Source: Membranipora membranacea
Taxonomy: Eukaryota > Bryozoa > Gymnolaemata > Cheilostomatida > Membraniporidae
Length of the DNA stretch: 64,000 nucleotides
Assembly: GCA_914767715.1 (NCBI GenBank)
Contig: OU612072.1
Coordinates: 18,660,001 to 18,724,000 of the forward strand
Direction of reading: 5' to 3'
Both the position numbers and the translations under genes were made by a program. The notes beneath the pieces are model-generated. The model saw nothing but the letters and a program-made list of their open reading frames with translations. It searched no databases and was not told where the DNA came from. Shown here one piece after another: positions 1 through 64,000 of the stretch. Positions within the stretch are counted from its first letter, which is position 1. Each line of letters opens with the position of its first letter.

Positions 1-3000
1 CATTAGTCGATAAATTGCAGCGGGATTCAAAGATATTCCAAGCTTTCACCAACTGAGTGAAATCTGAACCCTACTGACTGCAATATAAACAGTGAAGGGA
101 AATAGTGCTCTCGCTGCTCTTGCCCTGCAATATATTGTTTGATTTTCAAAGGAAAGCTCTAAATCTTTTAACCTGAGTTAAATTGAGTTTAAAACACCTT
201 TTTGGCACAAAATTTGAAAGCAAATGTTGTGGAGAAGAAAGACGAAACACTTTTTGTATGGAGTTGCTTCCTTACAAATCCATACAAAATAAACTTGAAC
301 AATAATGAGTGAAAGAGAAGTGTCGGTTTTGCTTGGGTATTCAGCCTCAAGTGGGTCAAATATCCGACAGTACCCCTGTGGTTTGTTGGCACCTCAATAA
401 GCAACCTTTATCATATATCTCCTCCGGCGTACTGGAGAGAAAATGTTTGTTCTTTTGTAGACATACAGTAAAACAAGGTATTATGTCTGGAAAACGATAC
501 TGTGTAGTAGTGGTAGAAAGTCTCGGTTGTGAGACTTGTTCCCACAAGACACTGTCTCGTAGAGACAAGTCGAGACACGCTCTTGATACATATCGACACT
601 TGTTCATTACAAACACTGTTTTTGTCACGGTTTTTGGGTTTTTTGAGACCAAAAACCTAAAAGCACAAAAAAAGTGGCAGTTTTCAATTTTATCCGTTAT
701 TTTATCGATATATGTCTCATCTCAGTCTCGTTTTGAATTTGTTGCTGTCTTGGTCTCGTCCTGTCTTGCCAAATCCGACAATTTGCCATCACTACGTGTG
801 TGGCCACCTTGTTTTTATTTAAACTATTGGTAACACAATAACTTGATCAACAATAATAGATGATCATCATTATATCCTCATATCTGTGTCATATTTTGTC
901 AGGTGACCATCACAGTGGCTGTCTCAGCCTGACCTGACCTCATTAATCGTTCTCATGTAGTGTCTGAATGTGGTGCTGGTAGGACTATACAGGGCTATAG
1001 TTTAGGAAAAAATGGTAGGGGAGGCAGAAATCCTTGAGGGTGTGAAGTAACATCAGGTAGGGTATTGTAAGTGTATTGTAAGTTGAGTGAGGGGTCAATC
1101 CCCAGCCTCCAAAGCGTTTCAATGATATAAATAGCATATGGAAGTCCCAAATGAGCTGAGTCTGACATCGAATATTCAATTATAGCATTTTAATGCCACT
1201 CTATTGTGCATTCTAGGGGAGGCAGATCTTCCCGAAACCCACCCACTGTTCCACGATGCCTATACCCTGTATGCGAAGGTTTTATAGTGAGTTTATAGGT
1301 GGTTGGCAGTTGTCACTCGTAGATTTTATTTATCTTATCATCATATTCTCGCGTCGTGTTTTATGATGCAATTTTAATTATTTTTTTTGTTTTAACAGAT
1401 AAAGTTTTAGAATTTGATATTTTATCACATGTACAATACTTGGAAATCATTGTTTCTGAACAATGATTTCTTAACGTTTTACAAATAAACTGCATTTTAT
1501 TATTATTGAAGCTTTTAAGACCAATGAATATAAGTTGTGACGCACGGGACTAAAAATTAGTAGTATCACGTTTGAAAAGAATAATTCTGCATAAACTGTG
1601 CTGTTGCGGAGTTTACACTACCAATGAGCACAAGCAGGCTCAATCCCATCATAAAAAACATGTTTGAATAGTTTCTGTTCTCCACTCAAAGTCAAATGTG
1701 AAATCAAACAGAAAAAGTGGGGTGCTTGACCAAGGAGTTAGAGACAACTCCTTGGCATGACTAAAGCATAATTTAGTGTCCTGTACGCCGACCTGCGCAT
1801 CACAACACTGGTGGGTTATATTTTGCCATACATATCGCTATAGAAGAATTTTGTTCTTCACTACAATAGTCACCCATTTCGTTATATTACTAAGTTTAAT
1901 TTACACAATTTTGGTTAGTTTTAAGTCCCGTGGGTAACAATATAATTTTTCATTTGCCAACAATTCCAAATTTTATGTCCTAGGCTCTGTAAAACAAGCT
2001 CTTTGCTGTGTATAACAGCCTAGATGCTTCTGCTATCTGAATGATTATTGTCAGATTTTCCAAGGTAAATAGGACGTATTTTGTGTCCTGTGCATTTCAC
2101 GCGGTATCCAGATATTTTCCCAATATCATTTTCCCACCAAGCCATTTTCCCACCTCCCTTTATCCCACCAAGCCATTTTCCCACCAAGCCATTTCCCCAC
2201 ATATCCGTTTTCCCACCAGGACGATTTCTCACTGATCCATTTTCTCACCAGGATGTTTTCCCACCAATTTGTTTTCCCACCACAATATTTTCTCACCAAG
2301 CTGTTTTCCCACCTGGACATTTTCTTACCAATCCATTTTTCCACCCGGACGTTTTCCCACTTGCCATTTTCCCACTATTATTTTTCTCGAATGAACGCTG
2401 GTAGCTTCTCTCTATTTTTTGTTTCTTTTCCTTCCGCTCTTTTTCAGGCATTAAAAATGGTAATTGAAAGTAGTGTTATAGTCTCGTCATAAAAGTTTTG
2501 TTGCAGTTCCTTTTTTATTCTAGAATCCCAAAGTCTGTGACATTTGATGTTAAAAATGCTGTTAGAAGTTATGAAAATGACTTGAACAGTTTTCTCATGA
2601 TTTTTCACAACTTGCATTGCATTATGTCACTGGCATTTTATTCCAATGGTATTTTGACACGAAATCCCGAGTGACATTCTAGAAATTCTCAAATCACCGA
2701 CGCTGATGACATCTTACAACTGTTTATAGTTCCCAGGCTATATTATTCATGCTAGTAGGGACAGTCAATCAAATCATTGTCGGATCAGTTCCTGTGTTGT
2801 GTTATGTTTATATTTCCGTACCATGAGAGGAATTTCATTCAGTGGTTCCAGTGCATGTAAACTAGAAAGACCATCATATTATTAGCTTTTTTATGATTAA
2901 CTATTTGTCTGCAATATGTGTGGACAAGGTTCTAGAGTTCTAGAGAGATTCTTCACCTGGGATTATTCGTTTCATATATGTGGTATCCATTGATAAAGAT

Positions 3001-3695
3001 GTGTAGGGTCTCAATATAGTAAAATTAGTCAATATTCATAATGCAAGGTTAAGGCAGCATCCATTCCACCTAAGAACTGCCCTTGCACATCAGATGGAAT
3101 ATTAAAATATTTATTTCAATTTTGGTGCAAAAACAGTAATGGAAAAACATTTGCAAACTATAAATGTGAACATAAAATAATATGAATGATTACACTATCT
3201 GCGTTTTTACAATATATAGGCCAATATACAGGTATATAGTACAAGAAATTAGCAGTAGGTAGTTCAACAATTGTGCTAACTTTGGGTCTTAGTTACATGG
3301 ACACAACAAAAACATGAAACTACAGTGATTAATTAGCGATAATTAGTACAAGTCAAATGCAATAATCTTAGAAAAACAAAATGGCCGGAACAGGATTTCT
3401 GAGAGGCAAAAATGTGACAATTACATGACTTCAAATACATATTATAGTTATCGCCTTTTTATGAATCCTTCGGAAACCTTTTTGAACAAATAGAAATATC
3501 CCAGTTTGTAAAAAGTGCAAGTTTGGTCAAATCAAACAAGTTTAAAACAATAGCGAAGATCAATTTAGATTGTGACAGTGGAAAATATAAAATATTGTGA
3601 TATTAGCAGTATTTACAATGTAAGTGCTTAATGATTAGATAGCTATCAAAATGCTATTATGGACTCCCGTTCTTTGCCTGTAACAATACTTGACT
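1..3695. other. Non-coding flank and probable 3' UTR of the Roco-caspase
   Basis: I see no convincing gene in this stretch. On the minus strand an AATAAA signal lies at about 3114-3109, roughly 580 bases past the Roco-caspase stop, and could be its polyadenylation site. Open frames near 309-833 and 2020-2404 lack family motifs; the latter are produced by a tandem repeat. The sequence around 1721-1766 contains a small hairpin (ccaaggagtt and its complement). Confidence 0.4.
2112..2384. repeat. 16-bp minisatellite, consensus around TTTTCCCACCAAGCCA
   Basis: Roughly 17 imperfect units of about 16 bp share the core TTTTCCCACC followed by a variable 6-base spacer. Because 16 is not a multiple of 3, each strand reads as degenerate peptide repeats (Phe-Ser-His-Gln or Trp-Trp-Glu-Asn-like) with long open frames. 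These frames are a consequence of the repeat, not evidence of a protein. Confidence 0.85.
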
Positions 3696-6600
3696 TCATG
3701 ACTGGCGCAACACCGTTGCTACTGTCAGCTCTTTCTTTCTTTCTTTGAGATAAGTCTTGTACTTGGTAACAGACTCTACTTCGAACAGCTGTATCCGGAT
3801 TGCCTCGTGGCTAGATAGTGATTTCCCAACCATTTCTAAAACATGAATACTTTATTCAAGTGCATAAGACAATGAAAATTCCTCCGGGTTTTTCTCATAT
3901 TTTGTCTATTTAATAATCAATGGAACATGACAAAACTCTGATTTTCGTCATAGGAATTGGGAACACATAGTCTAAAATTCCTTTCGACGTCCTTCATATA
4001 AAATAACAGGCGTCACTTGTGGAATCATAGGGCAAGTTTTACACATATGCCACTCAACGGAATGTTTCCATTCTCCGTCAGTCATTTAACTCATGCGCCA
4101 AAATGGACTCACCTTTGAAGACAATTCTTGTTTTCCTGTTATCAGGTAGCACAGGTTTAGTGAGCGAGTCAGGATGATCTGCTGTTCTCATATTCACTCC
4201 TGGTGATAGATACAGTTTCCTGCCATTGGTCAATGTACTGATTGTTACTGGCAGCTGACCTTTACCTTGTTCAGTTGCTCGCTCTCTTACAACAGACTGG
4301 ATCTAGAAAGATAACATACCAAAATATGTGTGCCTTTGCCATGTTATCATTTTATGCTGTATCTTGGATGATGATACAAATATGACACAGCAGGAAGGTA
4401 AAGCATATCTCTTACTTGATAACGAGGATGGCTTTGAAATCAAGATGATGATCCCATTTGTTATTGAGCTTATGCCTCAAATTTTTAAGTCACCATATAT
4501 TACATTGAAGACAAAAGCCCATAAACTTCCCAGACATCCGAAATACTCTCATCATTTGATTAGAACAGCAGTGTCATGACCCCTACTTTGTGCCATCTGA
4601 CTTGGCATTGGATCTCTCCAACCCTCAAACCAATCTGAGCTGACACATTGGCTAAGAAACCATCAATAAATTAAACCCCCTAATATCAACAGATTCAATA
4701 CCCACAATCTGCGTCTGAAATTTGCACACCATGTAAAAGCTCAAAAGAAGACAGCCGAGGAGAGAAGTTCAAGATCAAACATGACCACTGAAACTAATAC
4801 ATGTGGCGGAAGCTTCCAATTTAAAGTACATAACAATTTATAATATATTACTGTTTCGCCTAGCTGCACCACATGACTGTTTCCTGCACGTTTGTAAAAT
4901 GTTGCTATTAAAGCTCTGATGAATACTGATCCATATTTCTTGCGACGGTAGGCAGCATAGTCTGCAATATTAGCACAAAAGCACACATAGAATAAAAATT
5001 AAATTTCACTCAGAGATTTTAAGCTCCGCTAGCATAAGTACTTTGGGACCGGTTCATCTTTTGTATAGAAATTATGACCAGGAACTGCATTTGTATAGGT
5101 AAGTTTAGCCCAGCAAATCGGCAGGTGAATATAAGGAAGGAAATAGATTCATCCGGGCCTTCCAACCCCAAGGGGACTGGGGCAATTGTGTATCCTCCCC
5201 TAAGGGGACTGGGGAAATTGTGTATCCACCCGACAAGAATTGAACCCACAAGACTAGCAAAGTTACAGTGTTATAAGGAGGAAGCAAACGGTTAAAGGTG
5301 AATAACTTATCACAGGTAAGACCTTACCATCAAAGGATGCTTTGAATATAATAAGATCATCCAGAGATAGACGACTTTCATCATTGTAAGGCAATACTGT
5401 TGTCAGTGAAGGTGTATCTGGAGCAGCAACTGGTCTCAATATCTCGTCAATACCTGTGGTTTTATGTAAAGATATCATGCGCCAATGATAAATTGCTGTA
5501 ATCAGTATAGGGACTGTTTAAAGAACTAGGCGTTTGGCAAGTATAATACGATAAGCTTGACTAGGAAAGGGGGCTGTGGTGCCAAATTGGACTGTGTAAT
5601 CAGATATTGCATGTCTAACTACTCTAGGTTATGTCTGCGGGAGTCATGGCCTGAGCTGGGAACCTTTCGTTTCTCCTGACATTTCTCATTATTTTTTGTT
5701 CACACGTAATAATAAAAGAAGTTAACACTCCGGGATAATTATATTGCATATTGGGCTCTATGACGCTTCGCGTGAACACTGACACGCATAAGAAGCGTGG
5801 AGTACAGTCGCGTCAAACATCACACCTTGATTTTGTATTTGTGGCTCTGTCTTGTTCTGTTCTGTTGTCGCACCTGGCAACCCTTGGCTCTGTCCTACAG
5901 CAGTGCTGGAATCGGATGACTCTCTCTCCATTCTATTCACTACAATGTCAGAATAAAATGACATGTTGGGGGAGCAAGACAAATCCCTTCTCATCATATG
6001 ATGGAGGATGAGTACAGTTTACCTTTAAATCCTGCTCAAACTTCATGAGTGATTGTATTGCTTACCTCCAGAGCAGGTCTGTAAGATGATCATCTTTGGT
6101 TTGCCTTTCATTGCTGGGAAGTGTCTTGGAGACAGGAGATTGTAAATATCAACAAGTCTGAGATCCTGATCCTGTGTGCTAATCGTACCGAAATCTCCAT
6201 GGCTCATTATCACCAGCACAAACATTCCCAGACCTGAGTGTACTGATGTACCTGTTTCCTTGTCAACATACTGAGTCTCATCATGGATGGCCTGAACAAT
6301 TTCCTATATTAAAAAATCAAATGGGGATCCTGAATGTTCATCGAATCATTCAATATCCTCATCAACAAATAAGATATCGGTATTTATTACAGTTCCACAC
6401 GTTTCTGTTGATACTTCATGCAGGCTTGTAGGCTCACCTTTATTGCCAGTAATTTTATTTCAAATGGAATGTTTAAGAAGTAATGCCAGCAAAAGAGCTC
6501 GCAATACATGATACACTGTGTGCAATCCTGATAATTATATGAGAAGATGAAAATTGGACCAAAAACAGGCCTCAGGTTGTGTTGAAAAACCAGGGCACAT

Positions 6601-9600
6601 CAAGCATACAAATAATAAGTGATGATTTAGTACACACCTTGGCACTCCAGAACTTGTCGGCGCTTAACTGACTGGCAATAAATCCAAACCGCTTCAACAT
6701 GTTTTCTATATTCTTGTAGTCATGATCAGAACCTTTCCTAATTTGATGTTTGTCTGGAGAGTTTGGGTCTCGGACGTTGATTATCAGAGCTCGACCTCTT
6801 GTAGCACTCATTCTATATACCTACATTGATTAATTCAAGTAAATGAAAGAGAAGAATGTCTTCAAGAAGGGATGCATTTCACTGAAGGAATCAGTTATAA
6901 TACTATCCACTTGGCATCACTTTGAAATTGATGTTCTACATCTAATTTATAGAATCTGCAAGAGCTTTCTTCATAAATAATGACTGTAATGTGTTACGCT
7001 AGAGTCAGCTCACCTTCTCAACAGGAACAACTTGATATAGTGAACTCTGTAGGACAGGAAACATTTTGATTTCCGCAGTTTTCTCCCAAACTATCTGAAC
7101 AATTTCCTCTTGTCCAGCTAATGTCTTCGATCTGATATAGCCTTTAAGCTCTTCCATCTCTGCTGGTTTCAGCTTTACACCTTAACAATGATGAAACAAA
7201 GCAGTACAACAGTTTGTTACTATGTATCAAATCAATTCACCACGATATATTAAGGTTGCTGATTTTGATTGATTTCGTTAACGTCATCGTGTGGGACTAG
7301 ATCGGGGGCAGTGACTTTTGAATTGTCCTTGATTACAGCCTGAGTGACTTTATAACATCCCCATTGGATACAACAATACAAGTTCTAATTGTCCTTGAGT
7401 GAAACACGATGCTGCTAGTTCAGTACTTTAATCATCTCATCTGCAAATACAGTTGTTAGATAGGATAGGCTGCACCTGTAATGGATTACCATCCAGTCAC
7501 CAAACTCAAACGCGTCAAAGGCATTTGTGGCACTAAATGAGTTTGGAATATATTTAAACTTAGACTCACATGGTTGGAGAAGTGATAATGGTATGCCTTT
7601 TTCTTTAGCACATGTCTCCTGTTTTGCTGGTTGTTCACGAAAACCAGGATTCCTCTTGCCAACAATATGTCCCGGATTGAGAAACGCAGGGTTTGACCTT
7701 TGCAAGACAAGACAGTGGGGGCATGACAGTTTCAAATCGAATTTAGTTGCGGGCCATGTTTTTTTCACTTCTAATCTAAGCTTTCTGAGTAGATCAATGA
7801 ATGTTTTCCAGATGTCATGGACACATGTCATACTACCTTCCACTCTTATAGCCATCTGATGTCCACGAACATCATGGATCAGATGTGCGTCTAGTTCTTG
7901 CGAACTATCATTGAGGTTCAATTTCACTGATGCTCCGTTTCCATAAGGGAATGCTTGGTATGTTCTGTTTCTCAAAGCTTCCAGAAAAACAACTGTCATT
8001 TGCTGGAATGCGTATTCAGGAACCTTTAGCCCACGAAATATCATGGCGCCATATAACTTGATCTCAGCATCAGGAGGAAAGACTGTATGTTTGGGCATAA
8101 AATGTGGAAGTAAATAATTGTTAGCGGTGAAATTGAGATTTACTGGGCCATATAACAATTTGTATCTGCTGAGAAGAGCTGTTCCAACCGAAAACTGAAA
8201 ACCACATGCTTTTGTGATGTCTTCCAATGTCTGCTTCTGGATGATCCCATTGCGACTAAAACTGTCCGATTTCCAACTCTCATAAATCATATTTCTTGGT
8301 TCCTGAATTACGATGTGTTTCATCATTGTGTGATCATAGAGGGTGCTGATTAACTTGGCGACTGCTGGGATATTGTGAAAGAGAAAATTTGACATTGGTA
8401 GGTTGATTGGTGCTGATTTGTCATCTCTGCCATCATCTTCTTCATCATCATCACTTTCATCATCTGTGCTGTTGTTTGAGCTGGAGCTTGAACTACTCGC
8501 CTCATCTTTATCGTTTCTTTCCCAAATACTTCTGCTGATCTCATGCTGTTCATCTGTGTACCTTAACAGTAACCCGGAACGCTGCATGAAAGATAGCAGT
8601 TTGTCCAAGGCAACTTCAGATAGTTTTGATGAGAGATGGCTGTAATCCAAACATGACATGTCAGTTTTGGATAATATGGAGTCTATTTCTTCCTTCCAAG
8701 AGTCCGGTAATGTCGCTTTTGATTTTCTGGCCCGCTTCATGAGAGCTTCTTTCAACGGTGTGAAGATCTCATCAGATGTGTTTTGATGATAGCCAATATC
8801 AAATACTGAGTTCTCAAAAATCTCACTGGCCTTTCTAGAGCGGGATTTAAAAACCCCCATTCTTCTAGACTTTCGATATTCTTTGAACAGCTCTCTCTGT
8901 AGGATACGAATTGTATTGATCAGGTCAGCTTTCAAACTCTTAAACTCACCTTCCTTGTTAACAAACTTGTCTGAGTGAGTCAAAATAAGAATGGGGCTTT
9001 TCGACCCAGGTGCTACCATGAGAAGATGAGATAACCAATCAAAGGCTACTCTACGGGTAGCCTCTCGACTTCCCTTTTCCTCCGCTTCCCTTTTGTATTC
9101 TTGCATGCTAACAACTACCATGGGTATGCAATCTTTACGAAACGTTAGTTGATATGCATGTTGATACGTTTTGTCACCACCAAAGTCAATGACTCTAACC
9201 CGTTGCTCCAAATCTGGCGAGCTCAGATCAATTTCCTTAATCTCAAACACTTTTGTCTTTTCCACTCCAGGTAAGATTTCTCTTTTGAAATCATTTTGCA
9301 TGGCTTTGAGCAATGTGGACTTCCCAGCTTCTTTTTTCCCTATCAATACAATTGTTGATAGGGTTATGGCTGTTCTGCCGCGTTCCAAATCCTTGTAATA
9401 TTGCTTTATATTGCTGAATCCATCAAGACAAACAGCAAGAGGAGGCTCAACCAGTTCTGCGCAGTTTATAGATGTGAAATTCTCAAGCGGTAGAGATGTG
9501 ATATTCGAATGGAGATGGGTCATGTTGTAATTATTTGATAAATCCAGCCTCTTGAGAGCCCTCAAAGCATCAATCCACTCAGGTAATTCCCTCAAATCAT

Positions 9601-12600
9601 TGTTATTCAAGTTTAGGGAGCCAAGGTGTACCATTGTCTTCATGCTAAAAAAACAATTTATTATATTTATATATATTTTATTTTATATATTTTGCATGAC
9701 TGTTTCTATTCATTGATCATATTCCCCTAATATGAATGAAAAGGAAAAGAAAAACATACAAAAATCCTGCTTCTATAGGTTTATTTAATGTGCTAATGTA
9801 ATGTGTGAGAGGGGTGGGCTGTAATTATGCCACTTCAACTATTTGGAAATCAGCTGAGTTACAAGAATATTTTGTATTCATGTCATTGAGGGGAGGGGAG
9901 GTATGGCGGCCCATAGCACCTTTATTAATGCGCATTAGCTAACATGCTAACTCGCTAAGTCGCTAATGCGCATTAGTTAACATGCTAACTCGCTAACTCG
10001 CTAATGCGCATTAAGAGATAAAAGATTTCCAGAAATATTTTTGGGTCTGTCTTTATGCATGTGCGGGCTATCACTGTCTTGATATGGCCTCTGTGATTGG
10101 TCTTACTTTCAAAATAAGACCAATCACAGAGGTCATACTAATCTCTGCTCTACTACTCGTCCACCAAAAAATGATTTGAACCAAGCAATGTAATTTGTTG
10201 TGTTGTTGCTGATGGAGTTTTATTGTAAATGACACCTGTATCCTCATACCATTCATCACTGAGTATGGTAAGGCTATAACTCTCTGGTTTGGTACAACAT
10301 TAGAGCGTGATGGACAAAGTTTGCAGACTATTCCATCAGTTATATGTACTCAAATGATAACCTTTCAAACTCAGTATGAGTAAGTATATGATCAAGGAGT
10401 CCTTGATATAATATTGATTAGCAACTTGCATAGTATAGTAGTAGGCCTACCTCAGATTGATTTTGCACAGTTACTACTACATATTGTGGTGTCAACTGTG
10501 TGTTAATGAAGTATCTACTAAGCTGTTCATAGGCCTATCATTATGTCACTAGTGTTATCAGGGAACCAGACACACACAAGGCTGCAACTCATCAAATCAA
10601 CTGTCAGTGACCTGCTGTCTGTGAATGGACATGTTTTAAGTTGGAAAACATGGTTTTTTGTCAATGGTTTGCTCATGTCGCTCTAATCAAGGTATTAAGG
10701 AAGATATATATGTTGGGTTAGTTGTAGGCCAAGACGCAAGGGTCATTGTTGTGGTTCTATTGGTATGGTTTCGTCTCATGATCAATGTGAGAGATATTTA
10801 GAAATATCTAATCTAATGCAACATATATTTGATGTATATATAATTGGAGGACAAGTAAATCCCGGCATGTTAAAAAAGCTAATGCCAACTTAGGGATTGA
10901 GTTCCAGTTCTAGAACTTCAGAGAGAGCCTACAATCCCAATCATATTCTTAAAGGCTTAAAAAGAGGTTTCAACAAATGAAGTGCAATGCTCATGCAATA
11001 ATGCCCAGGTCACACCACCTGGTCGCACACAAATATTCAGCCAAATTATCCTTTATAGCAAGATATTTGTTACATACCCCTGGTTTTATGTTTTTTTGGT
11101 CTTTTTCTCAAGGTAAGTGGAAATTGCATCACTTTTTCTCTTCAGGCGCCCATGTATTCAGAGTGATTGTCAATGTCATTCACAAACATGAGCCTAGTGG
11201 ATAATTTTATGGGAGTAGCCTTCCCTCCCTGGGATTGTCAGGATGGGACCATTACCGTAACCATACTATGCCATTTATAAGCTTTACCTTCTTCACATCC
11301 AAAATCCCAGTCTTCACACCTTGTATTCAGATATTTAGCCTTGATTTGAGCTTTGTGTCAAAGCCTTTACTTTTAGTAGTTCAAAGTTTGGTAAACAATC
11401 TGGTCAAAGTATTGTCATTGTAGAGGCCAGCCCAGTTCGGATACAATTTGTCCTCTGCCCCCAGAGAGCATTGGATTTGACCAATAAGATTTAATTATTT
11501 TTATTGAACCCCTGACTGAAGACCAGGCTTTTGTCAACTTTAATTAAAACAGGGCCCTAATAATGAATTGCCAATATTATCCGGCTGGCGGGAATAGACG
11601 CAGTAAATTGGTAAAAAAACAGTTTCTTCACACCTTGATTCACCCTATTTTCCGCTTTATACTGTAATATATATATTAAAATGTATCCTAAAATGAACAC
11701 CATCATAGATTTGTTGCACTCAAACCCCTTGTCAATACAATTGGCAATACAGTAAAAATGACCAGCGGTTTGTTAGGGTCCTCAAAATAACAATTTTGTG
11801 CCCAGTGAAATCCTTGGACTGAAAAAATAATTCAATTGTAATATTTTAAAGATGATGGTGATGGAGAAGAGAGCGATGGTACAAATGATAACAATGGAAG
11901 GCATGATGACAATGGTATACCTTTATCACTACCAACATTAGATCCAAAGACTGCTTTTGGTGAGTCACAATTTAAGATTTATTCATGAGATAAAATACAT
12001 TACCAACCTAGAGACCGATCAAAGAATAATCATAGTAGCGGGCCCACCAGATGAATCTGACTCAGAATAGATATAATATTATAATGAAATTCAAGTCAGC
12101 CTCTTCCCAAAACATCTGATAAAATGATTTGCCCTCACTGATTTTGACAATACAATAAAGTAGCCCAGTTTGGTAGCTGGCGTCACAGGAAGAAGTCATC
12201 ATTATCAGCCAGGTCTACTTTATTGACATCGTCTTGGAGTTGCAATGTCACGGAAAGGGGGATGACAACTCCAACCATCTATGAGCAGCTATACGTTATT
12301 TTTTTAGGTATCTGCAATATCAACTAACATCTGTTGACAGTTATTGGCCACCAAGGTTTCAATTTTGAGATGGTTCCTGCCCAAGATGAATATCATGGAT
12401 CCTATCCGTTGTTAACCCATAGTTACATTATAAGCTGCCACTTGTGTTGTTAATTTTAGAAAGAGTGAAGATGCGACTTCAGAATTAGTACCCGACATTT
12501 CACCAATTGATAACACAAAATTATTTTGCTTTTAGATGAAGGACTCATTTTGACCCCAAAAAAAGAAAAGCCAATAAGTTCTACTCAGGAAGCACCGACT

Positions 12601-15600
12601 GGTACATGTAAGTAAACATTTTCTTTGCTTAGTCTCAGTACAGAAATCAAGCTCGTTGCAGCAAAGATACAGTATCCAGTTGATCTTGAGACTTGAGCAG
12701 TAATGTTTGACTGAAAGGATAAGATTGGGATTGGCCATAAAGACCTATTTGTGTTGTATCCTCATACTAATTTTTATTGCAGATATATTGACAATTGTGT
12801 GTGGAGTTCGGATAAACCTCAAATCAGAGGATTGAGAGTGAGTTGTTTGTATGTTGATAAATATATTAATACTACCTGGTTGGCGGCGACCATTTCAATC
12901 TACATTGCTCAGTTTTTTTATCTGTTTGTCAAGGAGAAGAGTTTGAGAGAACTTGGTTTAGATAAATAGAAATTATTTCAACTTAGTTGAGCTAGGCTAA
13001 GGCCAATCTCTTGCATTATTAGGCTATGCTATGTTTTACCCCAATTTTGTTTGCCTGCATGCACTGCCTTTGCTGCCTGCTAGTAATGGATATGTCTATC
13101 TTTCGAAGGTGCTGAGAGGGCACTGGGTTACAATGATACTGTAGTGATCGAGAAGATGGGGGATCTCTATAGGGCTGCATCTAATCAGAATCGACGTTAA
13201 CTTCAGTGTCTTAAAAAAGATGTAAGTAAACCAGCTAATGGCCTGTCATGACAACCTTGATGTTGGTTATGTTGGTTGAGGAGGGGGCACCAACAAAGTT
13301 TGTCAAGATATGCTATCTGGATCAGTACAATGACATGACACACAGATTTTAAGATTGGCATTTTCAGGTAGTCAAGTTTGCTTGAAACACTAAAGACTGT
13401 GTAGGGTCTTTCAAGTAAGTCCTAGCTTAGTTTCTCTGCAAAAATAACAAACAAATAATAAAGGTCATTGCTAGGCAAATTCTAAGTGCGTGATCACTTT
13501 TTACTATATGAGCCCTACTTTGAGTGTACCATCTGGCTCTGTTACCATTCAATCTAACGAATCGTTCAACTATTGAGTTGAGACCTCTGAACAAGAGAGG
13601 ACAACTCCGTAGAATACAAAGAAGTCTTGAAAGAAGCACTGTATCCCTGCTGTATCAGTGTAGTTGGACCAAATGCATTGTAGGAAACCAACTGTGTTGT
13701 TATTCTCCTTTTTAGAAAGTCATAGAGCTTACTCTGAATGGTGAGAGCGATGACTCCTGCAGCAAAGCTATCAAACCAATTAAATTTTTCTCCTCCTCCA
13801 TTTTTATATTTAATTAACAAAATTTTTCATCATATGTATATATTTATCATTAAACAGGTATTTTGCAATAAATAAACAACCTGAAAAATCACCACACTCT
13901 TTCATAATAAAATGACAATGAGTTTAATTTGAAATTTGAAAGTATCATTATTTAGCTTTGGAGCAGGGAGAATTCTCCCCGTTGTGAGAAGAAACTGTAC
14001 AAGTGTTGTGCGGATTTGTGCAGTCTTGGATACTCTCTCTTCATACTTCGACCCAAGTATATAGACATGTCTTATGTTCTGGACTAACCCAACAGTTCTG
14101 TAGGCTAGACACTACACTATGCAGCGGTTTCACTGTGGGAAAAAGATTATCAAAGATTAATGTAATGGAGACATAGTATGGAATATCTATAAAAGATTAT
14201 TAAAACCGTAAGCGGAAACAATTTAGGTCCCGGAACATTGGAACAATATATCAAACCAAGACAAACGTAATATGAGGTTTGGAGCTGGACTAAATTAGCC
14301 ATCATGATTTTATTATCAAGAAATAATATCACATCATATGTCACACAAAATCTAAAGGTATGGCAACTAAAGGAGAGTTGTCTACTCTTTGGAAGAATAG
14401 GGTGATCCACTTGAGATGACAGTAACATGAATAAGGTGAGAAACCAAAATACATATTAAAGTAATCACTGAATGAAAAGTACACAAAACATTGCACATTA
14501 TTATAAATGCGCATTGCTAGAAATGCGCATTGTTATAACTGCGCATTTCTAGAACTGCGCATTCTTAGAACTGCGCATTCTTAAAACTGCGCATTCTTAG
14601 AACTGCGCATTTCTAGAACTGCGCATTCTTAGAACTGCGCATTCTTAAAACTGCGCATTCTTAGAACTGCGCATTCTTAAAACTGCGCATTCTTAGAACT
14701 GCACATAACAAAATGATTGATGGAAATTTGTCATACAACATTGTCTGTAATGAAGTACCAGACCTGCCAAAACTCCAGTCACTAATTTTGAGTCACCCTA
14801 TTTTCACACCTCAAATAATACAGGTTGGATCACAGGTCTACTCCAAAAACCTGGGATTTTGGAGAAGACCTGTGATCCAACCTGTGTTATTTGAGGTGTG
14901 AAAATAGGGATTTTGGAGTGAAATCCCAGGTTTTGGAGTAGACCTGTGGGTTGGAAAGAAAGATTGCAGAGCAGTCTAGGCTAGGGCATCCATCAAGACC
15001 CATTCCCATGGGCTGTTGCATGTAAATCCATGGCTATCCATGCATGCAACTTTGGCCAAAATGAGTGAGTGATACCTTGATGTAAAGTAATGTTACCTGG
15101 TAAGTGTTCTTCTTGTGGTTCTTTATAGCTGGCCAGCCCTAACTCATTTAACTATCTATGTATAAGTTTCTTCATTAATTTGTCTGCTTCAGGCTCCTCA
15201 TGGTGATCCACTAACAAACTCCAAAACCAAAGAGCCACAATCCATTTGTGTCCTCCACATAAGAGTGTGATCACATGACCAACATGTGATGTAAATAATA
15301 ATACAACAGACCTAAGACATTGACTCAATGATTGATCAAGAAGAATTGGCATCTCACAATCTCCCATGTAAGTAGTTTGAAATAGTTCCAGGGTCATGGC
15401 AGGTATGGTAGTGGTGTAAGTGCCTATCACAAAGCCCATCTTTGATAATACAGTCATTACCCAAAACAGGTTTAACTGCGAGTTAGTGAGTTAGCATGTT
15501 AATTAATGCGCATTAGCGAGTTAGCATGTTAACTAATGCGCATTAGCGACTTAGCGAGTTAGCATGTTAATTAATGCGCATTAATAAAGGTGCTACGGGC

Positions 15601-18194
15601 CGCCATAGGGGAGGGGAGGGGAGGGGAGAAACCTCCCTTTGTGGGAATTGCTGACAAGGAGGAGTAGAGATTCGTGGTTATTATTACCTCTTCTGCATGG
15701 AAAGATTTTGTGTGAAGATAAGCAAAGCAAGAAGTGATGGAAAAATTATTTCAATGGTCTACTAAATAATGAGAACAGCAGGGAGCAACTGCCTCTGCAG
15801 TTGCCAATACAAGGGCCAGTACCCAAAATCAATGAAGTGGAAGTTAACATCTAGATAGGAAAGATGAAGCCCAACAAAGCCACGGGGCCAGACCAACTAC
15901 CAATAGACATCATAAAGCTGCTGAAAGAGAGGGGAAACACTGGGTGACAGTGTGTTTAAACAACATCATCCCTGAAAGGATACCACCAGACTGGAGGGAG
16001 AGCACAATAACACCAATATATAAGCAGAAAGGAGACCCTTTAGACTGCGGAAATTACCGTGGGATTAAACTGCTAAGCCACTGAGACACTGAGCCACTTG
16101 AGAGGATAGTTGAGCAGAGAATCAGAGAGTTAGTCACAATCAAGGAAAACCAGTTTGGATTTCAGTAGGGAAAATCAACCACAGAGCCCATGTTCTGCCT
16201 CAGAATTCTTCAGGAGAAACACAAAGACTACAACCAAGCTCTTCATAAATGGTGTTTGTAGACCTTGAAAAAGCCTATGATACCATACCACGTGAGCTGG
16301 TATGGTTTTGCTTACGAAAATGAATGGTTCCAGAGCAGAACATCGACATCATCAAAGACATGTACGAAGACTGTAGCACCAGTGTTAGGACGGACTCCAG
16401 ACTGACAGACAAGATCCACATTGAAGTTTGATTACATCAAGAATCTGCACTAATCCCGCTGCTCTTCATCATAATAATGGATGTTATAACAGAAGACATA
16501 AATGAGGACAGCCCATGGGCAATGTTATTTTCTGATGATCTGGCCTTTTGCGATAGTGATCGAGAGAGACTAGAAAGAAGGGTAGAGATCCGGAGAGAGA
16601 AGATGGAGGCAGCGAGATTGAAGATAGCTGAAAGAAAACAGAGCATGTGCCAGCAGTTGGAGACCAAGAGAACATCGGGATGAAGAAGTATGAAAGTCAA
16701 GAAGCGGAAAGCCTGCCTAAATGTTCTCAGTTCAAGTACTTGGGCACAACAATCCACCAAGATGGAGGTTGCCGCAAGGAGATAGAGCTGAGAATATCTA
16801 AGGCTCGGAATAAGTGGAGAGAACTGACTGGTGTGCTCTGTGACAAGAAAATGTCTACTAAACTGAATATGCTGATGTATAAAACAGCTATCAGACCAGC
16901 TCTGCTATTTGGAAATGAGACATGGCCAATCACAGGATCGCTGGCGGATAAGATGTCATCCTGCGAGATGCGAATGTTGAGTTATTGTATGAGCATAAGT
17001 CTAGAGGACCACACAAGAGAAATGAGGAAATAACAGCAGAGGCCGGAGTGTTGCCAATTGAAGATCTGATGAGGTGGTATGGGCATGTTAGACGGAGAGA
17101 AAGTGAGGACGACATCCGGAGAGTGTCAGAGATGACAGTCGAAGGAGTGCGACCTAGGAGTAGACCGAAACAAAGATGGTGCGACACGGTGAACTCAGAC
17201 CTTAGATGGCTTGATCTAGATGGATCAGATGCTGAAGATCGAGTGCGATGGAGGAGTTTGGTAGAACTTGGGATCAAGTAGAAACCCGCCATCCACACAG
17301 GACCACGGCGGTGAAAGGTGACCAAAGGTAACCACCATGTCATAAGTATGATGTTAGGGAGTGCTTGGATTCAAGGCCAAACCCGATTAATGTCATTATT
17401 CCTGCCTGAACAATAAAGGTCTATGCTTACCTCTCAGGTAATGTACGTAGCCGACACCTGATTATTTCTAGACTTCTGAGGTTCTTCAAATGTGAGAGAG
17501 TATTATCTAGTCCATCAGCCGTTCTCAGATTGTTATCCCAAAGCAAAAGTTCTGTGAGATTTTCCATTTCTGAGATACTACCAACAAATATAATTCATAA
17601 TATTACCTACAATTACCAGATGATATGGCTACGATATCTGATCCCTAGTATCACAGCTTACTGACATTTTGTGATTATTTGATAACAGAAGTCAGTGTTT
17701 CATATGAAAACGCAGGGTAGAAAGGGAAAGAAAAAATAACTGTCAATGAAAAATATCATAAATGCACTTCCTGTCTAGGTTGTTCATCTCGGCGAAAGGC
17801 CAACATTTTGGAAAGACTATTGTCAAACAATCTCTGGCAAAATGCACACAGAGATGAAATAATTTTCCCATCATCCCATCCTGACACTGACAGATAGGAC
17901 ATTGAGCTGTATTCTTATAAATTGTAACAACTTACTGTCAGGATCACATTGATCCTTACAGTAAGTTGAGAGTAATTTGTTGACAATTAGTTAACAATTA
18001 ATTGAGCGTAACATCTTCAAGTAAAAAAATTTGAAAGCAGCTCAACATCAAATTTACCAATGCAGGAAGACATTCAGTGTGCCAGTCTCATCCACGTGAC
18101 TCAATGTGCATTTCTGTTGATCGACATGCAGTTCACCATGTCCAGTTATCACCTTCAAGCTGCAACGGTGTACCGAAGTTCTAACTTCCGCCAT
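3696..18194 (-). CDS. LRR-Roc-COR GTPase fused to a caspase (predicted Roco-caspase, 11 exons, 1208 aa)
   Basis: Coding exons in transcript order: 18194-18058, 17577-17431, 9644-7570, 7180-7014, 6820-6638, 6303-6066, 5939-5826, 5453-5328, 4961-4852, 4302-4113, 3835-3696. They total 3627 nt, each junction is GT-AG and in phase. Domains: about four leucine-rich repeats (residues ~50-150); Roc GTPase with P-loop GKKEAGKST (197-205), switch DFGGDKTYQ (248-256) and THSDK (317-321); COR region (~413-735) interrupted by a Ser/Asp/Glu-rich run (475-504); a CPHC motif (736-739); caspase p20 with S1-pocket Arg870, His938 in MSHGDFG and Cys980 in QTCSG; p10 with Arg1068 in [10 protein letters not shown] and closing strand KLYLSPG; then a ~74-residue tail. 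Roco proteins are GTP-regulated scaffolds; caspases cut after Asp. I infer a GTPase-gated protease. An acceptor-like site sits just before the ATG, so further 5' exons are possible. The fusion depends on the 7570/7180 junction. Confidence 0.75.
3836..4112 (-). other. Last intron of the Roco-caspase; retention would give a shorter C-terminus
   Basis: The exon ending at 4113 has a strong donor (AAAG followed by gtgagt). The final exon starts after gttttag at 3835 in matching phase and encodes [17 protein letters not shown] and so on, to a TGA at 3698-3696. If the intron is retained, the frame runs 11 more codons to a TGA at 4080-4078. Both forms keep the whole caspase domain and differ only in the tail. 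Confidence 0.5.
7014..7570 (-). other. Splice junction joining the Roco exon to the caspase exons
   Basis: The large Roco exon stays open to a TAG at 7417-7415. A consensus donor (T followed by gtgagt) lies inside it, with last exon base 7570, leaving phase 1. The acceptor at 7181 follows a pyrimidine-rich stretch and also begins in phase 1, so the join creates Cys787 and continues into residues [14 protein letters not shown]. Reading straight through instead adds 51 residues and stops, giving a GTPase-only product. The codon just upstream of the caspase-side acceptor, in the caspase frame, is TAA, so these exons need an upstream partner or a start at the internal ATG near 7157. Confidence 0.6.
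9902..10016 (+). repeat. Left inverted arm with ATGCGCAT-rich subterminal repeats
   Basis: This arm matches the reverse complement of about 15480-15607 with few differences. It holds three AATGCGCATTA palindromes separated by AACATGCTAACTCGC units. Such repeated palindromes near the tips of an element are typical transposase-binding layouts, which is an inference here. Confidence 0.65.
10085..10137. repeat. Perfect 18-bp hairpin just inside the left arm
   Basis: CCTCTGTGATTGGTCTTA is followed by a loop of about 9 bases and its exact complement. The perfection suggests recent origin or selection. No terminator function can be assigned in a eukaryotic sequence. Confidence 0.8.
10977..13200 (+). 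CDS. Possible small acidic-protein gene nested in the Roco-caspase intron, unknown function
   Basis: Candidate exons are 10977-11112, 11852-11959, 12536-12607 and 13109-13200. Each internal boundary has a GT donor and AG acceptor in phase 1, and the last exon ends at a TAA. The predicted 135-residue protein has an Asp/Asn/Gly-rich segment ([15 protein letters not shown]), a Lys-rich segment ([11 protein letters not shown]) and a C-terminus [20 protein letters not shown]. The last three exons look like genuine coding sequence; the first, starting at an ATG and ending at a strong donor (CAAG followed by gtaagt), is the weakest. I recognise no family. It lies wholly inside the 9902-15607 inverted-repeat interval, so it may be element cargo or a host gene caught between elements. 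Confidence 0.4.
14507..14705. repeat. 16-bp minisatellite, consensus TTAGAACTGCGCATTC
   Basis: About twelve tandem units of 16 bp, such as TTAGAACTGCGCATTC and TTAAAACTGCGCATTC, with the first units more diverged (ATGCGCATTGCTAGA). The TGCGCATT core is also the core of the subterminal repeats of the enclosing inverted-repeat element, which suggests the array grew from element sequence. There are no unique spacers. Confidence 0.9.
14792..14910. repeat. Foldback element of about 118 bp
   Basis: CCCTATTTTCACACCTCAAA and CAGGTTGGATCACAGGTC on the left are matched by their complements on the right around a short loop near AAAACCTGGGATTTTGG. A third partial copy (CCCAGGTTTTGGAGTAGACC) follows, so this is probably a nested or partly duplicated foldback. 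Confidence 0.75.
15480..15607 (-). repeat. Right inverted arm of the 5.7-kb element
   Basis: This is the inverted counterpart of 9902-10016, carrying GCGAGTTAGCATGTTAA units and AATGCGCATTA palindromes before AATAAAGGTGCTACGGGCC. It is one repeat unit longer than the left arm, as expected of a tandem array changing copy number. Confidence 0.65.
15850..17281 (+). pseudogene. Degenerate LINE (non-LTR retrotransposon) reverse transcriptase
   Basis: Across several frames broken by stops and frameshifts one reads reverse-transcriptase landmarks in order: [47 protein letters not shown], the active-site box [18 protein letters not shown], the thumb region [18 protein letters not shown] with [15 protein letters not shown], and the C-terminal [16 protein letters not shown] with [10 protein letters not shown]. 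This order and wording are typical of non-LTR elements common in invertebrates and fish. The many disruptions show it is inactive. No endonuclease or 3' tail was identified. It occupies the Roco-caspase intron next to the inverted-repeat element, on the opposite strand to that gene. Confidence 0.9.
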
Positions 18195-21100
18195 TAGTCT
18201 GAAAGTGAAACAATAGTGATGTTGATAACCTGTTTAGAAAATCAAAAGTTAAAGTCATTCAATAACCAAAGTCCAAAAATAATTCAAAGACAGCCCCTCA
18301 TTTGTGGCATGGTAGAGGTGACAAAGATCCCATAATAGATAACAACTGATCCTTGCCTATCCGATATAAGTCCGAAATAAAATGATAACTCTTATGAGAT
18401 CTTGGATTCTCAGCTGGATTACAAGAACTCATTAACTCTTTGTATTACAATGGCTCTGTTTCTTGCAGCCATACTTATCTATGATGTGTCTTAAGACTCA
18501 ATTCGGACTATTTTTTTAAATGCCCAACATGCAAGCTTTATGTTATAATATATTTTTATTGGCAACCAAAGTCATCTCAATGGAAATGTTTTGCACTCAG
18601 GGCCGGAAAAGTTTCATCAACTATAATATATAAACCAATATTATATTGTCATTTTGTGCTAGTGCTAGGAGACGTTGTCTATGATTAATTTTGGTTTTTG
18701 AAATGAGTTATGTTCATAGACCTACTAATTAGTAGGTCTATGGTTATGTTATATAAAATATTCATCTATTCAAAAGTTTTTGCCAATAATGAATTGCAGC
18801 CGGCTGACAGCATAACTATCTTTATTTACAGAGTAAAAGAAAAATGATCTTACTGCAATAGTTTTTGTTGGTTGAGCTCGCTCGTAACTCTCAATATCAG
18901 ATGCCGTATGGAAAGACGCATGTGTAGGTATGGTGGTATTGTATCCTCAAAGAGAAGGGATATCCTTTCTAAACCTCCTGCTTTTCCTTGTAACTCTGTT
19001 AGAGTTCCATAACTGCCTTTTTTCCACAGGAGATGTTGATCTTGTTCATCACCAAGAACCCATCTATATGCTACTAATGAGAGAATATGCTACAGTCTAT
19101 TCAAGTATCACCTAGTAACTCAGAGCAACTTGTTACAAATGCGCTGAAACTCCAAGCGTTCACTTCAATTTAGAAAAATGGCCGGATAAGGTTTGACAGC
19201 TGTCTGTGTTTAATTTTTTATCGACTGATTGCTAAGAATGTTGCCAGTAAAAGGGAAAATAATACAATAATAGTTATATGGTTAACTGCTATCACTGCAA
19301 AATCTTTTCCCACTAATTTCTTGGCTAATTTTGATAGCAGATCCATGAAAACATGTACGTCAACAAAATCTTAGATTCTTTTTCAGATTTTGCAACATTA
19401 GCAACCATGTCAACTTTAAACCCCTTTAAATTTTTTATCACTTTCCCATTTGCCTACTTTATAAAGGGAACATTATCACCATTGTGTACAGCTCGAAAAC
19501 TGTACTGGTAACAATCATCAAGCCCTGTCCAGACAATCTTGAATGAAGTTTCATAACTAGCCGTTTTTCACAAGGGGTGTAACCAGACTACAGCATAATT
19601 ATTCTAAAATTAAAGTGCACAGTTAGTCAGAAACATGGGACATTTAGTCCTTAGTTGGACTCTCTAATAGCTCAAATACCATAAAAGAATGTAGCAAGAC
19701 CACATACTTGGTTACAGCACCAAACAGGATAATTTCTATATCAACATCAGACACAATAAGAACATCCAATATTATAGCTAGCATCATCATCAGTACACTC
19801 AACCTCGACTCGAGGACACGCAGTTACCAGCTAGTGCATATCACCTCGAATCAGGGACAGGCAAATATATGCAAATCTAAATTCTATTCTTAATACCGGT
19901 GCCACCCTAACGCCAGAACCGTGACAACCATGGCAATGCAGTAAAGGTGGCACCAACGGAGACAATTCAGAATTAGCATGATGTCTAACTTACACCAACC
20001 AACACTTGCGGCCGATCAACCCTGGATCAACCCACTCTTGCGGCCGATCAACCCTCTTTTTGTGGTAATTGAAAATTGTGTTTAAATCTTGTTTTTTTGC
20101 TTATTGACGTCAGCAGTTTTTTAATGTGTCTGGAACCATGCTATATAAGAGCATGGTTCACCAATAGAAAGCATGATTTGATTGAATTGAATTGATTTGA
20201 ATTGATTTGAATTGATTTGATTTGTTTGGCGACCCTCTGGTCGTCAAGCAGCGCTCTTTGTTTGCAACTTCATTCTAGAGACAGGTCAGTTTTTAAACAT
20301 GAAAGTTTTACAGTTTTTATCATAATAATATTTTCTTTTATTGTATATTAGTGATATTTATAGGGAAATAGAACTTGCCTTATTATTTGATAATGGCACA
20401 GTACAACACTTGGTTGGATTTCTATACCATCAACTAATTGAGTTAAATGAATTAAACCCAGCATGCATGGCATCATTGACTAGAAAGTATGACTTGTAGA
20501 AACAAGACGTGCATTGTTAAGTTGAATTGCGTTTCATGTTAAACTTGATAAGAATTAAAAGGCATGCTCTTGAGTCAAGTGTTTAACCTCGAACAAATGA
20601 GATCACAATTATATAAATAAGTCAGTGTCACATAGTGAGCATCATCATAACGAGCTCGTGAGCACAGATCTCAGTAGCGGAGAGTTAATGTGGTGACTCC
20701 ATAACCTGGAATCCCACAGTGTCAGCCATTCCGTGAGACTCAATCTCGTTGGCGGTAAACTGCTACCAACCTGGTTGAAGAAAAGTATTAAAAAACAATC
20801 AAGTGACAGTGAATTTGAGGGTCCTAACCAGATCAATGATTTCATTTCATAATTGTATCAGTCAACTGTCAAAGGCATCAAGGTTTATTTCAGTCAAGTG
20901 TTTTGCAAATAAAGATCATGCAGGTTATGCAGAGGACATAGTTATTTGCTCTGCTGGAAAAAAAACTATACTCAATATGCCATACCAAAACGGCAAAAGG
21001 TGAGACACCAAGGCACAAACACTGAGAACAAGCTGAACTAGAAATCTAATGTTAAAATTAAAATATATTATATTAATGTAGGGTCTACTCTTGCAATGTA

Positions 21101-23298
21101 TTCGCATCATCCCAAACACAGTTGTATTTTCAGTGTTATCATTAAAACCAGTTTCACTTCAAAGTGTTGAAAGTTTTGCGCATAACCATGGTCAGGCTAG
21201 CCTTGTCAAGCGGCCACTGGTTTTGGTTTTTTCTAGTGGCCACATGACACTAAGGTCAAATCATCAATGATTATAACATGTAATAAACTCATGCAAACGT
21301 ATGTGTGTCTGTAGGGGCACTGAAGGCAGGCCTATTGGCTAAGATCAAAGTGTCGCTGCCAATGGCTGATTAGTGCCTGTTTCAGTTTCTGGCAGCTTGC
21401 TGCACACTTATGATTAGGAGGTCCACCATGGCCTCACCACTAGGATGCATTCTAGTTTACTAGGATGTATCACACTCTCAGTACGAGGACTCGGGGCAAC
21501 TTGCGTCCCTCTTTAGAGGCAGCCCACCCTCTGTTTTGTCATAAACAGGGCACTGGCAACAGTTATAGTTCTATGTAGGTATATAAGCTGATAACAACTT
21601 ACCAACGTTAAATAGGATGGTTGAATACCCCCAAGCTGGTACAGAAGTTGCTTGTACTCGAAGATTATCCTTCTTGCAAGATGAAATTGTCTCAGATTAC
21701 TAAGCAAGAGTCATGCACTGTTTTCTATACCCACCAGTCTGCTGAAAAATTGTGCTCCACACCGAAAGATACTCTGTCACTTACACCTTTATGAGGTGGC
21801 CAAGCAATCTTTCAATGCGAGAAACTGAAATTGGACTGACTCCTTTGGCTTACTTGCTTTGATAAGCTCAGCGGGCAGTGAGGCTTGCCTGCCGGTCGCT
21901 TCAATACGTGATAACAAATTTTTTATCTTTATTGGCACAAGCTGAAGATTGAATATTTGCTTGTCTTGTTTCAATCATGAATGCACATTATCTGGGTCAA
22001 GGCTATATTTCCTTTACTTATTGATATGATTCATTTAGGATATGATAATATGTATTACAGAGCATTAAATCATTCTTTTCATGTTCAAATTTTAGTTTAA
22101 CAGATTTAACTTCGTTAGTATTTTCGTATCAAAATTAAAATAAACATTTTAAAATTTCACCTGATACACAAGAGCAGTACTTGGTGTATTTATAATATGT
22201 ATTTACACATATTTATCAGTGATGACCCCATATAAAGAAACGGTCGGTGTATGCCAGGTAGAGGTCTTTCAACATCTCTAGTAAGCCAGTATCGGAGACA
22301 ATCAGCCATCAAGAACATCATGAGAAAGGTGCACACAACAATCCTGCTAGTTTAAAAGTGCTGGAACAACGCAGGTACTGATCTGACATTGATTTGATTG
22401 GCTGTCCCTACTAGAATGGATAATTTAGCCTGGACACTATAAACAGTTAGCAAATGTCTTCAGCGTGGATGATTTGGGCACTTCTAGAATGCTACTAGGA
22501 AGTGGCCACTTTTGCAGGTCCTTCTTTTGACAAAAGAAAGCTTTTATGCTATTCCAAATAAGGAGTTCAAGGAAGGAGTCTGGAACTAACTAATGTAGCA
22601 AGAAGCTCAGTATGAGTTTGTTATGATAATATATGGTAGAATGAAACGCTATCATCATAACGACACAACCCACAGAAAAGCAGAATATATCTTGGGAATA
22701 GACTTCCAGATCTCTGATATTGCATATATGAAATGTCAATGCTGCAAAATACAGAGAGATTTATGTTAATGGGTATCCCACAATACACCTGTCTTACACC
22801 CAGTAAGATTAGCCTGCACACGCTGTCAGGGGTGGGTCGGGTGGTCCCCCCGCACCTGACAGCCTGCACAGGCTACAGTACGATCAGCGTAGATATGAGA
22901 TTGGCCTGATCTTACTGGAAATGAGACGCTGAAATTGCATCATGGGACTATTGTTAAACACAGGCAGTATTATCAAGCTTATATGTCCAGCTGTATAGCA
23001 AGTGCTTAAACTCTACCAGGTTGCAGGCATTCCATTATCGACCCTCCTTGGTGAGGGGTGGCCGATCATGGTATACAACTATCAACAGTTTGGATTAAGA
23101 CTAAGCAACTAATCTAGGTAGCATGTGAAGTTAGCTAGTTTTGTGTGTTCTAATGGCAGATCAGTTTTGTGGGTGGGGGGCCACATAATTTTTAGAAAGC
23201 GATATAAATAAAACAACCAGACTTGATCAATGTTATCGATTCTGTGGACCTATACAATGTCATGAATGAATTCAATTAATTTGAAAATAGGATAATTC
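18195..23298. other. Interval between Roco-caspase and WDR92; no supported coding gene
   Basis: I see no convincing exons. It contains small hairpins (a near-perfect palindrome at about 18715-18745 around CTACTAATTAGTAG, another near 17930-17970 just before it, and an imperfect foldback at 22797-22917 with CTGTCAGG arms) and a promoter-like patch near 20100. Upstream non-coding exons of the Roco-caspase may lie here, because its first coding exon is preceded by an acceptor-like sequence (tttcactttcag). Confidence 0.4.
20103..20290 (+). promoter_or_regulatory. Promoter-like patch: CRE plus TATA box, possibly a solo LTR
   Basis: A perfect TGACGTCA lies at about 20105-20112 and CTATATAAG about 30 bases downstream, followed by AT-rich direct repeats of TTGATTTGAA and a donor-like gagacag/gtcagt near 20286. 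Upstream, TTGCGGCCGATCAACCCT occurs twice (about 20005-20055). The arrangement fits a Pol II core promoter with a first exon, or a retroelement long terminal repeat. No matching second repeat or downstream reading frame was found. Confidence 0.3.
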
Positions 23299-26200
23299 TC
23301 AGTACATATTGAGTCTAGTGGTGATGAGAACCCTCAGTGTTTGATCGAAGGCAGTGCACACACATAGTCCTTGTTTGTCAGGTGACCAATCGAAGCTGCT
23401 GATTGGCTGAGTGGATAAGGCAGTATTCTGTATCAACTCTACAGACCCCATAACTCCCACTTCCTGTCCATCCTCTGCTTTATTGGCTCTTTTAGATGGG
23501 TAATTACTGAAAGTAAAGGAAATGATGTTACCAAAAGTGATAACATGATATGTCATTACATGACATTTACCTGATCGATACAGCAAGACTTGATTCATGC
23601 AGCAGAAGCAATGAACTTCTGTAGCCTTAGATCATTAGACCAGTGAACTACCACTCCCTAGGGTGGGGACGAAGTTATTCATGCAGCAGAAGTATATTCA
23701 GCAGAGATAAGTGTGACAGTCTGAGGTCTAACTCTAGTTTGGGGGCAGGCACATATTAGGTTCTAAGATTATATTGACTCCATCAATCAGGTATACACAT
23801 TCTAAACGCGTAATCTTGATGCTAGTGCGATTGTCAGTTATCCCTGAAGCACACCCTCAGGTCAGATTAATGTAAGCACTAAGCAGCAATGGACTTATAA
23901 GCTACAGAGAAAGCATACCATCCGCTCAAAAAACACGAGGCAAAGTATCTCTTAATCATTGACAACAATTTTTATATCCTTCACATTTCAATCGCAGTCA
24001 AATCCATCAGAGCGAAGTGGTGACATGACTGAGTGCATGTTGAATCTCTGTTTTTCGGTACCAATTAATTTTTGCAACTTTATTTATCTGCAAACTTACT
24101 ATTTCCATAGATTGAGGGTCCCTGTACCTCCACATGTCATAAATATATCTCTGTTCTGAGGTAGATGTTTCACACACCACACTGTAGATTTGTGAGCCTG
24201 AAATCAACAACGAGAAAACATTTACCTACTGTGAACATGAAATCAAAAGGTGAAACATTTTATTTTGCTTTTTTTATTTTGACTGAGCAATTGATATACT
24301 CTGTAAACTAAACATGGCTCAAATATGAGGTGATGTTGGTTTTATTTAAACAACGACATCAAAGTCAATGACTTGGTTCCAAATTTTATCACTTTGAGAC
24401 CATTAAAACAGGAGGAACCTGATTAGAATCCCACACAATGCCTCAGCTTTGCACAAGAATTCAGCGGTTTTGAACACTCTGTTGGCCGAAGGGATATCGT
24501 GACATTTGATCAGCATTCAATCCTCTGAGTTAGACATACAGCAGAACAAGATAATAGATCAGTTCCGGTCATAGGCTGATATTACCCGACGTGACTGACA
24601 TGTGTACACCACTTACCTTCTCAACTAGACTAGAGAAACCTTTTGTTTCATGCTGTGTTCTCATATCATAGACATGGAACTTTGATTCTAATGTTGTGGC
24701 TACTAACTTATTCATGTCTATGTCCTTCCTGTCGAATTCTACTGACACTATCTGCAATAAAAGTAATGAAGCATATTTAAATAAATTGTAAGGTCAGATT
24801 TATCACCATTAGAGTTTTGCACCTTAACTTTATTGATATAAACTCGACACTATTCATATTTTGGATAGATCAGTGTATGATGGAAAACTATCAAAACTAA
24901 CAACTAATTTACTGTTTCCTAACATGTCCTCAATGTTGGAAAACTGATTATTTGTGCTTGCAATGATTCAATGATTCAACGATAACGTATTCACTTGATT
25001 TGACATTTTATTTCTCATTCATACGGAGTTGTCCATACTCAAATTGAGCAGAGGAGGCAACTCTAAGTGGAGTTTTCTTGATCTGCTCTGATGATAATTG
25101 AAGCTTCAGTACCCAGATATAGTTATATGGTGGTAGTAGCATTGACTATTAACCAAATACGTCAATTATTTGAAGGTTGGTTGATAATGACATTTCATTT
25201 TAAGCAGTCAGAGTAGTGAAAGGCAACAATGGACTTTCTCACAGTGATTTTCCAATACCACACTGTTCAAATCTTCTTCTTTTTCTAGAGTATCGATGCC
25301 GTGAATTTGGCATCAATGCCTGATATTGTTCCTGCAGTGTTTGCTGATCACAAGCGCTACCTTTAATCTACCCACAAAGAGCTTAAAAACTCACCCCGTT
25401 CTTGAGATTATTCTCCCAGCGTAAGGCCATCTTCCTTAGATCAAATAATTTAATGTCACCATTATCATATCCAGCAGCCACACAGCGATCGTGTACATTG
25501 AATGCATGTCCTACAACAATATGTAATATATAAACGATGTAGGCTTCATTACATGATCAATATTGGAGTCATCTTGCATCAAATCTACATGAATAGTGCA
25601 TCAGGCATGTATTGCCAATGGCAACTTCTGCCTACTCTTGTATTGCCTTTGTGGCATTGGACGGCAGCCATTTTTGTTTGGCCAAATGACAAGGCTACAG
25701 TCTGTGGTTTTGAAAATTTCAGACTGTGAACTACTTATTAGCACATGGAATATATTACTAGTGGATCTTACTTACTCACAAAAAAAAACAACTGCAATAT
25801 GCTGGTATTGCTCAGGATGGAGGCGCGCTGAGATGTTGACTCTTAATCTTACCAAAAGCCACGGCCCAGCAGTCCCTCTTAGCTTCTCCCTCTCCTGGTT
25901 CCATCGTCGCTACAGGATCTCCTTTCTGTCTCGGATCCCAAACCTTAACAAGTCCATCTCTACTACCCGTCACCAATTCGGGAGCACCTGCAAACAAAAT
26001 ACACAGTCAACAACTTAAGGTCACCTGCAAATATAATACAGTCTACCTGTCACCAACTCAGGGGCGCTTGCACAAGAATACATAGAAATGTAAAACTGTT
26101 ACCATGTCTGTAGCACCTGAGGAGTACAATTCATAATAAGAAAAAAATCCACCCGTCAACAACCTACAAGGATATTAAATGAACATGACAGTCAATCTAA

Positions 26201-28601
26201 TGAAGTGAAATATGACATGTGAAATATGACAGTATATGATATTTCATATGATATATAAATTGTAACCGTCCCCAATTTAAGAAAGTCTGCAGGATGAAAG
26301 TACGCCTGTCACATTTTAAGATGTTTTTTATGTAACTTAAGTTTACCTTCTCCAATGCCAAGACCGCCAACTCCATCTATTGCATTGATTATTTCACTGT
26401 GTCCTTTAGCCGAGTAGACTGGTATCGTGGGGTCTTCTAAATTCCTGTTACAAAAGTAGATAAATCTAAATCACTTTTAACAGTTGTACACCATTTGTAG
26501 TAGTCACAGAGTAAGGATAAACAGAGGGGACACTTCAATTATCGTTATAGTGCCTGCGGTTTTGATCCACTGGGGGAAAATCATCAATCTGGCCACCTGC
26601 AAATTTCAGTAATTATTTAAGTTACAATGTGAGGTTTTAAGCAGACATACCTACCTTTGATAGGTCATAATTCATTCTGTATATATCCCAAAGACTGATT
26701 TCCAACTTTTTTGAACCTTCAAGCTATACACCATATTGTTGTCATTTTTTGCTAGGATACATAGGCTATGAGTTATTATGGGTTTTTAAAATGAGTTTAT
26801 CCATATAGATTTACATGTGACAATTGATGGATGGCTGGTCATCAAAATTAGGAAATGTCCGTGTACTGACCCAAGCCGCTTGTTAATCTATATGATATAA
26901 CTCATTTTAAAAACCCATATAAATCATAGCCTATGTATCCTAGCATAAAATGACAATAGTATGGTGTATAGCTTGAAGGTTGGACATTTCAAAAAAGTTG
27001 GAAATCAGTCTTTGGGGTGAACACAGAAAGACTGATGGCCCAACAAAGGTAGGCATGTATGTATGAGAAAATCCCTTATTAGCTTATATATTTATTGAAA
27101 ATTGGCAGGTGGCCAGATGATGATTTTCACCCAGTAGCTCAAAAACCGCAGGCACTATAACGATCATTGAAGTGTCCCCTCTGTTTATCCTTACTCTGTG
27201 TAGTAGTCTTTTCCATATTATCAAGTTGAAATTTGATTTTTCAACTAGATTGAGCAGTGTAAGTGATCACAGAAAACCTATAAAAAGCTTCTTCATAAGC
27301 CTTGTTTAGAGGTTATGTGGGCAAGCTTCAGTATATAAATAGGAAGCAGTATAAGTACAGTCAGTTTAGAGAAATGGTTGACTACAATCAGGGGGTTTAA
27401 TACACACCACAACCCAAGGTCAGATATTGGTTGCAAGGCTCCATCAACAGCACTAGTCATCGGACTAGAATGACTCTGTTTAGTGACAAGTGGTTATTTC
27501 ATAATGCTGTACACACAGGCCTATGAATTCAGAGTTTGTTTATTAGGAAGGTCTTTAGACTTGTTGAGATTAATTCGGTTGGTGGTTGTGGAAACAAAAC
27601 TCCAAGGTATTATTAGCCTATGAATTAAAATCATATACTGATCATTATCAATAGTTTTTGGAGAGACACTATGGACTTACACTTGTAGTTTTTCGAAAAC
27701 CAATATAACAACTGATCCATTCATGATACAAATGACAGAGAAAGGAAATCCTTACTCTTCTGAGACAGGGGAATAGAGCCATGCTTCGAAGTTTGGATAC
27801 TGGGGAAAATTGTTGGCTAATGGTTCAATTTATCTGTTTATCAGTTTATTTATTTAGCACAAATATGGTTATGTACTAGGTTTGGACTCTTACCATATAC
27901 AAACTTTGCCCTCAAAGTCACCAGTAGCTAGATATCTCTGTTGGAAACTTGAAGCACCAAATGTACAACACTTCAATGAAGTTCCTTTGTCTACCTGCAA
28001 TTACAGTGGCAACAACAATTAGATCTCATCTCATGAAAGCACAACAAAGCTGATTGAGTTGCCAGCTAAGCTGTTGATGATCATGTGAGTTTATGTAGAT
28101 AACAATTTGATCATGTAAGCAATGAACAAGGCAACAGAAATATGCCAGTGAAATTAATATAAGCTATATAGGAGTGGCTCTTTCAAAGTTTTAGGTTTTA
28201 TATGCATGATGATCATGAGTAGAGTAAATTTATGGAGGGATTAATTGAGAAAACAAACTTATGTGCTAACAGAGGGGTAAGTTTCTAGGCATGATGTCAG
28301 GGAAGGACAAAGTTGAAACTAAGTACATCATGTGTAAGGTGTTGCAGGTGATTATGAGAAGGGAAGAAGAGAAGGGTACAACTAATTGAGGTGAGAAAAA
28401 ACTTTAATTAACATAACAACAACTTACTTGCTTCAATAATTCAACATCACCATGAGAAACTTCATAGATTTGTATTGTTGCTGTGCCCTTTGGCTGGTTT
28501 CCTATAGTCACAAACTTAGCACTAGAAGGTATCCATTTAGTGTCAAAGAGTGTGTAGTTCAATGCCTTGTGGGCATGGAGAATTATCTGTGGTTTATCCA
28601 T
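23299..28601 (-). CDS. WDR92: WD-repeat protein WDR92 (DNAAF10, Monad), complete
   Basis: Eight exons: 28601-28428, 27994-27894, 26444-26347, 25987-25853, 25510-25395, 24751-24617, 24197-24100, 23506-23299. All junctions are GT-AG and in phase, giving 354 residues, close to the ~357 of vertebrate WDR92. Family-specific strings are clear: [17 protein letters not shown] at the start, [93 protein letters not shown], and [20 protein letters not shown] near the end. It forms a seven-bladed propeller. In animals it acts in the cytoplasm with R2TP-like HSP90 co-chaperones to assemble axonemal dynein arms, which suggests this animal has motile cilia. No residues appear missing. Intron 2 carries a 696-bp foldback element. 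Confidence 0.96.
26505..27200. mobile_element. 696-bp foldback element in WDR92 intron 2
   Basis: Arms of about 300 bp are inverted copies: the left begins CACAGAGTAAGGATAAACAG and the right ends with its complement. Internal matches include CTATAGTGCCTGCGG-like and CATAGCCTATGTATCCTAGC-like blocks. The flanks are TAGTAGT at 26498-26504 and 27201-27207, a probable 7-bp target duplication. No reading frame is evident, so it is non-autonomous. Confidence 0.85.
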
Positions 28602-31600
28602 TTTCTAGAAGAATCTCCAAGCAACATCCAAACAAGAAATCAAATATGGCAGGCTTTTCAGTAAACTAGGTGTTCATTGGTGGAAGTTGTAAACAACTTC
28701 CGATTCAATAGATTGTTAGAAAAGTTTTTTTTCTAAGAATAAAAATCCATTAAATAATCTCTATCTCTGAAATTCAATATGCAACAATAATTGATATGTA
28801 AATATCTATTTGAAATATTACGAAATTATTTTTTATCAAAAGAAACCAAGCTGAAATAAACCATGATATTTCTACTTTTTGTTACCCCAAGATGTAAACA
28901 GGTAAAGCAAGACTGAAGAAGAAAACAGATGAGAGTTAGTGACTTTTTTTAAACTAGTCAAGGAAGAGGAAAAACACTGTTTTCTGTTCGTCACCAACGT
29001 CCTGTGCCAGTTTCTGTTCTAAAGTGAGTACTTGGACTAAATTAGCTAGGTGTGCTACATGTACACACTTATGGGTGTGTTTTTGTCAGTCTGGAAAGCC
29101 ATTATTAATACAATAAAGTATGACTGTCTGTGTGTGTGTGTGTTGTTGTATGTTGTTGTCTGATCATCAATGAAGGACTTTTGTTTGTTTGCTCAGTAAG
29201 TTTGTTAGTCTCCAGTCTTTGCTGTAAGTGCACTAACAAAAACATGAACATAATACATGATTTGAGCTTCAAATCAATAGTTAAGGTTATCATCACTGTC
29301 AGTAGAGTAGAGAAGTTTAGTAGTACTACTTCTCTACTGACAGTAGAGTAGTCCAGTGGTAGTCAAGTCCAAGTGGGAAGGGAGCAAGCAATACCAAGGA
29401 GTAATAGGTCTACATATCAAAGATAGATAGATATATTATTGGATAGATAGAAAGATGATACGGCAGGCATCTGCCCTGGAGTTGCAAAATATAAATTCTG
29501 CCCATATGTGTGTTTACCTTCTATAAAAATAACTTTCACCCTCTCCCATACCCATGAATGTTAGCTTGACATGAGCATTATTATTATTAGGATACTGCTC
29601 ATCATGCTTGTTTGTAACAATTTGCAATGACGAATGAGGTCTATTTTCCTTATCCTAGCCCACCAGTTTTACTCTTATCTATGTGCTGAGACAGACATGC
29701 AGGCATGAATACTGCCAATTAAGTCCTGTATCAACCAATCCATCCACCTGCACCAGGCTGGTTGAATAGTGAGTACGTACAATATGTAGCGCTAATGTCT
29801 GTGCAAGGAGCCACAGGAACTCATTAGTCTGTGTATGCTACAGAGGTGGTTTATCTGCAGTATACAAGGGCTAACTCGATCTTGTCTGTTGAAAAAGAAG
29901 AAAACATATAATCTAATTATTCCAATTGGAATAGGTACAAGCAGTAGTGTAAGGGTACCGATGCACTTCTATGAATTAGTTTCGGTTTGTTTAGGTAGAC
30001 CTTGTCGACCCGATGACAACAGAAGTGAGTGAAGAGTATGCATATCACTCTGTTCGATGTTTGACCTGACCAATTTAGGACACCCGCACTAACTGTAGCC
30101 CATATGAAACTGAGTACCTCTCTCGAATAAGCCCGCTCCTTGATGTGCTGCATAGCATCAAGTACTAATCTGTCGATCTCATATAAGCAGACTAATTTTT
30201 AGTCCAAATGCTCCTGTGAGGCAAGGTTCATTATAGGGCATCGCTCTTATCCTTCCAGAACCTAGACTTATATCAGATATGTTGGCGTTATGAAGAAGTC
30301 TGAACTGTTATGCAATCTATGGATATGGAATTGTTGAACATATCACTGCTGTCAGAGAAGTCCTAGTCTTGTCGCAGGTTGTCCTTTGTAGACGTTAGTT
30401 TAGAGTCTTTCCATGCCTTAGTATGTGTCAGTGATAGTAATAGTAATAAAATCCATCCATCCTTATCTTCTATTCTACTCTGACGCTTGTCGTCTGCTAC
30501 ATGATGGCCTTTCCTGTATATACTTCTACTTTAGAATATAATTAAATAATTTATGATTAATGTGAGTATTCACTTCGGGTGTTGTCTCTCTCCAAATGCC
30601 AGCATCTCTGCAGAAAGCCTTCAGTAACAACACTGTCCCGATAAATCACTCGCTATTCAAGTCAAGGACAGCTAATCTGCGGATTGTCCTAAACTATATA
30701 ACTTACCGCTACTTCTAATTACAATTTTCTTGATTGTAGATAAGCTGGAAGCTATGATACTGAAGGTGATATAGTATTAGATTGTTGACAGTGTTCTGCA
30801 GCAGCTCTTAGTAAGTAAGAGATTAGATTGGCCAGATAAGACAGGTGCCCCCTGATACGACAGGTGCCCCCTGATGAAGCTGTATACAGTGTCACCTCAT
30901 CAGCAGCAGACAGACTCATCCACTAATGACTTAGAGAAAGAGAACCTAAAGTCTACTCATGTAAGTCTAGTCTGAGCGCTCCAGACCCTTGCCGACGGCC
31001 TACGGCTGGGGAAGTAAATCCAAATATTTGGTTTTATAAAGTGAGATGAAACATATGTTTTTATAGCATGATTGATCAACGTTGTCCATAGCGTATTTTA
31101 GATCAAAATTGTAAAACCTTCATTAGGCCTGTAGGTTTGTTGACAGCAAGATTACAAAGGTAACTGATGAGTAGCATTTTAAATCCCTGCTCCCAACTTG
31201 AAACTACAGCAAGATCGACCGGCGCTGCCCAATGTCATCTTTAGAGATAAAAATCTTTCAGCCTTCATTATAAGTTTGATGTATCATGTTTTGATGGTTA
31301 AAAAAATGGGCATCTTGCCAATTTCAATCTCAGAATTATACCTATTCTTGACAAGGTTGTTGGCAAGATCCATGCCCATCAGTTCTCACATTAAATACCG
31401 CTCTGTAACATTTGTTAGATTTATGGTGAGCTCACAACACACCTACATACCAAGATACTACAATGTGAACCATTCAGTGCTAAAAATCGGATGCTTTTTT
31501 ACTTTTACATAGCCTAACTGACTGTTAGCTAAATATCATGTTTGCGACTTTTTCATAGTAAATCAAAAATATCATAGGCCTACTGTGTTACTGCCTACTC

Positions 31601-31850
31601 AATAGCTGTGAATGAATAAGGCTAAACAGTTCACCATGTCTAAAGACTTGGAGATAGCCTTCTCACGATGCTATTTTTTTTGTCGCCGAAACAAAAAAGT
31701 AGCCGCATGACTAACTTGGAGAGCTTACCTACAAATAACCTCGGTACAGTGTAGGCGCTTAGGATTTTGAGAACCTAGCTACTCCTCGGTGCAGTGTAGA
31801 TTTTTATGTGGATTGTTTTCTTCTTGTTGTAGACATCGTCTTTGTGTAGA
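28602..31850. promoter_or_regulatory. Divergent intergenic interval between WDR92 and CTDSPL2
   Basis: The two genes are transcribed away from each other, so promoters for both should lie here. The CTDSPL2 start codon is preceded within 20 bases by an acceptor-like tract (ttcttcttgttgtag at 31818-31832), pointing to an upstream non-coding exon. Other contents: a hairpin at 28680-28704, a hairpin at about 29303-29342 (GTAGAGAAGT arms), a short AGAT repeat near 29421, and a tandem duplication of GACAGGTGCCCCCTGAT at about 30840-30875. No additional coding exon was found. Confidence 0.45.
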
Positions 31851-34800
31851 ATGAGCGGCTCTGTAGAGACCTGTGCTCTCGTCTCAGCTCTCGCTCCACT
31901 TACTACCGCCGCTGCTAGGAAGAGAAAATCAGCTTCCTCCGATACCTCGGCAGGCAGAGCTAAAATCTCCCCTGATTCTACGCCTGTATCCACCCCTGAG
32001 AACTCATCAAGCAGCGGGAACAACTCGAGCAGTGAAGACGAGGTGACATCGTCGTCAGCAAAACCGTCAATGAGCCGGCTTACTATATCACTACCTGCGG
32101 CCTCAGTTACCGGGGCTATCAACTCTACTACTACTACTCATAATAATGATCTCAACAACAATAATCATCAACTGCATAAGGACGGCAGCGGAGGGGGCGG
32201 AGTCAGCGATCCACTGGTGCTCAGGGGTGAGTAAGAGCTTAGTAATGTAGCCCATGAAAAAAGGAGTGACTGTCGGATTTTAACGTCTTAGAATAGGCCC
32301 CGGCGTATCAATCTCTCTCAGAGTAATCAAGTGAAATATTACCATGGGATATGACAGCGCCAGTTTGAAGCTGTGAATTAATGCAAAAGATAACTTCAAC
32401 CGCTACAACTTATTTTAGTTGAGAAGTTGCTCTAGAAAATTTGGTCACTCAGTGTAAGCAAGGAGTAACGCTGTTACTCCTTGGTGTAAGGTCTCACGAC
32501 ACAATGGCATAGAAAGCTGCTCTGTTTCTAACCAGTAGGCCTAGCTTTTTTTAGTCATTAGTGGTGTTTTTCATTTTCTCAATACTCATTGACCAAATTG
32601 AAGAAACTGTGTCTTTTTCCAGTAGGCCTAGCCTGTTAAGGATTTAGTGGTATTCTTAATTTTCTCAGTACTTGGCATAGATAATTTTCTGTTTTGTCTA
32701 TGGTACTTGGTAACAAAGGTTGGGATCAAATTAAGGCCAACAACCTATATGGCATGCCTCATAGTTTTGTGTCGGAAAGGATAAGTTTACTTAGTCATCC
32801 ACACTTCGCCGATAAAACTTATGATGATTAGAAGCGAAATAGACACGATGGTGGTGTACATGCAGGTATATAGTCGGCTCCTAACGTAATATATCCTTTG
32901 AAATATTGATTGGCAGATACAATATCAAATTCACCGAGGATAAGCTGACTTAGTAGCACTAGGACTTTACCTTTTATCTCGTCACCTATCTCAAATGTAG
33001 TGGCCATGGCAGTCCGTTTTTCTGGCCTTCCTCAGTTATCATAAATCATTTCTTCTTGATTTATGCTGTGGGATCATTTGTTGTGTTTTGTTTGTTGAGT
33101 TGCCATTTTTCAATGATCTTATGTTTATATTGGAAGTCTCAGCTAGCCCTATTTGTATCAATTGCTATGGCACTAAAGCTGAGCCATGAACTTCAGTTTC
33201 GGTGGGGGGAGCTTTGGGAACTCGTTGGACAGTTTATAAGTTTCACTTATAAACTTTATGGGTCCCAACGTGTTGCGAATATTCTTCCCGAGTTATTTTG
33301 ATAAACACATCTTAGAGGTTCCCGCTCCTAGCCGGATCTTGTGGTAGTTATGGAAGTACGATAGGTTTTTTGTCCGCTAGCAAAAAGAGGAAGCCTGTCC
33401 CTAATAATGTTTGTACTATGGCATGGCACCATCTAGTAGGTCTTATTTTAGTTTCCAAGTTCTTTGGATTTGGTGCCGGATTGTACCATGTCTGTAATAT
33501 TCAAAAATACCGTGGTTAGTTGTAGTGGTAGTACTATTTTATATTTTGTCTACAAGAACACTGCACGGATTTTATGCAGGCGATGTCAGCATTGAGTGTA
33601 AGCGATGCTCTCCGAATCCTTTGCATGTAACAATGCCAGGCATTAAAAAGCTGGCGCAGTGCCAACATTTTGATAGGCTGTTATTCAATGATAATCATTG
33701 CCAGTCAAATGAGGACTAGGTTTATTGTCAGTAAACGCTTGTTGTTGCCTTTTTAATCTTTAGACGAGCAAAGTTGTTTACGAGCTCAAGGCAATAACCC
33801 AACTATGGTAGCTAGTTTCACCCGGCTTACTAGCTGAAATACCATCTCTTTGTTTGCTGCGTGTATTATCAAGTCTAGTCTAGAGTTAAGGTAGTCAATT
33901 TGGCCGCTCCTAGTCCCAGCATTAACACATAGAAAGGACAGATTACAGTAATACTGTCTGTCTTAATACTAGAGTCATCATGGAAATTAACATCGTCCTT
34001 TCACTGATGATTGCAAAACTAGAGGCCTTCTCCCTGGCCTCTAAGCGGTCTTGGTTAAGTGAATCTGCCCCACCGTATTGAGTAGGCTAAGGATACAGGC
34101 CTAATGTCTCGGAGCTTCGGCGATATTCTACAGCTTCGTTTGTTATTTAGTTAGAGAAATGGTCTGGTTGGGGTTATGTCCATAACATTTACATTATGCT
34201 GGCAATACTGGACCTTATGCTGAGACTTAGACAGGCTGTCGGAGCCCTCATATTATTTCATTCCATTCAACTACAGTTAGGTATGGCTAGTGATAGCTGT
34301 ATATGGATACCGGTCCGCCATGGTGTTTTATTATCAATGCTTTGTACGAAATTTTAGACCTTTGTACCAAGGTAAATAGTACTTACTCAACATTGGACAT
34401 AAAAACTGTCTCAAATCACCCAATACAAGCCTACAAGGTCCCATCATCCAGTTGCCAATAATGATGAAAGCCTTGCCAATAGTGTCACACAATTTTGGCA
34501 ACGGTTCATAAAAATCTTGGCAAGCCGCACAGCGCATCACAGTCTATTTAAATCACCTCTTGCCGGCAACAACACTGCAGCGATGATAGCATGACGGACA
34601 AGACAAGGCGTAAACATGTTTGCTTTAGTAGAGATAGCTGAGTGTTTTTATAATGCGGTTTATTTTGTGGTTTTAGTCCCTGTTTGGATATTATATAGTT
34701 TTTGAAGGCAGTGATGTTGTTTACTGTTTTGTAATGATTCATGATAGGTAGCGAGAGTGTTTTGTTGTGGATTTATTTTTATTGTCAGGTTTATGATTGT

Positions 34801-37800
34801 GAAAGATTTGATTTAAACAATCTAGGCCTTTTCTAGTCCATCGGGCCGGTACATTTAAGTACATTAGCCAACCAGCATAATTATAATGACTTTCAGCTCA
34901 GTTCTGATGGGTGATGGATTTGTTGGTTTTAATCCTTTGACAGTTGAATAAGACTGACATTATATACTGTCACCTAGTTAGTCAAGGGAAGGAATGCATC
35001 TTGTCGTCTCTCTTTGCGTTTGAGGGTGGGGACAGAATTTAAAAGAAGAAGACATGTGGCCGTCACACAGCAGTGGCAGTCCCAATATTATACTATTGTA
35101 CTTTAAGGTGCCTCTGGCTTAGATCCAACATATAAGGCTGTTTGAAATCATGTGACATGTCTGAAATTCAAATAATATTGTGCGTGTTCTTGTCGCTAAA
35201 AAGGGTCCTTGGGTACATTGTGGGTTCAGATACTTTCAGTTATCAAGTTGATTGCGTCATGTTGACAAAACTGATTATATATTGAAACTTCAAGTGTCAC
35301 CTAATATATCCTAGCTGCTGGTTTCCATGGCGATGTTAAAATGTATTAAAAGGTGGCAAAATAAAGTAGGATTGTTGATTGATGATTTTTTAACAGATTA
35401 TGGCTGGGTACCTGCCATAATATTGCTGGTGACAAGATTTCCTTCCTGTAATCTATTCGCAATGATTTCTACGGCTGGTTTGGATGTCAATAATTCAACT
35501 AACTGACCAGTAACAAGACTAGGCAGATAATTTAGGTCAAGGTCATCTTTTGAATGTTCACATGAATGTTATTAAGAATAAAGCTGTGGCTACACACGGC
35601 CCGTATTTTCCATAGGATTGCGGCACTTTTAGTATGGCCAGATTGCTAGGATAGCAGACCCAAAATGTATTGTTATTGAAAGGAAAAGGCCTGGCTATTA
35701 ATAGGCGTGTGTAGCACGTTGACCAATACATAGCCTTACTAAAAGTTTCCCAATCCTATGGACAGTACAGCGGCTGTGAAGCCAGAGATTAAGGCTAGGC
35801 TGTCACACTACAAAGTTAATTTCTGCCAGCAAAACAAACGCACTAGATAACCTCTCGATGCGACACCACTATTTGTGGTTAGTGTACCGCTATAGCATTG
35901 TGACCGACCCGGCATGTGGGAAACCAGCACAACAAGAAAGCCTGAAGGAAATCTTCTGCTATCACTGCTAACACTATGTAGGCCATGATTTGTAGCTTTC
36001 ATCGTCTACATTTTGGTGTCAGCGAAAAGTAAGACATTGAAAAGTCGCCTGTTTTGTCTTATATCATGGGATATATGTGGAGTGAACTCATCCCATAATA
36101 TTGAGCTAGTAAGGGAAAGTGAATTTTACCAGCATGGAAGCAACTCCTCTTTCTTAAATCCTGTACTAGGCATAATGATAACAATTGCTTGACATCAAGT
36201 TCATCTAAGAATTCCAACTCGTAAAATCATGAACTCGAGTTGGTCTGATAAATTATAGACTGTGCTCAAGTTGCCTGTAAGCCTAGGTGAAGCAGCAAAC
36301 ATCCTAGTTATCTATTTTTAGAATACTAGGGCCTTGAAAATTATTCATAAGATTGGTTTAGTAACATTATGATGTCATCGTTTTTCAGGACAGGATCTGC
36401 AAATATAACCGCATTTCACTAGACTGAGTTTAATCTTATTGCCTGCATTCAGAGTTGCTCCTGATTTACTGATGACCAGTGGAAGGGAGCAACTGGAATG
36501 CTGGCAATCGCATTAAACTTGATCTAGAATTTCACGGACTCTCAGTCTCTCTGCTATGTTATGTAATAAAGTATTTTGTTGTTGATGATTACAGGGTTTA
36601 GTGATGGTGAGATGTCACCCGCTAAGTCAGGCTCACTCTTCTCCCCGACGTTTCGGTTTCCGGACACAGCGTCGAGTTCTAACGGATCCCGCCCAGTCAC
36701 CCCTTCAATCAATGGCAGTCAGCCACCTAGCAAGGAGTCATCCCCAGCTAAAACAAAAACTACACCAACCACTCAGCACCAACAACTCAATCATAACGTA
36801 GTCATCACAGCAGCCGAGATCAATCATAAAACCTCTCCTCACAAGCCAGAAGCTACTGCAGTGGTCGCTGGTGCGGAACCATCAGAGGGGCGGAGCTTAG
36901 CCGTTAGCTCTGATGATGTGGGCGGATCTTCTGGTTGTAGGAGGCGGAGGTTTGTGAGTGGACCGGCTGCCTGTGGTCAGCGAATGGGCGGAGAGGACGA
37001 TGAAGTCTTCTTAGCCTCGGTCTCCCAGCAGCAGGTAGATAAAGCTAATTGTCTTTTGAAATGAGAATTTAGTAAAAGTTTTATTTTGGGAATTAATGTC
37101 TTGTCTTCAATAGACAGTGTTCTGAGCTCTTATTTATGCCTCAATTCGGAGTTGTCCTCTCTCCAGTTTGGTACTTTTAACCCACGCCGCATAGGAAAAA
37201 CCTGCTGAAAGAGTGTTACCTTGAAAATTGCTTATGTTAGGATAAAAATGAGTTTTGATTCAGAGTCTGCACCATCGAAAACCTGTGAGACAGGGTTTCC
37301 AAATCATTGGAGGCTTGAATGTTGTTAAATCTTAATTTTAGTGACGAAACTTTTGAAAAATTCTGCCAAATTGTCTGCAAAACAGGCAGTAAATGCTATA
37401 ATTGACTATCCAAATACTATAATTATTTCCCAAACTATGTCCATATGAGTTTTCAATGCTGCAGATTCTGAATCAAAAATAATTTTTATCCTATTATAAG
37501 CGGTTGTCAAGATAACCCTCTTTTCAGCACGTTTTTCCTATGCAGCGTGGGTTAAAAGTACCAAACTGGAGAGAGGACAACTCCGAATTGAGGCCTAAAT
37601 CAGAGCTCAGAAAACTGTCTATAAGATTTGATTATCAGAGTACAGGTACACATAGTGTTCAAGGCCCGGAAAGCAAGTTTTCTCTTGCAACTAGTGTTTA
37701 TCAAACTTGCATTATTTGAAATAAGAATTTGGAAAAAAATGTTTATTTTGGAAACTATTGAAATCAGTCAAGTTAATCACAAACAATCAGAAGGTGGTTT

Positions 37801-40800
37801 GAAATTGCTTGCAAGCATTGACCAATATGAAGGTTCTAAACTCACTCCAGGCCTAAAATTACTTACAATAGATTGTTAGGAAAAAAGTTCCTGCCTGGTT
37901 TAGACAAGGAGTGAAAGACTTCTTGGTTTAGACAAGGAGTGAAAGACTTCTTGGTTTAGACAAGGAGTGAAAGACTTCTTGGTTTAGATGGTTCAATTCC
38001 CAATTAATATGTTCTTCTCTGTCTACATATGAGTGCCAAAATGCAACCAACATGCATGAAATGTAAGACGGCAGACACAAAGATTAGATTCATATGGTTA
38101 TCACCTGTGTGGAATATCTAGTCCAATATCAAGAGTGTTAACATAAGACTCTCTCAAGTGGCTGCTGTATAAATTGACAGACCAAATGGAATAAACTGAT
38201 TATTACAGCAGTGTGACTCATTTTATTAAATGTGCCAAGACATATTAATTTTTTTGCATATCTACCGTACTTCGTAGGATTAATATTGCTTCAAGAGGAA
38301 ATGATATATTATCACAGATTCTGCTAAATCACACTGGGTACTAGAGAATTATGATGATAGTATGCCTAATGTTACATTGGCTCAAGGAGATGATCTTTGG
38401 ATGCCAAGATTTTACCGCTGTGCTTTTTTGCATCATTGACTCCTTACTAACCAATACCCATCCTCGGTTTTTTTGCACTCCAGGGTCGACCTTGCTAGAG
38501 TTCTTGTTATTATTGTTCCCATAAATAATATGTCTAATGGACCTGTTAACAAAGACAGCCATCTTGCCAGCATTAGTTGTGTTCAAGTCACAGTTGACGG
38601 CTTCTCAGCCATATGAGCAGAAATAAGAGTGAACAACTACAAATGTGGGCCCCAGAAAACCAGACTATTAACCAGGATTCCCAAGTTGGTGCTCCTCACA
38701 TTTCATTTATTTAGAGTTGCCTTTTTGTTGAGTTGAAAATATTCATGCCAATTAAACTATTGTATTTCTCCTATCATAAGGGTATGCAGCAGTCTGTCAG
38801 GACGTTACAGTACCGGTACAATTTAATGTCTCAGTCAATAGCCCATAATGCAGCAGCGACAGGAGTCGACGCTGGTAGAAGGCGACATGCCACGATGGGC
38901 TCTGTACCCACCGCGGCCGTCACCGCTATGAGCTGCAGCCATCAGAGGATTAATGGAGATGATAGTGATGATTCGGGTACGGCCAGCTGCTGCCTTAGAG
39001 AAGGTTTGTGTTTACCAGAAACCTAGATAGATAGATATCCACTTTATTTTTACCGCTCAAAATAGTACTTGGTGACATGGCTATCATAATAAGAGCGAGT
39101 ATATACAAAGCAAAAACAAAATAAATATTTATTTAAAAATGTCTTTGATAAAGGTAGGGAGTTCAAAAAAACACTAACACCATGTTTGTAAAAAATTGTG
39201 TTCCTCATGCTCTCTGTTCTGTGGCCCTTTATTCGAGACGTGTCTGTCAAACCTTGCTGAGTGTCGATGTTGACTCTGTCTAGATGGCGCGGGGGTTTTC
39301 CATCCTTGCTATCATCAAAACTTGACACCCACTGATGGTTTATGCCTACACATTATGTCAAAATGTGTTTGGCATTTTGCTGTTTTAGCGCTTTTTAAAG
39401 TGAGCTGAAACAAGAAATAGTCAGAGGCTCACAAGTTTTCAGTTGTCCTCTCTCGGAACTCTTTGAAATATGAGAAGACTATTCCAAAGTGGGCCATACA
39501 TAATACTCGATACACTATCTTTTGCACAATAAACTTACAGTAGCTTTGCTTCCCTTTGGCATAAGTGATCACAATAATTGAGAGAACGGTATTATAATCC
39601 AATCTTGCAGTCAAAGCTCTGACAGTCATCCTTGCTCAACATTGGCATATTCTTATCATCTTATCATGGGACCCCATGGTATATATTATAGTATTATATT
39701 ATTGTAATTCTAAAATATGTTAATGTATGTGAGGTCAGCAAGTTATTTTCAGTATACTTTAATTATAAAGTTTTAGAGAGCTTCAATAAATAAACAAATA
39801 ATACACAATGCATTAAATACTATATATAATTATGTTGTATATAGATGTAGGAGGAGGCGTTGGTACCCACCATATAGACATAGACCACACCCACCCCTCC
39901 GGTGGAGGTGGAGGCGGAGCTGAGTATATATACGATGATACTATGATGCACACCTCTGCTCTCGATATGTACTCACCTGATATGGATGAGGAGGATATGG
40001 CCATGTCAGCCGCTCACCACGCTGCTGCTGCCAGATGTGCTGATACCTTACAGGTAAAGTAACTTTAATTTAGATTCAATCTTTGTTATTTTGCTGTCAA
40101 AAGAGTTTTACTCAGGTTGTCCAATCTAGAACTTCTTCCACAGCGTTTTGGGCGAGTCACAAGCAGAACCCCGGATGCCGCAATGGATGAGAATAAAATT
40201 TTCATTGTTCTGTTATTTTGCTGACAACACTGTGTGTGTGCGCTTAGGTTGTTCATACTACAACCCTCTTCCACAACATCAGTGACACACGATGAAAAAC
40301 ACGTTTTTCAATTTTCAACTCATTTTCACTATTGAATTCTCTGAATTTACCGCTGCTGCTTGGTTTCTTGTCACTTGATACTACTGATATCAAAGTGACA
40401 TCAAAATGACCAAGTCCTTCATAGGCCTACATGCATAATTCACTCCATTCGGTTCAGACCTGTTATTGAGCCTCTTAATCATAAAATTTTTGAAACTCAT
40501 TGATTAACTTATATTGTTTTTTTAAACTCTACTTATTATTCCGAGCTATGTCGCTTAGTTTAATGCTGAGTATTTACTCCCATTGTGTAGGTTGTTGATG
40601 AGAATGACGAGGCCTATATGAGCTCTGCTGCTGGCAGTGCTGCTTCAGCTGAAGAGTACGATGAGATGAACACAATCGATCCGTAAGTTTGACATGTAAA
40701 TTTGTGATTCACTAATTTGTTTGATGGCTCATTTTGGTCGTTTTGTAGTATTTGTTTTTGTATTTGTATTTGGTACCTCCACATTGTCAATCAGTTAACT

Positions 40801-43800
40801 CTTGATATTTTCACTCAAAGTTGAGATGAGAAGCTCCCTAAAAGGTTCTATTTTTCATGATTATAATGAGAATTGTACCTGTTTGATACTACGGATCCGA
40901 GCCACCACAGGCTGTATATGAACCTAGATCGATAAATTCTAAACTAGACTGAGAAGTCCAAAATGACTCCAAAACGTGATTCTCTAACTATGACTGTTTG
41001 TTATTTGACAGGTTCTATTTTATCCGCACCTTACCGCCGCTAGAGGAGCTACCTATGTGTAAGGTACCCGTATTACCACTAAAGACTCGATCCACTCCCG
41101 AGTATTCTCTGGTGTTAGACTTAGACGAGACTTTAGTACACAGCAGTCTGCAGGAGCTGCCTAACTCTGCCTTCAACTTTCCTGTACTCTTCCAGGGTGT
41201 CAACTATCAGGTAAGAGTCATCACATCGAGTAGGAGGTGGCTTCTTTAGCATGCGAGTTCTGGTTTCGAATCCCACTGCAGTCCATCGTTTACTGAGGTT
41301 CGGTTGGTCCCCAGGTGTGCTCCGACCTGCCTGCAAACAGAGAGAGCAACCTGGCGCAGACTTTGCCCATGCTTCAGGATGTGGCGTGTGATAAGACCAT
41401 CTGATTTTAATCAACCATCACATGGTTAAAAAAGATCACACCTGCCTGAGTCATAGCCATAATTATTTAAATGTTTTCGATCACAAACATTGGAATAATG
41501 TCTATGAAAAAAATCCCCATATAAAACAACATCACTTCAACCTCACTGAACCTTGTTACATCCAGTAACCCAGTTATTAGTATAGACTAAAAGAACAATG
41601 CTATAAGGTCCTGCATAAAACATTTAAAAAAAGCGGGTATTGCTTGCACATTTGTAGTCTTTTCCTGTAATGGTGATATTCATGACAAAAACACACTACC
41701 GTAATCCCTCACCTATAGATCGCGCGACGTATAAGTGAAGGCGGCTATTAGAGAGTAGTATATAGACGCGACTATCATTTGAAGCATTATTATATTTAGT
41801 TTGGACCAAAACCTCTTACAATCACCGAAGATGAATAGCTCAGTGGTAGAGCGTTTGACTTGTAAACATGGAGTTGTGAGTTCGAAACCCACTGAGGGCA
41901 GCTTTTTTCCCAAAACTACTTAGTTCATTTGTAGTGAGTGTAGTGTAGTGAGTGTCTTAGAGCGGTGGGGTGTCTTATAGCTGTGGGGTGTCTTATAGCT
42001 GGAGCATTTTTATTTTTTCTGAGGGGGGTGATTCACTTATAAGTCCGGTGACTTATAGGTGAGGGATTACGGTACCAAGAGAACTTCTTAATCAGACCCC
42101 TAAGTTTTTGAACATTGTTCATTTTTGATTTGATAGGCGAGTAGTAGAAAAGGATGGTCAAGCCATGTCATAGACCCTTGAGTAATAGGTATATTTTGTT
42201 TAATAGTCATATACTAGTAGTTACAACAAGTAGGTTTTCCTGCTATAAATGACACTTTTTGTTGTGCTGATTTCAGGTATATGTTAGGACGAGGCCATTC
42301 TATCAGGAGTTTTTGGAGCACATGTCTAAGCACTATGAAGTGATACTGTTCACAGCTAGTAAGAAGGTGTACGCCGACGCTCTCACTAATCTACTCGACC
42401 CTCATAAAAAATGGATCAAGTAAGTAACGCTATGCAGTAAGCATGTTGTAGGTTCATCAGTAGTCCTGAGCGGAGAAGGGAAAATTTATATCAATTAAAA
42501 TGAAGAATGAAAAACTATCTCTTAATTAAATGAGACAATTTGCCGATTCCATATGTTTGCATCACATGAAGTTACTTCTCAAAAGGGTTATGCGCAGCTC
42601 TTTTTTGTGAGATATTCCTCTATCAGGTTATTTGGCACCAGATACAGTTACAGGTTTATCTAATCTCTACTGAAAGTTATTGAACTACTGTGACTCGATG
42701 CGTTTGACTAGTACTGTTTACCCTATAGGAGTTTAATTTAGCTAGAGTTTAATTTCGCTATCTGGACCTGGTACTAAATTTCGCTAGTACTAATACTAGT
42801 ACTAAATTAAAAAAAAAGGCAGACACTTAGACCACTACACCACACTACCTTGCATGCCAATGTAAGGTGTATTCCTGTATAATTGTACATTGTTTATGAA
42901 ACTAGCATTGTTTAGGAAGTAATTTCCGCTATCATAAAATTTCGCTACTTAGGCAAAAACGTGAAAAGCGAATCCTAAATGCCGGGAAAACTAAACTCCT
43001 ATAGGGTATGTAAAAACTTGCAAGGTGATAGAGATTTTCTTCTCCATTTGGAGTTGCCTCCTTGTGATGACAGACCAAAATTTTACACTATTGTAACGTG
43101 TGACTTCGTTACCAATAAAGTTATTATATGCTCTATATCTCTATATACTTTACATATATACTCTACGTTGTTACCTGAATACTGTTTTATTTTAAAGGCA
43201 CAGATTATTCAGAGAACATTGTCGGTGTGTAAACGGTAACTACATCAAAGACCTGACTACTCTGGGCAGGGATCTAAAGAAGACTATCATAATAGATAAC
43301 TCTCCTCAAGCCTTCGCATATCATGTGAGTTAGAGCACCTGTCATCAGTCAAAGAGCACCTGCTAATAGCCTTAGAGTACCTGCTATTAGCCTGAGAGTA
43401 CCTGATGTTAGTCTGAGAGCAACTGCTATTAGTCTGAGAGTACATACTGTCATTCAGAGGGCACCTGCGTGTTTTTAATCTATGATGTAATGTGTGTCTC
43501 ACTGAACTGCATATAGTGATGTATAAACACAATCTTATATAATTATGTAGAAGTTGCATTGTTTTATATTTGACTGTCTTTGAACATGGAGATATATGGC
43601 TGCATACGATAATTATATACATTAATGTATATGTAATTCTGTGTGAATTGTGATATATAAATATATATATAACTGTATATTGTATGTGTCTGTAGATCGG
43701 TAATGGTATACCGATAGAGTCATGGTTTGTTGATCCGGAGGACTCAGAATTACTCAAACTAGTTCCATTTCTCAAGAGAATTCCCAGCGTGGTATGTTAT

Positions 43801-44465
43801 CCTCTCTTCTATCAGCAGTCTTTTAGACTTAATTAATCAATGATATGATGGCCTTTATGAAGAAATAATGGAACACCGTATTATTCTCATATGAAATCAA
43901 AGTATTACTGTAACTTTGGTAAGCCCACTGTATTGATCAGTTTTGGCTCGAGGTGAATTTCTCACACGAATCTCTGGGCATGGCTGATCACCTTGGCATA
44001 AGGCACAGGTAAGGCTGTTTGAGTTGGGGTGGCCAAACAATGGTTCTTAGTACATGCAGCCGAAATTGATAGTAAGCTGTCCAAGTTTGATAGCAGGAGT
44101 AACTTAAACCTAGCTTTTCCACTCTCTCCACTGTAATGAAATAGGTGCGTTTTTAGTACCTTCTTATCACAACATCGGCCACAGGCTGTTTATGAACATG
44201 GCACAGTACTCTAAATTAGACTGGGAACTCAAGAATGATACCAAAAACCTAATTATTTCACACAATCACTTAAAACAACAGACTTATCAAGATCCCATAT
44301 GGACATGACCTTGTCTATCTGCTCATGACGGTGGTTTTGTTATGTTTTTAGGGTGTTGAGGATGTTCGGCCATTACTGAGAGATAAATACAAACTACACG
44401 AGCTGATCGAGGCGGCCATACCTCCAGCTCTGCCTCCTATGATGAGCTACCAGCCGGCTGTCTAA
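31851..44465 (+). CDS. CTDSPL2: CTD small phosphatase-like protein 2 (CTDSPL2), complete with long N-terminus
   Basis: Ten exons: 31851-32226, 36595-37034, 38781-39003, 39845-40053, 40591-40682, 41012-41210, 42277-42419, 43198-43324, 43696-43791, 44352-44465; 2019 nt, 672 residues, all junctions in phase. The C-terminal third is an FCP1/SCP phosphatase domain: [13 protein letters not shown], catalytic [10 protein letters not shown] (from residue 483), [57 protein letters not shown], and [18 protein letters not shown]. These are HAD-type Asp-dependent Ser/Thr phosphatases, mainly nuclear. The first Asp of DLDET is the expected nucleophile. The N-terminal ~440 residues are disordered, rich in Ser, Ala, Gly and His, with acidic patches (MDEEDMAMS), and make the protein about 200 residues longer than vertebrate CTDSPL2 (~466). 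Introns hold several foldback elements. Confidence 0.95.
35583..35786. mobile_element. ~200-bp inverted-repeat element in CTDSPL2 intron 1
   Basis: GTGGCTACACACGGCCCGTA and CCATAGGATTGCGGCACTTTTAGTA-type sequence on the left have complements on the right (ACTAAAAGTTTCCCAATCCTATGG, then GCGGCTGTGAAGCCAG). There is no coding content. Confidence 0.65.
36434..36514. mobile_element. Short hairpin element of the GCATTCAGAGTTGCTCC family
   Basis: GCCTGCATTCAGAGTTGCTCC faces GGAGCAACTGGAATGCTGGC around a short loop. A close relative at 48464-48545 overlaps the end of the PHF7-like gene. The size (about 80 bp) and recurrence suggest a miniature element family. Confidence 0.6.
37110..37622. mobile_element. 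513-bp foldback element in CTDSPL2 intron 2
   Basis: The left arm starts ATAGACAGTGTTCTGAGCTC and includes CAATTCGGAGTTGTCCTC and CAGTTTGGTACTTTTAACCC; the right arm is its inverted copy ending GAGCTCAGAAAACTGTCTAT. Arms are about 180 bp with a shorter unique centre. No reading frame is present. Confidence 0.85.
37897..37986. repeat. 28-bp tandem repeat, about 3.3 copies
   Basis: The near-identical unit AGACAAGGAGTGAAAGACTT plus CTTGGTTT repeats with almost no divergence, so it is recent. It lies in CTDSPL2 intron 2, about 275 bp beyond the foldback element. Confidence 0.85.
41226..41400 (+). mobile_element. Possible tRNA-derived SINE fragment
   Basis: A B-box-like GGTTTCGAATCCC lies at about 41261-41273 with a weak A-box-like stretch upstream, followed by GTTCGGTTGGTCCCCAGGTG and a conserved-looking CTGGCGCAGACTTTGCCCAT tail. 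It begins only about 15 bases after a CTDSPL2 donor site. No flanking duplication was found, so the call is tentative. Confidence 0.35.
41699..42072. mobile_element. 374-bp TA-flanked DNA element with tRNA-like cargo
   Basis: Terminal inverted repeats CCGTAATCCCTCACCTATA and its complement at the right end are flanked by TA on both sides, the target preference of Tc1/mariner/pogo elements. Sub-terminal ATAAGTGAA and TTCACTTAT also pair. It encodes no transposase, and a decayed tRNA-like sequence sits in its middle. Confidence 0.8.
41828..41903 (+). pseudogene. tRNA-Thr(TGT)-like pseudogene inside the TA-flanked element
   Basis: The A box is intact (TAGCTCAGTGGTAGAGCG) and so is the B box (GAGTTCGAAACCC); the anticodon-loop sequence CTTGTAA would read Thr, and a T-run follows (GCTTTTTT). 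However, the 5' acceptor strand does not pair with TGAGGGC at the 3' side and the anticodon stem is mismatched, so it is not a working tRNA. It may still recruit Pol III. Confidence 0.6.
42721..43006. mobile_element. 286-bp TA-flanked element, ends CCCTATAGGAGTTTA
   Basis: The left end CCCTATAGGAGTTTAATTTA and right end AAACTCCTATAGGG form inverted repeats flanked by TA at both sides. Internal TTTCGCTA blocks repeat. A second member of the family is at 46801-46996. It lies in CTDSPL2 intron 7. Confidence 0.8.
43325..43475. repeat. ~27-bp minisatellite beginning at a CTDSPL2 donor site
   Basis: About five units resembling GAGAGTACCTGCTATTAGCCT follow immediately after the exon ending at 43324. 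The repeat makes a long antisense open frame with Ser-Gln-Thr-Asn repeats, which is not a gene. Confidence 0.75.
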
Positions 44466-45779
44466 ACTAAGCTCCGCATCCATGACACTGGGCACAGAGA
44501 GCCGTCAGACCTAGAAGCGTTATTAGGCTGAGTAGCGTATCAAGTCACTCGATTCTATATCTAGAGGAATGTCTGAGCGCTCAGTCAGGTAAAGTTAGGC
44601 TGAGCAAAAGGAGGATAAAGTGATATACACCAATTCTATACTCCACTTATAACAAGCTACGCCATGTAAAGATCACTAATCTAATCTAACAGCTCGGGAG
44701 CACAGACCAAGCTGCCGATAATTTGTTACGTCGAAATCATCGCAACCTTATCTACACAACTAAATTTAAGAATCATTCATTTATCTAGTCTCTGTATTCA
44801 CTCCACTCACTAAAGATGAGATTAATTAGGGGCTAAATAACGTACGAAATTAAGGTATGTTAGAGTCATCTGCTCTTGTCACTTGTATATTTATGGTGAG
44901 GATACCAGGTGGAAAACTTTGTAATTCCCAGCTCATAGAATGTGATATATTTTTACCGGCTGGTTGTCATTATACATCACACTATACATAGCTGTATTTT
45001 ACTGTTTTGTCCCTAAAAGTATATTATAATATGTTATCATATGTTTATATATAATTATATATATCTTATATCATATACTGCCAATTATGGTCCCATATCC
45101 ACCCATATACATAACGTTATGTAATATATGTAATTAGTAGTTGTGACCTCCTGATCTGAGGCTTAAATTGTAGTCTGTCTGTTCAAATTTTTCTCATTTT
45201 GCCAGTAATCACCTTCTAAGTATGTCATATTCTGCCAAACAAGGGTATCAGCTTAGCTTAAGTACCAAACCTGTTTTCTTTTTGGGGCGTTAGTGCCCCT
45301 ACCTAATCAAAACAGATTGGATACGCAAGCCACTTAACACCCTTGACTAAGTTTTTGTAATATTCCTAGACAAGGAAGGCTCTCCGATTTGGGCTCATAG
45401 TTGATAACTGTTGACGTTAGGGGATCAGCAGGATTCACTGTTGTATAAAACTTCCACCCGGTTAATAGTTTTATTCTTCCACAATTTAATCAAAGTACTA
45501 TTCAAATACCGCAGCCAGATAATTTGTATTTCATCTATCATACAATATGTCATTTTAACGTATCTCACTAAATTGCATTTTAACCTACATTTTCTTCAGA
45601 ATAGATTTGACTGTATTTTTCTATTTTGACTTCTTCGTAGTATCGGACTTACAATTTATCAAAGGTGAACATTCAATGGTTACCCGGTTTTATTTTTGTG
45701 TAACAATTTACTGCTGGACTGTAGTAATACTATGCATCAGCCTTCAATGTTATTCTATCTCAAAATCACTTCACGTCTT

Positions 45780-45868
45780 ACGCGGCGTCATTAAACATCC
45801 CATCATGCAATGCAAATTTATCGGGATTTCCACTCTGGAATTCCCAGATAAAATATGCTGCATTATGG
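45780..45868 (+). repeat. ~90-bp repeat, copy 1 (GCGGCGTCAT... unit)
   Basis: Shares ACGCGGCGTCAT, CATCCCATCATGCA, TTTCCACTCTGGAATTCCCA and ATGCTGCATTATGGG in the same order with 46206-46295. The unit is internally palindromic (CCCATCATGCA against TGCATNATGGG), so it is probably a miniature foldback element. Confidence 0.8.
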
Positions 45869-46205
45869 GCCGGATTTATAAGCGCTTTCATTATAGGGAT
45901 AAACTCGTAGTTAGTGCAATAAACAACACAATACAGTCTTTTTGGAATACTTTTGAACATTATGTTGATTATTTTGGGTTCTGTAACTATATTTAATTTT
46001 TCTACTGATTTCGACTATATTTCGACTTTGGTTTCAGACAGCCTATTTTGGGCCATTACTGCGCTGGCAGACTATGGATTTTGTTCTTAGAGGAGTTTGT
46101 TTGTATATAGCAGTATACATTATTTTTCTCTTTTTTTGTTAATAGACTTTATGCCAAACTAAAGATGTTCTCATACTGTTATTATTATCTGTATCGACAT
46201 GTCAT

Positions 46206-46295
46206 ACGCGGCGTCATATAGCATCCCATCATGCATCAAAAAGTAACTGGAATTTCCACTCTGGAATTCCCAGATAAAGTATGCTGCATGATGGG
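46206..46295 (+). repeat. ~90-bp repeat, copy 2 (GCGGCGTCAT... unit)
   Basis: Direct repeat of 45780-45868, about 425 bp downstream in the same orientation, with the central CCACTCTGGAATTCCCAG identical and the spacer between blocks diverged. Confidence 0.8.
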
Positions 46296-46800
46296 ACAGA
46301 TTTCTACGTGCTTTCCTATATGTCTGCCACGTTTGAATGCGGCGATGAATTAACCAAACCCGAGATTTATCTCCCCCGTCATAGAATCATATATTTTTAT
46401 ATTTTACGTACTGCAAAATTATATTATATAAACTAATATCATCTAAACAAAAAATAAAACCCTGTAAATAGCAAACTAAAGTGGATATTATTTCTCTCTA
46501 AGTAATGACGATGTTCATAGAGCCATGTCACGCAGCTACTTATTTTGTTTTAGGGGTACAAACAAAAACAAAAAAAGGTATCTGCATGATAAGGCAAGCG
46601 CACAACCGTTTCCACAAGTTTCCAGAACCATGTTGGAAAGTGTAGAAAGATGTAGGTCATCTTTTGGCTGATGATTTTCTCGTTTAATCAATGTATACTC
46701 CGTTGGAGTGAGTACACTTGTGGAAAAGCCCTCATTACATCAAAACTGCCCATGGTATTATCTATTTGCTTTGCATAACTTTGACCTCGGAGACATGATA

Positions 46801-46996
46801 CCCTGTAGGAGTAAATTGGCACACATAAAAATAACGTTTGCCATTTCCGCAGGCCTCAATTAATGATATACATGGCGAGTTACGTTTTCCACCTGGTCAC
46901 ATTGTAGAAACTTTAGCTTTTGGTAACTGGTGCTAGCCATCATCGATCGGCCCAAAGCAGCTAAACTTAAGTCTAGCTAGTATTTACTCCTAAGGG
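46801..46996. mobile_element. 196-bp TA-flanked element, second CCCTRTAGGAGT family member
   Basis: The left end CCCTGTAGGAGTAAAT and right end ATTTACTCCTAAGGG are imperfect inverted repeats flanked by TA on both sides. The termini match those of 42721-43006. Confidence 0.7.
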
Positions 46997-48463
46997 TAGA
47001 TATCAAAGTTGAGAGCACTATGATTGACCACAATGTGTACCTTATTTCTGAAAGAATCTAAGAGCTTTAAATGTAGTTTGTTGCGCCCTTAAAAATACCA
47101 ATTTAAAAGAATATGCAATCAATTTGCAACATAGACTCGATATCTCTTTTTACGGGAACTTGAATTTATAAACATAGATACATAAAAGTGAGATAGTCAT
47201 TTTATTAGTTCCTATAAACAACGCATCTGGGTAAATAGGTGCTAAAAACAAGTCACAGAAACACATTGATTGACAGAAGGTGTACAACATATTGGTGTCC
47301 GGTAAAGTCAATGTATTAATTACATTACAGCTTACAGCCATATATAATACTGCTTTACTTAAGACAGCGATTTTATACATAGAGCAAGGAGTAACAGGGG
47401 CCGCCGTTGCTCTTTGCATATAGGAATAAAACATGTACATGAAAAATCTGAGAGGGGACAACTTCCCTCTAGCATACTTCAGCTTGGTTCAGTTCAGTTG
47501 TTTTTGGATATAGTTGATAAAACTTTATACTTATGTGATAAAGACCCCAAGATATATATAGCCTAGATTGATATACATATAAATACTTGTTAAAGAAGCA
47601 GCAGATATTACTTGAAAAGCAACTTTTACTAAAAGGTTAAATATATAAATACTAAAAACATGTCAAAGTTGGTTTGGTTGTCAGCGGGTGTAGTAATTTA
47701 CCGCTAAACTAGAGATCGGCCCTCGATCATAAAGGTCCCGCAACATCCCAGCTGATCATGTATTTCAACACCAAATGAAACAAGACAGGCATTAAAATCA
47801 CTTGTCTATATGACCTTTTGTTTCTTCAGACTAAGAATCCTCTTGATGTTTGGCACACATGAGGCGGTTTAACTAAAATAGCCTCAAAACTGATCTGTGA
47901 TCAGTTGAAGTTGTCCAACCATGTACCTTTATTGTTGACATGGCAATCATTTGTTTTACTGCATAGGGCATCAGGTACGTCTCGAAATTATATTTCTCGC
48001 TGTTACTGTAGTGAATTATTCAGCATCATATTTGTGACCTCGTGTATTCCGACCTTCCTACAAAACATGTACATGTTATCAGACTACAGACGTCTACAAT
48101 ATACAGAGAAAGTGTTGTGTATACCGCATTATGAAGCTATGTCTAAATTATCCTCATGTCGCCACCAGCATTTTTTACCACGAGTTAAATTCACAGGCCT
48201 GTCCACCAACACGTTTTTGTGCAAAAAAAACTCACTAGCCTATGTATCCTGAGCTCCCTCAAAGCACTTACTTACACCGGATCCCAACAGGGTTTAAAGA
48301 CTATGTTCTAGTTAACAATCAATAAAAACTACATCAACCCCAGATACTATTTGAATCAGAAGCCACAAAATTGACAGTCAGTTAACATTGTAAGCGCAAA
48401 TACAAATGGTGTTGTCTTCCCACTGTGAATTTCAATCTCACACTTTTATGAAGTTTGATTCAT

Positions 48464-48545
48464 TTTGCCTGCATTCAAGTTGCTCCCCTCCACCAATAAG
48501 CAACTGCTTATCAGCAAAGGGGAAGCAACTCTGAATGAAGGCGAA
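48464..48545. mobile_element. Hairpin element overlapping the last exon of the PHF7-like gene
   Basis: TTTGCCTGCATTCAAGTTGC and GGAAGCAACTCTGAATGAAG form complementary arms around AGCAACTGCTTATCAGC-type loop sequence. The right arm, read on the minus strand, supplies the final codons and TGA stop of the PHF7-like protein. Confidence 0.65.
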
Positions 48546-48770
48546 CTTGGTCCATCCAGGGAGTCCAGACCTCACACAGGGCCGTAGCCTCTGTGAGTGA
48601 TTGTGAAATAGTTGAGGTGTTGGGTAGATCATACCTACTATGGCCTGTTCTCCCTCTGGACTGTTTAGGTGTCGATACTTGTCTCCTCTTTCTCCCTCTC
48701 ACTGGACCGGGTGAACCAACTATATCCGGTGATCCATCAGCACCAACCGGAGTAGAGTTCTCCACCTCAA
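48511..48770 (-). other. Proposed terminal exon of the PHF7-like gene
   Basis: It is open from an acceptor (ccatgttgtag) to a TGA and encodes VENSTPVGADGSPDIVGSPG, a basic stretch with RKRR, and NTSTISQSLTEATALCEVW. It enters in phase 1, which the exon ending at 56439 requires. It could belong to another gene instead. The final 11 residues and stop come from the hairpin element. Confidence 0.55.
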
Positions 48771-51700
48771 CTACAACATGGAGAGGAAAAGTGAAGAAAA
48801 TCACATACAATAAAAAAAAACTCACGTCCATTTATAGGTCAGATGCTGTTCCTGACACCACCGTGAAACGCCGGGAATCGAACACGAGACCTCTCATTTG
48901 AAAGACCCATTGCGCCACGGCCGGATCACATACAATACTACTCCATATTTAATACTTGAATTAAAATTTGTCAAAAGCCGAGTTGTGTTACAGCAGTGTC
49001 AGGAAGGGCACCCGGCCACACTTGTTCCTGTGCTACAAGAGTAGTTCTTCAGGTGCTCATGTAGGTAAGGTCCAACGCACTCGACAAAACCCGCCGAGTA
49101 AACAAGGTCCATGCTTTCCTACGGGTGAGTTGGCCAGGTGATTATGACACAAGTATCTTATCTACTAGTTACAAATCAGGAGTAACAAAAATTGGTCACT
49201 GTTTATCATAGGGTATAATATAATAGCTGTACGGTTTAAAAACTGAAATTGACAATTTTTGGAGTTCTCTCTGATTTCTGACAGATTGTTGTTAACTCTG
49301 TCCTCAATATCAAGTCACTAACAAATAACAAATGATTCAATACAGATCAAAAGGGGGGGGGGGGTGTATGAATTACTCTTGCCCCCCAAGTGCCATGGAG
49401 TTCAAGATATCCATGTCTCTCTCAAGTTGTCCTTAGGATTATTAAAATCGTGTTGAATACCAAATAATTAATATCGATAATGGAATAAATGTTATATTAT
49501 GAATCTATTTATATTTCATGAATAATTACAATATAACATTCCCATACACATCTGCAGTTCACGCAGCTGCAAACTTTAAATTTCATTCAATTCAAATTCA
49601 AAAGCCATTACATCATTTGAAAGAAAATGAATTTAACTTTCAATCATGCCACTACACATCAAAACCAAACGCACTAAATCATTTGGTGTATGTCAGATAG
49701 TGAACTGTAATTAGATTTTATTTCAATAACAAGTTAATATCAGGTCAGCAATACACTAGATAAGGCAGAGTGATTTGGTCTGTTCTATCTACTGCAGGGA
49801 AATTGTTTATTGAAGTAAGCCTGAGATCAAACGCTGTTGATATAACGGAGAGGCACCAATGGTACCCTAGAGCAGCATCGGGCTTGTAAGTATGAACTGT
49901 TCTACGTTGGTAGGACGTACGCATTAGAACTATTTCAATTTGTTCCAGACATCAATGCTGTGTTATTGTGTATATCAGTGCATGTAAGTACGTATACATA
50001 TTTATGTAGGTATGTGGAAATTCTAGTAACAGTAGGGTAACATTTCAATTTATAAAATGTTGGTGTTCCAGGGAATTTCAACATTTTTACCATTAATTCT
50101 ATTTCCACCATTCTTATAAATGCTGACTAGCCTGTGATTTTTTCGCTCGTATGATTATCGTATATATGTTATAAACGCTTTCCTTTCACGACAATTCTAA
50201 CAAAAACTAATCATTTGGACAACTTTGGTGAAGGCCAATTACAAATAAAGTGCCACTAATAGACGTACACATGTGCTTTGTCTACGGTGTCAGCTTTTAA
50301 CATTGACTTCCTTTAAAAGTTCTAAATTCAGATAACAATTTTTCCTAAAATTACATCACAATATTTGATAAATTCGGCCAGCATGTGGATTTCGGTAGAA
50401 GCTGCTGCCGACTTAGAAGTAGCGTGTGTCAATCTAAGGCCTTAGGCAATCACACGCGTTTAATCGTTGGTGTCAGCTTTCAACATTTAATGCTTTTTTT
50501 AACTCCCCATACAAAACCTGCTAAAAAATGAGTACCATGTTCCTTGAATTCCATCACAATGGTTTTTTTAAATAACCTTGGTCAGCACATGGTTTTACAT
50601 AAAAGCTGCTGCCGACATAGAGGCAGCATATGTCAATCAAGAGGTGCAATATGAGTTCTCAAAACATTTAATCCAAATATTATTATATTACATTATACCA
50701 TATTATTGTATTATATATATCTTCTGGCTATTATTGAAAGCAAACAAACCCAAACGAATTCATACAACACAAACCATTTAATATACAACTAGAAATGCCT
50801 CTAAACAAATGCTTTAATCTGCTAATATTTTCACAAGTAATAGTGAATTGTGTATAATCTACTGTAAGGTCAGCATTAAAGTTTTATTTGCTGACAGGCT
50901 AATCAGCTTGTTCTACATGTGCTGACTATAAGTTAGTAATACATTCGTGAATAATTCATGATACAAGTCCTGTTTGGGGACCTAAACTTAGTATTGAGTT
51001 AAATTACAAGCAGGTAGGTGAGTTGTGTTAGTTTATCGACTTAATGTTTTTAGTTACAAAAATTAATGGAGTATATTTTCTCTAATCTTGGTGAGGGGTC
51101 CTATCAACAAGTTGAAGTGCTTAGGTGCAGCCCGGGTTGCTGGTAGTGGCATACCATTATCAGCCACATACAGATAAGCTTGATGATTCGGCTGTGGTGG
51201 ATGTCTTGTCTTCGGGAAGGGGCTGGGCTGTGCTTACTTGGGGTCAGGTCTCAGGGTCCCATTTGTTTTTTAGAACTAGAACTGTGGTTGATAGGATTGA
51301 TGGAATGCCACTACCAGCAACCTGGGCAGTGTCTGAGCACTTAAACTACCTATCGTTTCATAATTTATTATTTGCTGTCGTGATGACAGGGAAATTATTA
51401 ACCTTCTTATCAGTTTTTGTGACGGACAAATTGCTTACTTGACAACACAGTGAAAAACACATTAGGCATTTTGGGGTTGAACAAATACATTATTGTTCTG
51501 GATCGGATGAGTTGTGAATACAGAACGAGATGTAAGAATTGTTGGATGGCAGCAAGTCTATCTTGTGCCATCTTAGTTATTGTTGACAGCACGTTTGCAA
51601 GCTAAAACCATTTTTTGATGTAATAATGGGTCACCTTAAAAGTTCCTTGTGCTTTTGTTTTGTTGTAGAGAGATTTGGCATAGTGATTGTTTACTGACAA

Positions 51701-54700
51701 ACATTGCCTGATTGTTGACTTAGTGTAAAACAATTTGATCAAACTTCAGACTGGCTGCGCTGACGGAATGACTGACTGCTGATAAGGACAAGGGTGGGTA
51801 ACAACAGGAGAGGCAGCGAGATAACAGGGACAGCGTCAGCACTTGATATTATACTCGACAGGCAGCGGGGTGGGACAGGTCCACATTCTGAGGTCTGATC
51901 AAATATCAAAACATTGCGCCACAAGTTGAACTGATCTTCATACAAAAGATCAAAGGAAAAAAAGCTACACACAACAAACTAAAAGATTTATACAGAAATA
52001 ATATAACTATCATTCACAGAAAACCTCAGAGGATTACTGTTCAGCATTATACCGACTATTCGATGACGACAAGGCAGCAATAAAGCTAGGATAATATCAA
52101 GATCTGAAACAGTCTCAAGGAGCGAAGAAGGGAATCAAAGTTACACATTAAGCACAAATGAATCTCGAACCTCAGGATAAGCTGACATCACTAATGAGGA
52201 AGTAAATCACTGGCTTCACAAGAAATAAATCATCATCGAGGAGGAGTAAGTTGAACATTCGTTAAAACTGAGCCTGCCAAATCAAGACAAGAGCATACCC
52301 ATTTACGAATCAACCTTTTGTACCAAAAAAAACCGGATGAGTCGAAGCCACCAGTAACCGAGGATAAGGATAATTCGTTACGACTTGTACGACCGACAGA
52401 CCCAATAAGCCCCCAACGCCCGAAGCCAAGACGACATTTCTCCGCAAATTTTACACCTTTATCAAAAACACAGACCCCCTCAGTACATCATATCACTCCA
52501 GAGGTCAGGGGTGAGAGGTCAGCGAGGTTAGAGATGGGTACGTTACAGAGACCTAATAGGAGAGTAGAGAGATATATCCAGCAGATACAATCATCTAAAG
52601 ATAATAAAGTACCGACATCGTGGTCTGACTTTATAGATACTGTTATTATAGGTGAGTGTACCAGACCTATCGGGCTGATATGTGAGAGTGGTGTTGCTGA
52701 GCCACATACACACCATCTTGTATCGTGGAAATTGGAAAACCAACGACCATATCGGCTGAATTGAAATGATATAGATTATAGGAGATATGTGCAGTGGAGT
52801 TCACCTGATTAAAACAGCAAATGTTGTCCTAATTAAACAAGTCTGAATCAAGTGATATAAGAATGCATTGAGATTCGGCTCAGGCGTGCACTGTGTCGGT
52901 ATAAGAAAAAAAACTCCTGTTTTCAAATGTGGTTGCGTAGAACAGCACTATCCTCTCGCAGTAAGGCCAGCCATGCCCATTTGAATTTTGACTCAGGTTG
53001 CTTCACAACACAAGCTTGCGTGTTATAGAGTATCCCAGAATGCAAGTTCCTGAATTAGCCAGTAGAAACACCTTCTTATAGTTTAAGCTGATGTCCATGG
53101 GTGACCAAGTTGAAGTTACATTGTTGAAAGGTTGTGAACAGGCCCTATTGTTTTGCTGTTCATATACAGGCAGTGTATTAGAAGGAGTTATTCCCTTGCC
53201 ATAATCTAAATTTTTTTTTTAAGACCTTAGATGATTTGGTGGTTGAGTGGGGACTGGAGTTAGAGGGTTTGGGTTCATCATCGATCACATATATACGATG
53301 AATAAAGCAAACTGGTGAATAGGGGCGGAGCTTGAGTTCTTCTTCAACTAGACTTGTTCCCTCTCAAAAATCACCTCACAACATATGAGTGTACATTTTG
53401 TAGCTGTCAACAACATATAAGTTAGCCCTCCCCCTTCCGATCCCTCTACCAAATTCAGCTATATTTATTTTTATTTTAATTTCATTTAATTTTCCATGAT
53501 CAGGCAGTGGCCTTGTCTGTGGTGCAGGCATATACAGTTTAGACTCAGGACAGAAATGGGCTAGTCAGGCCCTCGAAGTCAACAAAGACGAGATTTTAAA
53601 ATTAGTCGAGGCATTCACCGATCCTACTCCTATTTATGAGAAAGGTAAATATATTAATTTCAACATTGTAAATACAGTTTCGAAATGATATATTTTCGAT
53701 GTATCATGATTCAATTTCTTTCTTTTGTATATTGTTTTGAGTTTATTTTACATGATTTCAAGACTGTTTATCATATATCAAATTAAAGCCTGATCAAAAT
53801 TATTGTCACTAGAAAAACTCACTCAACTCACAAAACGGCAGGCAGCCTTAAGGTGGGTATGAAATAGGATATATCTTAGACCAAGGATTTCAAAAAATCC
53901 TTGCTTAGACGGCAGGGAGTTTTGTTCTAGCAATAAATGATTACAATTTTCTGGGAGCTTTTGCAGAGTTGTTTGCTCATGTGCCTTTTTCTGACCGGCT
54001 TTTAGAAAATCATATCCCAATTTCATAATACAGATATTGTCTGCTCATTGTCTGCCATATCCAACAAAAGCGCATGCTAACTTCTATAGTCTGAAACATC
54101 TTTACTTGCAGGTATTCATCTGGAGAATAAGAAGTACTGCTGTCTCTCGGCTCAGGCTAACGCAATAACAGCACGTAACTGCGACCAGACAGTGACTATA
54201 GCTAAGTGTCGAACATGCGTACTAATAGGAGTACATCAGCACAAAGTAAACTCTAACACTGCGCATAATATCATAGTCAAACTAGCTAACTATCTATCTG
54301 AGCAAAAACTTTAACATAGGGGGTTTCTGTTTGTAATTGAATTGAAACTAAATGGAATTGAAAATATTTTTTAGCTACCATGAAGAAAAGATGATAGGAC
54401 ACGATGTAAAACTTGTATACTGGTTATTTATGGTCTTTTTTAAAGATTGATTGCATACATTTGAGATAATAGTGTCTATGACTACCCTGAAATAGTGTGA
54501 GGGTTGAATGGGGAGTACGATGTTTGAAAGGAGAGACTTCGTCAGGATGTAACAGTTTGCATTGTCTAGGGGTATGCCTCCGGGGAATCACTGATGATCA
54601 GTATCTGAAATTTCACTGTCACGGTCATATAAACTGGATATTATAAAAACCATTATATCATTTATATAGGTGATGACTAGACTAGACAATTTTAATCAAA

Positions 54701-57700
54701 CACAGGACTATGAACTTTATTCATATGCTAAATTAATAAATTAATTGAGGCAACAATTCTCAAATTGCAAACTTTAAATTGACTTTATCTTATATAACTG
54801 TGTTTATTTAATTGTGATATCTCTGTCCCTGAGATCTAAACAGATCAAATTGATTTCAAGATCAATGCACTTTGGGATGAAAAATAAAAAGGTAGGAAAA
54901 CAGGTCAATATTTGAAGTCTACGAGTGTACATTAATGACAACTAGGGGGGGGGGATGTGTTGGCGAAAACAGGTATGGGCATTTCTACAGTGTAACATGG
55001 TTAATCCAAACTTTATAATTCAAAACTTCTGCCAATTCAGACAAGGAAAGTTGGTCCCTTAGCCAGATCTGAATGCATTCTAATGTCACGCAAACATTCA
55101 CACTCTGCTTAATTAGATCAAATTTTTGTGGTCCCCGGCGGTTTAAATTACGTGAACAGCACGATAGCACTACTGAACCTGTTTTGCTGAACTCGTGTAG
55201 AACCATTTTATGGCTGACAAGAAAGCTGTTCTTCAAGCAAATAGTCATACTCAGTTCCTATCATGAATGTAAAATCAAAGTGACAAACATTAGAAATCAT
55301 TTACGAAGGCAAGCCAATGCCAAATCCACAAATCGCCACAGAGATTTATTTTAACATAGCTAAATTGGAGTTGTTTTCCCTTACCTTCCAATGAGAATTG
55401 AAATAGTTTGCATTTTTCTATAATTGTAATCATCAAACTGACTGGCTTAGAGTCTGGACTTTTGATCACACCAGTTTGATCCCGGGTGGAGGATTCATTT
55501 TGACCAACTAGCAGTACAAAGTATTAGTAATCGTATTTATAACTGGGATGGCTTGATAGGCCTGAGTGAGTGAGTATACGTGAAATTTATTTCATTTTCA
55601 CAGATACTACTACTAGAAATATCTAGTAACCTAATTATGCAAAGCAGGGAAAGAAAATGTTTGCGTTTCAATCTTGACTGTTCCTAACTCGGCTTCATGC
55701 CTCTTCCCTCCCTCGATGACCGAATATTTATGAGACAGTGTCAATCAGCTTCACATGAACCCATAAAGTGAACCTGGACCTGTCCAATCCTTAGCTAATC
55801 TTGACTGACTCTAAGAGGAAGTCGATACACCCAAGGTTCTAGGCAGGGTAAGGGGGGGGGGCTGGAACAATCAATCAAGGATTGTCCACCAAAGAAACTC
55901 AAACCCACAGCACCTGCAGAAACAACCGCATGATATTGTGTAGCAAGCCGCATACTAGTGTACCTTACAATCATATAAGATGATGGAAGCTAGCTTCCCA
56001 GCTCGTCCTTATGGAGCATATAACCAGGGTGAGTTATGTAAAATTCGATCTCATGTGCTCCATTCTATCTCTGCCTAGGTTGCTGGCAGTGGCATACCAT
56101 TCATCAACCACAGGAGAAACAAGCAATACATGATTGGGCTGTGGCTTATAACTGAACGTCGCCACTACCATCAACCCAAGCACAGTTTGAGCACCTAAAC
56201 ACACAACTCTCACATCACATTGAGCTCGAGACTAACAATAACATGTGTATCTCTGATCGTTAGAGTCTATTTAGTATGAGTACCTAACAAGTACCCGCCC
56301 CTTATTACTGAAAATTATCGCGGGTCGTCACATCGATTTCCTTGAGATGATACTCATGCTAATTGAATTAATTCACTCACTATCGATCAAAGATATATAT
56401 GCAAGAGTATATCACGTCATCAGTGTGCTCCCACATACCTGATATATTAGCCGCCGCTGCTGGTGTGGAGGGGGTAGCGGTAGTAGCGGAGGATGGAGGG
56501 TATTTGGAGCACATCTTACACAGCCATTCTTTATCTTTCTTTCTCAGACTACTACATTTTGTGTGCGTGGCGCTCGATCCGCATGTCTCACAAAGTATCA
56601 GCTCCCAGTCTGTACCTAAATACAAATGTTATAATACATTTATACACTAATACACACATACCTAAAACTATAAGTTGTGTCTAAAACTGTTGATCACTTT
56701 CACTGACATTCGCGATTACATTAAGAATGAGCGTATTTGAACTTTGAGCGTTCATTAGTCTATAGCAGGGGTGCCCAACCTATGGCTCATGAGCCACCTC
56801 GGCTCATTTTGGCTTTTTGGGTGGCTCATTTTAATATTTGCAAATTTCACGCGCTTTTTGGCGCGAATTTCATGCATTCGATTCATGTATGTACAATGTA
56901 CATTAAATGTATGTATAGTGTATACAAGTTCATTATACTGGGTGCCTACATTTTAATATGTGTGTAGAGTTGTCTTCTTGCAGACTTGCCAACCTAAATT
57001 TTCCAAAATGCTTACAAAAATTTGCAAAATGCTTAAAATGCTTACAAAACTCCAGGGCGCCTTATATGACCAGAAATTGCCTCAAAATTTTTTTCGCGCT
57101 ACGCGCGTAATCTCACACAATGACTTTGCTTTGGAATTTTTGCCAACACTTATACATGAATGAATATGATACATATATATCACTGACTGTTTCCATGTTG
57201 TCTACACGCGACGTGGTCAGCTCTTTTGGTTTAATTGATTTTTGAAATGGCTCGTGCAAGAGAAAAGGTTGGGCACCCCTGGTCTATAGCAACACCCCCA
57301 TGGTTTTCTTGGTAAGCTTACATTGAAGATTACAAATGTTGATTTATCTCAGTTTGGTGACGATAATCATTGGGGCGTATATCCCTGTCCAAACGCGATA
57401 GGGTTAAAGACTATCCAAAGACCAATGCTATTTGCAAGGCACTACCCTAGTGCATTGCATTTTTTTACCATGCATATCTGACAGAACTTTATCATTAGTA
57501 ACTGCCTGACTACAACATGCATCGATCTTTAGTAGTCGTTAAGATAATTACATAATAAAATAGTATAGAGACCTAGCCAGCCATTGATTTAAAATAAGAC
57601 AAAATCACCAAAGTCAATGAAAGCCGTATTGATCCTAATCAAGGTCTATGCGTTATAAGTACCTATCTGATCGCTGGCCCTGCCTCCTTTACATACACAC

Positions 57701-60700
57701 TTCTTAGCTTCACATTCCACTCTCTGTTCTAGTAATGAGTTATATGCATCCGGCTCCAACTCCCATGATGCATCTCTAAAGGAAGTAACAACATCAGTAA
57801 CCATGGTGATACAGTGTAAAGGTAAGATGCACTATTGAGAAGATAGCATATCTTATTTGATTGTGTTAGACAAATTTTTTGACAAGTTGCTTTATGATTA
57901 AGGCTTGATGTCGAAACCAGTGTTGTTAAGGTTCGACCAGTATTATCTTTTTTCATTAAAACCTGGTGAGAAAGTTGTCGTAATCACCCTTATCCTCATT
58001 CCATTATTTTCTACAAGTTGACGCCCTCACAGTATAAAACGTCTCAAAATCAGTTTAAACTAGTACAACTAGTGAAATCAACCTAGCACAGACTAATTAT
58101 CTGGAACTTTATCATGGATTCTGGGATTTGCCAGCTAGGCCACAATGGCAGTATGTAGTATGATGTTAATAAATCACCTGTCAGGTATAAATATACCATA
58201 CTGCAGCATCTCTGCCTGCCATTCGTCTATATTATTACAAAGTGGACATTTAAAGAAATGAACTCCGGCTGAGTAAGCCATCTCCTCTAAACAGGAGCGA
58301 TGGTACCACGCGCGTGTGCCTGTCAATAATCAACAATAACATGGATGATGAAAGCGGAACAAGTGCTTCAAATTTAAGAATGGAAGATGAACAAGTGAGA
58401 TAAATATTTTTCAGCTCTCACAGTGTCATTGTTTTATCAATGATAAGTTAGCCTCTTCGTTTTGCTGTGGTTGAATTGAGAGAAGCCGTTGTAATCAATG
58501 AAGATAAGGAAGATGAGATGAGATTACCGCACAATAAAAGTTTTAATCAAATTGAAATATAACGCTCAATAACACTTACTCATGACTCATAACCTTGTGT
58601 GGACTTCCGCCTTACCAGGTGAAAACTGGTGTTGACATGGTTTGTATGTTGCCCCCAAACTCGCCAAAATTACCCCTAGTCATTACTTTATCCCTTCAGC
58701 TTATATGGTTACTGTGATTGTTTTAAGTTTGGATTGTATATTTATATGTAATCAACGACTCACAGCACGGCGCTAGTATTACATCATGTGAGATCTGAGT
58801 AGTTAGTGTTGTATAACATATATAACAATCTTCTGTGGGTTTAGTTTTTAGTCTGAGCCTCTCATCCGCAGGTAAATCTGGCTGTGATGGTCGGTGATCT
58901 GAGCAATAAGACCTACAATACAACACATACAGAACTGCTAGTGATCACAGTAATCACAGAGAAAAGAGAGGGTAACTTTTAATATCATAATTATGACTTT
59001 CATTAGCATTGGGTCCTTGTTTGTCTGATTTACACTTTTCTATCTCCCGTATAATAAAACAATATAAGATTATATTCACATCAGCTTTTCAGCACCTAAG
59101 AATATATAGGACCTCAGGCGAAGCCTTACGGTGAAGCGACCAGTGGTGGGTAGAGGGGGCAGCTTCGCATGAATGAAAATGGATCAGACTTGATCTAGAT
59201 AGTACCTAGCCTTATCGCGAAAGCCTGTACTCCGCAACACTAAGAGTGTTTAATACTTTTGGCAGATTTAATTATTTTTTTATATCGTCACATTATTAAA
59301 AACAGCAGAGAGAACAAAGCAACATATAGTCCGGTAGCTAAGACTGCAGTGCTCATGCAATATTCTGACACTGAAAAAATTCATAGCTCTTCCGGATAAA
59401 AATTATATGTAGCGTTAGAAAATGCCCCCCTTTTTCATTATTGGCACCTATGAGGTTTCAAGACCTAGTGCATAACCAGCGCACAATGCTACTACTTCCA
59501 AATATTTTTACTTACTAACTATTTCCACATCAGTTAAAATAATATATTTTCGGTGTCAGGAACATTGTACAATAGTAGATAACTCATACAGTACATCGAC
59601 ATTTACAGTTCTCTTAAGTTGATACAAGTGGTAGCATAATGCGCTGGTACAGCATTATGCTTTGATACCTCACAGGTGCCATTGATGAAAAAGGGGCCAA
59701 TTTCTAGCACTATATATAATTTTTACCAAGAAGTGCTACGAATTTTCTCAATGTAACATGTTACATAACTACTGCAGAACTAGCTGCAAGACTATATATT
59801 GCTTTGGTCCTTCTGTAGACTTAAGTATCAAGTTGTGAAGAAAATGCACTGTGTTTAATTCAAATCTCTGGGGATCACAACATGTTATCCCAAGTGACAG
59901 GATTATGCATTAAACCATAGATTGAATAAACAGCCCTTGTTCACCTCACAGAGCATATAGTAGATAATTATATAAGTAAAAATATACAGAGTCAACAAAT
60001 TTAAAACTTACTCGAAGTTACCAAAGTGCATATAGATAGCCTTGCCTTCCTTACCACAGCCGTAATGAAATGACTTCTTACATTTCTGTATGGAACAGCC
60101 GATTGAGGCCCCCTTCTTCTTACAAAAGGCACAACTCTGACAAAATAAGAGATCACATTGTCAATACATGTTATTTCCAAACATGGAAATCATATTTATG
60201 GATTAGGGAACATATCTGACGCACACGGAAATTATGGTAAGGTTTTAGAAAAAGTTCAGTAAAGCTACATACAACCACCAGCTTGCCTGAGTTGGTTGTT
60301 ACGGTGGCGTTGATCGATGCGTTACATAAAAGCTACCAGCTTTAATGCTAGATTCAATTGGTGACACAAAGTTATATACTGATCAAATTTCATCCCAAAT
60401 TGCCATATGGTATATTTCAAAAACAATCCACAAAATAATATCAGGGCATTTAAACATAGGTCAATGTGTTGGTTCGGAGGATTGGCTGTTGGTACAGGAG
60501 AAATGCCCAACAACCAATCATCAGAGTCAACACGTTGGCTAGCCAAACACTAGCTAACAGGTCCAGCGCTTTTTATTGAAGCATATACCAGTGTAGACAG
60601 ACTTACAGCAGAGGCATGTCCCGGTTAGGAGACTTCAATCATATATATCTTCATTTATTGGGTAACTACACAACACACAATATATATTTAGAATCCCGAT

Positions 60701-61387
60701 GATATACTGTAAATGTCTTACGATTCTATTACTTCTCCTTTTTTCTTTGTTGATGTCTGCCAGAAGAAAACCAAGAAGCCCTTCATCATCCTCCCCTCTC
60801 TGAGCCAGACCGCTGGAGAAAAGCTGGAAAAATACACAGAGAGATTTCTTAAACACGAATAATTAACATTTAAAGACTACCCAATGACCAATACATATTA
60901 TATTCAGGCAGTTACTCATGATAAAGTTTTGTCAGATTTGCATGGTAGAAAATTCACTACTTGGTGGAACATGTATTGGTTTTGGGTAGTCTTTGACCAA
61001 AAAATCAAGCATAAAATTTGAACTTGGTAGTTATGGCATAAGACAGTTGAGAGCATTATAATCTCTCAAACCTTATCTTCAAGGAAGGTCACTCATCCAA
61101 TTGAGTCACCTTTTAGACTACGACTACCTTATTAACCAAATCCTAATCAACTGTTTCAAATCAGGTATCACTGTTACATTTTAGTATACCAAACATAATG
61201 CACATCAACCTTCAAACATCAGTTATGACAGACATTATTTTATACAAACCAGACAGAAGTGATGAGCGGCTACACCTTCAGATGTAAGAAGCTCTCCTAG
61301 AATTCTCTCATCTTCCCCCTCATTACAGAACACACAAAGAAGCCCATGTGTCACGGCCAACTCAGAACCATTATCGGCAGTAGCCAT
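48511..61387 (-). CDS. PHF7: PHF7/G2E3-type PHD-RING zinc-finger protein, no HECT domain
   Basis: Eight exons: 61387-61250, 60823-60722, 60136-60012, 58912-58764, 58319-58178, 57775-57663, 56615-56439, 48770-48511; 401 residues, all phases consistent. An extended PHD domain (residues ~18-130) begins with LLCVFC and HHFCL, then FSSGLAQRGEDDEGLLGFLL, SCAFCKKKGASIGC, CKKSFHYGCG, GNFESYCSDHRP. A RING-like module follows (CYICYTT, APC, WYHRSCL, FKCPLCNN), then DASWELEPDAY and a third zinc module (CEAKKCVCKGG, CETCGSSATHTKCSSL, WLCKMC). The order matches vertebrate PHF7 (~381 aa) and the N-terminal half of G2E3. PHF7 is a histone-binding E3 ligase in the germline; G2E3 adds a HECT domain, absent here. 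The last exon (GRKRRQVSTPKQSRGRTG) is basic and lies beyond a 7.7-kb intron that contains the profilin gene; its membership rests on phase alone. Confidence 0.88.
48813..48924 (-). mobile_element. tRNA-derived SINE with 13-bp target duplication
   Basis: On the minus strand it begins with a tRNA-like head: A box TGGCGCAATGGG and B box GTGTTCGATTCCC. A tail containing GTGTCAGGAACAGCATCTGA and an A-run follows. ATCACATACAATA flanks it exactly at 48800-48812 and 48925-48937. The tail resembles the widespread GTCAGGAAGGGCATCCG motif of LINE-mobilised SINEs. It sits in the last intron of the PHF7-like gene, about 45 bases before the terminal exon. Confidence 0.85.
50288..50640 (+). repeat. Diverged tandem duplication of ~170 bp
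   Basis: GTCAGCTTTTAACATT, CATCACAATATTTG-like and GAAGCTGCTGCCGACTTAGA blocks in 50288-50440 recur in the same order in 50470-50640 (GTCAGCTTTCAACATT, AAAGCTGCTGCCGACATAGA). There is no reading frame. Confidence 0.65.
51117..51344. mobile_element. ~228-bp inverted-repeat element (AGGTTGCTGG family)
   Basis: GTGCTTAGGTGCAGCCCGGG and TTGCTGGTAGTGGCAT on the left pair with ATGCCACTACCAGCAA and CTGAGCACTTA on the right. A related but diverged copy lies at 56078-56196. Confidence 0.7.
52255..52533 (+). other. Open frame upstream of the profilin start, possible extended N-terminus
   Basis: This region is in frame with the profilin exon and free of stops from 52255. It encodes a low-complexity basic and proline-rich sequence including LVRPTDPISPQRPKPRRHF and TPLSKTQTPSVHHITPEV. 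No ATG or clear acceptor was found within it; an acceptor-like cattcacag lies further upstream near 52018. It is either 5' UTR or coding reached from an unseen exon. Confidence 0.4.
52534..54314 (+). CDS. PFN: Profilin with an N-terminal extension, nested in the PHF7-like gene
   Basis: Exons: 52534 (first in-frame ATG) to 52651, 53504-53644, 54112-54314; all phase 1, giving 153 residues. The profilin fold is recognisable: TSWSDFIDTVIIGSGLVCGA for the N-terminal helix and strand, DSGQKWASQALEVNKDEILK, then KGIHLENKKYCCLSAQANAI, TIAKCRTCVLIGVHQHKV, and C-terminal helix NIIVKLANYLSEQKL. Profilins bind G-actin and proline-rich ligands in the cytoplasm. Family members are usually ~125-140 residues; here about 30 residues precede the domain. 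The frame stays open upstream to 52255 without an ATG, encoding a Pro/Arg-rich stretch (PISPQRPKPRRHF), so an upstream exon may extend it by up to ~93 residues. An AATAAA lies at 54883-54888. The gene is on the opposite strand to its host intron. Confidence 0.85.
56078..56196. mobile_element. Diverged copy of the AGGTTGCTGG inverted-repeat element
   Basis: It starts CTAGGTTGCTGGCAGTGGCA, as in 51117-51344, and ends with GCCACTACCATCAACCCAAG and TTTGAGCACCTA. It is about half the length of the other copy. Confidence 0.6.
56766..57281. mobile_element. hAT-type non-autonomous element with 8-bp target duplication
   Basis: The ends CAGGGGTGCCCAACC and GGTTGGGCACCCCTG are perfect inverted repeats, and GTCTATAG duplicates at 56758-56765 and 57282-57289. 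CAGGGG-type ends and an 8-bp duplication are diagnostic of the hAT superfamily. The 516-bp interior has no transposase; GGCTCATGAGCCACC near the left tip is itself palindromic. It lies in intron 6 of the PHF7-like gene. Confidence 0.93.
57413..57545. mobile_element. Diverged AAAGACTA element
   Basis: AAAGACTATCCAAAGACCAA, ACCATGCATATCTGACAGAA and TTATCATTAGTAACTGCCTG match the 60871-60998 element read on the other strand. The right end is eroded. Confidence 0.55.
59395..59735. mobile_element. ~340-bp inverted-repeat element in PHF7-like intron 3
   Basis: AAAATTATATGTAGCGTTAG, CCCCCCTTTTTCATTATTGG and CACCTATGAGGTTTCAAG on the left are matched by complements on the right (ACCTCACAGGTGCCATTGAT, AAAAAGGGGCC, TTTCTAGCACTATATATAAT). 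There is no reading frame. Confidence 0.75.
60871..60998. mobile_element. ~128-bp element with AAAGACTACCCAA inverted ends
   Basis: AAAGACTACCCAATGACCAA and TTGGTTTTGGGTAGTCTTT are inverted termini with ATACAT/ATGTAT continuing the match. Related to 57413-57545. It sits in intron 1 of the PHF7-like gene. Confidence 0.75.
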
Positions 61388-62599
61388 AGGTTAACACTCA
61401 CCAATTACCAGCTAAAAGAAGAAATATTATGAGCAAATATCAGCAATTTAGGCTTTGTGATTTGTGGCTTGTAGCAGGTCTTTTTTTGTAGCGTGGCAGC
61501 GGAAGTTTCAAACTTAGGATAATCCACTATCAATATATAACTACTTAGTAGCTGATTGATGAGACAACATTTATGGCACTACGGTTGACGATGCTCGCCA
61601 CAGTGATCGGTTATACAATTCTTTAGCAATTTATGACTCACTGAACAGTCATTGATGAAATTTGTGAGAGACTAGGCTATATTTATCACAGGCTAGGGTG
61701 AGGGGAAATTATACACAGAGGGTGCTGCCTGGGGGCAGGCACAACCGACCTTGAAAGCTTCAATGAATCCTACGTGACCGTCTGCCTGCAATCGGATATC
61801 AAGCGCGCTAACCAATTGTGCGATCTTGCCATCTCCAGATAGGAACGGGGCTAGTCAGAGGAAAGCCAATAGTAAGTCGGTCCAATAAACTCCCACTCCC
61901 GAGGAAGAGGGAGTTCATTGGTCAGTCACTCACAAACAGTGTACCAAGTGATACCAGTCATTTGGTAACTAGGCTTCACAATACTCATTCCAAGTGACCT
62001 GAACCAAATTAGTGTGTACCCATAGTCTCATTGAGGCAATGCACTCATTCTGAGGCACTTTCCTTGTATCCAAGGCAAGAAGTATTATTGGTAGAGTAAA
62101 TAGGTTGATCTTGGTAGTTTGTTGTTTGCTGTGGTGACAGCATTTAACAAACAAAGTGGTATTTTGTCGAATCAACAGCCTTTGTGATGAATCTAATGGA
62201 TGTTCCATGTCCTAAGCATAGAAATTCTTTAGAATGCTCACCTGTTTGGATATGAATGACAAGGTTTGGGTTGGTGTGGGATTGAAAATCAACAAAAAAT
62301 CCTGAAACTTAAGAAAAATCCATTTAATCTCACCGCCCGGAAATTATAAATAAAATGATATACTTGAGCTGGCCTATCTACATCAATTTTTTTCAAGGTA
62401 GGGGCTGAACATACCCACCCATTATCTGAACAAAGCATGGAAGAACTTTGATGCAAAAGGAGACAACTCTTGAAACTCATACAAGTCAAACCAGGGAGTT
62501 TGGGACCAATCTCCCTGGTCAAACCAAGGAAAAAGAAACGTACTTGTAAATCTAAATCTGCAGTGCATCTTTGACAGGCTAGCTAGTAAGATTTAGAAC

Positions 62600-62715
62600 A
62601 AGTTTGTTCCCTCTGTGGTGGCAGAGGAATATTGTAAATGTTTGGTATCGCGGCACCTCGATCCCTAACATTTGCAATATCCCTCCGCCACCGCAAAGGG
62701 AACATACTTGTTTTA
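62600..62715. mobile_element. ~116-bp foldback element
   Basis: AAGTTTGTTCCCTCTGTGGT and GCAGAGGAATATTGTAAATG are mirrored by CATTTGCAATATCCCTCCGC and CCGCAAAGGGAACATACTTG, with a GGTATCGCGGCACCTCGATCC centre. Confidence 0.8.
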
Positions 62716-63035
62716 AGTAAAAGTACCCTTAGAGCATCATTATTTTTTGAGGATATTAAAGAACAATGCTAAACATAATATGCGTGGAGCAATGAGTAGG
62801 CTGCTCCTTGCATGGAGAGTGAGGACTAAAGATAGAAACACACACTCGTTATTATTTTAAAGCAAATCGGCAAAGCGAAACCATTGTGTTGCGTTATCTA
62901 TAAATTTTGAATTTTGGACGAAATTGCCAGCAACAAATAATAACAAACGTGTTCGTAGCAAATCACCATGAGTCGAGCGCTGTTTCGCAGCCTTCTCTTT
63001 TCAAGACCGGCTAAGCTCTAATAATCAACTTCTCA

Positions 63036-63202
63036 ACCATGTACATATACATGTACATACAACCATGTACATCTACATGTACATACAACCATGTACATGT
63101 ACATGTACATACAACCATGTACATATACATGTACATGTACATGTACATGGTTGTATGTACATGTACATACAACCATGTACATACAACCATGTACATGTAC
63201 AT
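63036..63202. repeat. Palindromic TACATG repeat array
   Basis: Runs of TACATG and ATGTACATACAACC units in both orientations give a strongly self-complementary region. The Met-Tyr-rich antisense open frame over it is a product of the repeat. Confidence 0.9.
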
Positions 63203-63590
63203 AATAGTATAACTCTGCACCAGATAAATAGCAAATTTTAGGCTACATTTAAAGTTCTGGGATAAGAGAACCATCAAGAAAGCATTATGCTAGTTGACCA
63301 TTTAGGGTCAGCAAGGAGGTATCAATTGGTTTTGCAAGGCCTGAGATTATGGCATGGTGATGCCTGATACAATTGTGTAAACAATGGTAGTCTGTTTTCT
63401 AATTCCATAAAAGATTTGTATTCAAACAGCTGAATGACATTAGTACAATAATGATAGGTTGTAGTTTGTGCTAAAAAATTATAATTGAATATCAAGCTTC
63501 AATGTTAGTGAGCACCCTGGTAATCTCAAAGCCTTGAAAACTTTATCAAACTATATACACCGTAGAGTCCGAGATCAGGGCTCTCAACCA

Positions 63591-63960
63591 CTCAGAATTA
63601 GCCCGGTTTTTGGGTTCAACTCAGGCAACTCAGGGAATTTTAGAATATTAGCTAAAAACTCTTTTGCCTCAAACTCATCGAAGTTGGGGAATTCCTCTTG
63701 ATGTGGCCTAGTTGTATGACTATAAAGAATCAAATTTTTTGTTGTGAGATTTGAAATACATTAACCAGGATGAACTTTTCCGTGATTATATAACAATGAT
63801 CTGCTAACAACTCTAAAAAACCAGTATCATTCATATGAAGAGGCCTAAATTGCTCACTAGGCTTTGGCGGCCGGACCCAATTAGGAGGCTTACAGAGCTC
63901 TAAAACTCTAAGCTTTTTGTGCACAGGGCGTTTCACGCCTTTGAAATGCCACCCGCAACA
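63591..63960 (-). other. Two coding-like open stretches of unknown identity at the window edge
   Basis: One frame from about 63960 to 63730 encodes RVLELCKPPNWVRPPKPSEQ and HMNDTGFLELLADHCYIIT. After an acceptor-like ttgattctttatag, another frame (about 63700-63591) encodes HQEEFPNFDEFEAKEFLANI and PELPELNPKTGLILSG and then stops. Composition looks like protein but I found no in-phase splice between them and recognise no family. They may be a degraded mobile-element gene or the 3' exons of a gene lying beyond the window. Confidence 0.3.
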
Positions 63961-64000
63961 CGGTGTCGGAAAAACTCAGGTTTTGCATCCTCCCAGGTTG

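Follow-up and report, generated by a model that had tools for sequence, protein, structure and literature searches.

The question raised by this locus is whether a Roco GTPase and a caspase encoded one after the other on the minus strand of a Membranipora membranacea contig are parts of a single gene, as the first-pass annotation had proposed, and how the product of such a gene might work. The window, meaning the whole stretch of DNA analyzed, comprises 64,000 nucleotides (C8:18660001-18724000), and the genome searched is the one from which it derives (339,339,785 bases, 18 contigs).

Gene model and predicted domains

The predicted minus-strand gene running from 18194 to 3696 was rebuilt as eleven exons encoding 1208 amino acids, with GT-AG boundaries in 10/10 introns and phases that agree across all joins, which bears out the eleven phase-consistent exons first proposed. 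The exons are as follows.

18058..18194, minus strand: exon 1, first coding exon, aa 1-45
17431..17577, minus strand: exon 2, leucine-rich repeats, aa 46-94
7570..9644, minus strand: exon 3, end of the LRRs, Roc GTPase, and COR, aa 95-786
7014..7180, minus strand: exon 4, linker of ~56 aa, aa 787-842, entered in phase 1 and left in phase 0; paralogs have homologous exons
6638..6820, minus strand: exon 5, start of caspase p20, aa 843-903
6066..6303, minus strand: exon 6, catalytic p20 exon with SHGDFG and QTCSG, aa 904-982
5826..5939, minus strand: exon 7, p20-p10 linker, aa 983-1020
5328..5453, minus strand: exon 8, start of p10, aa 1021-1062
4852..4961, minus strand: exon 9, p10 core, aa 1063-1099
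4113..4302, minus strand: exon 10, end of p10 and tail, aa 1100-1162
3696..3835, minus strand: exon 11, C-terminal tail and stop, aa 1163-1208

An acceptor-like TTTCAG lies directly upstream of exon 1, suggesting that a 5′ UTR exon may come before it. By reading of the sequence, the 23-residue LRR register is preserved over the exon 2/3 splice, and exon 3 stops at the COR boundary with the donor CCAT/GTGAG (the slash marks the splice point), which is common to many paralogs. Intron 2 is by far the longest intron of the Roco-caspase gene at 7.8 kb; within it, ORFs at 15848-17370, mainly on the plus strand, resemble what we take to be a non-LTR reverse transcriptase remnant. Elsewhere in the window, an ORF on the minus strand at 23299-23631 has a weak WD40 match (E 0.035) and is perhaps the last exon of the upstream neighbor on the same strand, an ORF on the plus strand at 40980-41249 contains a motif presumably like that of a CTD small phosphatase exon, and positions 2069-2404 hold a repeat that by eye is degenerate and rich in TTTTCCCACCA, with an open frame of 111 aa.

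When the joined protein was scanned with Pfam, matches were obtained to LRR_8 (1.4e-6), Roc (1.5e-5), and Peptidase_C14 (8.4e-26, profile positions 1-229 of 233, aa 850-1124), and the individual exons scanned singly agree with this domain layout. The Roc scores of 25.7 bits on the whole protein and 26.9 bits on exon 3 both fall just under the Pfam cut-off of 27 bits. A Ras-like domain with a P-loop and a DxxG motif, as in Roco proteins, is nevertheless present, and no variation is seen in the P-loop (G....GKST), DFGGD, or THxD between the window gene and four relatives, among which P0001, P0005, and P0007 carry precomputed PF08477 assignments. The Pfam COR profile gave no match on the predicted protein. 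The COR part does align to bacterial Roco proteins at ~20% identity, and the alignment to the COR of the bacterial Roco protein P0002 continues to its C-terminal end. Among solved structures, the sequence of exon 3 is similar to archaeal Roco2 (4wnr, 3.4e-6) and to LRRK1 (0.0011). Exon 3 was modeled with low confidence (mean pLDDT 51.9); the best Foldseek E values of this model were 2.7e-14 for LRRK1, 2.7e-10 for LRRK2, 2.3e-10 for the Chlorobium Roc-COR 3dpu, and 1.4e-6 for the Methanosarcina Roc-COR 4wnr, with TM-scores of ~0.2 and rmsd values of 23-33. VIA-align placed two tubulin-cofactor complex chains first, followed by LRRK2 and LRRK1 among many GTPases. Together, the bacterial alignment and the Foldseek matches support a predicted COR region directly after Roc.

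Both the His (SHGDFG) and the Cys (QTCSG) motif of caspases are found in the window gene, and the caspase part matches solved caspases with a best value of 4.6e-11 and the bryozoan caspase P0008 with 36% identity over 317 aligned positions. The gene is thus predicted to encode a caspase with p20 and p10 regions and the catalytic His and Cys. No CARD, DED, Death, or PYD domain was detected by Pfam at E ≤ 1 in the 1208 aa, in agreement with the earlier observation that an adaptor is absent, and no NB-ARC/NACHT ATPase of the kind that defines Apaf-1 and the NLRs was detected at the same threshold. A death fold was also absent from ten minus-strand ORFs between 18054 and 23631, a set that includes exon 1 and the exon of the neighboring gene and leaves room for unplaced 5′ exons. 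Roc-COR could stand in for the death-fold prodomain of an initiator caspase.

Roco-caspase loci across the genome

Searching the genome with exon 3 gave 124 matches in 64 loci, which are the 64 scored out of 292 Roco candidates; they are clustered, on C8, C9, C11, and C5 and elsewhere. When the genome was scanned for the Pfam caspase domain, 140 out of 515 candidates were scored, and 145 matches were obtained. A PF00656 match lies less than 6 kb downstream on the same strand in 31/64 Roco loci, and in none of the 64 does the 6-kb stretch contain a caspase match either upstream, on the same strand, or downstream, on the opposite one. By tblastn, homologues of exon 4, 5, or 6 were found in the 1.5-kb flanks of 10 more loci (L089, L090, L091, L111, L112, L108, L109, L099, L104, and L110), L099 and L104 being counted from exon 4 and L110 from a 15-residue exon-5 match. 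Caspase exons were present in longer stretches of three further loci (L151, L153, and L154), that of L151 being confirmed by Pfam with 27.2 bits. A caspase thus accompanies 44 of the 64 loci when counted from the Roco side, the downstream stretch read being too short to count in the other 20. When the count starts with the caspases, a same-strand Roco C-terminal region precedes 22 of the 30 best PF00656 loci; 15 of these are new places, bringing the total to at least 59 Roco-caspase loci. The recurrence of the Roco-then-caspase order across the genome indicates more than chance. What had been described as a single gene is therefore one of at least 59 such loci in the same genome. Within the 64-kb window itself, tblastn for a further Roco or caspase copy gave only chance-level matches. 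A pattern count of the family returned five matches, all from the nearest subfamily, and was too strict for counting.

No Roco end was found at eight of the 30 best caspase loci (L118, L119, L122, L124, L125, L130, L134, and L137). At L118, L119, L124, and L130 the 1.5-kb flank contains no Roco end, and the open frames span 241-588 aa. The C5 paralog L151 has a strongly diverged caspase, with QACQ in place of QACxG.

That the copies are mostly dead genes or assembly duplicates would fit the identical exon-6 sequences at different places (L127 and L128; L132 and L137), the likeness of L090, L091, and L111, and the many six-frame caspase matches that cross stops, which introns would also produce. 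However, the Roco exons in all listed loci have open frames of 654-813 aa with no internal stop, and other copies are ~25% identical to the window gene. The His and Cys motifs are moreover kept in 35/35 exon-6 matches, a count that selection at E ≤ 1e-8 tilts toward intact exons. These matches represent 32 places from 38 loci queried, the same-place pairs being L089/L152, L132/L148, and L136/L149, and they include L122, L134, and L137, all among the loci where no Roco end was found. Widespread decay or duplication artifact is accordingly very improbable. The Roco linkage of 22 of the 30 best caspase loci, together with the 292 Roco and 515 caspase candidates, tips the balance slightly toward an animal lineage in which much of the caspase system is a repertoire of one-chain LRR-GTPase-caspase receptors, dozens to hundreds in number, with sensing, switching, and cutting all done by the single protein.

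The junction between the Roco and caspase exons

Splice points were compared in a set of 26 loci, which includes the window and several close copies. The Roco exon ends in CCAT/GT[AG]AG in 14/26 loci, CCCT/GTAAG in 1, CAA[TC]/GTAGG in 4, and CCAG/GTCAG in 2; L110 has a shifted donor, and the script did not pick up the donor in L097, L106, L108, and L109, where VPC or GPC is in frame. Pro-Cys with a GT donor is found in L148, L150, L153, and L154, and Pro-Ser without Cys in L149. On the acceptor side, the codon at which the window gene has its phase-1 acceptor has one in seven paralogs as well (L089, L097, L099, L104, L106, L107, and L148). This leaves seven residues ahead of the position of Met 795, where the seven paralogs carry Ile or Lys rather than Met. 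In L097, L099, L104, L106, and L107 several phase-1 acceptors are open and the one at the shared codon was chosen; since five of the seven are mutually close and have other open acceptors, they amount to about three independent groups. No exon 4 was detected by tblastn in many loci, including L090, L091, L111, and L115-L117, in L150, L153, and L154 the script did not recover a complete exon 4 bounded by the two conserved ends, and in L149 it ranked exon 4 only second. The acceptor of exon 4 in the window gene (7180) ends in AAG, and a simple acceptor score put other acceptors above it; AAG also precedes exon 5 in L089, L090, L091, and L111.

The alternative of two adjacent genes would have the Roco gene end at the stop at 7415 or in a short terminal exon and the caspase begin at Met 795 under its own promoter. 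Met 795 (7157-7155) is in a good start context, GAGATGG, with TATAAA at 7354 and ATTAAA at 7432, and the start of the Watersipora subatra (Bryozoa) protein P0009 resembles exon 4 from Met 795 (shuffle p 0.014 to 0.033). The only named relatives returned by the protein search are the Watersipora subatra proteins P0008 and P0009, each annotated as a stand-alone caspase. Against this, the order Roco-then-caspase on the same strand recurs in the family, the Roco-exon donor is widely shared, and the seven paralogs that keep the acceptor codon lack the Met, which means that a separate caspase gene starting there is not their state. There is no AATAAA in intron 3, and the next one on the minus strand, at 6459, lies within the caspase part. 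The ORFs between the donor and exon 4 in which a terminal Roco exon might lie are all ≤32 aa, which by itself excludes nothing. The question of whether the caspase has its own start had been set beforehand as a test, and paralogs with the same donor, phase, and codon and without the Met answer it against separation.

A separate caspase start at Met 795 was considered as a candidate in its own right and rejected, as the paralogs keep the acceptor and the linker exon without that Met.

P0001, from a public contig, is 99% identical to exon 3 of the window gene, with one different P-loop filler residue, and reads through the exon 3 donor to the same last residues. In P0005 and P0007, distant relatives of exon 3, the conserved part ends at the same Pro-Cys and is followed by Lys, as expected of a read-through donor; P0006 is without the Pro-Cys end. 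P0005, P0006, and P0007 are known as protein only and are ≤45% identical to the genome's own loci compared, indicating that they are probably from other species. Identities in the COR and caspase parts are correlated (r 0.83, Mantel p 0.0008, 28 pairs among 8 loci, leaving out L115 and L116 as near copies of L117 and L151 for want of a p20 match), as expected of parts that stayed together. With the gene model, the Pfam matches, and the paralog order all upholding the proposed union of LRR-Roc-COR and a full caspase, two adjacent genes are extremely improbable, and the sequence makes it almost certain that the Roco and caspase parts form one gene, one of many copies.

Known relatives and possible mode of action

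Apaf-1 and the NLR inflammasomes combine repeats, a nucleotide switch, and caspase activation, using a STAND ATPase and a separate caspase that is recruited through a death-fold domain. The predicted protein is like them in the way it may work only, with a Ras-like GTPase in place of the STAND ATPase and the caspase on the same chain. Among other animal genes, the LRRs-caspase and TNFR-caspase hybrids of amphioxus (Zhang et al. 2008, PMC2575513) likewise place receptor repeats and a caspase on one chain and have been proposed as adaptor shortcuts; they differ in that the term "roc" is absent from the main text of that paper, where a hidden Roc is possible. The animal ROCO proteins MFHAS1/MASL1, LRRK1/2, and DAPK1 share the Roc-COR core, mostly with LRRs, and links to cell death and immunity. 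ROCO proteins with CARD or death domains are described in Trichoplax (PMC4104024) and ROC-COR with TIR in Aplysia (PMC9334734). The partners in these animal proteins are a kinase, a death fold, or TIR; a caspase partner is unmentioned in the accessible portions of these two papers. In two papers on bivalve caspases (PMC7836458 and PMC10967218), a term search of the accessible text turned up neither LRR nor GTPase, and in PMC10967218 also no ROC.

The closest counterparts in architecture are bacterial LRR-AP-GTPase(Roc)-COR conflict proteins, for which at least 24 C-terminal effectors are reported, a caspase among them (Kaur et al. 2021, PMC8195603, as far as its accessible portions go). The gene model and the paralogs likewise give a single chain that runs from LRR through Roc and COR to a C-terminal effector, and both the order and the presence of several paralogs per genome are shared with the bacterial systems (PMC8195603); the present case differs in being from an animal, with 11 exons, a metazoan-type p20/p10 caspase, and a linker exon. 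The match is a likeness of architecture, not descent. The view that this architecture was undescribed therefore fails for bacteria, given the LRR-Roc-COR-caspase proteins reported there, and stands for animals within the open-access PMC literature, where no report of an LRR-Roc-COR-caspase was found, most subscription papers lying outside that scope. Our own bacterial sample consisted of the 80 loci nearest a TIR-bearing query, out of 526, and is biased for that reason; after five tails of <60 aa were dropped, Pfam assigned TIR_2 to 28, CHAT to 9, and Peptidase_C25 to 1 of the 75 COR tails. PF00656 followed COR in 0/75 tails at E ≤ 0.01, and a regular expression for the caspase motif found none in the tails of the 80 loci. 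The presence of the caspase-like CHAT in 9/75 and Peptidase_C25 in 1/75 indicates that such proteases follow COR in bacteria too.

We consider it likely that the gene encodes a single-chain receptor-protease in a large clustered family, with a switch mechanism of the following kind. The N-terminal LRRs would be the sensor, and Roc and COR would form a nucleotide-controlled switch and dimerizer. Ligand sensing by the LRRs may change the nucleotide state of Roc, upon which Roc-COR would shift its oligomeric state and the caspase domains would be brought together or released. COR-mediated assembly could in this way activate the caspase, and the outcome, reached with no need for CARD, DED, or PYD adaptors, may be cell death or proteolysis of an inflammation-like kind. 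The GTP-dependent dimerization suggested by the first-pass annotation runs against CtRoco, which is mainly a monomer with GTP and a dimer when nucleotide-free (PMC6337361, in its accessible portions). Complexes of MASL1 likewise depend on nucleotide binding, according to the accessible text of PMC3995007. By analogy, it could be in the nucleotide-free or GDP state, and not in the GTP form, that the caspase domains come into proximity.

It is also possible, at a clearly lower probability, that the fusion is real and Roc-COR acts as a lid on an effector-type caspase, which is cleaved by another caspase once it is released from the Roco part. Caspases of the effector type usually exist as dimers before they are activated by cleavage. 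If the present caspase is of this type, release or cleavage, not proximity, could be the trigger. The named Watersipora relatives are called caspase-6-like and caspase-3-like, P0008 has ~20 residues ahead of the caspase domain and P0009 ~85 with no known domain, and candidate Asp sites can be read in the p20-p10 linker of the window gene. The names, however, were given by similarity only, and the linker and the co-divergence fit a lid and an assembler alike.

As for the role of the single-chain receptor-protease family, expanded clusters that combine LRRs, a switch, and an effector are typical of immune receptors, which by analogy makes an intracellular immune role the likeliest. Service in development, through metamorphic tissue regression or polypide recycling, would accord with the fact that bryozoans dismantle much tissue during their life cycle. 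The title of a Mytilus coruscus study claims a caspase expansion with a role in metamorphosis (PMC10967218). Dozens of clustered LRR-bearing copies would nonetheless be closer to receptor repertoires than to a developmental switch, and we regard a developmental rather than immune function as improbable.

Animal caspases are usually thought to depend on separate scaffolds; in this clustered family of at least 59 loci, a sensor, a GTPase switch, and a protease are predicted on one chain. The family offers a simple system for testing how a bound effector is controlled through the nucleotide cycle of a Roco protein, which for LRRK2, too, is still an unanswered question. What appears to be new is an LRR-Roc-COR-caspase in an animal, and as a large family, the layout itself being known from bacteria (PMC8195603, accessible portions), and the family provides an animal counterpart to the layout described for bacterial conflict systems. 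The dozens of copies point to death or immune sensors that are self-contained and form a family, and if much of the caspase system is indeed run by such receptors, an animal lineage would be using the same layout as the bacterial conflict systems.
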